Source: Aurantiacibacter sp. MUD11 (lineage in GTDB: Bacteria; Pseudomonadota; Alphaproteobacteria; Sphingomonadales; Sphingomonadaceae). Taken from it: a stretch of 64,000 nucleotides of DNA. Shown in pieces: positions 1 through 64,000 of this stretch; the first letter of the stretch is position 1, and every line of letters begins with the position of its first letter. The notes under the pieces are model-generated. The model was given only the letters and a program-made list of their open reading frames with translations. It searched no databases and had not been told where the DNA came from. The DNA is taken from the NCBI RefSeq assembly GCF_026967575.1, contig NZ_CP114054.1, forward strand, positions 372,001 to 436,000. Reading direction: 5' to 3'. Both the position numbers and the translations under genes were made by a program.

Positions 1-1056
1 GGCGAGGTGGCAGACCATGGCCGCGCGGTCCTGCCCCTGCTTGAGCGAGCAGACATCGGCGGAGAGCACTTCGGGCAGCATCGGTACGACGCGATCCGGG
101 AAATAGACCGAATTGCCGCGCTTGCGCGCCTCGCGATCCAGCTTGCTGTCGGGGCGGACGTAGTAGGACACGTCGGCAATCGCCACGACGGCGTTGAAGC
201 CGCCCTTGCCGTCCGGCTCGGCCCAGATCGCGTCGTCGTGGTCGCGCGCGTCGGCGGGGTCGATGGCGACGATGGGCAGGTGCCGCAGGTCTTCCCGCTT
301 CTCCTCGCTGAGCGTCAGTTTCGCGGCCTGCTGCGCCTCGGCCAGCACCTCTTGCGGGAAGATATGCGGGATGCCGTACTTGTGGATGGCAATCAGCGAA
401 TAGCTGCGCGGCGCCAGCGGGTCGCCGAGGACCTCCGTCACCTTCATCGAGCTGTTGCGCCCGCGCCCGGCCGGTTCGGCCAGCACCAGCTGTCCCTCTT
501 CGGCCTGACCCACATCGGAGACCTTGGCGGAACTGCGGATGCGCTTGTCGACCGGGGCGAGCCAGGCCTGCCCGCTGCCGTCGATCTCGATCACGCCAAG
601 CATGGCCATCTCGCTGGACGGCAGCTTCTTCATCGGGTGGGCGAGCCAGCCCTTCCCGGCCTCTTCGGTGCGCGCAAGGATGCGGTCGCCAGTGCGCAGC
701 GCGGCCTGCTTCTTGCGCTCGATCACCCGCAGGCGCGGCGGCGGAGAGGCATCGTCCGGCTGCCAGCTGTCGGGGATGGCAATCGGCTCGCCATCCTCAA
801 TATCGACCACCCGCAGGACCGTGACCTTGGGCACGCCGCCCATGCGGTGAAAGGCGCTCTTCTTGCCGTCGATCAGGCCTTCCTCGGCCATGTCTTTCAG
901 CAGCGCTTTCAGGGCGATCTTTTCCTGCCCTTTCAGGCGGAAATGCTTGGCGATCTCGCGCTTGCCGACGACGTTGGTGGATTCGCGAATGAATTCAAGA
1001 ACCTGCTCCTTGCTGGGCAGGCCCTGGAACTTGCGGGTATTGGGGCGTTTGCTCAT
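1..1056 (-). CDS. rnr: Ribonuclease R, 3' part cut by window edge
   Basis: The frame is open from ATG at 1056 to the window edge, so about 352 N-terminal residues of a protein usually 700-800 long are visible. RNase R is a processive 3'-5' exoribonuclease of the RNB family that degrades structured RNA and rejects. A basic N-terminal winged-helix-like stretch is followed by OB/cold-shock-like sequence. The RNB active-site signature appears near residues 260-275, reading IDPADARDHDDA, whose aspartates bind the catalytic metals. It lies 20 bp downstream of the M28 peptidase gene on the same strand and may be co-transcribed with it. Family assignment is firm; the C-terminal S1 domain lies outside the window. 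Confidence 0.93.
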   Translation of the reverse strand, partial: MSKRPNTRKFQGLPSKEQVLEFIRESTNVVGKREIAKHFRLKGQEKIALKALLKDMAEEGLIDGKKSAFHRMGGVPKVTVLRVVDIEDGEPIAIPDSWQPDDASPPPRLRVIERKKQAALRTGDRILARTEEAGKGWLAHPMKKLPSSEMAMLGVIEIDGSGQAWLAPVDKRIRSSAKVSDVGQAEEGQLVLAEPAGRGRNSSMKVTEVLGDPLAPRSYSLIAIHKYGIPHIFPQEVLAEAQQAAKLTLSEEKREDLRHLPIVAIDPADARDHDDAIWAEPDGKGGFNAVVAIADVSYYVRPDSKLDREARKRGNSVYFPDRVVPMLPEVLSADVCSLKQGQDRAAMVCHLA

Positions 1057-1076
1057 TTACCCGCCATATGGGGACG

Positions 1077-2432
1077 CTAGCCTTCGCTGTCGACCGGCAG
1101 CGGATAGAAACCCCCACCCGGCACGGCGCTGGAGACCGGGCTTTCCGCACCATCAGCCGCGACCGAACTGACGCCGAAGATCCAGTCATCGCCGCGATCG
1201 GGTGCAAGGATGATGGAATTGAGATCCGCCGCTTCATCGCTTTCGAGCGTGGTGCGCAGCGTCCAGTCGCGCTCGTCGGTGCGGCGGCGGTAGACGTTGT
1301 AGCGCGTGGCGCCTGCCACCGGCTCCCATTCCAGCAGCACGTCGGGACGGACAATCCCGTCGCCCTGCACCACCGGCGGCATCGGCGCGCGGGCCAGCAC
1401 ATCGGCAGCGCGCACGTTCAGGCGGGTGACGAGCGCGAGATAGGGAAAGTCCATCTCGTCCACGGTGTCGCCATAGGTCACGCCGTCCTCGACGCGCAGG
1501 TCCTGGTGCTGGTGTTCGTAGTCCTCGATGGCGACCGAGAAGCGGATGGCGGGATAACCCCGGTCGAGGAAGGGCAGGTGGTCCCCACCCCTCCCCATGC
1601 GGTCCGACCGCCAGGTCTGGCGCACATCGAGTCCCTCGGCATCGGTTTCGGCCAGGCGATCGAGGAAGCGCGAGAGGTTGCGGCTCGGGCTGTCGTTGGC
1701 ACCGCCCATGCTGCGCATCCGGGCGCGTGTTGCCTCGTCGGCATCGGCGCGCACGCCTTCGGAGAAGACACGCACGTGATCGGCATCGCAGGTGCCGTCG
1801 GACCCGCAGGAGCCGCCGACGACGTCGTTGTTGAGCACGGCCTTGACGGTCCAGCCCTGCTCGGTGGCGTAATCGGCCAGCAGGTTCCCGCCGTAGAGGC
1901 CCTGCTCCTCGCCCATCAGCAGGGCAAAGACGATGGTCGTCGGATATTGCCGCTGGCTCAGCGCCCGCGCCGCTTCCAGCACCAGCGCACTGCCGCTGGC
2001 ATTGTCGTTGGCCCCCGGAGCTTCGCTTTCCGCGTCCATGACGTCGGAGACGCGGCTGTCGATATGGCCCTGGATGATCACGACCTCGTTCGGCCGTTCG
2101 GTGCCCCACTGGATGGCGATGGAATTGCGGATCAGTACCGGCTCGGGAATGCGCCGTCCGCCCATTTCCGCCTCGACATAGCGCGTTTCCAGGCAACCGC
2201 CGCAAGCCGCGCTGGTTTCCTCGAATTCGGTCCTGCCCCAGGCCAGCGCCGCCCCGATGCCGCGATCCGTGCCATCGAGGCCGGACAGCGTATGGCGTGT
2301 GCCGAAAGCGACCATGCGCTCGACATCGGCTTGCAGGCGATCTGCAGATACCGGTGCGGCGACGTCGTCTTGGGCGATTGCAGGGGTGGCGAAGGCGGCG
2401 CAGATTGCCGCTGGCAGGATCAGGTAACGCAT
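1077..2432 (-). CDS. Exported M28 family metallopeptidase with C-terminal Fn3-like domain
   Basis: This predicted 451-residue protein starts at the ATG whose product begins with a Sec signal peptide (MRYLILPAAI..ATPAIA, cleavage near residue 20). An upstream in-frame extension to 2642 exists but would bury the signal peptide. M28 di-zinc ligands are visible: H123 in GHID, D143 in NDNASG, E175/E176 in GEEQGLYGG, and a later His in GGDHLPF. Residues about 355-445 look like a fibronectin type III domain, a common C-terminal addition in secreted aminopeptidases. It probably trims peptides in the periplasm or outside the cell; substrate unknown. It is divergent from another exported peptidase (M3) across 118 bp. 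Confidence 0.88.
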   Translation of the reverse strand: MRYLILPAAICAAFATPAIAQDDVAAPVSADRLQADVERMVAFGTRHTLSGLDGTDRGIGAALAWGRTEFEETSAACGGCLETRYVEAEMGGRRIPEPVLIRNSIAIQWGTERPNEVVIIQGHIDSRVSDVMDAESEAPGANDNASGSALVLEAARALSQRQYPTTIVFALLMGEEQGLYGGNLLADYATEQGWTVKAVLNNDVVGGSCGSDGTCDADHVRVFSEGVRADADEATRARMRSMGGANDSPSRNLSRFLDRLAETDAEGLDVRQTWRSDRMGRGGDHLPFLDRGYPAIRFSVAIEDYEHQHQDLRVEDGVTYGDTVDEMDFPYLALVTRLNVRAADVLARAPMPPVVQGDGIVRPDVLLEWEPVAGATRYNVYRRRTDERDWTLRTTLESDEAADLNSIILAPDRGDDWIFGVSSVAADGAESPVSSAVPGGGFYPLPVDSEG

Positions 2433-2550
2433 TTGTCGAGAATTCGCGCAATTGCCCGCGCTTGGCAAGACACATGATTGCAGCTGCAACCGCTTGCCGC
2501 TACGCCAGCGCGCATTCCTGCCCGTCTCGGGCATTTGGGGGAAGTTTTCG

Positions 2551-4545
2551 ATGAAGAAGTTCACGCTGGCGCTGGTCGCCACCACCGCCCTTTCCGCTCC
2601 GGCCCAGGCTGCCGATGTCAGCAACCTTGTCGGCCCGTTCATGCATGATCCGACCGTCGAGGAGATCGCCGAGCGCTGCCAGTACTACGTCGAACAGGTG
2701 GACCTCCGCCGCGATGCCATGCTGGGCGACACCGCCGAGCCGACCATCGACAACACGCTGGAGCGGTACGACGCGATCCAGTCCTTCCTGCTGACGGGTT
2801 CGTTCGAGGCGAGCCTGTACCAGCAGGTGATGGGCACGGCGGAAACCCGCGATGCCGGCGGCGCCTGTTCGGTGCGCATTGCGGGCCTGAGCAGCGAAAT
2901 CAGCCTGTCGCGCCCGATCTACGAGCGTCTGGCTGCGCTCGACGTTTCCGAAGCTGACGAGACCACGCAGACCTACATGGAAAGCATCCTCGACGGCTTC
3001 CGCCGCAGCGGTGTCGCACTGGACGAGGATGGTCGCGCCCGCGTGCAGGAAATCAACGATCGCCTGGCCGAACTGAGCGCTGAATTCTCGCGCAATATCG
3101 CCGAGGACGTGCGCACGATCGAAGTCGCGCCGGAGGAACTGGCCGGGCTGCCGCAGGACTACATCGATGCGCACCCGGTGGGTGAGAACGGGATGATCAC
3201 CCTCACCTCCGCCACGCCCGACTATGCGCCGGTGATGACCTATGCGGAAAGCGACGACCTGCGTCGCCGCTATGCCGACGTCTATGGCCAGCGTGCCTGG
3301 CCGCAGAATGACGAAGTGCTGCGCGAAATCTTCACGCTGCGGCAGGAACTGGCCGAGCTGGTCGGCTTCAACAACTATGCGGAACTGCAATTTGCCGACC
3401 GCATGCTCGACACCACCGACAAGGTGGAGGACCTGATCCAGCAGACCGACGAGGCTGCGCGCCCGGTGGCCGAGGCGGACTATGCCCAGCTGTTCGCCAT
3501 GCTGCAGGAACTGCGCCCCGGGGCGGAGCAGATCGAATCCTACCAGCTGTCGTGGCTGACGCCCAAGGTGCAGCAGGCCAATTACGATTACGACCCGCAG
3601 GAAGCACGGCAGTACTTTCAGCACGACAACGTGCGTGACGGCATCTGGGCGCTGACCGAACGCCTGTTCGGGGTCGAGGTGCAACCCTGGGATACGCCGG
3701 TCTGGCACGAGGACGTGGAGCCTTACCAGCTCGTCGAGGACGGTGAGGTGATCGGCTACTTCTACCTCGACTCCCATCCGCGCCCCGGCAAGTATACCCA
3801 CGCCAACGTGGTGCCGCTCTATCTCGGTTCGCCCGATGGCGGCGTGCCGGTGGCCGCGCTGGTGCAGAACATGCCCGATGGTCTGATGGAGCACGGGCAG
3901 GTCACCACTTTCCTGCACGAATTCGGACACATCCTGCATTTCGTCTTCGGCAGCCGTAACCGGTATGCCGGCATGGGGATGATCAATGTCGAGTGGGACT
4001 TCATCGAGGCGCCCTCGCAGATCCTGGAAAACTGGGTCTACGACTATGACACCCTGGCCACCTTCGCCGTGAACGAGGCTGGCGAAACGATCCCGCGCGA
4101 CCTGGTCGAGCGGATGAACCGCGTGCGCTATTTCAATCAGGGCACCTGGGAAATGCGCCAGTTGGGGCTGACCGCGACTTCGTACAACTTCTACACTCAG
4201 CCTGTGCCGGACGACCTGGGCGCGGCGACGCGCGAATGGCAGCAGGACTATTCGCTGGTGCCGCTCAACCCGAACGGCCAGATGCAGGCCGCCTTCGGCC
4301 ACCTCGATGGCTATGGCGCGGCTTACTACACCTATGGCTGGTCGCGGGTCATCGCGGCCGACATGTTCAGCCGTTTCAAGGCCGAGGGCATGACCAATCC
4401 CGAAACCGCAAACGCCTATCGCCGCCTCGTGCTGGAGCCGGGCGGCACGCGTCCGGCAGCAGAGCTGGTGCGTGAATTCGTGGGCCGGGAAATCTCGTTC
4501 GACGCCTTCCGCGAAGAACTGGAACGCGGCCTGCCCGAAGACTGA
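2551..4545 (+). CDS. Exported M3 family metallopeptidase (Dcp/oligopeptidase type)
   Basis: The 664-residue product begins with a signal peptide (MKKFTLALVATTALSAPAQA) and carries the thermolysin-like zinc signature HEFGH at residues 456-460. A Glu in the EAPSQILENW segment is the expected third zinc ligand. The long helical N-terminal half and length match M3 oligopeptidases such as dipeptidyl carboxypeptidase. Most bacterial M3 enzymes are cytosolic, so the clear signal peptide suggests periplasmic peptide turnover, perhaps together with the divergent M28 peptidase. The start was chosen as the ATG that opens the signal peptide; GGGGAAG lies just upstream as a ribosome site. Specific substrate is not deducible. 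Confidence 0.9.
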   Translation: MKKFTLALVATTALSAPAQAADVSNLVGPFMHDPTVEEIAERCQYYVEQVDLRRDAMLGDTAEPTIDNTLERYDAIQSFLLTGSFEASLYQQVMGTAETRDAGGACSVRIAGLSSEISLSRPIYERLAALDVSEADETTQTYMESILDGFRRSGVALDEDGRARVQEINDRLAELSAEFSRNIAEDVRTIEVAPEELAGLPQDYIDAHPVGENGMITLTSATPDYAPVMTYAESDDLRRRYADVYGQRAWPQNDEVLREIFTLRQELAELVGFNNYAELQFADRMLDTTDKVEDLIQQTDEAARPVAEADYAQLFAMLQELRPGAEQIESYQLSWLTPKVQQANYDYDPQEARQYFQHDNVRDGIWALTERLFGVEVQPWDTPVWHEDVEPYQLVEDGEVIGYFYLDSHPRPGKYTHANVVPLYLGSPDGGVPVAALVQNMPDGLMEHGQVTTFLHEFGHILHFVFGSRNRYAGMGMINVEWDFIEAPSQILENWVYDYDTLATFAVNEAGETIPRDLVERMNRVRYFNQGTWEMRQLGLTATSYNFYTQPVPDDLGAATREWQQDYSLVPLNPNGQMQAAFGHLDGYGAAYYTYGWSRVIAADMFSRFKAEGMTNPETANAYRRLVLEPGGTRPAAELVREFVGREISFDAFREELERGLPED

Positions 4546-4569
4546 CGCGATGCGCCGCGCGCGTCTGCC

Positions 4570-6114
4570 TCAGTAGGCGCGCGCGACGTAGACGCGTTCG
4601 ACGGCCGGTTCGCCGGTGAAAATGCAGGTGCCGTCTGCGGGCGGCGCGTTCATCGGCACGTTGCGCAAGGTGAGGCGGAGCGCCTTCAGCTGCTCTTCCA
4701 CTTTGGCCAGCCCCTCACCCGTGGGCTTGGACCATTGCACCTCGACCCAGCCGGGATACTTGCGGTCCGCACCGAAGAATTCGGCCAGCGCCTCCATCGT
4801 GTCGATATCGCGCACGATATTCGCCTCGCGGCGCTCGCGGGCTTCCTCGAACAGGCCGGTCTGGATTTCCGCGAGAAGAGCCGGGACGGCCTGCGCCGCT
4901 GCATCCTTGGTGGGGTTCTGGAAGGCAGGTTTGCCGGTTTCCAAATCCCATAGCGCATCGCGGCGCAGCAGGCTGACGACGCCGCCTTCCATGTCACGGC
5001 CGCCAACCTCGATGATGATGGGGGCGCCCTTGCGAACCCAGTCCCAGCGCTTGGCCGCCGCCTTGCCCGGACGGGTGTCGAGCAACACGCGCACCGGCTC
5101 GCCCAGCACCTGCTGGCCGGCGATGGCAGCGCGCAGGCCTTCGCAATAGTCGATGACGGCCTCGTCCTCGGGCTTGTCGCGCAGCATCGGCAGGATCACG
5201 ACCTGGAACGGCGCGATGGCAGGCGGCACGCGCAGGCCGTCGTCGTCGCCGTGGGTCATGATGACACCGCCCACCATGCGGGTGGAAACGCCCCAGCTGG
5301 TGGTATGCGCCAGCGCCTGGCCGCCTTCCTTGTCCTGGTAGCGGATGTTGGCGGCTTCGGCGAAATTGGTACCGAGGTAGTGGCTGGTGCCCGCCTGCAG
5401 CGCCTTGCCGTCCTGCATCATGGCTTCGATCGACCAGGTCTCGACAGCGCCGGGGAAGCGTTCGTTCTCCGGCTTCTCGCCCGCGATCACGGGCAGCGAG
5501 AGGTCTTCCTCGGCAAAGGCGCGGTACATCTCCAGCGCGCGCATGGTTTCGGCCTTGGCGTCTTCCTGCGTCGCGTGGGCGGTGTGGCCTTCCTGCCAGA
5601 GAAACTCGCTGGTGCGCAGGAACATGCGGGTGCGCATTTCCCAGCGCACGACATTGGCCCACTGGTTCAGCATCAGCGGCAGGTCGCGCCACGACTGGAT
5701 CCAGCGGCTCATGGCATCGCCGATGATCGTCTCGGATGTCGGACGAACCACCAGCGGTTCTTCCAGCTTGGCTTCGGGATCGGGGATCAGCCCGCCCTTC
5801 CCGTCAGCGATCAGGCGGTGATGGGTGACCACGGCCATTTCCTTGGCGAAGCCGTCGACGTGCGCCGCCTCGCGCTCGAAATTGGCGAGCGGGATGAACA
5901 GCGGGAAATAGGCGTTCTGCACGCCGGCCGCCTTGATGCGGTCATCCAGCAGGCGCTGCATGCGCTCCCAGATGCCATAGCCCCACGGCTTGATGACCAT
6001 GCACCCGCGCACGCCCGATTCCTCGGCCATGTCGGCAGCAGAAATGACTTCCTGGTACCAGGCGGCGAAATCGTCCTCGCGCTTGGTGTTCAGGGCATGG
6101 CGAATGGCAGACAT
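4570..6114 (-). CDS. proS: Prolyl-tRNA synthetase, short class II form
   Basis: This 514-residue class II aminoacyl-tRNA synthetase charges tRNA-Pro. The start MSAIRHALNTKR was preferred over an upstream in-frame ATG at 6174 because it fits the family N-terminus. Class II features include the motif 2-like sequence around VVRPTSETIIGDAMSRW and the anticodon-binding region following VVILPMLRDKPEDEAVIDY. It ends with VYVARAY, resembling the eukaryote/archaeon-like ProRS branch found in some alphaproteobacteria rather than the long bacterial form with an INS editing insertion. That subtype assignment is from memory of the families. It converges on the M3 peptidase gene with a 24 bp gap. Confidence 0.92.
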   Translation of the reverse strand: MSAIRHALNTKREDDFAAWYQEVISAADMAEESGVRGCMVIKPWGYGIWERMQRLLDDRIKAAGVQNAYFPLFIPLANFEREAAHVDGFAKEMAVVTHHRLIADGKGGLIPDPEAKLEEPLVVRPTSETIIGDAMSRWIQSWRDLPLMLNQWANVVRWEMRTRMFLRTSEFLWQEGHTAHATQEDAKAETMRALEMYRAFAEEDLSLPVIAGEKPENERFPGAVETWSIEAMMQDGKALQAGTSHYLGTNFAEAANIRYQDKEGGQALAHTTSWGVSTRMVGGVIMTHGDDDGLRVPPAIAPFQVVILPMLRDKPEDEAVIDYCEGLRAAIAGQQVLGEPVRVLLDTRPGKAAAKRWDWVRKGAPIIIEVGGRDMEGGVVSLLRRDALWDLETGKPAFQNPTKDAAAQAVPALLAEIQTGLFEEARERREANIVRDIDTMEALAEFFGADRKYPGWVEVQWSKPTGEGLAKVEEQLKALRLTLRNVPMNAPPADGTCIFTGEPAVERVYVARAY

Positions 6115-6207
6115 CTTGTGAATCCGAATATGCTGTTCAAGGTGCCCGCCCCCATGCCGACCTGCGCGTTGCAAGTCGAGGGGCGAGCGACCGAGATCTT
6201 GTGAAAG

Positions 6208-6768
6208 CTACTTGCCGAGCTTGTCCAGCTTGCGCTGCATTTCCGCCATCTGCTTGCGCAGCGTATCGATATCGTCCGTATCCTCCGCGGGGGCAGCAGT
6301 CGGGGCCGGAGCTGTTGCCGCGCCGGGCATGAAGGCGCTCGCCGCGGCATTGAACATGGCCATGTTCGATTCCGCCATCTTCGACAGGGCATCGGCCCCC
6401 ATGTTCGACTGGAAGGCTTCCTGCAGCGCCGACTGGTTGGTCTGGAAGTTGGCCATCGCCGCTTCGAGGTAAGGCGGCATCATCGCCTGCATCGAATTGC
6501 CGTACATTGCGATCAGCTGGCGCAGGAAGCTGATCGGCAGCATCTGTTCGCCGCTGGCTTCCTCTTCCATGATGATCTGCGTCAGGATTGCATGGGTAAT
6601 GTCGGCCCCAGTCTTGGCGTCGAGCACCTGGAAGTCCACGCCCGTGCGCACCATCCGCGCGAGGTCGTCGAGCGTGATGTAGCTCGAGGACTGGGTGTTG
6701 TAGAGGCGCCGGTTGGCGTACTTCTTGATGATGATGGGCTCTTCGCCCGATTTATTCTTTTCGGCCAT
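6208..6768 (-). CDS. phaR: Polyhydroxyalkanoate synthesis regulator PhaR
   Basis: This 186-residue protein has the PhaR N-terminal DNA-binding domain, with the hallmark KKYANRRLYNT at residues 15-25 and SSYITLDDLARMVRTG after it. The following region (about 65-120) is the PHB-accumulation regulatory domain. The tail is Ala/Pro-rich and ends in a Lys/Asp-rich helix. PhaR binds DNA and polyhydroxybutyrate granules and represses phasin and PHA genes. No PHA synthase or phasin gene lies in the window, so regulation here would be in trans. It sits 93 bp upstream of proS on the same strand. Confidence 0.93.
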   Translation of the reverse strand: MAEKNKSGEEPIIIKKYANRRLYNTQSSSYITLDDLARMVRTGVDFQVLDAKTGADITHAILTQIIMEEEASGEQMLPISFLRQLIAMYGNSMQAMMPPYLEAAMANFQTNQSALQEAFQSNMGADALSKMAESNMAMFNAAASAFMPGAATAPAPTAAPAEDTDDIDTLRKQMAEMQRKLDKLGK

Positions 6769-6838
6769 TTATGGCTCCCTGGAACGCGCGACTGGAGCCA
6801 ACTTAGCACTTGCAACATCGAATTTGCAATCAGGCGTG

Positions 6839-7915
6839 TCAGGAGGTCCGATCAAATCGCTGGCCGAGGACCGTCAGCAACTCGTATTGCGAAAGTCCCG
6901 ATTTCTCAGCAGCCTGCGGCAAGCCATAGAAAAGACTACAGAAATCACCTTCCGTGACGTCCGATTTGGTGCAGTCTACGGCAATCATGTCCATCGAGAT
7001 CCTGCCAAGGATCGGCAGGACCGTCCCAGCATGGTGCAATGCACCCGAATTCCCCCAACTGCGCAATATTCCGTCGGCATAACCAAGTGAAATTATTGCG
7101 ATCCTTGTCGGTTCTTTCGCCGTCCACTTTGCATTGTAACCGACCGTGTCGCCAGCCGCGAGATTCCGCACTTGCAGCACCGCAGCCTCGATCTCGGCCA
7201 CCGACTTGATCTCGCCGTCAAGCTCGGGCCGGGGAACGCCTCCGTACAGCGCGAGTCCGGGACGTGTCAGATCGAAGTGGTAGTCCGGTCCCAGGGCGAT
7301 TCCCGCACTGTTGGCGAGGCTGGCCTGGCGGGCCGGCAATGTCGCGACGACCTCGCGGAAGCTACGCAGCTGTTGGTCGTTCTTCGGGCTATCCTCGTCG
7401 GCCGAGGCGAGATGGGACAACAAGGTGTCGACTTCGAGCGACTGAACCTCGGCGCTGCCGATCTCGTCCGGAGACAGACCGAGGCGATTGATCCCCGTAT
7501 CCACCATGACGTGGCATGTGCCGCCACCTGCTGCATGCCAGACCTGCGCCTGGGCGAGCGAGTTTATCACGGGGATCGCGCCCGTCGCCTTGGCATAGGC
7601 AGCCTCTTCGGCATTGGCGACGCCGTGCAGGACCGCAGTGCTCTCGCCCGAAGTGTGCGCCAGCACGTCGGCGACCTCGCTCCAGTGTGCGACGAAGAAC
7701 TGCCGCGCGCCCGCTTCGCGCAGCACCGGCACCACGTGTTCCACCCCCAGTCCATAGGCATCGGCCTTGACCGCTGCACCGGCCGTGGCGGTGCCCGATA
7801 GCCGATCCAGCGTACGCCAGTTGCCTGCCAGTGCATCACGGTCGATGCGCAGGCGCAAGCTCGCCGGTGGGGGTGCGGGAAGGCTCACGAGGCGGTCCGC
7901 GCGGAACCCTGCCAT
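6839..7915 (-). CDS. alr: Alanine racemase
   Basis: Predicted 358-residue PLP enzyme that converts L-Ala to D-Ala for peptidoglycan. The PLP lysine is K50 within AAVKADAYGLG, and the C-terminal beta domain ends with the family-like SQYELLTVLGQRFDR. GRISMDMIAVDC, the substrate-side motif, is also present. The start ATG overlaps the end of the upstream unknown exported gene by 31 bp, which suggests translational coupling. It is the last gene of a minus-strand run that begins with radA; alr, radA and cvpA are often near each other in alphaproteobacteria. Confidence 0.93.
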   Translation of the reverse strand: MAGFRADRLVSLPAPPPASLRLRIDRDALAGNWRTLDRLSGTATAGAAVKADAYGLGVEHVVPVLREAGARQFFVAHWSEVADVLAHTSGESTAVLHGVANAEEAAYAKATGAIPVINSLAQAQVWHAAGGGTCHVMVDTGINRLGLSPDEIGSAEVQSLEVDTLLSHLASADEDSPKNDQQLRSFREVVATLPARQASLANSAGIALGPDYHFDLTRPGLALYGGVPRPELDGEIKSVAEIEAAVLQVRNLAAGDTVGYNAKWTAKEPTRIAIISLGYADGILRSWGNSGALHHAGTVLPILGRISMDMIAVDCTKSDVTEGDFCSLFYGLPQAAEKSGLSQYELLTVLGQRFDRTS

Positions 7916-9135
7916 CTTTGCAGGGCGGGCGTGAAGCTTTCCGGCAATACGCGGTACATTCGCGCAAATCGCTCGGCTATGTCCTCCGGCATCGTCCAGT
8001 CCGCCAGCGGGCCGTTGTCGTCCGTGGAAGCCGGCTGCAGCAGGACCCATGCCGGATCAAGCGCGGGCAGCGAACCATCCGCATATTGCGCAAACCATCC
8101 CTCTGCATCGCCCATGCAGCGATACATGCGCCGCTGGATGGTGGTGGAGCGCTTGATGTAGGCGAAATACTCGTCCCGCGGCTGTTCGGGCGCGTTGCGC
8201 ACGATGTCGATGAATGGCTGCGCGGCTTCGGCCTTGTCCATGTGCCAGCGGTTGCAGGCGAGGATCCAGGCAAACTCACGGTCCGCCCCACCCAGCTGAT
8301 AGGATTCCGGGCTGTAGCCCCGTCCGCGGAAATCGTCATAGGCCGGCCGGATGATACGGTACGAGGCATCATGGTCACCGCCCTCCGCCAGATAGGCCGC
8401 GTAGTTGATCAGCGGGTTGAGGCGGTATTCGCTTTCTTCCGGAAAGCCTTCGAGGAAGTCCGCCAGCACTCCTGCCGCAGCGAGATCGCCGCGCATCAGG
8501 GTGACCGTGCTGGCACGATAGGCCGCGATCATGGTGCGCTCGAATTCCTGGCGCTGCCGGCTCCGCTCGCTGCCCTGCTCCAGCTCGTCGCGCGTGGCAT
8601 CGAGGATGGCCAGTGCCTCCTCGACATAGCCGAGATCGCGCAGGCCTGCGGCACGGGCGATATCGCGGCGCACGAAGGATGCCATCGACAGGCCGAGGCC
8701 AATATCCCGTGCGTCGCGAGCCTCTTCCTCCAGCTGGTCTCGCAGGCGTTGGAGATCGCTTCCCCAGCGCTCTTCCATGGTCGGCCAGAACGGCGCGAAT
8801 GGCCGGAACGACAGCGCCATCAGGGCGGTGTCGATATTCTGGACGGGCGTCAGGCGCGCGGCTTCGAGCGTGTCGGCGCATTCGGCCAGCATGTCCGGCC
8901 CTCGCCGCTGCGGCGTGAGGGTCACCCTGAAATTGCCGAAGCCTTCCAGCGACACCGAGGCATGGTCGTCACCGCAGAAATCGCGATAGGCGTCGCGAAG
9001 GGCCTGCGGCATTGGCGGCGCCGCCTGCCGAACTGTTACGGGCGGCGGCGGAGCCTGTGCCGGCTTGTCCTGCGCGCTTGCCGGAACGGCTGCCAGGACG
9101 ATTGCCATGACCGCGGCAAGCAGGGCCTGCTTCAT
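7885..9135 (-). CDS. Exported protein of unknown function
   Basis: I do not recognise this 416-residue protein. It starts with a clear signal peptide (MKQALLAAVMAIVLAAVPASAQ) followed by a Pro-rich linker. The body is rich in short amphipathic helices with Ala/Leu/Tyr spacing such as PLINYAAYLAEGGDHDASYRII, which look like degenerate TPR/SEL1-type repeats. Cysteines occur in pairs of segments (FCGDD, ECADT, ACNRW, RCMGD). Its ATG overlaps the MFS transporter stop (ATGA) and its end overlaps alr by 31 bp, so it is co-translated with both. A periplasmic role linked to the transporter or cell wall is only an inference from position. Confidence 0.7.
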   Translation of the reverse strand: MKQALLAAVMAIVLAAVPASAQDKPAQAPPPPVTVRQAAPPMPQALRDAYRDFCGDDHASVSLEGFGNFRVTLTPQRRGPDMLAECADTLEAARLTPVQNIDTALMALSFRPFAPFWPTMEERWGSDLQRLRDQLEEEARDARDIGLGLSMASFVRRDIARAAGLRDLGYVEEALAILDATRDELEQGSERSRQRQEFERTMIAAYRASTVTLMRGDLAAAGVLADFLEGFPEESEYRLNPLINYAAYLAEGGDHDASYRIIRPAYDDFRGRGYSPESYQLGGADREFAWILACNRWHMDKAEAAQPFIDIVRNAPEQPRDEYFAYIKRSTTIQRRMYRCMGDAEGWFAQYADGSLPALDPAWVLLQPASTDDNGPLADWTMPEDIAERFARMYRVLPESFTPALQRWQGSARTAS

Positions 9136-10772
9136 GTGGATTCGGCGTCCTCGAAATCCTTCGGCGGGCCGGAGGGAATGCCCCACCATGCCACGATCAC
9201 GCCGAAGGCGACGACTACCCACGTGTACCATAGGCCGGCATAGACATCGCCGGTTCGCGCCACGATGAAGCCCGCAATCAGCGGCAGGAAACCACCAAGG
9301 TAGCCCGCCCCGATGTGATAGGGGATCGACATCGAGGAATAGCGGATTTGCGGCGGGAACATCTCGGTCAGCAGGGCGGCGACGGAACCGTAGGTCAGCG
9401 CCGAGAAAGCCGAGATTACCAGCAGGATCGCCACGATACCGACGATGTTGATGAAGGGCGGCTGCTGCACCGAGAAGTCATAGCCACGTGCCGACAAGGC
9501 TTCCTGCAGGCCGGCACGGCGTGCAGCGCCATCGTCCAGCCAGTCGTCCCCCAGCGCAATCGCCTCGCCGCCGACGGTAACGCCGAGCGTGTCGGCCTCC
9601 ACCCGCTCGTAGGGCACGCCGCTGGCGGTGAGCGTTTCGAGGACCTTGCCGCAATCGGTCTGTTCGCGGTCGAACAGGTCGGCAAAGGGATCGGTGGTGC
9701 ACTGGGTGCCCGTCACCACCACCGGATTGGCAGCCGCCGCTTCCTCGATGCCGGGATTGGCGAGCTTGCCCATCATCCAGAACATCGGGAACACCAGCAG
9801 CAGCGTCATGATCGCCCCGACCAGGATCGGCTTCTTGCGCCCCACCCTGTCCGACCATTTGCCGACCACGACGAAGAAGCTCATCGAGATCAGGCCCGCC
9901 ACCAGCAGGATCATCTCCACCAGCGATGGATCGAGCCGCATGTCGCGCTGGAGGAACGAGAGGCTGGAAAAGAAGGCCGTGTACCAGATCGTAGTGAGGA
10001 TTCCGGTGATGCCGAACAGCGCGATGAAGATGCGCTTCTTGTTGCCGGGATAGGTGAAGCTCTCGACGAAGGGGTTGCCCGACATCTTCCCTTCTTCCTT
10101 CATGGCGCGGAAGACCGGGCTTTCATTGAGCTTCAGGCGCATCCACAAGGAGATGCCGAGCAGCACGACGCTGAGCAGGAAAGGTACGCGCCAGCCCCAT
10201 TCCTCGAAGGCTGCTTCGGGAATGATTGCGCGGCACAGCAGGACCACGACGATCGAGAGGACGAAGCCGCCGACCACGCTCGCCTGGATGAAACTGGTGT
10301 AGAAGCCGCGCTTCTCGGGAGGCGCATGTTCGGCGACATAGATCGCCGCACCGCCATATTCCCCACCGAGGGCGAGGCCCTGCAGGATGCGCAGTACGAT
10401 CACGATGGCTGGCGCCCACAGGCCGATGCTCTCGGCGCTGGGCACCAATCCGACACCGGCGGTGGCAATGCCCATCAGCGTGACGGTGACGAGGAAGGTG
10501 TACTTGCGGCCGAGCTTGTCCCCCAGGTACCCGAACATGATCGCACCCAGCGGGCGGAAGCCGAAGCCGATCGCGAAACCGGCCCAGACGAGCAGGACCT
10601 GCAGCGTTTCGTTATCGCTGGGGAAGAAGGCGCGCCCGATAAGCGTGAACAGCGTGCCGTAGATGAAGAAGTCATACCATTCGAAGATGGTGCCCGCCGA
10701 ACTCGCGCCGATGACGAGGCGGATTTCCTTCTGGGTGGGCTGGTGTACGGTCGTTGCGGCTGTGCTCGCCAT
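9132..10772 (-). CDS. MFS transporter, metabolite:H+ symporter type, with large internal insert
   Basis: This 546-residue inner-membrane protein belongs to the major facilitator superfamily. The MFS loop signature GYLGDKLGRK lies at residues 81-90 and the second-half counterpart GKWSDRVGRKKP at about 304-315. The EWYDFFIYGT opening and GLALGGEYGG are typical of the MHS branch (ProP, ShiA, KgtP relatives). Between the helices ending near 335 and beginning near 440 there is a polar insert of about 100 residues with two cysteines (C358, C374), absent from ordinary MHS members. It is co-transcribed with the IscU-like gene (29 bp upstream) and overlaps the next gene by ATGA. Substrate unknown. Confidence 0.88.
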   Translation of the reverse strand: MASTAATTVHQPTQKEIRLVIGASSAGTIFEWYDFFIYGTLFTLIGRAFFPSDNETLQVLLVWAGFAIGFGFRPLGAIMFGYLGDKLGRKYTFLVTVTLMGIATAGVGLVPSAESIGLWAPAIVIVLRILQGLALGGEYGGAAIYVAEHAPPEKRGFYTSFIQASVVGGFVLSIVVVLLCRAIIPEAAFEEWGWRVPFLLSVVLLGISLWMRLKLNESPVFRAMKEEGKMSGNPFVESFTYPGNKKRIFIALFGITGILTTIWYTAFFSSLSFLQRDMRLDPSLVEMILLVAGLISMSFFVVVGKWSDRVGRKKPILVGAIMTLLLVFPMFWMMGKLANPGIEEAAAANPVVVTGTQCTTDPFADLFDREQTDCGKVLETLTASGVPYERVEADTLGVTVGGEAIALGDDWLDDGAARRAGLQEALSARGYDFSVQQPPFINIVGIVAILLVISAFSALTYGSVAALLTEMFPPQIRYSSMSIPYHIGAGYLGGFLPLIAGFIVARTGDVYAGLWYTWVVVAFGVIVAWWGIPSGPPKDFEDAEST

Positions 10773-10801
10773 GCGGTCCCCCGATAGTCAGGTGGACGGG
10801 A

Positions 10802-11233
10802 TTAGCTTGCCGCAGCAGCGCTGGAAAGGGCCTCCATCGCCGCCTTCCACGGCAGCAGCATGGCGCCGTGCCGGCCGCGATAATCGCGGGCCGGGACGAT
10901 CAGGTCGATATCCGGCCAGTCGGGGGCGTCACTCGCCCCTTCCAGCCATGCTGCGAGCGCGTCGTGCGCCTGGCACACCTCTGCGATGCTGCGGCCGGCA
11001 GCATGCCGCGCGAAAACGGCGGCGGCGGCTTGTCCGACGGCGCAGGCGCGCACCTTCAGCCCAATGCGGTCAATGCTTTGCTGCGCATCCAGCGACAGGT
11101 CCACGGCGAGCGTAGACCCGCAAGCAGGAGATCGTGCCGCGCCATGCAGGGCTGCGGATTCGACGGGTGGGTACTTTGCCAGCTCGACCGCGGCGGCGAG
11201 CATTTCAGGCGTGTAGAGCTTCTCCGCGCTCAT
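10802..11233 (-). CDS. IscU/SufU-like iron-sulfur scaffold family protein lacking the third Cys
   Basis: The 143-residue product aligns by eye with the IscU/NifU N-terminal fold: LYTPEMLAAA at the start, SPACGST around the first cluster cysteine (C38) and VRACAVGQAAAA around the second (C64). The C-terminal motif that normally reads R-x-x-C-A-x-L-x-W-x-A appears as RGRHGAMLLPWKA, so the third ligand is Gly at 123. The Asp usually following the first Cys pair is also missing. It may be a divergent scaffold or carrier rather than a classical one. It overlaps cvpA by one base (TGATG). Confidence 0.75.
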   Translation of the reverse strand: MSAEKLYTPEMLAAAVELAKYPPVESAALHGAARSPACGSTLAVDLSLDAQQSIDRIGLKVRACAVGQAAAAVFARHAAGRSIAEVCQAHDALAAWLEGASDAPDWPDIDLIVPARDYRGRHGAMLLPWKAAMEALSSAAAAS

Positions 11234-11748
11234 CAGCCCTCTTCATCGCTTTGCAGGCGCGCCCGGCGCTCGGCGATGATCTGCACCATCGCGCGCGAGC
11301 CGGCGTCGACCAGCTGATAGGTTCGCGCCTCGGCGATCCAAACTGGTCGGCCCTTGGCGCCCCAGACCGTGTCGTAGCCGAGCACCAGCAGCGAGAAAGC
11401 GACGACGACGATGACGACGCCCTTGAGTGCGCCGAAGCCAAAGCCGAGTACACGGTCGATCGGGCTGAGGATGGACTGGCGGGCGCTGCGACCGGCGACA
11501 CGGGCAATCAGCTTCATGGCCGCATAAGGGATCAACAGCAGCAGCGCGAAGGCAAGTATCGAGGCGGTAACGGGCGAGCCCATGAACTCCAGGATCGCGG
11601 CCGTGAGGTCCGTGTGCAGGTAACGGATGGCGAAAATCGCCAATACCCATGCTGCTAGGGAAAGAACTTCTTGCACGAAGCCGCGCATGAAGCCGCCGAT
11701 GGCGCTGACCGCAACGATCAGCAGCACAATGATATCAAAGCCCGTCAT
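11233..11748 (-). CDS. cvpA: CvpA family membrane protein
   Basis: This 171-residue protein has the CvpA opening (FDIIVLLIVAVSAIGGFMRGFVQEVLSLAAW) and about four hydrophobic segments followed by a polar cytoplasmic tail. The family is named for colicin V production but most members have envelope-maintenance roles that remain poorly defined. It lies 12 bp downstream of radA and overlaps the IscU-like gene by one base. In many proteobacteria cvpA precedes purF; purF is not here. Confidence 0.88.
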   Translation of the reverse strand: MTGFDIIVLLIVAVSAIGGFMRGFVQEVLSLAAWVLAIFAIRYLHTDLTAAILEFMGSPVTASILAFALLLLIPYAAMKLIARVAGRSARQSILSPIDRVLGFGFGALKGVVIVVVAFSLLVLGYDTVWGAKGRPVWIAEARTYQLVDAGSRAMVQIIAERRARLQSDEEG

Positions 11749-11760
11749 CGGGCGCGGAAC

Positions 11761-13128
<1,368 letters not shown>

Positions 13129-13205
13129 GCGCGGTTGCTAACCGGAACAGAAGTGGAACGCAAGTGTGCTGGCCAGCGGCTTCACCATCTGCCATCAAGG
13201 CGTCC

Positions 13206-15524
13206 ATGCGGCAGAAAGAACTCCGGATTGCGCTGGTGTGCTACGGCGGTGTCAGCCTCGCCGTCTACATGCACGGCGTGACCAAGGAGATCTGGAAGCT
13301 AGCCCGCGCCAGCCGCGCCTTCCACGATCCGGACGAACAACGCCCGACCGGCGTGGAATATGTCTACCATTCCATGCTGGAACGGGTGGAGGCCGAGCAC
13401 GACCTGCGCCTGCGCATGTTGCCCGACATCATCACCGGCGCCAGCGCGGGCGGTATCAATGCCGTCTTCCTGGCGCAGGCGATCCATTCCGGACGCAGCC
13501 TCGAACCGCTGACCGAGCTGTGGCTGGAGACCGCCGACGTCGAAAGACTGGTAGCGCCCGAAGCCAGGCCGTGGTCGCCCCTGGCGCGCGCCTACATGCG
13601 ACCCATCGTCTGGTACCTGACCCGCGGCCCCGGCAATACGGTGGAAGAAACCGTGGCGGTAGAGTCGCAGCGCGAGGTGCGCCGGAAGATCTCCAACCTG
13701 GTTCGCGGACGCTGGTTCGAACCGCCGTTCTCCGGCCCCGGCTTCAGCCAGCTGATCCACGATGCCTTGCAGGCGATGAGCGCGGGACCTGCCGAAGCGC
13801 CGCTGCTGCCGCCGCGCCATCCGCTGGACCTGATGGTGACGGCCACCGATTTCCGTGGGCGCAACGAGACCTTGCGCCTGCACAGCCCGGCCCAGGTGGA
13901 AGAACCCGAGCACCGCATGCCGATCGGCTTTCGCGCGCAGACACCGGCTGTCGGGGGCCACGACCTGGCGCAATTGTGCGAGCTGACGCTTGCGGCCCGC
14001 GCCACAGCCAGCTTCCCCGGGGCCTTCCCGCCGGTGCGGCTGTCGGAGATCGACGAGCTCTGCAACGGCGACTGGCCGGGGCGTGCGGAATTTCTGCGGC
14101 GGATCATGCCGACCCATGTGAAGCAGGGCACGACGGAACATGTGGCGCTGGTGGATGGGTCGGTGCTGGTGAATGCGCCCTTCGAAGGGGCAATCGCCGC
14201 CCTCACCTCCCGGCCCGCCCAGCGCGAGGTCGACCGGCGCTTCGTCTATATCGACCCGTCGCCGCGCCGCCAGCGGCCCGAAGCCGGCGACGAGATCAAG
14301 CCGGTTGGCTTCTTCGCTGCCATCGCCGGTTCGCTCTCCGCCATTCCGCGCGAACAACCGATCCGTGACAACCTCGACGTGCTGGAGCGGCAGACGCGCG
14401 AAGCGGAAAAGCTGCGCAAGATGGTCGCCGCACTGCGCCCCGAGGTGGAGGCGGCGGTGGACAAGCTGTTCGGCCGCACGCTGTTCCTCGACCGCCCCAA
14501 CGTGAAACGCCTCGCCAACTGGCGCAGCCGTGCGCAGCAGGCTGCGGCCGAACGGTCGGGCTATGCCTTCCATTCCTACGCCCAGGCGAAGCTGACCGGG
14601 ATTATCGATCGCCTGGCGGAACTGGCACGCACGGCATCCAACAGCCCGGATCGCCCGATGGCGCATGTCATCGCGGCGCGACTGCGGCGTGAAATCGAAA
14701 TGCGTGGCATGGCGTCTCTGGCCGGTGGCAAGGGTGGCGGCGCCAGCGACGAAGCCATCGTCTTCTTCCGCGACCATGACCTGGCCTATCGCATCCGCCG
14801 CCTGCGCCTGATCGCCCGCCGGTTGTCGCGCGATTGGGAAATCGACCCCGCGATTCCCGACGACGGCCTGCAGGATGCCCGCGATGCCATCTACAAGGTG
14901 CTGGCGCTCTATTTTGCCAAGGAGGACATCGAGGGACTGGGAGAGGACTTCGGAGACATTGCCGCAAGGGCGATGGAGGCCCCGGGCGAATTCCTCGATG
15001 CCCTGGCTGACCGGCGTCGGTTGCGCGAGACGGACGAGGCGGCCGAAGTCCTGCTGGCGGAGGCGCTGGACGCCATGCCCAAGGAACTGCGCCGGCGTGT
15101 CCTGCTCGCCTATCTCGGCTTCCCCTACTATGACGTCGCCACCCTGCCCCTGCTGCGGAACGAGGGCCTGACCGAATACGACCCGGTCAAGGTCGACCGC
15201 ATCAGCCCGGAGGATGCATCGGCCATTCGCGACGGCGGCACGGCGGCCACGCTACGCGGGACCGAGTTCTTCAACTTTGGCGCCTTCTTCAGCCGCGCCT
15301 ACCGCGAGAACGATTACCTCTGGGGCCGTTTCCACGGGGCGGAGCGGATGATCGACCTGATCTGCTCGACGGTGCCCGGCAGCATCGACCATGCCTCGCT
15401 ACTGGCGTGCCAGCGCGATGCCTTCCTGGCCATCTGCGACGAGGAGCTGGAGCGCGGGACCTGCGACCGGAAACTGGTCGAATCCCTGCGGGCAGAGATT
15501 ATCGCCAGGATGGGCGGGGACTAA
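13206..15524 (+). CDS. Patatin-like lipid hydrolase family protein (DUF3376 type)
   Basis: This 772-residue protein has the patatin catalytic dyad: the nucleophile elbow GASAG at 78-82 (S80) and the Asp in VDGSVLVNAPF (D317). The N-terminus reads RIALVCYGGVSLAVYMHGV, characteristic of the long patatin-related DUF3376 family found in actinobacteria and some proteobacteria. The C-terminal 400 residues are helical and specific to this group. No signal peptide is seen, so a cytosolic phospholipase or acylhydrolase is likely. An upstream in-frame start at 13122 would overlap radA; ATG 13206 fits the family better. Its stop shares the tetranucleotide CTAA with the dnaJ stop. Confidence 0.85.
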   Translation: MRQKELRIALVCYGGVSLAVYMHGVTKEIWKLARASRAFHDPDEQRPTGVEYVYHSMLERVEAEHDLRLRMLPDIITGASAGGINAVFLAQAIHSGRSLEPLTELWLETADVERLVAPEARPWSPLARAYMRPIVWYLTRGPGNTVEETVAVESQREVRRKISNLVRGRWFEPPFSGPGFSQLIHDALQAMSAGPAEAPLLPPRHPLDLMVTATDFRGRNETLRLHSPAQVEEPEHRMPIGFRAQTPAVGGHDLAQLCELTLAARATASFPGAFPPVRLSEIDELCNGDWPGRAEFLRRIMPTHVKQGTTEHVALVDGSVLVNAPFEGAIAALTSRPAQREVDRRFVYIDPSPRRQRPEAGDEIKPVGFFAAIAGSLSAIPREQPIRDNLDVLERQTREAEKLRKMVAALRPEVEAAVDKLFGRTLFLDRPNVKRLANWRSRAQQAAAERSGYAFHSYAQAKLTGIIDRLAELARTASNSPDRPMAHVIAARLRREIEMRGMASLAGGKGGGASDEAIVFFRDHDLAYRIRRLRLIARRLSRDWEIDPAIPDDGLQDARDAIYKVLALYFAKEDIEGLGEDFGDIAARAMEAPGEFLDALADRRRLRETDEAAEVLLAEALDAMPKELRRRVLLAYLGFPYYDVATLPLLRNEGLTEYDPVKVDRISPEDASAIRDGGTAATLRGTEFFNFGAFFSRAYRENDYLWGRFHGAERMIDLICSTVPGSIDHASLLACQRDAFLAICDEELERGTCDRKLVESLRAEIIARMGGD

Positions 15525-16651
15525 CCCCCGAACGCATCCTTCAGCTTGTTGAAGAAGCCGCGGCTTTCGGGGCATTCCTCGCCCGTCTCGGTCTCGCGGA
15601 ATTCGCGCAGCAGTTCCTTCTGGCGCGAGGTGAGCTTGGTCGGCGTTTCGACCATGACTTCGACCACCAGGTCACCGCGTCCACGGCCCTGCAACACGGG
15701 CATGCCCGCACCGCGCTTGCGCAGCTGCTTGCCCGACTGGATGCCGGCGGGAATGTCGATGGCGTGCATTTCGCCGTCGAGACCGGGAATCTCGATCGTG
15801 TCGCCCAGCGCTGCAACCGTGAAGCTGACCGGTACGCGCGTGAACAGCGCCGTGCCTTCGCGTTCGAAGACCGAGTGAGGCTGCACGTGCACGAAGATGT
15901 AGAGATCGCCCGGAGGCGCGCCCTGCGGCCCGGCCTCGCCCTTGCCCGAGAGGCGGATGCGGGTGCCGTTGTCGACGCCCGGCGGCACCTCCACCTGGAG
16001 CGTCTGTTCCTTGTCCACCCGGCCCTCGCCGCGGCAGCCGGAGCAGGGCTGCTCCAGCACTTCGCCACGACCGCTGCAGGTCGGGCACGGACGTTCGATT
16101 ACGAACAGGCCCTGTTGCGCACGGACCTTGCCGTGGCCGCCGCACAGTTCGCAGCGACGACGACCGGTGCCCGGCTCGGCGCCGGAACCTTCGCAGGTGT
16201 CGCACTGCGCGGCGATCTCCACGGTGATTTCATCGGTCTTGCCGTGGAAGGCTTCTTCCAGCGAGACGCGCAGGTCATAGCGCAGGTCAGCACCGCGCCG
16301 CGGGCGTGCACGGCCGCCACCGCCGCCACCGCCGAAGGCACTGCCGAAAATCGTTTCGAAAATATCGCCAAGGTCGCCGAAATCGGCACCACCCATGCCG
16401 CCACCGCCGGGGCCGCCGTTTTGGAAGGCGGCATGACCATAGCGGTCGTAGGCGGCGCGTTTCTGCGGGTCCTTCAGCACCTCGTAAGCGGCGCCGCAGG
16501 CTTTGAACTGGGCTTCCGCGTCGGCATCGCCCGGATTGCGGTCCGGGTGATACTTCATCGCCATCTTGCGATAGGCGGACTTGATCGTCGCGCCATCCGC
16601 ATCACGGGACACGCCGAGCAGTTCGTAAAAATCGATCTCAGTCGCGGACAT
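15521..16651 (-). CDS. dnaJ: Chaperone DnaJ (Hsp40)
   Basis: The 376-residue product shows the full type I DnaJ layout: J domain with HPD at 35-37, Gly/Phe-rich linker (GGGGMGG.. and GGGGGGG), four CxxCxGxG zinc repeats (CDTCEGSG, CELCGGHG, CPTCSGRG, CSGCRGEG) and the C-terminal substrate-binding domains. It stimulates DnaK ATP hydrolysis and delivers substrates. It follows dnaK by 72 bp and is probably transcribed with it. ATG 16651 was chosen because MSATEIDFYELLGV fits the family N-terminus. Its stop overlaps the patatin stop on the opposite strand. Confidence 0.97.
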   Translation of the reverse strand: MSATEIDFYELLGVSRDADGATIKSAYRKMAMKYHPDRNPGDADAEAQFKACGAAYEVLKDPQKRAAYDRYGHAAFQNGGPGGGGMGGADFGDLGDIFETIFGSAFGGGGGGGRARPRRGADLRYDLRVSLEEAFHGKTDEITVEIAAQCDTCEGSGAEPGTGRRRCELCGGHGKVRAQQGLFVIERPCPTCSGRGEVLEQPCSGCRGEGRVDKEQTLQVEVPPGVDNGTRIRLSGKGEAGPQGAPPGDLYIFVHVQPHSVFEREGTALFTRVPVSFTVAALGDTIEIPGLDGEMHAIDIPAGIQSGKQLRKRGAGMPVLQGRGRGDLVVEVMVETPTKLTSRQKELLREFRETETGEECPESRGFFNKLKDAFGG

Positions 16652-16723
16652 TCGTGAACCCCCAAACCGCACCGCCACCGGCGCGGGAAGCGTCGGTGGC
16701 GGCTGGCTTGTCCATCGTTAGCC

Positions 16724-18661
<1,938 letters not shown>

Positions 18662-18759
18662 GGATTTCCCATCTCTCTTAGTGTTGGACGCTGCACTTTT
18701 GGCTTCCCTATCCCGTGGCGAAGCCGTTCGGCAGCTCGGTAAAAGCTGTGTATCGAGGC

Positions 18760-18790
18760 CGGATATAGGTGCGCTTTTGCTTGGCACAAG
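18760..18790 (-). promoter_or_regulatory. Sigma-32 (RpoH) type promoter of dnaKJ
   Basis: On the minus strand CTTG (18790-18787) is followed after 17 nt by CCTATATCCG (18769-18760). This matches the alphaproteobacterial RpoH consensus I know, CTTG-N17/18-CYTATNTNNG, at every fixed position. The predicted start near 18753 gives a leader of about 90 nt before dnaK. No CIRCE inverted repeat is seen here, so HrcA probably does not control this operon. Confidence 0.75.
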
Positions 18791-18837
18791 GGAGCGAGGT
18801 GCCTAGAAATTGCCTGAGATTTTGAGAGGGGAATCCG

Positions 18838-19317
18838 ATGAAATCGAAGTTCATTCTGGCCGGTGCGGCAATCCTTGGCCTGGCAGCATGCGGCAGCGAG
18901 CCGGCGGAAGAGCCGGTTGCCGAAGCGCCCGATTGCCCGCCCGGCGTTTCCGTGACCGGTGGCTGGATGGCGCTGGCGGCAGTCGAGGGGAACCCGTCGG
19001 CGGTCTATTTCAGCATCGAGAATTCGGCAGAGCGCAACTACATGATCCGCGCCGCGGACGTGCTGGGCTACGGCAGCGCGGCACTGCACCAGATGGGCGA
19101 ATGGAACCTGCAACCGTCGATGGACGAGCTGATGCAGCTGGACGTTCCGGCGGGGGAAACCATCGTGTTCGAGCCGGAGACCGTGCACGTCATGGCCATG
19201 GCACCGGACGGCACGCAGGAAGTCGGCGGCGAGACCGAGGTCACGCTCACCTTCGTGGGCGGCGACAAGTGCAGCTTCCCGGTGGAAATCCGCGCCCCGG
19301 GTGACGCTCCCGAATGA
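18838..19317 (+). CDS. PCu(A)C-type copper chaperone lipoprotein
   Basis: The 159-residue product has a lipoprotein signal with LAAC and lipidated C18, then a beta-rich domain of the PCu(A)C family. Expected Cu(I) ligands are visible: H84 and M86 in ALHQMG, a Met near 95, and H117/M119 in VHVMAM; the EIPAG-like turn is DVPAGETI. These periplasmic proteins hand copper to cytochrome oxidase assembly. No oxidase or Sco gene is nearby. The gene overlaps the next one by ATGA. A GAGAGGGG ribosome site precedes the ATG. Confidence 0.82.
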   Translation: MKSKFILAGAAILGLAACGSEPAEEPVAEAPDCPPGVSVTGGWMALAAVEGNPSAVYFSIENSAERNYMIRAADVLGYGSAALHQMGEWNLQPSMDELMQLDVPAGETIVFEPETVHVMAMAPDGTQEVGGETEVTLTFVGGDKCSFPVEIRAPGDAPE

Positions 19318-19817
19318 GCGAACCGGCGGCGGCCTCTTGCCCCATCGGCGGCGAACGGCCGCTGACGGCTGGCGAGGTCACCCTGGCACGCAGCATTTTC
19401 GGTGACGCGGTGGACTATTCCAAGGTCCGCATCAGGCGGCGGAAGTGGGCCTTCTTCCAGCCCAAGCGCGTCACCATGGCGCCGCGCGGGCACATCCACT
19501 TTCACCCGCTCGGCAGCGCCTATTGTGACGACTTCGCCTTCGAGCCGACCCAGCGACAGGCGCTCTTCATCCACGAGATGACGCATGTCTGGCAGACCCA
19601 GACACGAGGCGACTGGTACCTGATCTTCAACCGCATGCCCTGGGCGAAATACGACTACACGCTCAAGCCCGGTTGGCCGCTGGAGAAGTACGGCATCGAG
19701 CAGCAGGCGCGCATCGTCGAACATGCCTTCATGCTGCGCAACGGTTTCAAACTGGCAGGCGTTGGCGATCCGTCGGCCTATGATGTGCTGGTGAACTTTC
19801 CGGGGGCAACCCGCTAG
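19314..19817 (+). CDS. Small HEXXH protein, putative metal-dependent hydrolase
   Basis: This 167-residue protein has no signal peptide. It contains a zincin-type motif HEMTH at residues 87-91 followed by VWQ, and a His-rich strand GHIHFHP at 59-65. The pattern HEMTHVWQ resembles peptidase-like domains annotated near Vgr/Rhs proteins and DUF4157 relatives, but no secretion-system gene is nearby. Its start overlaps the copper chaperone stop (ATGA), so the two are translated together. Function is unknown; a third metal ligand cannot be assigned with confidence. Confidence 0.72.
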   Translation: MSEPAAASCPIGGERPLTAGEVTLARSIFGDAVDYSKVRIRRRKWAFFQPKRVTMAPRGHIHFHPLGSAYCDDFAFEPTQRQALFIHEMTHVWQTQTRGDWYLIFNRMPWAKYDYTLKPGWPLEKYGIEQQARIVEHAFMLRNGFKLAGVGDPSAYDVLVNFPGATR

Positions 19818-19903
19818 CTCGCTTGCTCCAGAAGGTTTCAATTGATACCACCTCCACCATTGTCCGGGCGGCCCAACCCGCGCCCGGCGCAGTGGTTTTT
19901 CAC

Positions 19904-21070
19904 ATGGAGCTATCTGACTACGGCCTGTCGCGCGAGCGGGGCTACCTTTCGCATTACGAGATCGACGAAATCACCCTGCCCTCGCAATTCGAGGGCGTCC
20001 TGCAGGCGGCAGGCAACCTTTCCGCCCTGATGACTTCCGGTCGCATCCGCCATTTCCTGAACCAGCTGGCCGATCCCGGCCTGGAGGAATGGGCCCGCGA
20101 AGCCGCCGAGGAAGAGGTCCGCACCTCGATGGTGCACTATTCCTTCCTGGTGCAGGCTTATGTCTGGGGCGAAGACGAGCCGCCCATTCACCTTCCAGCC
20201 AATCTTGCCCGCCCGATGGTGGCGATCGCGGATCGCCTCGGCCAAGCGCCTCTGCTGCCCTATTCCGGCTATGTGCTGGACAACTGGTACCGCCTCGACA
20301 AGTCGGGCGGCATCACGCTCGACAACATCGCCATGCACCAGAACTTCCTCGGCGGTGTCGATGAGAACTGGTTCGTGCTGGTCCACGTCGCCATCGAGGC
20401 AGAGGCCGGCGTGCTGCTGGACAATGCCGCCAGGCTGGTGACGGTGGCCAAGCAGGGCGACACCGCCGAGGCCGAGCGCCTGCTGGTGGAAATGGATGCC
20501 GCGTGGGAGCGGATCTATGGTCACTTCGCGCGGATGCCGGAGAAGTGCGATCCCTATTGCTACTTCCACCGCGTGCGCCCCTATATCCATGGCTGGGCCA
20601 ACAATCCGGCGCTGAAGGACGGCGGCCTCGTTTACGAGGGCGTCGACCGTTTCGAAGGCAAGCCGCAGGCGCTGCGCGGACAGACCGGCTCGCAAAGCTC
20701 CATCGTCCCGGCGATGGATGCGCTGCTGGGCGTCGGCCACAGCGACGATCCGTTGAAGCACTTCCTGACCGAACTGCACCAGTATCGCCCCGTGCAGCAC
20801 CGCCGCTTCATCGAAGACCTGGCCGTGCAATCGACGCTGCGTGAATTCGTGGGCACATCGGGCAGCCAGAGTTTGAAGGATGCGTTCAACGCCTGTCTCG
20901 AACAGGGCGCGCGCTTCCGCACGCGGCACCTCGAGTACGCGGCCAGCTACATCAACAAGCAGGCGGGCAGCATTGCCGGAAACGACCCCGATGTCGGCAC
21001 CGGCGGGACGCCTTTCATGAAGTACCTGAAAAAGCACCGCGACGAGAACCGATCGCAGGTGGTGGCCTGA
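19904..21070 (+). CDS. Indoleamine 2,3-dioxygenase-like haem protein
   Basis: The 388-residue product follows human IDO1 along its whole length: LPxxLxxP, YxxYxLxNW, FLGGVDENWFVLVHVAIEAEAG, RVRPYIHGWxNNPAL with the substrate-site Arg (R225), GLVYEG, GSQSS, and QHRRFIEDL with the predicted proximal haem ligand H299. It ends TGGTPFMKYLKKHRDEN, matching the IDO C-terminus. The family cleaves the indole ring of tryptophan to N-formylkynurenine using O2. No kynureninase, formamidase or kynurenine hydroxylase gene is here, so another indole substrate is possible. An in-frame GTG (19892) and TTG (19823) are alternative starts. Confidence 0.87.
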   Translation: MELSDYGLSRERGYLSHYEIDEITLPSQFEGVLQAAGNLSALMTSGRIRHFLNQLADPGLEEWAREAAEEEVRTSMVHYSFLVQAYVWGEDEPPIHLPANLARPMVAIADRLGQAPLLPYSGYVLDNWYRLDKSGGITLDNIAMHQNFLGGVDENWFVLVHVAIEAEAGVLLDNAARLVTVAKQGDTAEAERLLVEMDAAWERIYGHFARMPEKCDPYCYFHRVRPYIHGWANNPALKDGGLVYEGVDRFEGKPQALRGQTGSQSSIVPAMDALLGVGHSDDPLKHFLTELHQYRPVQHRRFIEDLAVQSTLREFVGTSGSQSLKDAFNACLEQGARFRTRHLEYAASYINKQAGSIAGNDPDVGTGGTPFMKYLKKHRDENRSQVVA

Positions 21071-21082
21071 GGCTGCTTGCAT

Positions 21083-21125
21083 CGGCAGCACTCCCGACGG
21101 ATAACACCGCCAGGGAGAGCTGCCG
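21083..21125 (+). promoter_or_regulatory. Hairpin covering the ribosome site of the isochorismatase-family gene
   Basis: An inverted repeat runs from 21083-21095 to 21113-21125: seven pairs (CGGCAGC/GCTGCCG), one A-A mismatch, then five pairs (CTCCC/GGGAG). An inner CGG/CCG pairing can extend it. The ATG follows at 21126, and the Shine-Dalgarno GGGAG is inside the 3' arm. No U-tract follows, so this is not a terminator. The mRNA structure should hide the ribosome site. Confidence 0.6.
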
Positions 21126-21818
21126 ATGCCACACACCACCGATCACCACGAAATCCTCGATCGCGTGTCCGAGGAACGCGGCGGAACGCGCAATGTCCGC
21201 CTGGCGATAGACCCGCGCCGCACGGCGCAGCTGGTCATCGACATGCAGAACGGCTTCGTCGAGGAAGGCGCGCCGGTAGAAGTGCCTGCGGCCCGCGACG
21301 TGGCCGAACCGATCAATCGCATCTCGAAAGCCCTGCGCGAAGCGGGCGGGCTGAACGTCTTCGTCCAGTACACCACGCCGGGACCGGACGATCCCAGCTG
21401 GTCGACTTTCTACGAGCGGTTCGGTCCTGCGGCAGGCACGCACAAGGCCGCCTTCCAGCGCGGTTCGCACTACTGGCAGCTATGGCCCGCGCTGGAGGTG
21501 GAGGATGGCGATATCGCGGTGGAGAAGCAGCGCTTCAGCGCCTTCTTCCCCGGCGCGTCCAACCTCCACGAAATCCTGCAGGAACGCGGCATCGACACGG
21601 TGATCGTCACCGGCACCATGACCAATTGCTGCTGCGAAAGCACCGCGCGCGATGCCATGCAGGCGAATTACCGGGTGATCTTCGCGCCCGATGCCAATGG
21701 TGCCTCGACCGAGCACGAGCATGCCGCCACCCTGCATACCATGGGGCGGATCTTCGCCGACCTGTGGTCGAGCGACGAGCTGGTCGCGTTGATCGAGGCA
21801 GCGAAGGCCCCGGCCTGA
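21126..21818 (+). CDS. Isochorismatase-family cysteine hydrolase
   Basis: This 230-residue protein has the catalytic triad of the isochorismatase-like fold: D39 in LVIDMQN, K134 in EKQRFSAF, and a Cys in GTMTNCCCEST (C169 by alignment with the usual TNVCVE). Members hydrolyse amides, carbamates, ureides or isochorismate. The gene lies 55 bp after the IDO-like gene on the same strand, which suggests that it acts on a downstream amide product, but this is an inference. Three consecutive cysteines at the active site are unusual. Its ribosome site sits in a hairpin. Confidence 0.85.
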   Translation: MPHTTDHHEILDRVSEERGGTRNVRLAIDPRRTAQLVIDMQNGFVEEGAPVEVPAARDVAEPINRISKALREAGGLNVFVQYTTPGPDDPSWSTFYERFGPAAGTHKAAFQRGSHYWQLWPALEVEDGDIAVEKQRFSAFFPGASNLHEILQERGIDTVIVTGTMTNCCCESTARDAMQANYRVIFAPDANGASTEHEHAATLHTMGRIFADLWSSDELVALIEAAKAPA

Positions 21819-21819
21819 G

Positions 21820-22407
21820 TTAGTCCGGCTTCTTGGCCACGCCCACCATGGCGGGACGCAGCAGGCGGTCCTTGATCATGTAGCCGGCCTGCATTTCCTG
21901 CACGATGGTGCCGGGCTCGGCGTCATTCGTGGGCACTTCCATCATCGCCTGGTGCTGGTTCGGATCCAGCGGCAGGCCCATGGCTGCGATGCGGCTGATG
22001 CCGTGCTGGCTGAACACCTTGTCCAGCTCGCGTTGCGTCGCCTGGATGCCGGTGACGAGACCCTTGAACTTGCTGTCCTCGCGCAGGTCTTCCGGCACCG
22101 CGTCGATGGCGCGCGCCAGGTTATCGGCCACGCTCAGCACGTCGCGGGCAAAGCCGGTGGCGCCATAGTTGCGGGCATCCTGGATGTCCTTTTCCAGGCG
22201 GCGGCGAACGTTCTGCGTCTCTGCCTTGGCGTAGAGAACTTCCTGCTTGGCAGTTTCCAGATCGTCGCGAAGGCGGTCGAGCGCCTGGTCGAGGCTGCTG
22301 GTGTCTTCCTCGACAGTCTCGGCATCGCTCTTCTCGAGAAATTCCTCGGGCACGCCCTCGAGTTCCTTTTCAACCGCTTCGTCACGGTTCGTATCGTTGT
22401 CGCTCAT
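21820..22407 (-). CDS. grpE: Nucleotide exchange factor GrpE
   Basis: The 195-residue product has an acidic disordered N-terminus, a long coiled coil (about residues 40-95, with AKAETQNVRRRLEKDIQDARNYG) and the C-terminal beta domain ending AGYMIKDRLLRPAMVGVAK. GrpE releases ADP from DnaK and acts as a thermosensor. It lies 8 bp downstream of hrcA and is probably co-transcribed with it, while dnaKJ are 3 kb away. It converges on the isochorismatase-family gene with one base between the stops. Confidence 0.96.
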   Translation of the reverse strand: MSDNDTNRDEAVEKELEGVPEEFLEKSDAETVEEDTSSLDQALDRLRDDLETAKQEVLYAKAETQNVRRRLEKDIQDARNYGATGFARDVLSVADNLARAIDAVPEDLREDSKFKGLVTGIQATQRELDKVFSQHGISRIAAMGLPLDPNQHQAMMEVPTNDAEPGTIVQEMQAGYMIKDRLLRPAMVGVAKKPD

Positions 22408-22415
22408 CTGTCCTG

Positions 22416-23459
22416 CTAACCAATTCTCTTGCCCAGCGAGTGGGCGGTGAAGTCTACCATTGGAACGACACGGGCGTAATTCAACCGTGTCGGACCAATC
22501 ACGCCGAGTACACCAACCACCCTGCCCTCGCGGTCGCGATAGGGGGCGGCGATGACCGACGAACCGGAAAGGGCGAATAGCCGATTTTCCGCGCCGATAA
22601 AGATGCGCGTCGATTCAGCTTCGCGTGCGCTGTCCAGAAGTTGTGCAACCGACTGCTTGTTTTCAAGGTCATCCAGCAGCTGTCGGACACGGTCGAGATC
22701 GCTCACGGCGCTCTCGTCCAGCAGGTTCGAGGCGCCCCGCACGATCAGCACCGGACGCTTGGAAGCATCGGTGCTCCAGGTGGCAATCCCGGTTTCGACC
22801 AGTTGCCTGCTGGCTTCGTCCAGCGCGCTGCGACCGCTGGCGATTTCCGCCTGCATCGCCTTGGCAGCCTCGTTCAGCGTGCGTCCGCCCAGCTTGGCCG
22901 AGATGTAGTTGCTGGCCTCCTGCAAGGCGCTGGCGGAAGCGGGTTCGGCAAGCTGGAGAACGCGGTTCTCGACATTGCCATCCTCGCCCACCAGCACCGC
23001 GAGGGCGCGGCGTTCATCCAGTGGCACGAGGTTGATCTGCGCCAGCCGCTGCTCGCGCTGGGGCACCATTACCATGCCTGCTGCGCCGGACAGGCTGGAG
23101 AGCAGCGCGCTGGTGTTCTCCAGCGCCTCCTCGATCGGGCCGGGTTCGGCAAGCTGCTTCTCGATCGCGGCGCGCTCCTCGCGCGTCGGCTCGGCCACCT
23201 GCATGATGCCGTCGACGAACAGCCGCAGACCAAGGTCGGTCGGCATCCGTCCGGCGCTGGTATGTGGCGCGGCGAGCAGCCCGAAGCTCTCCAGCTCGCT
23301 CAGCACCGAGCGGATGGAAGCAGGAGACAGGTTCACTTCCCCGCGCTGCGCCAAGGTCTTGGAGCCGACCGGCTGTCCGCTGGCGAGGTAATCCTCCACC
23401 ACCAGGCGGAAAATCTCCCGTGCGCGGTTGGTCAATTCGGAGATCGGTGGAGAAGCCAT
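22416..23459 (-). CDS. hrcA: Heat-inducible transcription repressor HrcA
   Basis: The 347-residue product has an N-terminal winged helix (REIFRLVVEDYLASGQPVGSKTLA followed by the recognition segment LSPASIRSVLSELE), then the GAF-like and dimerization regions. HrcA represses heat-shock genes by binding CIRCE inverted repeats. I find no CIRCE element near hrcA, grpE or dnaK, so its target (typically groESL) should lie elsewhere in the genome. Divergent from rph across 56 bp. Confidence 0.95.
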   Translation of the reverse strand: MASPPISELTNRAREIFRLVVEDYLASGQPVGSKTLAQRGEVNLSPASIRSVLSELESFGLLAAPHTSAGRMPTDLGLRLFVDGIMQVAEPTREERAAIEKQLAEPGPIEEALENTSALLSSLSGAAGMVMVPQREQRLAQINLVPLDERRALAVLVGEDGNVENRVLQLAEPASASALQEASNYISAKLGGRTLNEAAKAMQAEIASGRSALDEASRQLVETGIATWSTDASKRPVLIVRGASNLLDESAVSDLDRVRQLLDDLENKQSVAQLLDSAREAESTRIFIGAENRLFALSGSSVIAAPYRDREGRVVGVLGVIGPTRLNYARVVPMVDFTAHSLGKRIG

Positions 23460-23515
23460 GACAGCGCCCTATCTAGTCGCTAGTGCCACTCGCGCAAACC
23501 TCACTGGAGAATCTC

Positions 23516-24229
23516 ATGCGACCTTCCGGCCGCGCGCCCGACGAAATGCGCGCCATCACCATCGAAACCGGCTTCACCAAGCATGCCGAGGGCTCTTGCC
23601 TGATCAGCTTTGGCGATACGCGCGTGCTGTGCACCGCTTCCATCGAAGAACGGATCCCGCCGTGGCTGCGCGGCAAGGGCCAGGGCTGGGTCACCGGCGA
23701 ATATTCGATGCTGCCCCGCGCCACGCACACCCGTGGTTCGCGCGAAGCGGCCAAGGGCAAGCAGAGCGGCCGCACGCAGGAAATTCAGCGACTTATCGGC
23801 CGTTCCTTGCGCGCTGTCTGCGACATGGAAAAGCTCGGCGAACGGCAGATCACGCTCGATTGCGACGTGATCCAGGCCGATGGCGGCACCCGCACGGCTT
23901 CGATTTCCGGCGCCTGGGTGGCGCTGCGCCTGGCCGTCAACGAGCTGATGAAGGCGGGCGAGATCAAGGAAGACCCGCTCACCGCCAAGATTGCCGCGAT
24001 TTCCTGCGGCATCCACCAGGGCACCCCGGTGCTGGACCTCGACTATGACGAGGATTCGGGTGCCGATGCCGACGCCAACTTCGTCCTGATCGAAGGCGGC
24101 CAGATCGCCGAGGTGCAGGCGACTGCCGAAGGCGCGACCTATGACGAGGAAGGGCTGTTGCGCCTGTTGCGCCTGGCGCAGATGGGCTGTGCACAGATCT
24201 TCAAGGCACAGGACGAGGCAACCAAGTGA
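23516..24229 (+). CDS. rph: Ribonuclease PH
   Basis: The 237-residue product is a phosphorolytic 3'-5' exoribonuclease that trims tRNA 3' ends. Family motifs include [11 protein letters not shown] at the start, [35 protein letters not shown] and a [16 protein letters not shown] active-site region. ATG 23516 is preceded by GGAG at good spacing; an upstream in-frame ATG at 23483 adds residues not found in the family. The stop overlaps the GTG start of rdgB. Confidence 0.96.
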
Positions 24230-24855
24230 CGCGGAAGCTCGGCGGCGGGAAACTGGTCATTGCCACGCACAACGCGGGCAAGCTGAAGGAGATCGGCAAG
24301 CTGCTCGATCCCTATGGGCTGGAGTGCATTTCGGCAGGCTCGCTGGGCCTGCCGGAGCCACCGGAGACCGGCAAGACTTTCGTCGAGAACGCGCTGATCA
24401 AGGCGCGGGCGGCGGCCGAGGCTTCGGGCCTCCCCGCCCTCGCCGACGACAGCGGCCTATCCGTGGCGGCGTTGGATGGTCGCCCCGGCGTCTACACCGC
24501 CGACTGGGCGGAGAAGCAGTGGTTCGAGGGCGAGCCGGGCCGTGACTGGTACATGGCCATGGGCAAGGTCGAAGGGATGCTGCAGGCCAAGGGGCCGGAT
24601 GCCCCGCGGGACTGCTGGTTCTCCTGCGTCCTCGCCCTCGCCTGGCCGGACGGCGAATACGCGGTCTACGAAGGCCGCGCCGACGGCACCCTGACCTGGC
24701 CGCCACGCGGCACCATGGGGTTCGGATACGACCCGGTCTTCGTGCCCGTTGGCCGCGAGGTGACTTTCGCCGAGCTGCAACCCGAGGAAAAGCACGCCAT
24801 CAGCCACCGCGCCGATGCCTTCGCCAAGCTGGTGGCAGACCAGTTCGGTCAATAG
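24226..24855 (+). CDS. rdgB: Non-canonical purine NTP pyrophosphatase (RdgB/HAM1)
   Basis: This 209-residue enzyme removes dITP, ITP and XTP from the nucleotide pool. [11 protein letters not shown] near the N-terminus, the Asp pair in ADDSGL, and [11 protein letters not shown] are all family signatures. The start is GTG, overlapping the rph stop (GTGA), which points to coupled translation; rph-rdgB is a common alphaproteobacterial pair and often precedes hemW, as it nearly does here. The 3' end overlaps the convergent CAP-domain gene by 7 bp. Confidence 0.95.
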
Positions 24856-25382
24856 GCGCGACGGTTGTAGACATTCCCGGCGGGGAAATAGCGGCAGACG
24901 AGGAAATCGTAGGTCTCGCCGCGCGCCACGGCGCAGCCAAGTTCGCGGGTGTCGCGCCAGATCACCTGCGTGTAGTGCCCGACATCGCGCCAGTCGCCGG
25001 TGGTCGACACCTGCGGAAAGGTGCCGTTCCGGAAGTGGCGACGCTCGGCGATGAAGCCGTCCACCATGGTCCCGGCGCTGTAATATCCCGCATGGCCCAT
25101 CCACAGGTTCTCGCCCGATCCGTTGCGCAGGCTGCGTTCAGCATGGACCATGCGGCCTTGCCGAGCGAGGTGCTGCGCCCAGTCATGAGCCTCCTGCGCC
25201 AGTCGGCTGCTCCAGGCCAGCGGCGGCACGCCCACGTCCTCGCGGGCATCGTTGTGCGCTTCCAGCAGCTCCACGGCGAAAGGGTTGATGGCATCGCGCT
25301 GCTGCGCCGAAAGCGGCGCGGCGACAGCCAGAACGCCCGCAAGAACCGCCAACGCGGCTGCAAAGACCCGTCCATTTCCCAT
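24849..25382 (-). CDS. Exported CAP/SCP-domain protein
   Basis: The 177-residue product has a signal peptide (to about residue 26, ending LSAQ) and then a CAP (SCP/PR1) domain: [20 protein letters not shown], the second His region [17 protein letters not shown], and the closing [21 protein letters not shown] proteins are secreted, and their bacterial functions are mostly unknown; a few bind lipids or act as proteases. It is inserted between rdgB and hemW on the opposite strand. Confidence 0.9.
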
Positions 25383-25426
25383 GCCGCAACCTTGACTTGC
25401 GGCGGTTAACGGAGCCTGAAACGCCC

Positions 25427-26578
25427 ATGGCCAAAGCGCTCTACATCCACTGGCCCTTCTGCCTCGCCAAGTGCCCGTACTGCGACTTCAACTCGCACGT
25501 GCGCGAAAGCGTGGAGGTGGACGTGTGGCAGGAGGCCCTGCTGGCGGACATGCGGCATGAAGCGCAGGTCGCGGGTGGCGAGGCGCTGACCTCGGTCTTC
25601 TTTGGTGGCGGCACGCCCTCGCTGATGCCGCCCGCACTGGTCGAGACATTGCTGCGCGAGGCGGAGGCCTTGTGGGGCTTTGCCCCGAACATCGAAATCA
25701 CGCTGGAGGCCAATCCGTCCTCGGTAGAGGCCGCGAACTTTGCCAGCCTTGCCAGCGCCGGGGTCAATCGCGTTTCTCTGGGGCTGCAATCGCTCGACGA
25801 TGCGGCGCTCAGGTTCCTTGGCCGATTGCACAATGCTCAAGAGGGACTGAACGCGCTGGAAACGGCACAGAAGGCATTCGAGCGCGTTTCGTTCGACCTG
25901 ATCTACGCCTTGCCGGACCAGACGGAGTCCGAATGGCGCGAGCAGCTGGCGCGCGCGTTGGGCCACGGCACCGGACACCTTTCGCTCTACCAGTTGACCA
26001 TCGAGCCCGGCACGCGCTTCGCCACCGATGTTCGGCGCGGCGGCTTTACGCCGCTCGACGATGACCGGGCGGCGGACCTGTTCGAACTGACGCAGGAGAT
26101 GACCTCTGCCGCCGGCCTGCCAGCCTACGAGATCAGCAACCACGCCCGCCCCGGAGAGGAGAGCCGGCACAACCTCACCTACTGGCGCTACCAGGACTAT
26201 TGCGGCGTGGGCCCCGGCGCGCACGGGCGGCGTGGCGGGACGGCCACCATGCGCCATCGCAAGCCGGAGAACTGGCTCGATGCCGTTGCCCGCAATGGCC
26301 ATGGCTTGAAGGAGGAGCGTGCGCTCGGAGTCGGGGAGCAGCTGTCCGAGGCTCTGCTGATGGGGCTGCGGCTTGCCGAGGGCGTCGACCTCGAAGCCCT
26401 TTCGCAGCGCTTTGCCATCCCGGTCGAGCGCCTCGTCGCAAGCGACAAGCTGGCGCATTACGCGGGGCTCGGCCTCGCCTGGCAGGACGAAAATCGGATC
26501 GGCGTCACGCCTGCCGGCATGCCGCTGCTCGATGCCCTGCTGGCGGAACTGGTGCCAGACGAACTGGTGACCGCATGA
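25427..26578 (+). CDS. hemW: Radical SAM haem chaperone HemW
   Basis: The 383-residue product starts ALYIHWPFCLAKCPYCDFNSH, giving the radical-SAM [4Fe-4S] cysteines C12, C16, C19. The GGGTPS motif and the C-terminal HemN-like domain (NLTYWRYQDYCGVGPGAHGR) follow. HemW resembles coproporphyrinogen dehydrogenase but lacks that activity; it binds haem and delivers it to respiratory enzymes. ATG 25427 was chosen over an in-frame upstream codon. The stop overlaps the xerC start (ATGA). Confidence 0.94.
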   Translation: MAKALYIHWPFCLAKCPYCDFNSHVRESVEVDVWQEALLADMRHEAQVAGGEALTSVFFGGGTPSLMPPALVETLLREAEALWGFAPNIEITLEANPSSVEAANFASLASAGVNRVSLGLQSLDDAALRFLGRLHNAQEGLNALETAQKAFERVSFDLIYALPDQTESEWREQLARALGHGTGHLSLYQLTIEPGTRFATDVRRGGFTPLDDDRAADLFELTQEMTSAAGLPAYEISNHARPGEESRHNLTYWRYQDYCGVGPGAHGRRGGTATMRHRKPENWLDAVARNGHGLKEERALGVGEQLSEALLMGLRLAEGVDLEALSQRFAIPVERLVASDKLAHYAGLGLAWQDENRIGVTPAGMPLLDALLAELVPDELVTA

Positions 26579-27471
26579 GCCGCGCCGACCTCCTCGAGGA
26601 ATGGCATGGCCACCTCGCCACCGGACGCCGCCGCAGCCCGCACACGGTGCGCGCCTATGTCGCGACGGCGGCGCGCTTGCTCGACGGTCTCGACCTGGCT
26701 GATTGGCCTGCCGTCGCCGCCGTCACCATGCGCGACCTGCGAGGGCATCTCGCCTCGCGCCGGGCGGAGGGGATCGGCAATGCCTCGGCGGCACGGGAAC
26801 TGTCCGCGCTCAAGGGGTTCATCGCCTTTGCCCGCGAACAGGTGGGGGCCGAGCCAGGCACGGCCCCGCGCCTGCGCGGTCCGCGCATCAAGAAGGGCCT
26901 ACCCCGCCCGGTCACGCCGGACGAGGCTGCCGGCCTTGCCGAGATGGTCGAAGCCACGGCCAGTGAAAGCTGGACCGGCCGGCGCGACGCCGCCGTGCTG
27001 CTGCTGATGTACGGCGCCGGCCTGCGCATTGCCGAGGCACTGTCGCTGAAGGCCGATGACCTGCCACTGGGTGAGACACTTGTCGTCACCGGCAAGGGCA
27101 ACAAGCAACGCGTCGTCCCCATGCTGCCGATCGTCCGCGAGGCGGTGGCGGCCTATGCCAAGGTCTGCCCATACTCGTTGGAAAGCGGGACAGCGCTGTT
27201 TCGCGGGGCCAAGGGTGGACCACTGGGACAGGGCATGGTGCAGAAGGCGATGGCGCGGGCGCGCAAGGCGCTCGGCCTGCCCTCCACCGCCACGCCGCAT
27301 GCCCTGCGCCACTCTTTCGCCACGCACCTGCTCGGTTCGGGCGCGGACCTGCGTAGCCTGCAGGAACTGCTCGGCCATGCCAGCCTCGGGTCGACGCAGA
27401 TCTATACCAAGGTGGATGCGGCGAAGATGCTGGAAGCCTATCGCTCCGCCCATCCGCGCGAGAACGACTAG
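26575..27471 (+). CDS. xerC: Tyrosine recombinase XerC-type
   Basis: The 298-residue product has the SAM-like N-terminal core-binding domain and a complete tyrosine recombinase active site: R151, K174, H242, R245, H268 and Y277. Xer recombinases resolve chromosome dimers at dif during division. Length and housekeeping context argue for a genuine XerC/XerD rather than a phage integrase; no att-like repeats or cargo are seen nearby. It is translationally coupled to hemW. Its TAG stop shares the palindrome CTAG with the convergent DedA gene. Confidence 0.92.
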   Translation: MSRADLLEEWHGHLATGRRRSPHTVRAYVATAARLLDGLDLADWPAVAAVTMRDLRGHLASRRAEGIGNASAARELSALKGFIAFAREQVGAEPGTAPRLRGPRIKKGLPRPVTPDEAAGLAEMVEATASESWTGRRDAAVLLLMYGAGLRIAEALSLKADDLPLGETLVVTGKGNKQRVVPMLPIVREAVAAYAKVCPYSLESGTALFRGAKGGPLGQGMVQKAMARARKALGLPSTATPHALRHSFATHLLGSGADLRSLQELLGHASLGSTQIYTKVDAAKMLEAYRSAHPREND

Positions 27472-28085
27472 TCCTGCCGCTGCCGCTTTGGCCGCGGCAC
27501 CCAGGTCAGCAGCCGCCAGACATAGGCGACCACGGTCACGCCGATCATGCCGAGGATGATCCAGCCGAGGACGTTCTGCGAATCCTCCAGCCAGTGACCC
27601 AGCCACTCGCCGCCCTTGATCAGCAGCGCGTTCCACACCAGCGAGCCGGCAAAGGTGAAGGCGAGGAACTTCAGCTTGGGCATATGCGCCAGCCCCGCAG
27701 GCAACGAGATGATCGTCCTCAGGAAGGGCGAGAAGCGCAGGAAGAACACGACCCAGTGACCGTGCCGGACGAAGAATATCTGCGCCTTGGCGATGTGGTC
27801 CCAGTCCACGGTCAGCCAGCGGCCCCAGCGATCGACGAAGGGCTCCAGCCGCTGATAGCCGACGCTGTCGCCCAGCCAGTACCAGCAGTAGTTGCCGGCA
27901 ACGGTGCCAGCCGTGCCGATCAGCAGCAGCGGCCAGAACTGCATCTCGCCGCGCTGCACCAGCAGTCCGCCCACGCCCATGATGACCTCGCTGGGCACTG
28001 GCGGGATGACGTTTTCCAGCACCATCAGCAGGAAGATGCCGAGGTATCCGCCCCGTCCGATCAGGTCGATGATGAGGGTGTCCAT
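27468..28085 (-). CDS. DedA family membrane protein
   Basis: The 205-residue protein has the DedA/SNARE-associated pattern: re-entrant helix region LENVIPPVPSEVIMG, then FLRFSPFLRTIISLPAGLAHMPKLKF with the conserved Arg, and terminal membrane helices. DedA proteins are now thought to flip undecaprenyl phosphate or phosphatidyl lipids, supporting envelope integrity. It is the last gene of the minus-strand group after gshB and shares its stop tetranucleotide with xerC. Confidence 0.92.
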   Translation of the reverse strand: MDTLIIDLIGRGGYLGIFLLMVLENVIPPVPSEVIMGVGGLLVQRGEMQFWPLLLIGTAGTVAGNYCWYWLGDSVGYQRLEPFVDRWGRWLTVDWDHIAKAQIFFVRHGHWVVFFLRFSPFLRTIISLPAGLAHMPKLKFLAFTFAGSLVWNALLIKGGEWLGHWLEDSQNVLGWIILGMIGVTVVAYVWRLLTWVPRPKRQRQD

Positions 28086-28121
28086 GGTGGAATAACCGCC
28101 GCAGCGGCCGATCGGTCCGGA

Positions 28122-29075
28122 TTACATCGCCGCGTGGCGGCGTTCCATCGCGTCCCAAATCATGCCGGGCGTGTTGGTGCCGTTGTACTTGTCGATGGCG
28201 ACGATGCCGGTGGGCGAGGTCACGTTGATCTCGGTCAGCCATTCGCCGCCGATCACGTCGATGCCGACGAAGGTGAGGCCGCGGCGCTTCAGGTCCGGCC
28301 CCATGGCAGCGCAGATTTCCTCCTCGCGCGGCGTCAGCTGGCTGGCTTCGGAAGAGCCCCCTCGCGCCAGGTTGGAGCGGAATTCGCCCTCCCCCGGCCG
28401 GCGGTTGATCGCGCCCGCGACTTCGCCATCCACCAGGACGATCCGCTTGTCGCCCTTGGCCACGCTGGGAAGGAAGGGCTGCACCATGTGCGGTTCCGGC
28501 CAGGTCTGGTTGAACACTTCCAGCAGGGCGCTGGTGTTGGTGCCATCGGCATCGATCTTGAAGATCGCCTTGCCGGCATTCCCGTGGAGAGGCTTGACCA
28601 CGACGGCGCCGTGGTCGCGCTGGAATTCCGTCACATCTTCGAGCGTGCGCGTGATCAGCGTTGGCGGCATGAACTGCGCATATTCGAGGACGTACATCTT
28701 CTCCGGCGCGTTCACGACTTCGCGCGGATCGTTGCTGACCAACGTGGTGCCTTTCAGCCGGTCTAGCAGCAGCGCGGAGCTGATGTAGCCGAGGTGAAAG
28801 GGCGGGTCCTGCCGCATCAGCACCACGTCGATATCGGTGGCGAGGTCGATCCGCTGCAATTCGCCGGCGGTGAAGTGATCGCCCTCCACCCGCTGCACCG
28901 TCACCGGCTTGGCCCAGGCGGTGATCCGGCCGTCACGATAGGCCAGCGTGCTGACGTCGTAATGCCAGACCTTGTGGCCGCGCGCCTGCGCTTCCAGCAT
29001 CAGGGCGAAGCTGGAATCGCCAGCGATGTTGATGCTTTCCATTGGGTCCATCTGGACAGCGACACGCAGGCTCAT
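28122..29075 (-). CDS. gshB: Glutathione synthetase
   Basis: The 317-residue ATP-grasp ligase joins gamma-glutamylcysteine and glycine. The bacterial GshB opening (VAVQMDPMESINIAGDSSFA) and the ATP-grasp segments VVKPLHGNAGKAIF and GIDVIGGEWLTEINVTSPTG are clear. The gene lies 8 bp downstream of yraN on the same strand. Glutathione made here would feed the LigF-type transferase encoded 7 kb away. Confidence 0.96.
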   Translation of the reverse strand: MSLRVAVQMDPMESINIAGDSSFALMLEAQARGHKVWHYDVSTLAYRDGRITAWAKPVTVQRVEGDHFTAGELQRIDLATDIDVVLMRQDPPFHLGYISSALLLDRLKGTTLVSNDPREVVNAPEKMYVLEYAQFMPPTLITRTLEDVTEFQRDHGAVVVKPLHGNAGKAIFKIDADGTNTSALLEVFNQTWPEPHMVQPFLPSVAKGDKRIVLVDGEVAGAINRRPGEGEFRSNLARGGSSEASQLTPREEEICAAMGPDLKRRGLTFVGIDVIGGEWLTEINVTSPTGIVAIDKYNGTNTPGMIWDAMERRHAAM

Positions 29076-29083
29076 GGGTACTC

Positions 29084-29434
29084 CTAGGGTTGCCAGGCGT
29101 TGACGATGTGGCGTGGCTCGGCCCCCGGCGCAAGCAGGATGACGTCGACGCGCAGGTCTTCCCCGCCTGTAGCATATTCATGCGCCACGCTTTCGGCGGC
29201 GGCGGCGACACGGCGCAGGCGGTACTCGTCAATGGCGAGATCGAGGTCTGCCACGCGTTTGCGCCACTTGACTTCGATGAAGGCAACCAGCCCCTCTTGC
29301 CGTGCGATCAGGTCGATCTCGCCGACCTTGGTCTTGCGGCGGCGGGCGGCGATTTCCCAGCCTTGCGCTTCCAGCCATGCGGCAGCCTCGTCCTCGGCCT
29401 TGCGGCCGCTGGCTTCGGCAAGCTGGCGCTTCAC
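29084..29434 (-). CDS. yraN: YraN/UPF0102 family nuclease-like protein
   Basis: The 116-residue product is a small PD-(D/E)XK-fold protein: GEIDLIA carries E39 and D41, and FIEVKWRK carries E54 and K56, the catalytic core pattern. The GTG start at 29434 overlaps the rsmI stop (GTGA). The family's physiological role is unclear, with suggested Holliday junction or DNA-processing activity. The rsmI-lpoA-yraN neighbourhood is conserved widely in proteobacteria. Confidence 0.88.
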   Translation of the reverse strand: MKRQLAEASGRKAEDEAAAWLEAQGWEIAARRRKTKVGEIDLIARQEGLVAFIEVKWRKRVADLDLAIDEYRLRRVAAAAESVAHEYATGGEDLRVDVILLAPGAEPRHIVNAWQP

Positions 29435-30291
29435 TGGCCCTTCAACTCCATGGCGCGGGCGTAGAGCAGCTTGCGATCGAGCCCGGTGGCCTTGGCGACT
29501 TGCGCAGCGGCCTTGGAGGCCTTTTCGGTCTTCAGCGCTTCGCGCAGCATGGCGTCGGCATCCTCGGCGCTGGCTTCGACCTCCACGGGAGGGCCGACCA
29601 GCAGCACGATCTCCCCCTTGGGAGGATGCGCCTCGTAATGCGCCAGCACGTCCTTGGCGGAGCCGCTGCGGCATTCCTCGTACAGCTTGGTCAGTTCGCG
29701 CGCGACCGCCACCTCGCGGCCCGGCAGTACCTCGGCGATGGCGGCAAGACTCTTGGTCAGGCGCGGCGCGGTCTCGAAGAAGATCAGCGTCGTGCGGACC
29801 GGGGCAAGTTCCTCCAGCACGTCGCGCCGGGCCTTGTCCTTGGGCGGCAGGAAGCCGGCGAACAGGAAACGGTCGTTGGGCAGGCCGGACAGCGCCAGCG
29901 CCGCTAGCGGGGCATTGGCGCCCGGCAGCACGGTGACGGGTACCCCTGCCTCCCGCGCATCGTGCACCAGGCGGAAGCCGGGGTCGGAGACCAGCGGCAT
30001 TCCCGCATCGCTTACCAGCGCCACGGCGCGCGTCTGCATCGATTCCACCAGCCGTTGCCGGTCGTTCAGGGCGGAGTGGTCATCATAGCGCCACAAGGGC
30101 TTCGAAATCCCGAGGTGGCGGATCAGCTTCTGCGTGACCCGCGTATCCTCGCAGGCGATCCCGTCGCACCGTGCCAGCACGTCGGCTGCGCGCATGGTGA
30201 TGTCGCCGAGATTGCCAATCGGGGTCGCGACTATATAGAGGCCGGGAGAAAGGGGTCCGTCTTGCTCGCTCACGCGATGCGCATGGACCAT
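29431..30291 (-). CDS. rsmI: 16S rRNA (cytidine1402-2'-O)-methyltransferase RsmI
   Basis: The enzyme 2'-O-methylates C1402 of 16S rRNA in the decoding centre. The tetrapyrrole-methylase fold shows as LYIVATPIGNLGDITMRA, CEDTRVTQKL and SDAGMPLVSDPGFRLV. With ATG 30291 the protein has 286 residues; an in-frame ATG at 30309 would add six and would leave only 2 bp to the divergent lipoprotein start. I prefer 30291 for that reason. Transcribed with yraN and probably gshB. Confidence 0.93.
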   Translation of the reverse strand: MVHAHRVSEQDGPLSPGLYIVATPIGNLGDITMRAADVLARCDGIACEDTRVTQKLIRHLGISKPLWRYDDHSALNDRQRLVESMQTRAVALVSDAGMPLVSDPGFRLVHDAREAGVPVTVLPGANAPLAALALSGLPNDRFLFAGFLPPKDKARRDVLEELAPVRTTLIFFETAPRLTKSLAAIAEVLPGREVAVARELTKLYEECRSGSAKDVLAHYEAHPPKGEIVLLVGPPVEVEASAEDADAMLREALKTEKASKAAAQVAKATGLDRKLLYARAMELKGQ

Positions 30292-30311
30292 CTTGAGCGG
30301 AGACAGCAAGC

Positions 30312-31475
30312 ATGTTCGGTAAATTGCAGCGTATTCTGTTGGTGGTGACGGGCACGATTTTGCTCGCAGCGTGCCAGGTTATCCCCGGCGGCGACACCAC
30401 CGCACCGGATCGCTCCGGCCCCGTGGTGACGCAGCCGACCGGGCCTGCCGAGGCCGTGCTGCCCGATGACGAAGGCCGCCACCGCGTCGCCCTGCTGGTG
30501 CCGCTGAGCGGCAGCAATGCCGACGTCGGCCAGTCGATCGCCAACGCCACCACGATGGCCCTGCTCGATACGGGCGCCGAGAACCTGCGCATCACCACCT
30601 ACGATACCGGATCCGGGGCCGGCGACGCGGCCAGCCGCGCGATTGCCGATGGCAACAAGCTGATCCTCGGCCCGCTCCAGCGCGACAATGTCGGTGCGGT
30701 CCTGGCGCAGGCCCGCGCTGCCGACGTGCCGCTGATTACCTTCTCCAACGACACCACCGTCGCCCGCGCCGACGTCTTCGTGATGGGGCACATTCCCGAA
30801 CAGTCGGTTTTCCGCACGGTGAACTTCGCCGTCGATCAGGGTGCACGGCGCATCGCCATCCTCGCCCCGCGCGGGGACTATGGCAACCGCACCACGGCCG
30901 CGGCGGAACAGGCGGCGCTGGCGCGCAATGTCACCATCGTCGACGTGCAGCGCTACGATCGCGGCAATACCTCGATCATCAGCGCGGCGGAGCGCCTGGC
31001 GGAGACCGGCGGTTTCGACACCGTGCTGATCGCCGACAGTGCGCGCCTGGCCGCCCTGGCCGCGCCGCGCCTGAAGGAAGTGGGCGATGCCCTGCCCTCG
31101 ATCCTCGGTACCGAGCTGTGGAGCCGCCAGGAGGGCCTGCTGAGTGCAGGTGCCATGCGCGGGGCGTGGTTCTCGGCCGTGTCGGACGATCGTTACCGCC
31201 AGTTCGCCGACAGCTATGAATCGCGTTTCGGCGAGCAGCCCTTCCGCATCGCCACGCTTGGTTATGACGCCGTCCTGCTGACGCTGCGCCTGACCCGCGA
31301 CTGGCGTGCCGGAACCGACCTGCCGGCGGGCCTGCTGCTGCAGGAAGGCGGTTTCCTTGGCCTCGACGGCCCGATCCGCTTCCAGAGCAACGGCATCGGC
31401 GAACGGACGATGGAGGTCCGCCAGGTGGACAACGGCGCCTTCTCCGTCGTCAGCCCGGCGCCCACAGGCTTCTGA
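30312..31475 (+). CDS. LppC/LpoA-like lipoprotein, penicillin-binding protein activator
   Basis: This 387-residue lipoprotein has LLAAC with lipidated C21 and then a periplasmic-binding-protein type I fold (HRVALLVPLSGSNADVGQSIANATTMAL). It corresponds to the C-terminal domain of E. coli LpoA, which activates PBP1A; the N-terminal TPR half of LpoA is missing, as is usual in alphaproteobacteria. The link to PBP activation is therefore family-based. Head-to-head with rsmI, as yraM is with yraL in E. coli. Confidence 0.85.
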   Translation: MFGKLQRILLVVTGTILLAACQVIPGGDTTAPDRSGPVVTQPTGPAEAVLPDDEGRHRVALLVPLSGSNADVGQSIANATTMALLDTGAENLRITTYDTGSGAGDAASRAIADGNKLILGPLQRDNVGAVLAQARAADVPLITFSNDTTVARADVFVMGHIPEQSVFRTVNFAVDQGARRIAILAPRGDYGNRTTAAAEQAALARNVTIVDVQRYDRGNTSIISAAERLAETGGFDTVLIADSARLAALAAPRLKEVGDALPSILGTELWSRQEGLLSAGAMRGAWFSAVSDDRYRQFADSYESRFGEQPFRIATLGYDAVLLTLRLTRDWRAGTDLPAGLLLQEGGFLGLDGPIRFQSNGIGERTMEVRQVDNGAFSVVSPAPTGF

Positions 31476-31537
31476 TCGCCGGATAACTTCGCCCAGGCCG
31501 CTTGTTTCGCGGGATTCCCCGCGCCTATAGCCATGGC

Positions 31538-33529
31538 ATGAGTGACGACCTTTTCGACGCCAAGCTCCCGCAAGGCGGGGGCGACTACGATTCCTCCTCG
31601 ATCGAGGTGCTGGAGGGGCTGGAGCCCGTCCGCCGCCGCCCCGGCATGTATATCGGTGGCACCGACGACCGCGCGCTGCACCACCTCGCCGCCGAGGTGC
31701 TCGACAATGCCATGGACGAAGCCGTCGCGGGCCACGCCAACCGCATCGAAATGGTGCTGGAGGAAGGCAACAAGCTGACCATCACCGACAACGGTCGCGG
31801 TATCCCGGTTGACGAGCATCCCAAGTTTCCCGGCAAGTCCACGCTGGAGGTAATCCTCACCACGTTGCACTCTGGCGGCAAGTTCTCGGGCAAGGCCTAT
31901 GCCACCAGCGGGGGCCTGCATGGCGTTGGCGTTTCGGTGGTCAATGCGCTGTCCAGCCACACGCGGGTGGAAGTGGCGCGCAACAAGCAGGTCTTCGCAC
32001 AGGAATTTTCCAAAGGCATGCCGCAAGGCAAGATCGCCAAGGTCGGCGATACGCCGAACCGGCGCGGCACCAGCGTCACCTTCGTGCCCGACACCGAGAT
32101 TTTCGGTGACCGCAAGTTCAACCCAAAGCGGCTGTTCAAGCTGGCGCGCTCCAAGGCCTACCTGTTCGCGGGCGTGGAAATCCGCTGGAAATGCGCGCCC
32201 TCGCTCGCCTCCGAAGAGGTGCCGCAGGAGGCGACCTTCCAGTTCCCCGGCGGCCTGGCAGACCACCTGCGCGAGGAAGTGGGCGCGCGCGAATGCGTCA
32301 CCGCCGATTTCTTCGCCGGAACGCAGGACTTCCCGGAAAGCGACGGCGTGCAGCAGGGCCGGGTCGAGTGGGCCGTGGCCTGGCCGCTGTGGTCCGACGG
32401 TTCGTCCAGCTGGTACTGCAACACCGTGCCCACGCCCGATGGCGGCACCCACGAACAGGGCCTGCGCGCCGCACTGACCAAGGGCCTGCGCGCCTTCGGC
32501 GAGCTGACCGGCACCAAGAAGGCCAAGGACATTACCGCTGACGACGTGATGACCGGCGCCGAGATCATGCTCAGCGTGTTCATCCGCGACCCGCAGTTCC
32601 AGAGCCAGACCAAGGACCGCCTGACCTCGCCCGAGGCGGCGCGCCTGGTCGAGAACGCGGTGCGAGACCACTTCGATCACTTCCTGTCCGACAACATGGA
32701 GCGCGGTCGCGCGCTGTTGGGTTCGGTCATGGAACGGATGGAAGAGCGGCTGAAGCGCAAGCAGGAACGCGAGATCAAGCGCAAGACTGCCACCAATGCG
32801 AAGAAGCTGCGCCTGCCCGGCAAGCTGACCGATTGCAGCGGCGAGACCGATGCCGAGACCGAGCTGTTTATCGTCGAGGGCGATTCGGCAGGCGGAAGCG
32901 CCAAGCAGGCGCGCGAGCGCAAGACGCAGGCAATCCTGCCCATTCGCGGCAAGATCCTGAATGTCGCCAGCGCCACCGCCGACAAGATCCGCGCGAACTC
33001 GGAAATCGCCGACCTGACGCTGGCGCTGGGCTGCGGCACCCGCAAGGAATGCGACCCGGAGAACCTGCGTTACGACCGCATCGTCATCATGACCGACGCC
33101 GACGTCGACGGCGCGCATATCGCCACGCTGCTGATGACGTTCTTCTTCCAGGAAATGCCGGAGCTGGTGCGCAAGGGGCATCTCTATCTCGCGCAGCCGC
33201 CGCTCTATCGCCTGACCGCGGGCAAGGAGAGCGCCTACGCCCGCGACGACGCCCACCGCGCGGAACTCGAAGAGACCGTGTTCAAGGGCAAGAAGGTCGA
33301 AGTCAGCCGGTTCAAGGGCCTTGGCGAGATGAACCCGCAGCAGCTGCGCGAAACTACCATGAACCCGGAAACCCGGTCACTGGTGCGCATCACCCTTCCC
33401 GAACAGCACGAACAGCGTTTCGCGGTAAAGGAACTGGTCGACCAGCTGATGGGCCGCAATCCGGAACACCGCTTCAACTTCATCCAGAACCGCGCGGGCG
33501 AGCTGGACCGGGACCTGATTGACGCCTGA
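31538..33529 (+). CDS. parE: DNA topoisomerase IV subunit B
   Basis: The 663-residue product has the GHKL ATPase motifs (EVLDNAMDEA, DNGRGIPVDEHP, TSGGLHGVGVSVVNAL) and a TOPRIM domain (EGDSAGGSAKQARERKTQAILPIRGK, DADVDGAHI). It decatenates chromosomes together with ParC. Its length and the region 190-250 fit ParE better than the longer GyrB, which has an insertion. ATG 31538 gives the usual N-terminus MSDDLFDAKLP. No parC in the window. Confidence 0.94.
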   Translation: MSDDLFDAKLPQGGGDYDSSSIEVLEGLEPVRRRPGMYIGGTDDRALHHLAAEVLDNAMDEAVAGHANRIEMVLEEGNKLTITDNGRGIPVDEHPKFPGKSTLEVILTTLHSGGKFSGKAYATSGGLHGVGVSVVNALSSHTRVEVARNKQVFAQEFSKGMPQGKIAKVGDTPNRRGTSVTFVPDTEIFGDRKFNPKRLFKLARSKAYLFAGVEIRWKCAPSLASEEVPQEATFQFPGGLADHLREEVGARECVTADFFAGTQDFPESDGVQQGRVEWAVAWPLWSDGSSSWYCNTVPTPDGGTHEQGLRAALTKGLRAFGELTGTKKAKDITADDVMTGAEIMLSVFIRDPQFQSQTKDRLTSPEAARLVENAVRDHFDHFLSDNMERGRALLGSVMERMEERLKRKQEREIKRKTATNAKKLRLPGKLTDCSGETDAETELFIVEGDSAGGSAKQARERKTQAILPIRGKILNVASATADKIRANSEIADLTLALGCGTRKECDPENLRYDRIVIMTDADVDGAHIATLLMTFFFQEMPELVRKGHLYLAQPPLYRLTAGKESAYARDDAHRAELEETVFKGKKVEVSRFKGLGEMNPQQLRETTMNPETRSLVRITLPEQHEQRFAVKELVDQLMGRNPEHRFNFIQNRAGELDRDLIDA

Positions 33530-33584
33530 CGCGCAAGCGTCTTATCATTGCAATACACCGATCCGATGCGACGGAGTGACTGCA

Positions 33585-34868
33585 ATGAAAGCCTTTCATA
33601 CCGCATTCGCGGCGCTGTTGCTGGCAGCCAGCCCCGCCCTCGGCCAGACCGCCGAGGACTCCGAGCGCCTCGAGCAGCGCGCGGAAGACATCGTTGCGGC
33701 CATGGGTGGAGCTGCGGTCTATGACGAGGTCTTCGCCGATCCGTTCGTCAACGCCGTGCCCGAGGCGCAGTTCGCAGCGATCCAGCAGCAGCTAGAGGCG
33801 CAGTTCGGGCCGCTGATCGGGATTGAAACCGTAGATGCTCTCGGTCCCTCGGCTGCCAATATCGCCATCCGGTTCGAACGGGGTCTGGCCAATGGGACCT
33901 TCGTCATCGAAGGCAGCGAACCTTTCGAGATTACCGGCTTTCGCATCACCGACGTTCGCCCCATTGACGACAGCGTGGAACAGGTGCTGGCGGACCTGGC
34001 CGCCCTTCCCGGCGCGACGGGCATCCTCGTCAGCGAACTGACCGCCGGCGGCGAAGTCATCGCCGGGCACAACATTGACCGGCCCTTCGCCATCGGTTCC
34101 ACCTTCAAGCTCTACGTCCTCTCTGCCCTCGCCCGTTCGATCGCCGCGGGAGAGCGCGACTGGGACGATGTCGTGCCGCTGACCGAGCGCAGTTATCCCA
34201 GCGGGCAATTGCAGGACTGGCCCGAAGGCGCGCCGGTGACGCTGCATACGCTGGCGACGCTGATGATCTCCATCAGCGACAATACAGCCACCGACCAGCT
34301 GATGGCCGTGCTGGGGCGCGATGCGGTGGAGGCGGAAGTCGTTGCCTCCGGGCACAGCAACCCGGACGCCACCTTCCCCTTCCTCACCACCCGCGAGATG
34401 TTCGTCCTCAAGTCCGGCGATGACGTGAACCTGGGCGAATATGCGGCTGCCGGAACGGCCGAGCGGCTCGCCGTGCTGCAAGGCATTTCGGCGATCGAGC
34501 GCAGCGAGGGCGAGATCATGGCGGCCTTTGCCGGCGTGCCCAATGCCATCGATGTTGAATGGATTGCCACACCCGCGGATATCGCGGGCCTGCTTGTGCG
34601 GCTGGCCGAGCTGGAAGATCGCACGGCGCTGGAAATCATGGCGGTGAACCCGGCCATGTCGGACAGCGTGCGCGCGGACTGGCAATATGCGGGCTACAAG
34701 GGCGGGTCTGAGCCTGGCGTGCTCAACCTGACCTGGCTGCTGCAGGCTGCGGATGGCCATCACATCGCCGTCACGATGAGCTGGAACGATCCCGCGAGCG
34801 CGGTCGACCAGCAGGCGTTCAACCTGCTGGCCATGCGCGCCATCGCGCTGGCAGGCGGCACCGACTAG
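33585..34868 (+). CDS. Exported serine hydrolase of the beta-lactamase/transpeptidase fold
   Basis: The 427-residue product has a signal peptide (to about residue 20), an N-terminal nuclear-transport-factor-like domain (about 30-125), and a serine beta-lactamase-like domain with S172-T-F-K175, S231-D-N233 and K372-G-G. These are the three active-site motifs of class A enzymes. The class A general-base Glu in the omega loop is not apparent, and the extra N-terminal domain is unlike resistance enzymes, so a cell-wall or esterase role is more likely than antibiotic resistance. It follows parE by 55 bp. Confidence 0.82.
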   Translation: MKAFHTAFAALLLAASPALGQTAEDSERLEQRAEDIVAAMGGAAVYDEVFADPFVNAVPEAQFAAIQQQLEAQFGPLIGIETVDALGPSAANIAIRFERGLANGTFVIEGSEPFEITGFRITDVRPIDDSVEQVLADLAALPGATGILVSELTAGGEVIAGHNIDRPFAIGSTFKLYVLSALARSIAAGERDWDDVVPLTERSYPSGQLQDWPEGAPVTLHTLATLMISISDNTATDQLMAVLGRDAVEAEVVASGHSNPDATFPFLTTREMFVLKSGDDVNLGEYAAAGTAERLAVLQGISAIERSEGEIMAAFAGVPNAIDVEWIATPADIAGLLVRLAELEDRTALEIMAVNPAMSDSVRADWQYAGYKGGSEPGVLNLTWLLQAADGHHIAVTMSWNDPASAVDQQAFNLLAMRAIALAGGTD

Positions 34869-34884
34869 CGGGCCGCCGCCATGG

Positions 34885-36285
34885 TCATTCGAGGCAGTAG
34901 GCCAGTTCCAGGTCGCCCCAGCGACGGCCATCGATGGTAATCGGCACGTAGACGTTGCGTACCACGCGGTAGGCCTTGCCGTCGCCCTCGTGACGATAGA
35001 CCGCCATCATGTAGGGATCGGCGCTGAGCTTGGCGTGCTGGTCGATCGGGCCCAGCATCATGCGGCCATTGCGGCAATGCTCGGTATCGTAGGCAACGTC
35101 ACCTGTCGGCTTCTTCGAATGCTTCGACAGGTGAGTCGGTAGGAAGCCGTTCATGTCGGTGCAGGCGGAGGCGACCACCCGGCCATCGGCAGCGGCAAAA
35201 CGATCCAGCATCGGCTGCCAGACCTTGTCTGCCCAATCGTTGAGCGCGGTGCGATAGCGCTTGGGATTGCTGCCGGGGATCTCGCGATAGTCGGTGTCGA
35301 ACAGCGCCGCCGGAGAGATCTCGCCATTGGCAATGGCCTTTTCGGTGGCGGAGATGATCTCGATGGCGTTTGCCTGGGCCTTTTCCACCATGGCGCTGTC
35401 GACCGGCGACAGGCCGGCCTTCACCAGCGCGTCGAACATGCCGCTGGCGGTCATCTCCAGCGATTCGATACGATCGTGGGCCTTCTGCAGGTGCTCCTCG
35501 TTGTCGAACACGACGTTGGAGAAGCCTCCCAGCACACCCTGCACCTTGTGCACATGTTCGCCGATCTTGGAGGAATTGCGGACGATCTGGTCGTTCTGGC
35601 CATCGACTTCGCCGATGAGGTCGCAAACCTCGTTGATCGTCTGTTCGATCTGGCTGACCTGTTTGCGGGCCGCGGCGCTGTCTTCGGCACCGCTGCTAAT
35701 CTTGGCAATGACCTGCTCGGCCTCACCTTCCAGCGCTTCGATCGTGCGGGTGATTTCCTTGCTGGCGCGGTGTGCGTCGCCGGCCAGGCTCTTCACCTCG
35801 TTCGCAACGATGGAGAAGGTACGACCGGCCTCGCCCGCACGGTGCGCCTCGATCGTGGCATTCAGCGCGAGGATGTTGGTGTTGTCGGCAATTTCCTCGA
35901 TTTCCTGCGAGGTCCGCTTCACCTGCTCCATGGCCGCGGCAAAGCCGGTGACGTGCATGGTGAGGGCCTGTACGGCTTCCAGCAGGTTGCTGATCTGCGA
36001 AAGCGAGGCGCCGATGTGCGAACGGCCGGCTTCGAGGCGCTCCAGCGCGCGTTCGGACAGCAGGCGGGATTCGTCACAAGCGTCGGTGACCAGCTTCTGG
36101 TCTTCTTCGAGCTCGTTGACGGTGGTCTTGAGCGATTCGTGTTCGCGATGGAGCTTGCCGAAGCTGTCGATGACGCGTTGCACGACGCCGGCCACGTCGG
36201 AGCAGCCGACGGTGACATCCCCGCAAAGGCGCGAGATGCCGTCGATATCGGTGAATTGAGGCTGCGAAATAGCCTGGTGTTTCAT
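34885..36285 (-). CDS. Soluble methyl-accepting-type signalling protein with C-terminal sensor-like region
   Basis: The 466-residue protein has no membrane segments. Residues about 30-280 form a long helical hairpin with an MCP-type signalling core ([39 protein letters not shown]). Residues about 290-466 are a mixed alpha/beta region ending [14 protein letters not shown], similar to Cache/PAS-like sensor domains seen after cytoplasmic MCPs. The signalling part precedes the sensory part, reversing the usual order. No che genes are in the window. An isolated role in sensing internal redox or metabolites is possible but unproven. Confidence 0.83.
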
Positions 36286-36388
36286 AAAAGCGCGGTCCCC
36301 GTTCTAGGTGTTGGGATCGGGCCTACGCTTCCATGGTTACTGCCGATTTAACGCAAGTCTCACAAAATGCAGCCGGTGCCGAAATCGT

Positions 36389-37114
36389 TCAAAATTCCCG
36401 TGGCACATTGGCGAACATTGCCTTCACCGCGGGCCTTGCGTTGATCTGATCGATCCAGCGGACCAGGCCCGGCGTGTCGGCTTCATTCACCTGTTCGGCA
36501 AAGCCGTGCTGCATGCCGTTGGCGATGGCGAAGTTGCAGATGTCGGCCAGCGAATAGACCCCGCCCGCCAGCCACTCGTTGTCGCGCAGGTGGTCGTCCA
36601 GCCGCTTCACCGAGATTCGAATCTTGGCCATAGCATCGTCCAGTTCCTCCTGTGGGAAGCCGTCGCGCGCGCGGCGCCACTTCACCTGCTGTTCGGGAAT
36701 CGGGATCTTCTGAACATGCGCCTCGAACTCCTCGTCGGACAGGGCGCGGGCCATCTTGCTAACGTGCCGTTCCCAGCCGATGGTGGAGACGCACCAGCAG
36801 AAATACTCGTCCACCCACTTGGTCCAGATGCGCATCATCGCGGTGTCGTAATGGCTGGCCGGGCGCAGCTTCACCTCGGTCGGGTGCGCATCTTCCAGGT
36901 ATTCGCAGATGACCGTGCTCTCGGTGATGATCTTGCCGTCGTCCGCCAGCGCCGGAACCTGCCCGCGCGGATTGATCGCCTTGTACCATTCCGAATGGTG
37001 TTCGAACTTCGCCGGGTTGAGCAGCTTGTGCTCAAATTCCAGCCCTTTCTCGTAAAGCGCGAGCGTGGGCTTCATCGAATTGGCGCCGGGTCCGAAACTG
37101 TAGAGCGTGAGCAT
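36389..37114 (-). CDS. Glutathione S-transferase of the LigF beta-etherase type
   Basis: The 241-residue product opens TLYSFGPGANSMKPTLALYEKGLEF, has the thioredoxin-fold glutathione site NPRGQVPAL and ESTVICEYLED, and a helical domain with WVDEYFCWCVSTIGWE and SLADICNFAIANG. These stretches match what I remember of LigF from Sphingobium SYK-6, a GST that cleaves beta-aryl ether bonds of lignin-derived dimers. S13 is the likely catalytic serine. No ligD, ligE or ligG homologue is nearby, so aromatic ether cleavage is an inference; a general GST role is the alternative. Confidence 0.8.
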   Translation of the reverse strand: MLTLYSFGPGANSMKPTLALYEKGLEFEHKLLNPAKFEHHSEWYKAINPRGQVPALADDGKIITESTVICEYLEDAHPTEVKLRPASHYDTAMMRIWTKWVDEYFCWCVSTIGWERHVSKMARALSDEEFEAHVQKIPIPEQQVKWRRARDGFPQEELDDAMAKIRISVKRLDDHLRDNEWLAGGVYSLADICNFAIANGMQHGFAEQVNEADTPGLVRWIDQINARPAVKAMFANVPREF

Positions 37115-37179
37115 GGCCTCTCCTGTCGTTTGTCTCCCTTGTTCCGCAATGTTAGATTGAGCGCAACGGAGACTTGGCC

Positions 37180-37515
37180 ATGAAACTGATATTGCCCGTC
37201 ATTGCCGTCCCGCTGCTCGGCCTCGCACCCCAGCAGGAGCGCGCACCGGACATGGACTCCACCCCTCCCGCGCTTGCTGTCGAGCCGGCAGACCGTGAGC
37301 AGGCGTGTTTCGACACGGTCCAGCAGGTGCGTGAGGAAAGCGGCCAACCGCCGCTGTTCCAGCGTGGCACTGCCAGTCCCGAAGAGCCGCTGATGTACTA
37401 CGCCGTCGACTACGATATCGACCGCTGCGACGTGCTGCTGGTCAGCAGGAACGGCGATGTACGTGATGTGCCGCGAGAGGAACGCGACGCGCTGCTGCTG
37501 CGCCCGCTTCAGTAA
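37180..37515 (+). CDS. Small exported protein of unknown function
   Basis: A 111-residue product with a short hydrophobic N-terminus (MKLILPVIAVPLLGLA) that could be a signal peptide. The mature part has three cysteines at most and no recognisable domain; YYAVDYDIDRCDVLLVSRNGDVRD looks beta-rich. ATG 37180 follows GGAGA at good spacing. The last 7 bp overlap the convergent DUF1343 gene. Codon use looks like its neighbours, so I regard it as real but uncharacterised. Confidence 0.6.
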   Translation: MKLILPVIAVPLLGLAPQQERAPDMDSTPPALAVEPADREQACFDTVQQVREESGQPPLFQRGTASPEEPLMYYAVDYDIDRCDVLLVSRNGDVRDVPREERDALLLRPLQ

Positions 37516-38711
37516 AGCAGCAGTTCCGCCACTTCTTCGCGCCACTCCGCTTCATCGCGGCCCGCCAGCTGGTCGAGATCGCCCGGCTGCGCGGCGGGGT
37601 CATCGACCCATTCGCGCAAGGCCGGCCCGCCGTTGATCACGTCGATGGCGAGGACGTCATCCGTGTATTCGTACTTGAAGTCCTTGCCGCGCCAGATCGG
37701 GTAGTCCGGATAGAGATTGCGGATCGCCTTGAAGGCCAGTGCTTGCAGGCGCCACGGGCGGAAGGCGTTGTGATCGTAGAACGCGCCCTCTGCATGCACC
37801 ATCAGCGCGTTGCAGAGCTTGCCGACGTGCTTGTGGAAGGTGGGTTCGAACCAGCAATCCCGCAGCGCACAGCCGGCCAGCCAGTCGGGCGCCAGACGCT
37901 GCATCTCGGCCAGAACGGCCTTGGCATCGACATCGGGCGCGCCGAACAGCACTTCGAGCGGGCGGGTAGTGCCCCGCCCCTCGCTCAGCGTCGCACCCTC
38001 GATCATCACCGTCCCGGCATAGGCGCGGGCCATGTTCAGGTTGGCGGCGTTGGGACTCGGATTGATCCAGATGCGATTTTCCGGCCAGCCGAAGCCGGGG
38101 CCTTCGGGCAGCCAGTAGTGCATGGAGACGACGCGGTAATCGACGTCGAGCCCGAAGTGGCGGACGAACCAGTGACCCATTTCGCCCATGGTCAGCCCGT
38201 GGCGCATCGGCATGGGGGCGGCACCGACGAAGCTTTCGTGCCCGGGCAGCAACCTGGTGCCCTCGACAGGCCGCCCTGCCGGGTTCGGGCGATCGAGCAC
38301 CCATACGCTCTTGCCGGTCTTCGCTGCCTCTTCCAGCAGGTAGAGCAGCGTGGTGACGAAGGTGTAGATGCGGCAGCCGAGGTCCTGCAGGTCGAACAGG
38401 AACACGTCGGCGCTGTCCATCATCGCCGGGGTGGGACGCCGCACCTCGCCGTAGAGCGAATAGACCGGGATGTTGTAGACCGGGTCCATCTCGTCCGCGG
38501 TCTCCACCATGTTGTCCTGCTTGTCGCCCTTCAGCCCGTGCTGCGGGCCAAAGGCGCTGGTGACGTTCACGCCCGCTGCGATCAGCGCGTCGAGGCTGTG
38601 GGTCAGGTCAGCGGTGACGGAAGCTGGGTGCGCGACCAGCGCCACCCGCTTGCCTTCCAGCGGTTTGCGTAACTCAGCTTCGGCCAGCAGCCGGTCTATT
38701 CCGAATTTCAT
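37509..38711 (-). CDS. DUF1343 / NamZ-type exo-beta-N-acetylmuramidase
   Basis: The 400-residue protein matches the DUF1343 family, recently assigned as NamZ exo-N-acetylmuramidases that release MurNAc from peptidoglycan fragments. Typical segments are VALVAHPASV, FGPQHGLKGDKQDNM, PVYSLYGEVRRPTPAMMD, LFDLQDLGCRIYTF and VLDRPNPAGRPVEG. No signal peptide is visible, so a cytoplasmic recycling role is likely. It overlaps the DOMON-like gene by ATGA and may be co-translated. Catalytic residues cannot be named with confidence. Confidence 0.85.
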   Translation of the reverse strand: MKFGIDRLLAEAELRKPLEGKRVALVAHPASVTADLTHSLDALIAAGVNVTSAFGPQHGLKGDKQDNMVETADEMDPVYNIPVYSLYGEVRRPTPAMMDSADVFLFDLQDLGCRIYTFVTTLLYLLEEAAKTGKSVWVLDRPNPAGRPVEGTRLLPGHESFVGAAPMPMRHGLTMGEMGHWFVRHFGLDVDYRVVSMHYWLPEGPGFGWPENRIWINPSPNAANLNMARAYAGTVMIEGATLSEGRGTTRPLEVLFGAPDVDAKAVLAEMQRLAPDWLAGCALRDCWFEPTFHKHVGKLCNALMVHAEGAFYDHNAFRPWRLQALAFKAIRNLYPDYPIWRGKDFKYEYTDDVLAIDVINGGPALREWVDDPAAQPGDLDQLAGRDEAEWREEVAELLLY

Positions 38712-39253
38712 GCAGCGCGGGTTCGCGCAAGACAGGCCGAGAAGCAAGCGGGATCGTGGAAATCCGGCTTTTCGTTGTGGTGCGACAGCGCCCAGTAGCT
38801 CTTCACCCCGCCCTGCTCCTCGATCACCGCAGAAAGGCCGATGGCAGCAGGCGGTTCCGGCATCTGTGCGCGCGGCAGCGAAGCGTCGAAGATCGCCATC
38901 GAATTGCCCACCCGCATGGTGCAGTCTGGTTCCCGCGCAAACGGGCGTTCGCTCATGCCCTCGCGATAGTCGGCGAAATCGTAGGCGGCCCAGCGCTCCG
39001 ACGGCGAAAGGTTGAATTCGCTGTAGGACGGCGTGCCGTCCTTCTCCATCATGAACAGCTCGAAGCAGGTGGTCTGCCAGAGGTTGTCCGCCCGGCCTTT
39101 CCCCGCGAATGACGGCAGGACCAGCTTGTCCACCCCGTCGATGCGCCAGCGCACGCGCATCCAGTTATCCGTGAGAGAGAGTACCCGCGCTTCCACCCGG
39201 CGGACAGCGAGTGGCGGATGCGCAGCATGTGCGACCAGATCATGCGTTTGCAA
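38708..39253 (-). CDS. DOMON-like domain protein
   Basis: This 181-residue protein has no signal peptide. It is beta-rich, with WMRVRWRIDGVDKLVLP, DNLWQTTCFELFM, YSEFNLSPSERWAAYDFADYREGM and YWALSHHNEKPDFHDPACF; this layout resembles the DOMON-like carbohydrate- or haem-binding beta sandwich group annotated in sphingomonads. The start is TTG 39253, preceded by GGGGAA; internal start codons are possible. It overlaps the DUF1343 gene, suggesting a joint role in cell-wall sugar metabolism, which is inference. Confidence 0.72.
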   Translation of the reverse strand: MQTHDLVAHAAHPPLAVRRVEARVLSLTDNWMRVRWRIDGVDKLVLPSFAGKGRADNLWQTTCFELFMMEKDGTPSYSEFNLSPSERWAAYDFADYREGMSERPFAREPDCTMRVGNSMAIFDASLPRAQMPEPPAAIGLSAVIEEQGGVKSYWALSHHNEKPDFHDPACFSACLARTRAA

Positions 39254-39314
39254 GAGAAGTTCCCCGTGCTAGTCGCCCCCGTCCATTACAAATCAAGGCG
39301 CCAAATCCCCCGAA

Positions 39315-40547
39315 ATGACGACTTACGAATCCGATTTGCTGCGATTGCTCAACGAGCGGGGCTATGTCCATCAGGTGACGGACGCTGCGGGACTGGATGC
39401 CCTCGCAGCGCGACAAACCGTTCCCGGCTATATCGGTTTCGACGCCACTGCGCCTTCGCTGCACGTCGGCTCGCTGGTGCAGATCATGATGCTGCGCCGC
39501 CTGCAGCAGACTGGGCACAAACCGATCGTCGTGATGGGTGGCGGCACTACAAAGATCGGAGACCCTTCGGGCAAGGACGAGAGCCGCAAGATGCTCACGC
39601 CCGAACTCATCGACGAGAACATTGCCGGCATCCGCACGGTGTTCGAACGGCTGCTGACATTCGGTGACGGGCCGACCGACGCGGTGATGGTCAACAATGA
39701 CGAATGGCTGGCGGACCTCGGCTATATCGAGCTGCTGCGTGACGTGGGACCCCATTTTACCATCAATCGCATGCTCACCTTCGACTCGGTGAAGCTGCGG
39801 CTCGAGCGCGAGCAGCCGCTGACCTTCCTCGAATTCAACTACATGATCCTGCAGGCCTACGACTTCATGGAACTGGCCCGCCGCTACGGCTGCCGGTTGC
39901 AGATGGGCGGCAGCGACCAGTGGGGCAATATCGTCAACGGCATGGAACTGGCCCGCCGCAAGGACGGTACCGAACTGTTCGGTCTGACGACACCGCTGCT
40001 GACCACGGCCGACGGTTCGAAGATGGGCAAAACCGCCGCAGGTGCCGTGTGGCTGAACGAGGCCCAGCTGCCGAGCTACGACTTCTGGCAGTACTGGCGC
40101 AACACCGACGACCGCGACGTCGGCCGCTTCCTGAAGCTGTTCACCGACCTGCCGCTGGAAGAGATCGCCCGGCTCGAAGCGCTCGAAGGCAGCGAGATCA
40201 ACCAGGCGAAGATCGTCCTGGCCGACGAAGTCACCAAGCTGGTGCGCGGCGAAGAGGCTGCGGCCTCGGCTCGCGCCACCGCCGAGCAGACCTTTGCCGG
40301 CGGCGGCAAGGGCGATGACTTGCCGGTGCTGGAAGTGGCTGCGGGGGGAATTCGGATCGGCGCTGCATTAACCGAACTTGGCTTCACAAAGTCCAATGGC
40401 GAGGCCAAGCGCAAAGTGGCCGAAGGCGCGGTTAAGCTTGAAGATGAAACCGTATCCGACCCCGGCTTCCTGGTCGAGTTGGCGCCCGGAGACGAGGCCC
40501 GCATCAGCCTAGGTAAGAAACGCCACGGTATCCTTCGCGGAGCCTGA
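39315..40547 (+). CDS. tyrS: Tyrosyl-tRNA synthetase
   Basis: The 410-residue class I synthetase has the HIGH-like motif HVGS at 50-53, the tyrosine-pocket region [11 protein letters not shown], the KMSKS-like SKMGKT at 235-240, and a C-terminal S4 RNA-binding domain (about 340-405, [20 protein letters not shown]). It charges tRNA-Tyr. Divergent from the DOMON-like gene across 61 bp. Confidence 0.96.
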
Positions 40548-40617
40548 CTTTACCAAAAATCCACCATTGGGTGCCAGTAACATTCCCGTCCATTAACTCG
40601 GAAGGAAGTGGCATCCT

Positions 40618-40956
40618 ATGGCAGGCGGCGCTCAGCTCTCCGTCACCGATATGCGGCGCTCCACGCGCCATCCGGTCGACTATTCGGTCATCGCCGAGCA
40701 TTTGCAGCACGGCGATGTCACCATGCACATCTGCAACATCTCCGCTCATGGCTTCATGATCGACGGTGCGGAGGGCGTTAACCGTGGCGACCGCATGATC
40801 ATCCGCCTTCCCTCCGTAGGCCGGATCGAAGCTTACTGCATCTGGGTGACCGAAGATCGCGCCGGCTTCCAGTTCGAACGGATCATCCGATTCGACGACT
40901 TCCAGGGCATGATTGCCGAGATGCAGCCGAACCCGGCGCTGCGTCGTCGCGGCTGA
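40618..40956 (+). CDS. Single-domain PilZ protein
   Basis: The 112-residue protein has both c-di-GMP binding motifs: the R-x3-R element around R13/R14 and R17 (RRSTRHPV), and N40-x-S42-x-x-G45 (NISAHG), a variant of the usual D-x-S-x-x-G. A GGAAGGAAG ribosome site precedes ATG 40618. Single PilZ proteins relay c-di-GMP to partners by protein contact. The partner is unknown; the next gene on the strand is an MFS exporter 74 bp downstream. Confidence 0.88.
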   Translation: MAGGAQLSVTDMRRSTRHPVDYSVIAEHLQHGDVTMHICNISAHGFMIDGAEGVNRGDRMIIRLPSVGRIEAYCIWVTEDRAGFQFERIIRFDDFQGMIAEMQPNPALRRRG

Positions 40957-41030
40957 CTCCAGCGACAGACTTTAGCTCCTGCTACATTGACTAGCTTGGC
41001 AAGCGCCATTCACGCTGCCATTGCGCGCGG

Positions 41031-42329
41031 GTGAGCACCGCAAACTCTCCCTTCCGCATCGCCAATTACCGCGCCTACTGGGTCGCGCGCCTGTGCATGA
41101 CACTGGCGCAATATGCGATGCTGCTGATCATCGGGTGGCAGACCTACAACCTGGCGCGCGATGGCGGGATGAGCGTGGCCGAAGCGTCCGGCCAGCTGGC
41201 GCTGATCGGCCTGCTGCAATTTGTGCCGCTGTTCCTGCTGACGCCGTTCACCGGTCTGGCGGCAGACCATTTCGACCGTCGCAACCTCGGTCGCATCACG
41301 GTGCTGCTGCAATTGCTCTGCGCGGCGACTTTGGCCACCTTTACCTGGCAGGAGGCTATCGGCCTGCCGGTGCTGTTCACCATCGCCGTGTTCCTGGGCA
41401 TCGCCCGCGCCTTTGCCGGCCCGGCCCTGTCGGCCCTGGCGCCGAACCTGGTGCCGCCGGCCATCCTGCCGAATGCCATCGCCCTGTCTTCGATTGCCTG
41501 GCAGACCGGGATGATCGTCGGTCCGGCAGTGGGCGGAGTGCTGTACGAGGTCGAACCCTTCCTGCCCTATGCCGTGGCTGCGATGCTGTTCGCCGTGGCG
41601 ATCACCTCGCTTTCCTTCATCGGCGAAGTGCCGCGCGGCAAGAAGAAGGCTCCGGCCAAGCCCATCCAGCAGGTCCGCGAAGGGCTGGTCTATGTCTGGC
41701 AGAACAAGATGGTGCTCGGCTCCATCACGCTGGACCTGTTCGCCGTCTTCCTGGCCGGCGCGACCGCGCTGTTCCCGGTCTATGCGCGCGACATCCTGCA
41801 GGTCGGCGCCAGCGGCCTCAGCCAGCTGGCCATGGCCCCCGCTATCGGCGCCGCGCTGACGGCGCTGTGGTTCTCGTTCCGGCCGCTGAAGAACAATGTC
41901 GGCCCGAAGATGCTGTGGTCCGTCGCCGTGTTCGGCCTGGCGACCGTCGTCTTCGCCTTCTCGACGAATATGGCGCTGAGCCTGGCCATGCTGTTCATCG
42001 TCGGCGCGGCGGACATGATCTCGGTCTACATCCGGCAGTCGTTGATCCAGCTGCACACGCCCGATGACAAGCGTGGCCGCGTCTCAGCCGTGTCGTTGCT
42101 CACTATCGGTGCATCGAACGAGTTCGGCGACTTCTTCTCCGGCAGCCTCGCGTTCCTGATCGGCCCGGTCGCAGCGGTGGCGCTGGGCGGAACCGGGGCA
42201 ATCATTACCGTCGGCCTGTGGGCCGTACTGTTTCCGGTGCTACGCACTACCAAGACCTTCGATCCGCCCGATAATCTGCTAGAAGGCGACGACGACCCGC
42301 ATTCCGAGCCTGCAAAACAGGGAAGCTGA
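41031..42329 (+). CDS. MFS exporter, EntS-like
   Basis: The 432-residue membrane protein has about 12 hydrophobic segments and the MFS signature GLAADHFDRRNLGRIT after helix 2. The overall pattern (FRIANYRAYWVARLCMTLAQYAMLLIIGWQTYNL at the N-terminus) fits the EntS/DHA3 drug or siderophore exporter branch. The start is GTG 41031. Only 3 bp separate it from cysK, so they are likely co-transcribed. Substrate unknown. Confidence 0.85.
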   Translation: MSTANSPFRIANYRAYWVARLCMTLAQYAMLLIIGWQTYNLARDGGMSVAEASGQLALIGLLQFVPLFLLTPFTGLAADHFDRRNLGRITVLLQLLCAATLATFTWQEAIGLPVLFTIAVFLGIARAFAGPALSALAPNLVPPAILPNAIALSSIAWQTGMIVGPAVGGVLYEVEPFLPYAVAAMLFAVAITSLSFIGEVPRGKKKAPAKPIQQVREGLVYVWQNKMVLGSITLDLFAVFLAGATALFPVYARDILQVGASGLSQLAMAPAIGAALTALWFSFRPLKNNVGPKMLWSVAVFGLATVVFAFSTNMALSLAMLFIVGAADMISVYIRQSLIQLHTPDDKRGRVSAVSLLTIGASNEFGDFFSGSLAFLIGPVAAVALGGTGAIITVGLWAVLFPVLRTTKTFDPPDNLLEGDDDPHSEPAKQGS

Positions 42330-42332
42330 CAC

Positions 42333-43253
42333 ATGAAGTTCGACAACGTCCTGCAATCGATCGGCAACACCCCGCACATCCGCCTGTCGCGCCTGTTCCC
42401 CAATCACGAGGTCTGGGTGAAGAGCGAGCGGGCCAATCCCGGCGGCTCGATCAAGGATCGCATCGCGCTGGCGATGGTAGAGGATGCGGAGAAGTCCGGC
42501 GCGCTGAAGCCAGGTGGGACGATCGTCGAACCGACCAGCGGCAACACCGGTATCGGCCTTGCCATGGTGGCCGCGGTAAAGGGCTACAAGCTGATCCTGG
42601 TCATGCCCGAAAGCATGAGCCTGGAGCGTCGCCGCCTGATGCTGGCCTATGGCGCCAGCTTCGACCTGACGCCCAAGGAAAAGGGCATGAAGGGCGCGCT
42701 GGAACGCGCTGCCGAACTGGTCGAGTCTACCGGGAACGCGTGGATGCCGCAGCAGTTCGAGAATCCGGCCAATGTCGATGTGCATGCGCGCACGACCGCG
42801 CAGGAGATCATCGCCGACTTCAAGGACGCCCCGCCCGCCTACCTCATCACCGGCGTCGGTACCGGCGGCCACCTGACCGGTTGCGCGGAGGAGTTGAAGA
42901 AGGCCTGGCCGAGCATGAAGGCCTTTGCCGTGGAGCCGGAGCTCTCTCCGGTGATTTCCGGAGGCCAGCCCGGCCCGCACCCGATCCAGGGCATCGGCGC
43001 CGGCTTCATCCCCGAGAACCTCCACACCAACGCCATCGACGGCGCGATTGCCGTGGATGCCGAGGCAGCCAAGGACATGGCGCGTCGCTGCGCCCGCGAG
43101 GAAGGCCTGCTGGTGGGCATCAGTTCGGGCGCGACGCTGGCGGCAATCGAGAGCAAGCTGGCGGAGCTCGAAGCGGGCACCCGCGTGCTGGGCTTCAACT
43201 ACGATACCGGCGAGCGTTATCTCTCCGTGCCCGATTTCCTGCCGACCGAATGA
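42333..43253 (+). CDS. cysK: Cysteine synthase A
   Basis: The 306-residue PLP enzyme makes cysteine from O-acetylserine and sulfide. The Schiff-base lysine is K41 in [18 protein letters not shown] and [10 protein letters not shown] form the substrate and phosphate loops. The active-site entrance [11 protein letters not shown] is also present. The stop overlaps the start of the dienelactone hydrolase gene (ATGA). Confidence 0.93.
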
Positions 43254-43954
43254 GCGGCTTCGAAAAGGTCGCTTACGAGGACGCGGGTACGGCGCTGACC
43301 GGCCTGCTGGCACGCCCTGAAGGTTCGCCTCGCGCTGCCGTGCTGGTGTTTCCGACCATCATGAATCCTACCGCTGCGGTGGAGGCCAAGGCCCGCTCGC
43401 TGGCGGAAGACGGTTACCTGGCACTGGTCGCCGATTTCTACGGCAAGACGCCGGCCAGTTTCGACGAGGCTCGCCTGTTCGCCGGCGAAATCCGCGAAGC
43501 GCCGGAACTCTATCGCCAGCGGTTGCGGGCATCGCTGCGGGCGCTCGCCCGGATCGAGGAAGTGAAGGACCTGCCCTTCTTCGTCATCGGCTTCTGCATG
43601 GGCGGACAGGCGGCGCTGGAACTCGCCCGCGAAGGTGCCCCGGTCGATGCCGCGGTCAGTTTCCACGGCCTGCTCGACACGCAGGTCCCGGCCCAGCGGG
43701 ACAGCGTGAGCGCGCGCATCCTCGTCTGCCATGGTGATGCCGATCCGATGGTGCCACGCGAACAGGTGCTGAAATTCTGGCAGGAAATGGACCGCGCCGG
43801 GGCCAACTGGCATTTCCACTCCTATTCTGGCGTGAAACACGGGTTCACCAATCCCGCCCCGACGGAAAATCCCGCCACGGCCTACGATGCCAGTGCCGAC
43901 CAGCAAAGCTGGGCGGCGATGCATTCGCTTTTCGACGAGTGCATGTCCTCCTGA
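43250..43954 (+). CDS. Dienelactone hydrolase family protein
   Basis: The 234-residue alpha/beta hydrolase has the dienelactone hydrolase triad: C116 in GFCMGG, an Asp in HGDADPMV (about 162-168) and H197 in KHGF. The cysteine nucleophile is typical of this family. The true substrate may be dienelactone from chlorocatechol breakdown or a different ester; no catechol pathway is nearby. It is translationally coupled to cysK. Confidence 0.9.
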
Positions 43955-44028
43955 CCCCAAGGGGTTGAACCATGCTGCACTGCGCCATAAGCTGATGGGG
44001 TGGGTCGCTTTTCCGGGGGAAAGGGAAA

Positions 44029-44790
44029 GTGGAATCGCTTGAAAACGCCAGTGATGGCAAACGCTCGTTTCTGTACCGCTGGCTGAAGCAGCGGCGGCAC
44101 GCGCTGAACGCGTGGGGCGCCAAGTATTCGAAGATTCCCGACGAACCTGTGCTCGACCCTGCCCTGTTCGACTGGACGGCGGAAATCGCCGCGCACTGGA
44201 CGGACATTCGCGACGAGGCGCTGGCGATATATCGCCAGGTCGACGCCATTCCGCCGCTCCGGCGCATTTCGCCGGACCATCGCCGCATCGCGCAGGACGA
44301 CAGCTGGCGCAGCTTCTTCCTGATCGGCTACGGCAACGAGGTGCCGGAAAACATCGCCCGCGCGCCCAGGACCTTTGCCCTGGCGAATCGCATTCCGCAG
44401 CTCAACTCGGCCTTCTTCTCGATCCTGGCGCCCGGAGCGCACATCGTTCGCCATCGCGGTGTGAGCAAGAGTTTCTTCACCGCGCACCTCGGGCTGTCCG
44501 TGCCAGACAAGTGGCAGGACTGCACGATCCAGGTCGAGGACCAGGACCTGCACTGGCGCGACGGCGAGTGGACGATTTTCGACGATACCTGCGAACACGA
44601 GGTGTGGAACCGCACGGACCAGCCGCGCATCATCCTGCTGTGCCAGGTCGGACGTCCGCTACGCTGGCCGGCCAGCTGGGTCGCCCGCGCCTTCATGGCC
44701 TACATCAAGCACAGTCCCTTCGTGACCGAAGCCAAGCGCGAACTCGCCGTGTGGGACGACGCCTATCGCAAGGCCGAGACCGACGCCTAG
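44029..44790 (+). CDS. Aspartyl/asparaginyl beta-hydroxylase family (LpxO-like) oxygenase
   Basis: The 253-residue protein is an Fe(II)/2-oxoglutarate oxygenase of the AspH fold. Metal ligands appear as H142 (VRHRG) and H190 (DDTCEHEVWN), H153 in TAHLGL is also conserved, and R200 (QPRIILL) fits 2-oxoglutarate binding. LpxO enzymes hydroxylate lipid A acyl chains; without a membrane anchor clearly visible this is a suggestion. The start is GTG behind GGGGGAAAGGG. Its TAG stop shares CTAG with the convergent acyl-CoA dehydrogenase gene. Confidence 0.85.
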   Translation: MESLENASDGKRSFLYRWLKQRRHALNAWGAKYSKIPDEPVLDPALFDWTAEIAAHWTDIRDEALAIYRQVDAIPPLRRISPDHRRIAQDDSWRSFFLIGYGNEVPENIARAPRTFALANRIPQLNSAFFSILAPGAHIVRHRGVSKSFFTAHLGLSVPDKWQDCTIQVEDQDLHWRDGEWTIFDDTCEHEVWNRTDQPRIILLCQVGRPLRWPASWVARAFMAYIKHSPFVTEAKRELAVWDDAYRKAETDA

Positions 44791-46541
44791 ACCTGTCGCA
44801 CGAACTCCTCGGCCGGCAGTGCCATGAGGTTCTCCGCCCCCGCTTCGATCCGCCGCCGCAAGGCTGCCGTTTCCGGCAGGGCCTGCTGGACATAGTGACG
44901 CGCGGTGACGCGCTTGGCCGTCGCGAAATCGTCGTCCCGTCCATCGACCGCCTTGACCATGCGCACCCACATCCAGCCGATGGCGACCACGCCGATCATT
45001 TCCATGAAGGCATAGGAGGCGGCGCCAAGGTTGTTCGGGTCTTCGGCGGCATGTTCGAGGATCCAGCGCGCGGAGGCCGCCGTGTCGGCCAGCGCCGCGC
45101 CCATCGGAGCAGCGATCCACTCCGGGGCATCGGCGAGCTCGGCCTCCACCATCTGCGCGAAGCGGGTGGCGACCTGGCCGCCGTCCTTGGCCAGCTTGCG
45201 TCCGGCAAGGTCCATCGCCTGCACGCCGTTGGCGCCTTCGTAGATCATGCCGATGCGGGCATCCCGCACGATCTGTTCCATGCCCCATTCCTTGACGTAG
45301 CCGTGCCCGCCGAAGACCTGCTGCATGTCCACCGCCGTCTCGAAGCCACGATCGGTGCCATAGGCCTTGATGACCGGAGTGAGGAAGGACACCAGCGCGT
45401 CCGCTTCCTGCCGCTCTTCCTTGCTCGGCGCGGTGTGCGAGCGATCGATCTGCATCGCCGTCCATAGCACCAGCGCCCGGAAACCCTCGGCAAAGGCACG
45501 CGCGTCCAGCAGCAGGCGGCGCACGTCGGGGTGGACCAGCAGCGAATCCGCCGGGGCGGACGGATCGGGCCGTTCGCCCATCGCCCTGCCCTGCATGCGC
45601 TCCAGCGCATAGGCAGCGGCGCGCTGGTAGGCGTGTTCGGCATGGGCGAGGCCCTGCACACCCACGCCAAGCCGCGCGGCATTCATCATGATGAACATCG
45701 CGGCGAGGCCGGCATTCTCTTCGCCTAGCAGCCAGCCTGTCGCACCGTCGAAATTCATCACGCAGGTGGCCGAACCGTTGAGGCCCATCTTGTGTTCGAT
45801 CGCCGCGCAGGAGAGCGTGTTGCGCTCGCCGTCGGGCAGGATCTTGGGCACGAGGAACAGCGAGATACCGCGCGACCCGGCGGGCGCGTCGGGAACGCGG
45901 GCCAGCACCAGGTGGACGATGTTGTCGGTCAGGTCGTGCTCGCCGCCGGAGATGAAGATCTTTTCCCCGCTCAGCGCATAGGTGCCGTTGCCGCGCGGCT
46001 CCGCCTTGGTGCGCATCAGGCCGAGGTCGGTGCCGGCATGGCCTTCGGTCAGTGCCATGGTGGCGAGCCACTCGCCGCTGATGATCTTGGGGACGTAGCT
46101 GTCCTTCAGATGGTCGGAGCCGGAGGCGATGATGGTCGATGTCGCCCCGCCGACAATGCCGGGATACATCATGAAGCCCGGGCAGGCGGAATTCATGTAC
46201 TCTTCAAAGACCGTGCCCAGCACGTGGGGCATGCCTTGCCCGCCGTATTCCTCTGCCGCGGCCAGCGTGTTCCAGCCGGATTCGACAAGCTGCGCGTAGG
46301 CTTCCTTGAAACCTTCGGGCGTGGTCACGCTGCCATCGTCGTGACGCGTGCACCCCTGGGCATCGGCCACGGGGTTTAGCGGCGCCAGCACCTCGGTGCA
46401 GAACTTGCCCATGCCTTCGACGACCGCCTGCACGGTGTCCTCGTCCAGTGCATCGTAGCCGGGAAGTTCGCAATCGGTCACGCCGAGCACGTCGTTCAGT
46501 ACGAAGAGCGTATCGCGCGTGGGCGCGCTCCAGCCGGTCAT
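44787..46541 (-). CDS. Acyl-CoA dehydrogenase (large, DmdC-type subfamily)
   Basis: The 584-residue flavoenzyme has the acyl-CoA dehydrogenase core ([27 protein letters not shown]) with the catalytic Glu E435 in [14 protein letters not shown]. The C-terminal helical extension (from about 470) is the domain found in long ACADs such as the methylmercaptopropionyl-CoA dehydrogenase DmdC and fatty-acid forms. Substrate is not resolved by sequence alone. It overlaps the hisI stop by 4 bp, an unlikely functional partner. Confidence 0.9.
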
Positions 46542-46876
46542 TCGGTATTCTCCACCTGCGAAAGCCATTCGCCATCGAGCTGGCGATAGAAGCAACTGCG
46601 TGCGCCGGTATGGCAGGTGGGCCCGGCAGGCAATGCCTTGATCACCAGCGCGTCCTGGTCGCAGTCGACCAGCACCTGCCGGACGTTAAGCACGTGACCG
46701 GACGTCTCGCCCTTCTTCCACAGCTTGCCCCGGCTGCGCGAATGGAAGTGCGCCACGCCGGTCTGGCGCGTCATGGCCAGCGCTTCGGCATCCATGAAGG
46801 CGACCATCAGGACTTCGCCTGTCTCGGCATGCTGCACCACCGCGCTCAGCAACCCTGCCGCGTCAAACTTGGGCAT
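46538..46876 (-). CDS. hisI: Phosphoribosyl-AMP cyclohydrolase
   Basis: With ATG 46876 the product has 112 residues. It opens the purine ring of PR-AMP in histidine synthesis. The zinc and magnesium motifs [10 protein letters not shown] and [11 protein letters not shown] are clear, as are [19 protein letters not shown]. In-frame codons upstream ([14 protein letters not shown]) look like the normal alphaproteobacterial N-terminus, and an ATT at 46918 preceded by AGGA would start there (see finding). The gene is HisI only, without HisE. It overlaps the acyl-CoA dehydrogenase start by 4 bp. Confidence 0.93.
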
Positions 46877-47054
46877 GAAGGTGCGCCCGGATTCTCGATT
46901 CGTCTCAGGGTCGGAAATCGCTTCTGTCCTTTCGCAAATGCACAACAAGTTGCAGTCTACATACTCGTTTGTTGCACGATAATCACAATCCTGTCCCAAA
47001 TACTATCATCTGAGACAAAAGCGGTTTGCCTTTGAACCTTTCAATGGGATGAAT

Positions 47055-47206
47055 GCGGTTCGGCTTGACGAGCCGACTGCCATTCCGGCCAGGGAATGGG
47101 GGGTCCTGGTGCCTACTGAACGAACGGGGGCATCAGGTCATGAGGGTTTGGAGCCGACGCGCCTGCTGGGGGGCTCGCGCGAAGGTTCCAGCGAAATCGT
47201 CACGCG
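47055..47206 (+). ncRNA. Candidate structured non-coding RNA
   Basis: The 363 bp between hisI (ATG 46876) and comF hold no recognised protein gene. On the plus strand four hairpins follow one another: 47055-47080 (10 pairs, one bulge), 47081-47098 (CATTCC/GGAATG), 47105-47137 (nine pairs, one G-U) and 47151-47176 (GAGCC/GGCTC). A terminator follows at once. The 67-codon ORF from 47049 runs through the terminator and looks spurious. I do not recognise tmRNA, RNase P, SRP or 6S motifs. Class unknown. Confidence 0.45.
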
Positions 47207-47240
47207 AACACCCGGGCTAACACCCCGGGTGTTTTGCTTT
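47207..47240 (+). terminator. Rho-independent terminator
   Basis: A perfect 10 bp stem (AACACCCGGG at 47207-47216, CCCGGGTGTT at 47224-47233) with a 7 nt loop is followed by TTGCTTT. It ends the candidate RNA above. It can also fold on the opposite strand just beyond the comF stop codon, so it may serve both. Confidence 0.8.
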
Positions 47241-47884
47241 CAGCCCTGGTGATCCAGCACGCGGGAGAAGCAGGCCACGTGCACCTTGCGCGCGCCAGCC
47301 TGCTTCAGTGCGGCGCGGCAGGCCTTGCTGGTCGCGCCACTGGTCAGCACGTCGTCCACAAGCAGGATTTGCGCACTGGCGATTCGCTCTCGCCGGGCCG
47401 GATTCACGGTGATCGCGCCCTGCAACACCTTGGCGCGCTCTGCCCGCCCCAGCCCACCAAGGCTCGGGGTGCGTTTGGGCCGCAACAGCCCGTCGACCAG
47501 CAGCGTGGTGTGCCCGTGCTTGCACAGCTCGCCCGCGATCAGGGCCGACTGGTTGTAACCGCGTTGCCAAAGCCGCACGCGATGGAGCGGCACGGGCACC
47601 GCCAGCCACTCGCCGTCCAGTTCGGGTAGGCGGGCCGCAATCTGCCGCGCCATCATCCCTGCCAGCGCGATCTTGCGCCCGTGCTTGAAATTCAGGACCA
47701 GCCGGCGCGCCGTGTCGTTGTAGAGCGTTGCGGCAGTTACGCCGTCTTCTCGCGGCGGAATTTCCAGCGTGGACCAGCAATCGGTGCACAGTCCTTCCTG
47801 TGCCGCGATGGCATCACCGCAAAGCGGGCAGCGCGGAGGATAAATCAGGTCTACCAGCGGTGCGAAAGCGTGTTTCAATGCCAT
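47240..47884 (-). CDS. comF: ComF family phosphoribosyltransferase-like protein
   Basis: The 214-residue product has an N-terminal zinc ribbon (C19, C22, C33, C36 in CPLCG and CTDCW) and a type I phosphoribosyltransferase domain with the PRPP loop LLVDDVLTSGAT at 174-185. ComF supports DNA uptake in transformable bacteria, but most homologues are of unknown role. The gene is divergent from the methyltransferase gene, 42 bp apart, and ends at the bidirectional terminator. Confidence 0.9.
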   Translation of the reverse strand: MALKHAFAPLVDLIYPPRCPLCGDAIAAQEGLCTDCWSTLEIPPREDGVTAATLYNDTARRLVLNFKHGRKIALAGMMARQIAARLPELDGEWLAVPVPLHRVRLWQRGYNQSALIAGELCKHGHTTLLVDGLLRPKRTPSLGGLGRAERAKVLQGAITVNPARRERIASAQILLVDDVLTSGATSKACRAALKQAGARKVHVACFSRVLDHQG

Positions 47885-47926
47885 TCGGGCTATGCTGCCC
47901 GCGCCGGTGTCGGTAGGCAAGCGCGC

Positions 47927-48651
47927 ATGGCAACGGCACCACCGGCAATCTTCTCTCCCGTCCGCAAGCAGGCGCGGTACGATCGCGCCCGGCGACTGGG
48001 TGGCGATCACTTCCTGTTCGAGACGATGATCGAGGATATTCTCGAACGTCTGGCCTTCGTGCGGCACACGTCCAAGACAGCGGCTTTGCAAGGCCTCGGC
48101 AGCAAGGCGCTGGCCGAGGCAGTCGGTTGCGAAGCCACGTTCCTTGCCGGCGACTTCGACACCCCGGTCGCGGCGACATCGCAGAGCTTCGATCTCGTCG
48201 CCAGCATTGGCTCGCTCGACACCGTCAACGACCTGCCAGGCGCGCTGATCCAGATGCGCGAGCTGCTGACGCCCGAGGGCCTTGCCATCGCCAGCTTCGT
48301 CGGCGGCGCGAGCCTCGGCAAGCTGCGGCGGGCAATGATAGATGCCGAGCCGGACCGTCCGGCAGCACGGATGCATCCGCTCGTCGATCCGCGTTCTGCT
48401 CCGGCCCTGCTGGGTCGTGCCGGATGGCGCGATCCGGTGGTCGACAGCTTCGTTCTGACCGTCCGTTACGGCTCGCTCGACCGGCTCGTGCAGGACCTGC
48501 GCGCCCATGGCCTGGGCAGCGCCCTCGCCAAGCCGGCGCCTCCACTCGGTCGCGATGCTTTGCAGCGTGCCCGCGCGGCCTTCCTCGCTCAGGCGGACGA
48601 GGACGGGAAGGTCAGCGAGACCTTCGAGATCATCACCCTGACCGGGCGGCG

Positions 48652-48655
<4 letters not shown>
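47927..48655 (+). CDS. SAM-dependent methyltransferase-like protein (BioC/NDUFAF5 type)
   Basis: The 242-residue protein resembles the methyltransferase often found near comF in alphaproteobacteria (opening IFSPVRKQARYDRARRLGGDHFLFE). The glycine-rich SAM loop typical of class I enzymes is poorly kept (KTAALQGLGSKALA), while the SFDLVASIGSLDTVNDLPGALIQMRELLTPEGLAIASFVGG stretch fits. It may be a degenerate or protein-directed methyltransferase. The stop overlaps the convergent ppdK stop through TTAG. Confidence 0.78.
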
Positions 48656-51327
<2,672 letters not shown>

Positions 51328-51386
51328 TTGCGCTTCGTGTTTCCTGCAATGTGGAACACATGGAACAGTGTTCTAGGTAGCAATTC

Positions 51387-53674
51387 TCATCCCTCGATCT
51401 TCGAGAAATCCGCGACGTTGTGCACTGCAGCACGAAAACGTGCAAGCAGGTCGAGCCGGGCCGCGCGCTTGTCCCCATCTTCGTCGTTCACGGTCACTTC
51501 GTCGAAAAACGCATCGATCGGCGCGCGCAGGGAAGCCAGCGCCGACATGGCGGCTGCGAAGTCCTCCCGTTCGATGGCCTGCGCGGCCTGCGGTTCCGCG
51601 GCATCCAGCGCGTCGATCAGGGCCTTTTCGGCGGGTTCGGGCGTGTAGGACAGTTCGCGGTCATGGCGCTCGGCCATCTTGGCGTCGACCACGGCCTTCA
51701 GGTCCGGATCGTCGACCTGCGCCAGCGGGTCTTCCTCGCCGGTCTGCGCAATCTCGCCCTCGACGCCGAGCCATTCCTCCTTCTTGAGGATATTGGCGGC
51801 ACGCTTGTACCCGGCGAGCAGGTTGGTGCCGTTGTCGGTTTCGACGAAGCTTTGCAGCGCGTGGACGCGGGCGAGCAGGCGAACAAGATCGTCCTCCCCG
51901 CCAAGTGCGAAGACCGCGTCGATCAGATCGTGGCGAACGCCCGCTTCGCGTTGCTGGACCTTGAGGCGGTCGGCGAAGAAGTCGAGGAGCGACCAATTAA
52001 TCTCTTTGACGCGCGCCTTGATCTCCGCCTCATATGAAGCACGTTCTCGCCGTGTGACTTCTTCGATGACGGCCTGATCTGTCAGCCCGATGAGGTCATT
52101 GAGCGAGTTTTCGAGCGCGATATCCAAGTCGACCAACCGAGGATTTCGGGCTCCGGTCGCCTTTTCGAACTCGGTTTGCCTAATGCTTGCTCGGAGCCCG
52201 TTTTCGACAATTATTGCGATTACACCAAGAGCTGCCCGACGGAGAGCGAATGGATCCTTTGATCCGCTTGGTCGCATGTCATGGGCGAAGAAACCGACCA
52301 AAGTATCCAGCTTGTCCGCCAGCGACACCGCCACGGTAACCGGCGCCGTCGGCACGTCATCGCCCTGCCCCACCGGTTTGTAGTGATCGCGAATGGCCTC
52401 GGAAACTTCCTGCGGCAGGCCTTGCTTCTCGGCGTAATACCCGCCCATCAGGCCCTGCAGTTCGGGGAATTCGCCGACCATCTCGGTGACGAGGTCGGCC
52501 TTGGCGAGGCGCGCGGCCTGTCGAGCCAACGCCGGATCGCAGTTCGGCACGATGCCTTCGGTGGCCAGCCATTCCGCAAGCTTGGCCACGCGCTCGACCT
52601 TGTCGGCGACGGTGCCCAGCTTCTCGTGGAAAGTGATCCGCTCCAGCTTCCTGGCATGGTCGGCCAGCGGGGTTTTCTGGTCCAGTTCCCAGAAGAAGCG
52701 CGCGTCGGAAAGGCGGGCTGCCAGCACCTTGCGGTTGCCGTCGACAATCGCCGCGCCGCCGTCGGCGGCTGCGATGTTCGCGGTGCAGACGAAGGCGTTG
52801 GCCAGGTTGCCCTGCCCGTCTTCGCAGACGAAATACTTCTGGTTCACGCGAGCGGTGAGCTGGATGACCTCTGGCGGCACGTCGAGGTAGTCCTCGTCGA
52901 AACGGCCCAGCAGCGGCACCGGCCATTCGGTCAGGCCAGCGTTCTCGATTACCAGTCCCTCGTCCTCGACCAGCTTGAGGCCGGCTTCGGAGGCGACCTG
53001 GGCCGCGTGTTCGCGGATCAGGTCCTGCCGTTCCTCGTGATCCACGATCACATGGCCGGCACGCAGCTTCATCGCGTAGTCGTCGGCATTGCCGATGGTG
53101 ATGTCGCCCGAATGGTGGAAGCGGTGACCCAGCGTCACCGCGCCGGACGCGACCCCATGCACCTCGCACTCGACCACGTCGTCGCCCAGCAGCGCCACGA
53201 TGCCCGACAGCGGACGCACCCAGCGCAGGCTTTCGGTGGAGAGCGATGCCGCGCCCCAGCGCATGGACTTGGGCCAGCTGAAATCGCGCACGATGGCGGG
53301 GATGGCTTCGGCCAGCAGGTCCGCCGTGGCGCGACCGGGAATGCTCTTGACGGCAAAGTAGGTCTCGCGCCCTTTCAGGTCGCGCACTTCCAGCTCGTCG
53401 CGGGTCACGCCGTTCTTGCGGCAGAAGCCGTCCACGGCCTGGTCCGGCGCGCCGACGGGCGGGCCCTTGGCCTCTTCGGACACGGCCTTGGTCGCTTCGG
53501 GCAGGTTGCGTGCGATCAGCGCCAGCCGGCGCGGGGTCGACCAGACGGCGACCTCGCCCACGGCGACACCGGCAGCATCCATCTCGCGACGGAACAGCTT
53601 TTCCAGCTCCGCGCGGGCACCGGCCTGCATGCGGGCGGGGATTTCTTCGGAGCGCAGTTCGAGGAGGAAATCAC

Positions 53675-53678
<4 letters not shown>
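51387..53678 (-). CDS. glyS: Glycyl-tRNA synthetase beta subunit
   Basis: The 763-residue product begins [18 protein letters not shown], the standard GlyS opening, and contains the HD-like and C-terminal DALR-type tRNA-binding regions ([28 protein letters not shown]). It pairs with GlyQ as alpha2beta2 to charge tRNA-Gly. ATG 53678 overlaps the glyQ stop (ATGA). The stretch 52000-52250 is richer in A/T than its surroundings, but the reading frame is intact. Confidence 0.95.
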
Positions 53679-54586
<908 letters not shown>

Positions 54587-54682
54587 TTCGCCGCGCGCAA
54601 TGGCTCAACGCCTGTCGAGCGTCAATGCCGCAGGCGCGAAGACTGCTTGACTTGGCCCGCGAAGCATGGACGAAAACCCCGC

Positions 54683-55648
54683 ATGAGCACGAGTATTCTC
54701 AGCCGATTGCTGGCCCCGTTCGCACTGCTGGCAACGGCCTTTGCCGCACCTTTGGCGGCGCAGCAGGCAAATCCTTACGCCTTCACGCAGGATTACGAAC
54801 CCGCCCCGGCGATCTGGAAGCTGTCGGACGAGGACACCACCATCTACATGCTCGGCACCATCCATCTGCTTCCGGAGGGGTTCCGCTGGCGCAATCCGCA
54901 GCTCGACGCGATCATCGACGAGGCGGACGTGCTGGTGGTGGAAACCACCGAAGAGGAAAGCGACGGCATGATGGAGGCGATCAGCCCGAAGCTGGCCAAC
55001 GTCCTCACCTCGCGCACGCCCACTTCACGCCAGCTGTCCCCGCTCGGACGCACGCGCTGGCGGGAACTGGTGGCGATGTCCGGAATGCCCTTCGAATATG
55101 TCGATTCCCTGCCGGTCATGGTGGCCCTGCTCGGCTTCGGGCAGGCGGGCCTGGAAAGCGATCCCTCCAGCTACGAATATGGTGTCGAGACCGTGCTGGA
55201 GCGGGAATTTACCGCCAGCGGCCGCCCGATCGAGTCCATCGAGGACTTCGGACGCGTGATGTACGGACTGTTCCGCGTCAACGATACCGAGGTCGTGCGT
55301 GAGCTCGACATGCAGTTGCGCGCATGGGGCGGCAAGACGCTGCATGGGCTTTACGACGCGCATGCAAACAACCTGACCGGCGATGCCTACTGGGCGATGG
55401 AGCATGCCTGGGCACGCGGTGAGGTGGCAGAAGACTTCGATCTCGGCTTCGGTGTCGGCACGATCGGCGAGACCTTCCACGAGGTGCTGCTCAATCGCCG
55501 GAATGCCCGGTGGGCGCAGTGGCTGGAAGATCGGCTCGACCAGCCCGGCACGGTGTTGCTGGCGGTTGGCGCCGGACATTTCGAAGGTTCGGATTCGGTG
55601 CTGGCGAAGCTTGAAGAACGCGGGCTTGCGGCCGAGCGGATCAATTGA
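54683..55648 (+). CDS. TraB/GumN family protein, copy 1
   Basis: The 321-residue product has a signal peptide (cleavage near AAPLAAQ) and the TraB/GumN pattern: YMLGTIHLLPEG at about 50-60, VLVVETTEEE, and near the C-terminus LLAVGAGHFEGSDSVLAKLEERG. The GTxH and GxGHxxG motifs and two conserved Glu resemble those of Tiki/EreA-like putative metallohydrolases. It is probably periplasmic. It is the first of three related genes in tandem. Substrate is unknown. Confidence 0.88.
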   Translation: MSTSILSRLLAPFALLATAFAAPLAAQQANPYAFTQDYEPAPAIWKLSDEDTTIYMLGTIHLLPEGFRWRNPQLDAIIDEADVLVVETTEEESDGMMEAISPKLANVLTSRTPTSRQLSPLGRTRWRELVAMSGMPFEYVDSLPVMVALLGFGQAGLESDPSSYEYGVETVLEREFTASGRPIESIEDFGRVMYGLFRVNDTEVVRELDMQLRAWGGKTLHGLYDAHANNLTGDAYWAMEHAWARGEVAEDFDLGFGVGTIGETFHEVLLNRRNARWAQWLEDRLDQPGTVLLAVGAGHFEGSDSVLAKLEERGLAAERIN

Positions 55649-55770
55649 CGGCTGTCAGCAGTCATGCCGAAGCCTCTATAATCACGGAAAACAGGCCGCA
55701 TACACCTTGCGGAAACCGGTCAGGCGCTAGGCATGCGCCGCACCCTCCAAATCCTGCCTCGGAGCCAATG

Positions 55771-56727
55771 ATGAAGCAGCTGTTCGCCCCCCTCGCCGCG
55801 CTTGCCGCCCTCAGCCTGGCGGCCTGTGCCGGTTATCCCGACGCGGTGACAACGCAGGAGCACGAGGCAGCAGCGGAAGAGGCGTCCGGCCCCTCCGGTC
55901 CGGCGCTGTGGCGTGTGGCTGACGAGGATACCACGGTCTACCTGTTCGGCACCGTCCACTTCCTGCCCGAGGGCATTGACTGGTTCACCCCGCAGATCGA
56001 GCAGGCGCTGGTCAGCGCCGGCCAGTTCGTTTCCGAAGTCGATACCAGCGCCATTCCGGAGGTCGTCCCCGGTGAAGCTCCGCCGCCCGAGGCGCTGGCG
56101 ATCGCGCAGATGCAGATGCAGCTGGCCCAGCTCACCACCGGTGGCACACTGCGCGACCTGATGAGCGAGGAAGACCGGGCCGAATACGAAGCCGTCGTAG
56201 AGGCCATCGGTCTGCCGTTGGAACCGCTCGACCAGTTCGAGCCGTGGTTCGCCTACATGAACATCCTGCAGATTGGCCTGGTGCAACAGGGTCTGGATCC
56301 CTCGTTGGGCGTCGAGCGGACGCTGGATGCCTATATCGAAGGCAAGGATCGCGCCGCGTTCGAGACACTGGAGCAGCAGTTCCTCTTCCTCGACAGCCTG
56401 CCGGTGGAATCGCAGCTCGACCTGCTTGACGAGACGGTCGAAAACCTGCCTGAACTCGGCAACGGCCTACGCACGATGGTCGACAGGTGGATGGCTGGTG
56501 ATGCGGAAGGCCTCGCCGCCATCATCAACGAGGAAATGACCGATCCGGCGGTGGTCGAAACGCTGCTTACGAGCCGGAACGCGAATTGGGCAGAATGGAT
56601 CGATAACCGCATGGACCAGCCCGGAACCGTCTTCATCGCCGTCGGCGCTGGTCACCTGGCCGGCGACGGCAGCGTGCAGGCTTACCTGGCAGAGCGCGGC
56701 TTCGCGGCGGAGCGGGTCGGGCATTGA
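55771..56727 (+). CDS. TraB/GumN family lipoprotein, copy 2
   Basis: The 318-residue product is a predicted lipoprotein (LAAC, C19 with this start). It repeats the family motifs YLFGTVHFLPEG, VSEVDTS and FIAVGAGHLAGDGSVQAYLAERG. GGAG at 55761-55764 fits ATG 55771 better than the adjacent ATG 55768. A TATAAT hexamer at 55677-55682 without a good -35 may mark an internal promoter. Its stop overlaps the TTG start of copy 3. Confidence 0.87.
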   Translation: MKQLFAPLAALAALSLAACAGYPDAVTTQEHEAAAEEASGPSGPALWRVADEDTTVYLFGTVHFLPEGIDWFTPQIEQALVSAGQFVSEVDTSAIPEVVPGEAPPPEALAIAQMQMQLAQLTTGGTLRDLMSEEDRAEYEAVVEAIGLPLEPLDQFEPWFAYMNILQIGLVQQGLDPSLGVERTLDAYIEGKDRAAFETLEQQFLFLDSLPVESQLDLLDETVENLPELGNGLRTMVDRWMAGDAEGLAAIINEEMTDPAVVETLLTSRNANWAEWIDNRMDQPGTVFIAVGAGHLAGDGSVQAYLAERGFAAERVGH

Positions 56728-57596
56728 TCGGCAGGCTGCTCAAATCCCTGGCTCTGGCCGGGACGCTGTGGCTGGCAGGCTGTGCCGACCAGTTCGTGCC
56801 CGAAAGCGAGTGGCCCGAGGCTTCCCCGGCCATCTGGGAAGTCAGCAACGCTCAAGGCGAAAAGGGCTGGCTGTTCGGCACGGTCCACGCCCTGCCGCCT
56901 GACCTGATCTGGGGCACCCCGATGCTCGACGATGCCTTCTCGCAGTCGGGCGTGCTGGTGGTGGAGGTGACCAATCTCGACGCCGAGTACGGCCAGACGC
57001 TGATCGAGACGCTGTCCCGCACGCCGGGCCAGCCACCCCTGTCCACTCGTGTCGAGCCGGCCGAGCGTGACGAGCTGCGCGCGCTGATGCAGGCGGCCGA
57101 CATGGACGATGACGATTTTACCGACATCGAGACCTGGGCCGCGGCCCTCACCCTGTCGGGTGCGGTGCGCACCGGCGATCCGCGCAACGGTGTCGACCGC
57201 GCGATGATTGCTGCCGCCGACGAGATCGTCGGGCTGGAGAGCTACGGTCGGCAGATGAACATGTTCGACACGCTGAGCGAGGCTGCGCAGAGCGACCTGC
57301 TTTACGGCGTCGCCCGCGTCCACGCCCAGGGCGGAAGCGATGCCATGCTCTCGGCCTGGGTCAGCGGAGATGCGGAGACCATGGGCGAGCATGTCAATTC
57401 CGCGCTGGATTTCTCGCCCGAACTGCGCCGCGTGCTGCTGACCGATCGCAACCGCCGCTGGACGGCGCAGATTTCCGCGCTGATCGACGAAGGGCGCGCG
57501 CCTTTCGTCGCCGTGGGCACCGGACACCTGGTCGGCAGCGAAAGCGTGGTCGAGATGCTGGGTGAGCAGGGCTTCACCGTCAGGCGCATCCAGTAG
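56724..57596 (+). CDS. TraB/GumN family lipoprotein, copy 3
   Basis: The 290-residue product is a predicted lipoprotein (LAGC, C20) and the most divergent of the three. Motifs are WLFGTVHALP, VLVVEVTNLD and FVAVGTGHLVGSESVVEMLGEQG. The start is TTG inside TTGA, overlapping the stop of copy 2, so translation is probably coupled. Two of the three copies are anchored to a membrane while the first appears soluble, hinting at a shared periplasmic function with different locations. Confidence 0.85.
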   Translation: MIGRLLKSLALAGTLWLAGCADQFVPESEWPEASPAIWEVSNAQGEKGWLFGTVHALPPDLIWGTPMLDDAFSQSGVLVVEVTNLDAEYGQTLIETLSRTPGQPPLSTRVEPAERDELRALMQAADMDDDDFTDIETWAAALTLSGAVRTGDPRNGVDRAMIAAADEIVGLESYGRQMNMFDTLSEAAQSDLLYGVARVHAQGGSDAMLSAWVSGDAETMGEHVNSALDFSPELRRVLLTDRNRRWTAQISALIDEGRAPFVAVGTGHLVGSESVVEMLGEQGFTVRRIQ

Positions 57597-57696
57597 TTGC
57601 AATAAGCCGCAATCCTGCTAAACGCGCGCCCTTCCTGCCGATGTCATCCCTGGAGGCGCGGCGGAAGTACATTACCGCAATCGAAAGGCATTACTG

Positions 57697-58383
57697 ATGA
57701 GCGACGCTCTGAACCTGCCGGCCGAGTTGCGCGAACGGGCTGGCAAGGGAGCCTCCCGTGCGTTGCGACGCGAAGGCCGCGTACCCGCTGTCATTTATGG
57801 CGGCAAGGAAGAACCCACTCCCATCCACGTGGAGGAAAAGCTGCTGGTCCAGCAGTTGATGACGGGTCACTTCATGAATTCCATCGTGATGATCGAAGCC
57901 GACGGCAAGAAGGTCCGCACCCTGCCCAAGGATGTGTCCCTGCACCCGGTCACCGATCGTCCCGTCCATGTCGATTTCCTGCGCCTTTCGAAGGATGCGA
58001 AGATCGAGGTCGCCATCCCGGTCGTCTTCGTCAACGAAGAAGACAGCCCCGGCCTCAAGAAGGGCGGCGTGCTCAACGTTGTCCGTCACGAACTGGAACT
58101 GGTCTGCGAAGCGGACAAGATCCCCAGCGAGATCCAGATCGACGTTACCGGCCTGGAAGTTGGCGACTCCATCCACATCAGCGCCCTGACCCTGCCCGAG
58201 GGTTCCGAAAGCGCGATCACCGATCGTGACTTCACCATCGCCACCGTGGTTGCTCCGTCCGCGCTCAAGCGCGCCGAGAGCGAAGCCGAGGAAGGCGAAG
58301 AGGTCGAAGCGGATGCCGTGCCTGCCACCGAGCAGGGCGAAGACGCCGACGCTGCCGAAGAGCAGGAAGAGAAGAGCGAGTGA
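57697..58383 (+). CDS. rplY: 50S ribosomal protein L25 (Ctc form)
   Basis: The 228-residue protein has the L25 5S-rRNA-binding domain (about 1-95, with [21 protein letters not shown]) and the C-terminal TL5/Ctc domain. It ends in a long acidic tail of Glu, Asp and Ala, typical of alphaproteobacterial L25. It stabilises 5S rRNA in the large subunit. It precedes pth, a common order, with one small gene between. Confidence 0.96.
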
Positions 58384-58841
58384 TGCTGCGCAGCACGCTC
58401 GCCTCGCTCGCAGCATTGAGCATGGGGCTGGCCGGGGTTTCGACCCTTGCGCCGGCCCCGGCCGCTGCCCAGCAGGCTGGCGTGCTGCCCAGTGACCCGC
58501 AGGATTTCCAGTGCTTCGTGCTGATGCAGCAGCGCCGCTCGCTGCTGATGGCGAACACTACCCTGCCCGCTGCCCAGCGGGTCGATATCCTCAACAACCT
58601 GACGATCATCTCGGCCTTCTATGCCGGGCGCATCAGCCACTATTCCTCGGCCGATGCCGTGGCCCAGTTCCGCAGCGCGCAGCAGGCCATCAACGGTGCC
58701 TCGCCCGCGCAGCTGGATGAATTCGCCAACGTCTGCGCGAACTTCTACCTGTCGGTGATGCAGATCCTCGACAACACCTCGCGTCAGGCCAACACCGTGC
58801 AGCAGGTCCCGCAGACGGGCATTCCGCAGGGTCAGCGTTAA
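58383..58841 (+). CDS. Small exported protein of unknown function
   Basis: A 152-residue product starting at ATG 58383, which overlaps the rplY stop (TGATG); GTG 58380 is an alternative. It has a signal peptide (cleavage near APAAAQQ). The mature part is helical with FQCFVLMQQRRSLLM and ANVCANFYLSVMQIL, and two cysteines that could pair. I recognise no family. It lies between rplY and pth, with which it is co-transcribed. Confidence 0.7.
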   Translation: MLRSTLASLAALSMGLAGVSTLAPAPAAAQQAGVLPSDPQDFQCFVLMQQRRSLLMANTTLPAAQRVDILNNLTIISAFYAGRISHYSSADAVAQFRSAQQAINGASPAQLDEFANVCANFYLSVMQILDNTSRQANTVQQVPQTGIPQGQR

Positions 58842-58855
58842 AGGGGAACAACCCC

Positions 58856-59425
58856 ATGCAACTCTGGGTAGGCCTCGGCAATCCCGGACCGCGTTACGCC
58901 ATGCACCGGCACAATGTCGGCTTCATGGCGTGCGACGTCATTGCCGACATCTACGATTTCGGGCCCACGCAGAAGAAGTTCCAGGGCTGGCTGCAGGAAG
59001 GTCGCATCGGCGGCGAGAAGATCCTGCTGCTGAAGCCCGCCACCTTCATGAACGAAAGCGGCCGCAGCGTCGCCGAGGCATTGCGCTTCTACAAGCTGCC
59101 GGTGGAGGCACTGACGGTCTTCCACGACGAGCTGGATCTCGCCCCGTTCAAGGTCAAGGTGAAGCAAGGAGGTGGCACCGCCGGCCATAATGGCCTGCGT
59201 TCGATCGACGCCCACCTCGGCCCCGATTTCCGCCGGGTACGGATCGGCATCGGCCATCCCGGTAGCAAGGACCGGGTGACCGGCCACGTGCTCGGCAACT
59301 ACGCCAAGGCGGAGCAGGACGACCTGGTCCAGATGCTCGGCGCCATCGGCAGCTGTGCAGAATGGCTGGCAGCGGGCGACGACCCGCGTTTCATGAGCGA
59401 ATATGCGCTGAAGATGCAGGACTGA
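58856..59425 (+). CDS. pth: Peptidyl-tRNA hydrolase
   Basis: The 189-residue enzyme frees peptides from drop-off peptidyl-tRNA. Active-site residues are visible: N9 and H19 (GLGNPGPRYAMHRHNVGF), an Asp in FHDELDLAPFKVKVK, and the asparagines of FMNESG and GHNGL. Third gene after rplY; 14 bp from the preceding stop. Confidence 0.96.
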   Translation: MQLWVGLGNPGPRYAMHRHNVGFMACDVIADIYDFGPTQKKFQGWLQEGRIGGEKILLLKPATFMNESGRSVAEALRFYKLPVEALTVFHDELDLAPFKVKVKQGGGTAGHNGLRSIDAHLGPDFRRVRIGIGHPGSKDRVTGHVLGNYAKAEQDDLVQMLGAIGSCAEWLAAGDDPRFMSEYALKMQD

Positions 59426-59437
59426 GCGACCGCTCGC

Positions 59438-60451
59438 TCAGCTGGCGGCCTCGATGGCACTCTGCAGGCGCATGGCTGCGGCATCCCCCTGACGCCGGGC
59501 AATGATCGGACCGGCTATCGCCCGCGCCGTTTCCACTTGTCCCAGGTTCAGCAGCGCCTCGGCGTAGAGCAGGCGCGCGGGGTCGTGGTCCTGCAGTTCC
59601 GCCTCACTCGCTTGCAGTCGCTGGCGGACCGCCTCCCAGTCTCCATCCCAAGCCTCGACCCGCGCCTGCTGGTAGACGAATTCGCGATCCAGCGGACGGG
59701 TCTGCGCACCATAGGCGATCAGGTGACGCGTGACGTCGCGCTCACCGGCTGCTTCCGCAGCCCCGATGGCGGCCAGCAGCGCCGGCCGGTCGAGCGGCAC
59801 GATCTCGATGATCCGCAGGTACTGCGACATCGCCTGGAAATGCTCGCCTCGCGCGTCGGCAAGGCGGGCGGCAACGAACAGCGTCTCGACCCGATCGGGC
59901 GCGGCATCCTGTGCCAGGGCAACGGCTTCTTCCGCTGCCTGGAGGTTGTCACGATTGAGATGGAAGCTGGCCTCCGCGCTGTAGAGCTTGGCCTTTTCGC
60001 CGGTAGCCCTGCGGCCTCGCAGGAAGGCTTCCATGGCCCCGGCTTCGTCATTCTCCAGCGCTGCCAGCAAGCCCCGCAGGCGCCAGGCTTCGGCACTGGC
60101 ATCGTCACCGATCAGTTCCCGAGCGCCGGTGACGTCGCCTGCCTGCAGCCGTCCTTCGGCCGCGATCAATGTCTGTTCGCCGGGATTGCCGCCGGCTTGC
60201 CGGATGCGTTCGATCGTCGCCAGCACCTCTTCGCCCTGCCCCATGGCCAGCTGCGCGCGCGCCAACAGCTCGAGCGCCTCGATATTGTCGCCGTCGTCGA
60301 CCAGCGCCGCCAGCGCGAGGTCGCGCGCGGCGATATAGTCCTGCGCGTCGAATGCTTGTTGCGCGTCAGTCAGCGCATCGCTCCCCAGAAAGGAACAACT
60401 GCCGAGGCCAATTGCCGCGCAAATTGTCAGGAAATGACGCACCGTTTTCAT
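59438..60451 (-). CDS. TPR lipoprotein, paralogue A beside the PEP-CTERM gene
   Basis: The predicted 337-residue lipoprotein has LGSC with lipidated C19, then helical TPR-like repeats. An in-frame ATG at 60463 would add MRLA. Its N-terminal 110 residues match paralogue B (61419-62933) closely: ALELLARAQLAMGQGEEVLATIERI against VLELMARTQLQMGNGEAARATLDRL. PEP-CTERM systems commonly carry TPR lipoproteins (PrsT-like), and these two are shorter. It is divergent from the PEP-CTERM gene, so the 150 bp between them may regulate both. Confidence 0.8.
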   Translation of the reverse strand: MKTVRHFLTICAAIGLGSCSFLGSDALTDAQQAFDAQDYIAARDLALAALVDDGDNIEALELLARAQLAMGQGEEVLATIERIRQAGGNPGEQTLIAAEGRLQAGDVTGARELIGDDASAEAWRLRGLLAALENDEAGAMEAFLRGRRATGEKAKLYSAEASFHLNRDNLQAAEEAVALAQDAAPDRVETLFVAARLADARGEHFQAMSQYLRIIEIVPLDRPALLAAIGAAEAAGERDVTRHLIAYGAQTRPLDREFVYQQARVEAWDGDWEAVRQRLQASEAELQDHDPARLLYAEALLNLGQVETARAIAGPIIARRQGDAAAMRLQSAIEAAS

Positions 60452-60563
60452 CGCCAGTCTCATTAGGCGCGAAGTTCAAATTTTCGGTGAACCGTCGAGA
60501 ATTCTTACAAATGCGACTCTCCGGGAAGGCCGTTAACCATCGTCAGCCCCGGATTCCGCGACA

Positions 60564-60579
60564 TGGCACGGCAATTGCT
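60564..60579 (+). promoter_or_regulatory. Sigma-54 promoter (-24/-12) of the PEP-CTERM gene
   Basis: TGGCACGGCAATTGCT matches the RpoN consensus TGGCACG-N4-TTGCW at every fixed position, with GG at 60565-60566 and GC at 60577-60578. The start of transcription should be near 60590, leaving a leader of about 26 nt that contains GGGGG just before ATG 60616. Sigma-54 regulation with PrsK/PrsR is known for PEP-CTERM proteins elsewhere. Confidence 0.8.
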
Positions 60580-60615
60580 TCGCATGCGTCAACCACATTC
60601 CTAGGGGGTATTCGG

Positions 60616-61350
60616 ATGTTGAAACGACTTTTCGCGGCTGTTCTGGCCTTCGCCACGGTCGGCGTCGCCTCGCCGGCTCTGGCCGATCCAATCACGTTGG
60701 ACAGCAGTGATATCGGCAGCAGCTTCACCATTGATTTCGATGGCTTCGTCGACAGTGCCGGCAACACCGTTGACGGCCTGTCGAGCTCGATCACCTTCAC
60801 TCTCGATGAAGTGACCGGCGACAGCTATTCGTTCAGCTACCAGGTCAACAACACCACCGACAGCGGGCTGACATCGAACCTTTCGAGCTTCGCCTTCAAC
60901 GTCGATCCGGACATTTCCGGCGCGAGTGTCGATGGTGCTTACAGCTTTGCCTTCGTCACCGATGGCGCCGCCAACGATCCCAGCTATCCGAACCAGATCG
61001 GTGCGGTGGACGTTTGCTTCAAGGCGGCCAACAGCGGTTCCTGCTCCAACAGCGGCGGCGTTGCCGAGGGCCAGAGCGGATCGGGCACGCTGACGCTCAA
61101 CTTCGATCCGGACGCATCGTCGATCACGCTCGATGACTTCTACGTGCGTTACCAGGGCATCACCGGTGCCGGCGACGTGACCTCGGCCAGCGGCCAGGGC
61201 ACTACGACTTCCGGCAGCACCAGCGGCACGCAGGTTCCGGCTCCGGGCATGATGGGCCTGTTCGCCCTCGCCCTCGCCGGTCTCGGCCTGCTGCGCCGTC
61301 GCCGCCGCGACGAAGAAAGCGAAGGCGGCCTGCAACCGGCCTACGCCTGA
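60616..61350 (+). CDS. PEP-CTERM protein, 'cistern'-like, exosortase substrate
   Basis: The 244-residue product has a signal peptide (cleavage after A23 of SPALA), a Ser/Thr/Asp/Gly-rich beta domain and a C-terminal sorting signal: VPAPG (207-211), a hydrophobic helix (212-226) and RRRRR (227-231). Exosortase XrtA should cleave at the motif and attach the protein to the surface. The N-terminus ITLDSSDIGSSFTIDFDGFV fits the 'cistern' family as I remember it. A 13-residue tail after the arginines is longer than usual. A sigma-54 promoter precedes it. Confidence 0.88.
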   Translation: MLKRLFAAVLAFATVGVASPALADPITLDSSDIGSSFTIDFDGFVDSAGNTVDGLSSSITFTLDEVTGDSYSFSYQVNNTTDSGLTSNLSSFAFNVDPDISGASVDGAYSFAFVTDGAANDPSYPNQIGAVDVCFKAANSGSCSNSGGVAEGQSGSGTLTLNFDPDASSITLDDFYVRYQGITGAGDVTSASGQGTTTSGSTSGTQVPAPGMMGLFALALAGLGLLRRRRRDEESEGGLQPAYA

Positions 61351-61370
61351 TCTTCGGGTGAAATGATCAG

Positions 61371-61410
61371 AAAGGCGCCGTTCCTCGCGGGGCGGCGCCT
61401 TTTCCTTTTG
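61371..61410 (+). terminator. Rho-independent terminator after the PEP-CTERM gene
   Basis: The stem AAGGCGCCG (61372-61380) pairs with CGGCGCCTT (61393-61401) over a 12 nt loop and is followed by TTCCTTTTG. It lies 21 bp after the PEP-CTERM stop and ends just before the convergent TPR gene stop. Confidence 0.8.
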
Positions 61411-61418
61411 GGCCGTGC

Positions 61419-62933
61419 CTATCCGCTGCGCGCGGCCGCCAGGTGCTCGGCGATGGTGCTGTTGTCCGGCGCCAGCCGGGCGGCACGTTCGAGCAGCTCG
61501 ATGCCCCGGGCGCGATCGGTGCCGGTCTGCACCATCAGCCATCCGGCGGTGTCCATGATGTTGGGCTGGTCCGGTGCCAGCTGCAGGGCCCGCTGCGCGA
61601 TTTCCAGGGCCTCCTCGGCCTCCCCTACCCGGCTCTTGGCATAGGCCAGGTTGTTCAGGACCATGGCGTTGGAATCGCCGGTCCAGCCCCGCAGGTCCTC
61701 ATAGGCGGCGATGGCAGCGCGCCAGCGACCGTTGCGAAGGTGCCCGTCTGCCTGCGCCAGCAGGTTGGCCACGCGTTCCTCGGGCGGCGCACTGGCAAGC
61801 GCGGCGCCAATATCGTCCGTGCGTCCCGCTGCGCGCGCGGCTTCGGCAAACAGGGCGAGGTCGCGCGGGGTGCCCTGTGCGCTGTTCGCCAGCGGACGAA
61901 TGGTGTCATAGGCGGCTGCGGCATTGCCGGTCGCCAGCTGCGCCCGTGCCAGCAGGCGACGCGCCTCCGCGCTCGCCGGAGCCTGCCGCGACAGCGCGGT
62001 CAGGCGCGGAAGGGCCAGTTCGGGGAGGTCCAGCTCCACCAGCGCGCGTGAATAGAGCAACTGCTGGCGCGCGTCGTCGCGATCCTCGTCCGCCTGCAGG
62101 ATTTCGCGTACCTCGCGCCAGTCACCCTCTTCGGCCGCCAGGCGTGCCGTGAGATAGCGAAGGTCCGGGTCTTCGGGGTTGCGCTTCGTGGCATCCTCGA
62201 TCAGCGGACGCGCCTCGGCCAGCCGGCCACTGTCGCCCAGCACGCCGATGCGACCCAACAGGGCAGCGCGCGACTCCGGCCAGGCTTCATGGGCCCGTTC
62301 GAAGAAGCGCAAGGCTTCGCCAGTTGCGCCACGGAACTGGGCGATCTGGGCACTGGCAAGCAGCGCATCGAGACCTTCGGGATCGGCTTCGCGCGCCTGC
62401 CGCGCCAGTTCCACTGCGCGCCCGGCATTGCCGCGCTGATATTCGAAACGGGCATAGTCCGCGTAGAGTCGTGAGCGGTTGCCGCTGGCCGCTGCCCCGC
62501 GGGCAAAAGCCTCCGCCGCGGCCTCGGCGCCTCCCAGGCCCAGATGCGCCAAGGCGGCGATCCGCAGGCCCTCGGCGCTGCCAACCGATTCCCCGGCGGC
62601 GAGCGCGCTTTCCCACTCGCCCTGCAACACCATGGCCTCGGCCAGCAGCAGGTTGAAATCGTCGGGGCGCTGCCCTGTCGCGGCCAGGCGGTCGAGTGTG
62701 GCGCGGGCGGCCTCGCCATTGCCCATCTGCAATTGCGTGCGTGCCATCAGTTCCAGTACGACGGGGTTGGCCTCGTCTTCCTGCAACAGCGCACCAAGGT
62801 CCAGCCGGGCTTCGTTGAAGCGATGCTCGGCATAGGCCTGCTCGGCACGGTCAAGGCGTTCTTCAGGTGAAACACCACAGGCTGCCAGGACCAGTGCCAA
62901 CGCGCCGATGGTGGAATTGCGGAGTGTCTTCAT
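61419..62933 (-). CDS. TPR lipoprotein, paralogue B beside the PEP-CTERM gene
   Basis: The predicted 504-residue lipoprotein (LAAC, C19) is made almost entirely of TPR-like repeats, ending in the well-kept unit NAMVLNNLAYAKSRVGEAEEALEIAQRALQLAPDQPN. An in-frame ATG at 62945 is an alternative start. It is longer than paralogue A but shares its N-terminal arrangement. It converges on the PEP-CTERM gene and is divergent from ychF. A scaffold role for exopolysaccharide or PEP-CTERM export is the family-based guess. Confidence 0.85.
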   Translation of the reverse strand: MKTLRNSTIGALALVLAACGVSPEERLDRAEQAYAEHRFNEARLDLGALLQEDEANPVVLELMARTQLQMGNGEAARATLDRLAATGQRPDDFNLLLAEAMVLQGEWESALAAGESVGSAEGLRIAALAHLGLGGAEAAAEAFARGAAASGNRSRLYADYARFEYQRGNAGRAVELARQAREADPEGLDALLASAQIAQFRGATGEALRFFERAHEAWPESRAALLGRIGVLGDSGRLAEARPLIEDATKRNPEDPDLRYLTARLAAEEGDWREVREILQADEDRDDARQQLLYSRALVELDLPELALPRLTALSRQAPASAEARRLLARAQLATGNAAAAYDTIRPLANSAQGTPRDLALFAEAARAAGRTDDIGAALASAPPEERVANLLAQADGHLRNGRWRAAIAAYEDLRGWTGDSNAMVLNNLAYAKSRVGEAEEALEIAQRALQLAPDQPNIMDTAGWLMVQTGTDRARGIELLERAARLAPDNSTIAEHLAAARSG

Positions 62934-63054
62934 GGCAACCGCCATAGGCCGAAATGGTTGAGAACCCCTTCACCACGGCAATGCTGGTATTGTGCCCGCG
63001 TGGCGGCTAAGGCGCGCGCAACTGACATCCAATTCGCACAAAGGCACGAAACCC

Positions 63055-64000
63055 ATGGGATTCCGCTGCGGGATCGTCGGCCTGCCCAACGTCGGCAAGT
63101 CGACCCTGTTCAACGCTCTTACCGAAACGCAGGCCGCACAGGCCGCGAACTATCCGTTCTGCACGATCGAGCCCAATGTCGGGCAGGTCGCCGTGCCCGA
63201 TGCGCGGCTCGAGAAGATTGCCGAGATCGCCAAGAGCGCGAAGGTGATCCACACCCAGCTGAGCTTCGTCGACATCGCCGGCCTGGTGAAAGGCGCCAGC
63301 GCGGGCGAAGGCCTGGGCAACCAGTTCCTCGGCAACATCCGCGAGGTGGACGCCATCGTCCACGTGCTGCGCTGCTTCGAGGACGACGACATCCAGCACG
63401 TCGCCAACAAGGTGGACCCGATCGCCGATGCCGAGGTGGTCGAGACCGAGCTGATGCTGGCGGACCTCGAAAGCCTGGAAAAGCGTGTCGAGAACGCCAA
63501 GCGCCGGGCCACCAGCGGGGACAAGGAAGCCAAGGCGCTCGCCAGCGTGCTGGGCCAGGCGCTGGACCTGCTGCGCGATGGCAAGCCCGCGCGCCTGACG
63601 GAACCGAAGGACGACGAGGAAGCACGCCTGTTCGAACAGGCCCAGCTGCTCACGGCCAAGCCTGTGCTCTACGTCTGCAACGTCGCCGAAGACGAGGCGG
63701 CGACCGGCAATGCGCTGTCCGAGAAGGTGTTCGAGAAGGCCAAGGCCGAAGGTGCCGAAGCCGTGGTCGTGTCGGCCGCGATCGAGGCCGAGCTGGTCGG
63801 CATGGACCCGGAAGACCGCAAGGAATACCTCGCTGAGCTGGGCCTCGAGGAAAGCGGCCTCGCCCGCGTGATCCGCGCCGGCTACGCACTGCTGGACCTG
63901 AAGACCTTCTTCACCGCCGGCCCGAAGGAAGCCCGCGCGTGGACCACGCCGGCCGAGGCCAAGGCGCCGCAGGCTGCCGGTGAAATCCACACCGATTTCG
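63055..64000 (+). CDS. ychF: Ribosome-binding ATPase YchF (Obg family), cut by window edge
   Basis: The first 315 residues of a protein of about 366 are visible. The P-loop is GLPNVGKST at 9-17, followed by FVDIAGLVKGAS (switch/G3). YchF prefers ATP because its G4 motif departs from NKxD; here it reads NVAE. A central coiled coil (about 125-180) and the start of the TGS domain follow. YchF binds ribosomes and takes part in stress responses. The open frame continues past 64000. Confidence 0.95.
   Translation, partial: MGFRCGIVGLPNVGKSTLFNALTETQAAQAANYPFCTIEPNVGQVAVPDARLEKIAEIAKSAKVIHTQLSFVDIAGLVKGASAGEGLGNQFLGNIREVDAIVHVLRCFEDDDIQHVANKVDPIADAEVVETELMLADLESLEKRVENAKRRATSGDKEAKALASVLGQALDLLRDGKPARLTEPKDDEEARLFEQAQLLTAKPVLYVCNVAEDEAATGNALSEKVFEKAKAEGAEAVVVSAAIEAELVGMDPEDRKEYLAELGLEESGLARVIRAGYALLDLKTFFTAGPKEARAWTTPAEAKAPQAAGEIHTDF

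Follow-up and report, generated by a model that had tools for sequence, protein, structure and literature searches.

The cistern-family PEP-CTERM gene in the window, by which we mean the whole 64-kb stretch of DNA analysed here (positions 372001–436000 of a 2.79-Mb genome in a single contig), is very probably transcribed from a genuine sigma-54 promoter belonging to the PrsK/PrsR type, as judged from the sequence. The -24/-12 site, TGGCACGGCAATTGCT, occupies 60564–60579 on the forward strand. As the first-pass annotation had claimed, every fixed letter of the TGGCACG-N4-TTGC-T consensus is present, and GG at -24 and GC at -12 are separated by the 10 nt that define a sigma-54 site. The claim that the site is unique in the window also held up: the 12-position consensus matches once in the 64 kb, whereas 100 dinucleotide shuffles averaged 0.03 matches and three of them held a full match. 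When one mismatch was allowed in TGGCACN5TTGC, the window contained 6 matches against 5.93 expected, so that only the perfect site stands out. The site ends 36 nt before the cistern start codon, and its geometry predicts a transcription start at 60590 (+), 12 nt after the C of the -12 element. The ribosome binding site that had been proposed downstream is readable in the sequence as AGGGGG at 60603–60608 (+), followed by the ATG at 60616. No sigma-70-like promoter was seen in 60300–61500, where only 0.1 would be expected, so this absence carries little weight.

The gene itself (60616–61350, +) encodes a 244-residue protein of the cistern family (NF033947, 217.8 bits, cut-off 60) with a signal-peptide-like start and a C-terminal VPAPG...RRRRR sorting tail. 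The PEP-CTERM domain PF07589 scored 20.3 bits in one search, just below the cut-off of 20.7, and 24.8 bits, above it, in another, and the PepA family model NF033554 reached only 25.3 bits (cut-off 80). The named homologues of highest identity are from Aurantiacibacter and Erythrobacter, which makes an Erythrobacteraceae-type sphingomonad the probable host. A terminator-like stem, AAGGCGCCG/CGGCGCCTT, with a T-rich tail was read directly at 61372–61409 (+), with a smaller hairpin computed at 61389–61401; the transcript is therefore probably monocistronic.

Across the whole genome, the exact pattern TGGCACGN4TTGCW occurs at three sites, which are the cistern promoter, the pspA promoter and the promoter of a P-II/ammonium-transporter pair. 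The pspA and P-II/ammonium-transporter genes are typical sigma-54 genes. The pspA product matches PF04012 and pspF is encoded nearby (TIGR02974, 471.7 bits, cut-off 443.55), while the third site lies upstream of a P-II gene followed by the ammonium transporter gene. The relaxed pattern TGGCAYN5TTGCW gave 6 matches against 3 for the reversed control, and the remaining three of the six read TGGCATC and are inside long open frames. The genome has two PEP-CTERM genes over the Pfam cut-off, and a PrsR/sigma-54 promoter was found only before the cistern gene. The other gene (L111/L100, start about 1467050, reverse strand), before which the PrsR/sigma-54 pattern was not found, encodes a long Ser/Gly/Thr-repeat protein.

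Conservation is the strongest evidence that the predicted sigma-54 site is genuine. We compared 66 cistern genes, namely the one in the window and those of 65 related loci, after dropping L041, which came without upstream sequence. A sigma-54 site scoring at least 9 of 12 was found directly before 50 of the 66 genes, and 12 of these sites are perfect. Four further cistern genes are second behind another PEP-CTERM gene and have the sigma-54 site before the leader gene. In a few relatives (L026, L032, L042, L048, and L067) the start codon is uncertain, which makes the distances to it approximate. Twelve genes (L029–L032, L037, L056, L065, L066, L069, L071, L074, and L076) have a different upstream sequence without a sigma-54 site, a promoter swap, and seven of them share a box like TTCCCTAATGAGACA. 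Loss of RpoN as the cause of the missing sites was rejected, because RpoN and PrsR are encoded in all 12 genomes; the cistern gene is thus not dependent on a sigma-54 promoter everywhere. Overall, RpoN was found in all 50 genomes tested, including all 16 of those without a direct site, and PrsR in 49. This sample covered 34 of the 49 site-bearing relatives. The single genome with the promoter and no PrsR at the threshold used is a metagenome assembly (L086).

Every protein required by the PrsK/PrsR reading is encoded in the genome, as RpoN, PrsK, PrsR, and XrtA were all found. RpoN matched TIGR02395 with 418.4 bits (cut-off 277.35) and PrsR matched TIGR02915 with 683.3 bits (cut-off 502.6). 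The PrsK frame (TIGR02916, 498 bits, cut-off 300) directly precedes PrsR, so that the two curated matches are in tandem (locus L019, open frame 6782–9184 and gene 9181–10551), and a glycosyltransferase of the XrtA type precedes the PrsK frame. Exosortase A (XrtA) lies at 536 kb (TIGR03109, 336.5 bits, cut-off 208) among polysaccharide genes of the XrtA type. At this locus the XrtA deacetylase, ATPase, FemAB, amidotransferase, and chain-length proteins are over their cut-offs, the tyrosine kinase is below its own (190.3 bits, cut-off 230.65), and one open reading frame has no match. No exosortase besides XrtA was found by an exosortase family search of the genome. A membrane protein that resembles exosortases by eye is encoded between pspF and pspA (L018:10880–11710, reverse strand); it matched no NCBIfam model up to E = 1e-10 and no Pfam model. 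PF00158 has eight matches in the genome, five of which are strong sigma-54 activators. Besides PrsR, these include PspF, NtrX, and an NtrC-like protein (541.8 bits, just below the cut-off of 558.6). The fifth (L012, 856746) has a receiver domain and is over none of 25 NCBIfam model cut-offs.

The proposed link to PrsK/PrsR regulation gains support from these proteins together with a 17-nt box of the PrsR type upstream of the sigma-54 site. Haft et al. 2006 (PMC1569441) assigned to PrsR a 17-nt motif 1 that ends in TTTACA and precedes the sigma-54 motif by 62.8 nt on average (range 32–92 nt). The corresponding box in the window, CGTCGAGAATTCTTACA at 60493–60509 (+), ends in CTTACA, has two mismatches to the local consensus GTCGG-N5-TTTACA and is 54 nt from the sigma-54 site, within the published range. 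When offsets of 40–110 were allowed, this consensus was found in the 50 cistern promoters with 0–3 mismatches, and the best offsets were only -70 (21 promoters), -69 (7), -60 (4), and -59 (18). The promoters therefore form two spacing classes, -69/-70 (28/50) and -59/-60 (22/50). Motif 1 is also present in three of the four leader-gene promoters. A family scan for motif 1 combined with the sigma-54 site gave 95 matches in 61 of 149 genomes, against 3 for the reversed pattern, and 88 genomes had no match to this strict pattern. The offsets were again split, into 57–61 (45 matches) and 66–71 (50), with none at 62–65; the pattern allowed offsets of 48–71, which sets the upper edge of the second block and not the gap. 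Such a split by one helical turn would be expected if PrsR has to face the polymerase, and it offers a natural experiment on the facing of a close-in enhancer-binding protein. In the host genome alone, the PrsR pattern had 6 matches against 9 in the reversed control, and only two of the six contain TGGCACG...TTGC; the other four look like chance matches.

These two host matches are the cistern promoter and the promoter of a gene for an 83-residue protein with two membrane helices by eye (L090:1601–1852, genome 964995–965243). This second gene is unlinked to the cistern gene. Its promoter, found with the PrsR pattern, has the sigma-54 site TGGCACGGGGTTTGCG and two copies of motif 1. In the published system, a few PrsR/sigma-54 sites precede genes other than those for PEP-CTERM proteins (PMC1569441). 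The small protein of about 80 residues (like MFRKIGRLFVIKTRFEAFLIIYALALGAMDRG) matched no model of Pfam or NCBIfam up to E = 1. It has 2876 homologues, the best 120 of which are mostly unnamed or 'hypothetical', with one 'YiaAB two helix domain-containing' protein, and a homologue is present in 81 of 119 family genomes. We read 30 of these 81 matches and 23 had a site scoring at least 9. One of them (L174) was set aside as spurious, with no T before GG and a motif 1 with 6 mismatches, which left a credible sigma-54 site in 22 of the 30 loci and 8 loci without one. All 22 promoters with a credible site carry motif 1 with at most one mismatch. Of the 95 promoters from the family scan, 31 were read, namely 29 of the 93 in relatives and both of those in the host genome. 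Among these 31, 14 stand before a PEP-CTERM gene and 17 before the small two-helix gene, one of which is frame-broken. The 14 PEP-CTERM targets are 5 cistern genes, including that of the host, and 9 others. The family-promoter and cistern sets are not independent, as some of their sequences are identical (L129 and L034; L143 and L087).

The spacer from motif 1 to the -24 box shows little conservation outside GTTAACCA and an element of consensus GC..AAATCC at -15 to -6, which in the window is at 60548–60560 (+). Column conservation was taken from 35 representatives below 60% identity. Of the 50 cistern promoters, 41 have GTTAACCA with at most one mismatch at -30 to -32 from the site, and 44 have it with at most two. 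In the window this box reads GTTAACCAT (60532–60540, +) and holds TTAACCAT (60533–60540), which is the ungapped CtrA motif (PMC6180460, PMC3692519). A second conserved AACC is at +28 to +31 from the site among the 35 representatives, just past the predicted start, and corresponds to GTCAACCA at 60588–60595 (+). In the family scan, TTAA[CG] was located at -29 to -33 in 51 of the 95 promoters, 41 of them at exactly -31, and outside this block it occurred in at most 3 promoters per position. The box is absent from the other 44, which are spread across 22 of the 61 genomes. The small-gene promoters have TTAA at -29 to -33 in 21 of 22 cases, and at exactly +26, the predicted +1, in 15 of 22. That two unlinked genes share the same three-part layout favours a design common to the regulon over the descent of a single locus. 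The idea that sigma-54 promoters in general contain the box was rejected for the two other full-consensus promoters of this genome, those of pspA and P-II, which lack it. Nor is the box likely to stem from the divergent TPR gene that lies upstream of the cistern gene, because the small-gene promoter with the same box has other neighbours in the host genome. A covarying dyad before the -24 box was also rejected, as the consensus is weakly symmetric and the arms show no covariation beyond column frequencies.

Taken from the sequence, the most likely arrangement is an enhancer-dependent PrsR/sigma-54 promoter with a second layer formed by CtrA or another TTAACCA-binding factor. PrsK would phosphorylate PrsR, and a PrsR dimer would bind motif 1 (60493–60509), 54 bp before the -24 box. 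The AAA+ domain of PrsR would then contact and open the RpoN-polymerase parked at 60564–60579. The resulting short monocistronic mRNA, predicted to begin at about 60590, would be translated into the cistern protein, to be sorted to the surface by exosortase A. That the -24/-12 match arose by chance and the cistern gene is read from some other promoter is very improbable. The few shuffled windows that held a match and the 12 relatives that use something else would allow it, but the site is conserved across genera whose spacers have diverged, a box of the PrsR type stands upstream of it and the regulators are encoded in the same genome.

The second layer may be CtrA acting on two TTAACCA boxes, one near -57 and the other at the start site, which would add a cell-cycle-linked control to the PrsR/sigma-54 explanation and not replace it. 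We consider this composite promoter a real possibility, a little short of an even chance. The gene for CtrA (NF045991, 425.1 bits, cut-off 350) lies some 2 kb from rpoN, and the box, which equals the published ungapped CtrA motif, holds a fixed place in the cistern, small-gene and wider family promoters and stands out among the columns of the 35 representatives. Its absence from the pspA and P-II promoters of the host points the same way. In the genome, GTTAACCAT occurs 16 times against 2 in the reversed control. Among its other copies, one lies 40 nt upstream of a cheA-like gene, one precedes a PilZ gene and one coincides with the start of a divIC gene. The only other PEP-CTERM gene over the cut-off has a copy in the other orientation about 110 nt upstream. 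However, a scan of the genes at other boxes (10 of 16) gave no Pfam match for four, and three more were DUF87, CHASE2, and extensin-like genes, kinds that are not known as CtrA targets, so that most scanned genes are not obvious targets. No full TTAA-N7-TTAA site was seen at the cistern promoter, the second box in the window, downstream of the site, reads GTCAACCA rather than TTAA, and 44 family promoters do without the box. Known activation by CtrA takes place from -35 (PMC6180460), not from near -57. In CtrA-regulated alphaproteobacterial promoters the box lies near -35 for activation or over -10 for repression (PMC6180460, PMC3692519), whereas the candidate boxes here flank a sigma-54 promoter. 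The place of one box over the start hints at repression or timing, with the two boxes on either side of the polymerase. Alternatively, the TTAACCA boxes may bind another conserved factor, either a regulator or a protein that bends the DNA and so brings PrsR close to the polymerase. The fixed place between enhancer and promoter and the two spacings one helical turn apart suit an architectural protein, but the exact sequence is the known CtrA motif and an AT-rich bend needs no such exact letters, which makes this a plausible but rather doubtful reading. CenR was rejected as the binder, since it recognises TGA-N8-TGA (PMC9275681), unlike the TTAACCA box.

If the composite reading with CtrA is right, the sphingomonad exosortase regulon may be wired into the cell cycle through CtrA half-sites at about -57 and +1, with the two-helix membrane protein of about 80 residues as a new part of the PEP-CTERM system. 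We put this forward tentatively. Production of PEP-CTERM proteins would then require both a signal sensed by PrsK and the permission of CtrA. With the fixed TTAACCA boxes, a possible tie between surface-protein sorting and the CtrA network in sphingomonads can be tested concretely and cheaply, and the small membrane protein would be a new regulon member whose deletion phenotype can be searched for. Exopolysaccharide in Sphingomonas melonis is said to be governed by CtrA (cited within PMC8921679). The titles and abstract openings of the literature searched gave no link between CtrA and PEP-CTERM promoters.

The promoter type was already published in 2006, and the RpoN dependence of such a gene in 2023. 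The system of PMC1569441 shares with the host the order of motif 1, -24 (GG)/-12 (GC) and a single PEP-CTERM gene, as well as PrsK, PrsR, and an EpsH-type exosortase in the genome, with PrsK and PrsR usually in tandem in the published system. Its motif 2 ends 23–221 nt before the start codon, compared with 36 nt here. Most PEP-CTERM genes with such promoters have more than 200 nt of upstream intergenic space there (PMC1569441), whereas the space upstream of the cistern gene is 152 nt. The host promoter also differs in the TTAACCA box before -24 and the other near +1, a type of box that the promoter section of PMC1569441 does not mention. Two further differences are the two helical-turn classes of motif 1 and the unlinked small membrane gene under the same promoter. 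Neither the fixed pair of TTAACCA boxes nor a small membrane protein as a regulon member was found in the parts of PMC1569441 and PMC9850573 that we drew on.

The pepA gene of Aquincola tertiaricarbonis RN12 has a mapped transcription start, and its high transcription requires rpoN1 (PMC9850573). Like the cistern gene, pepA encodes a PEP-CTERM protein and has -24/-12 elements, in its case TGGCAC/CTGCTT; prsT lies alongside it. It differs in organism and in PEP-CTERM family, and the rpoN dependence that was measured there is inferred for the cistern gene (PMC9850573). In the window, the cistern gene is flanked by two genes for PrsT-like TPR proteins with lipoprotein-like starts, both below the TIGR02917 cut-off of 312.2 bits: a divergent one upstream (59438–60463, reverse strand, 39.7 bits) and a convergent one downstream (61419–62945, reverse strand, 187 bits). 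A homologue of the downstream gene is present in 65 of the 66 cistern loci, a strong synteny. The two flanking genes are 35% identical to each other, and the upstream one looks like a lineage-specific duplicate. Elsewhere in the window, two adjoining genes of the TraB/PrgY/gumN family were found at 55645–57596 (+) (PF01963, 223.6 and 174.4 bits).
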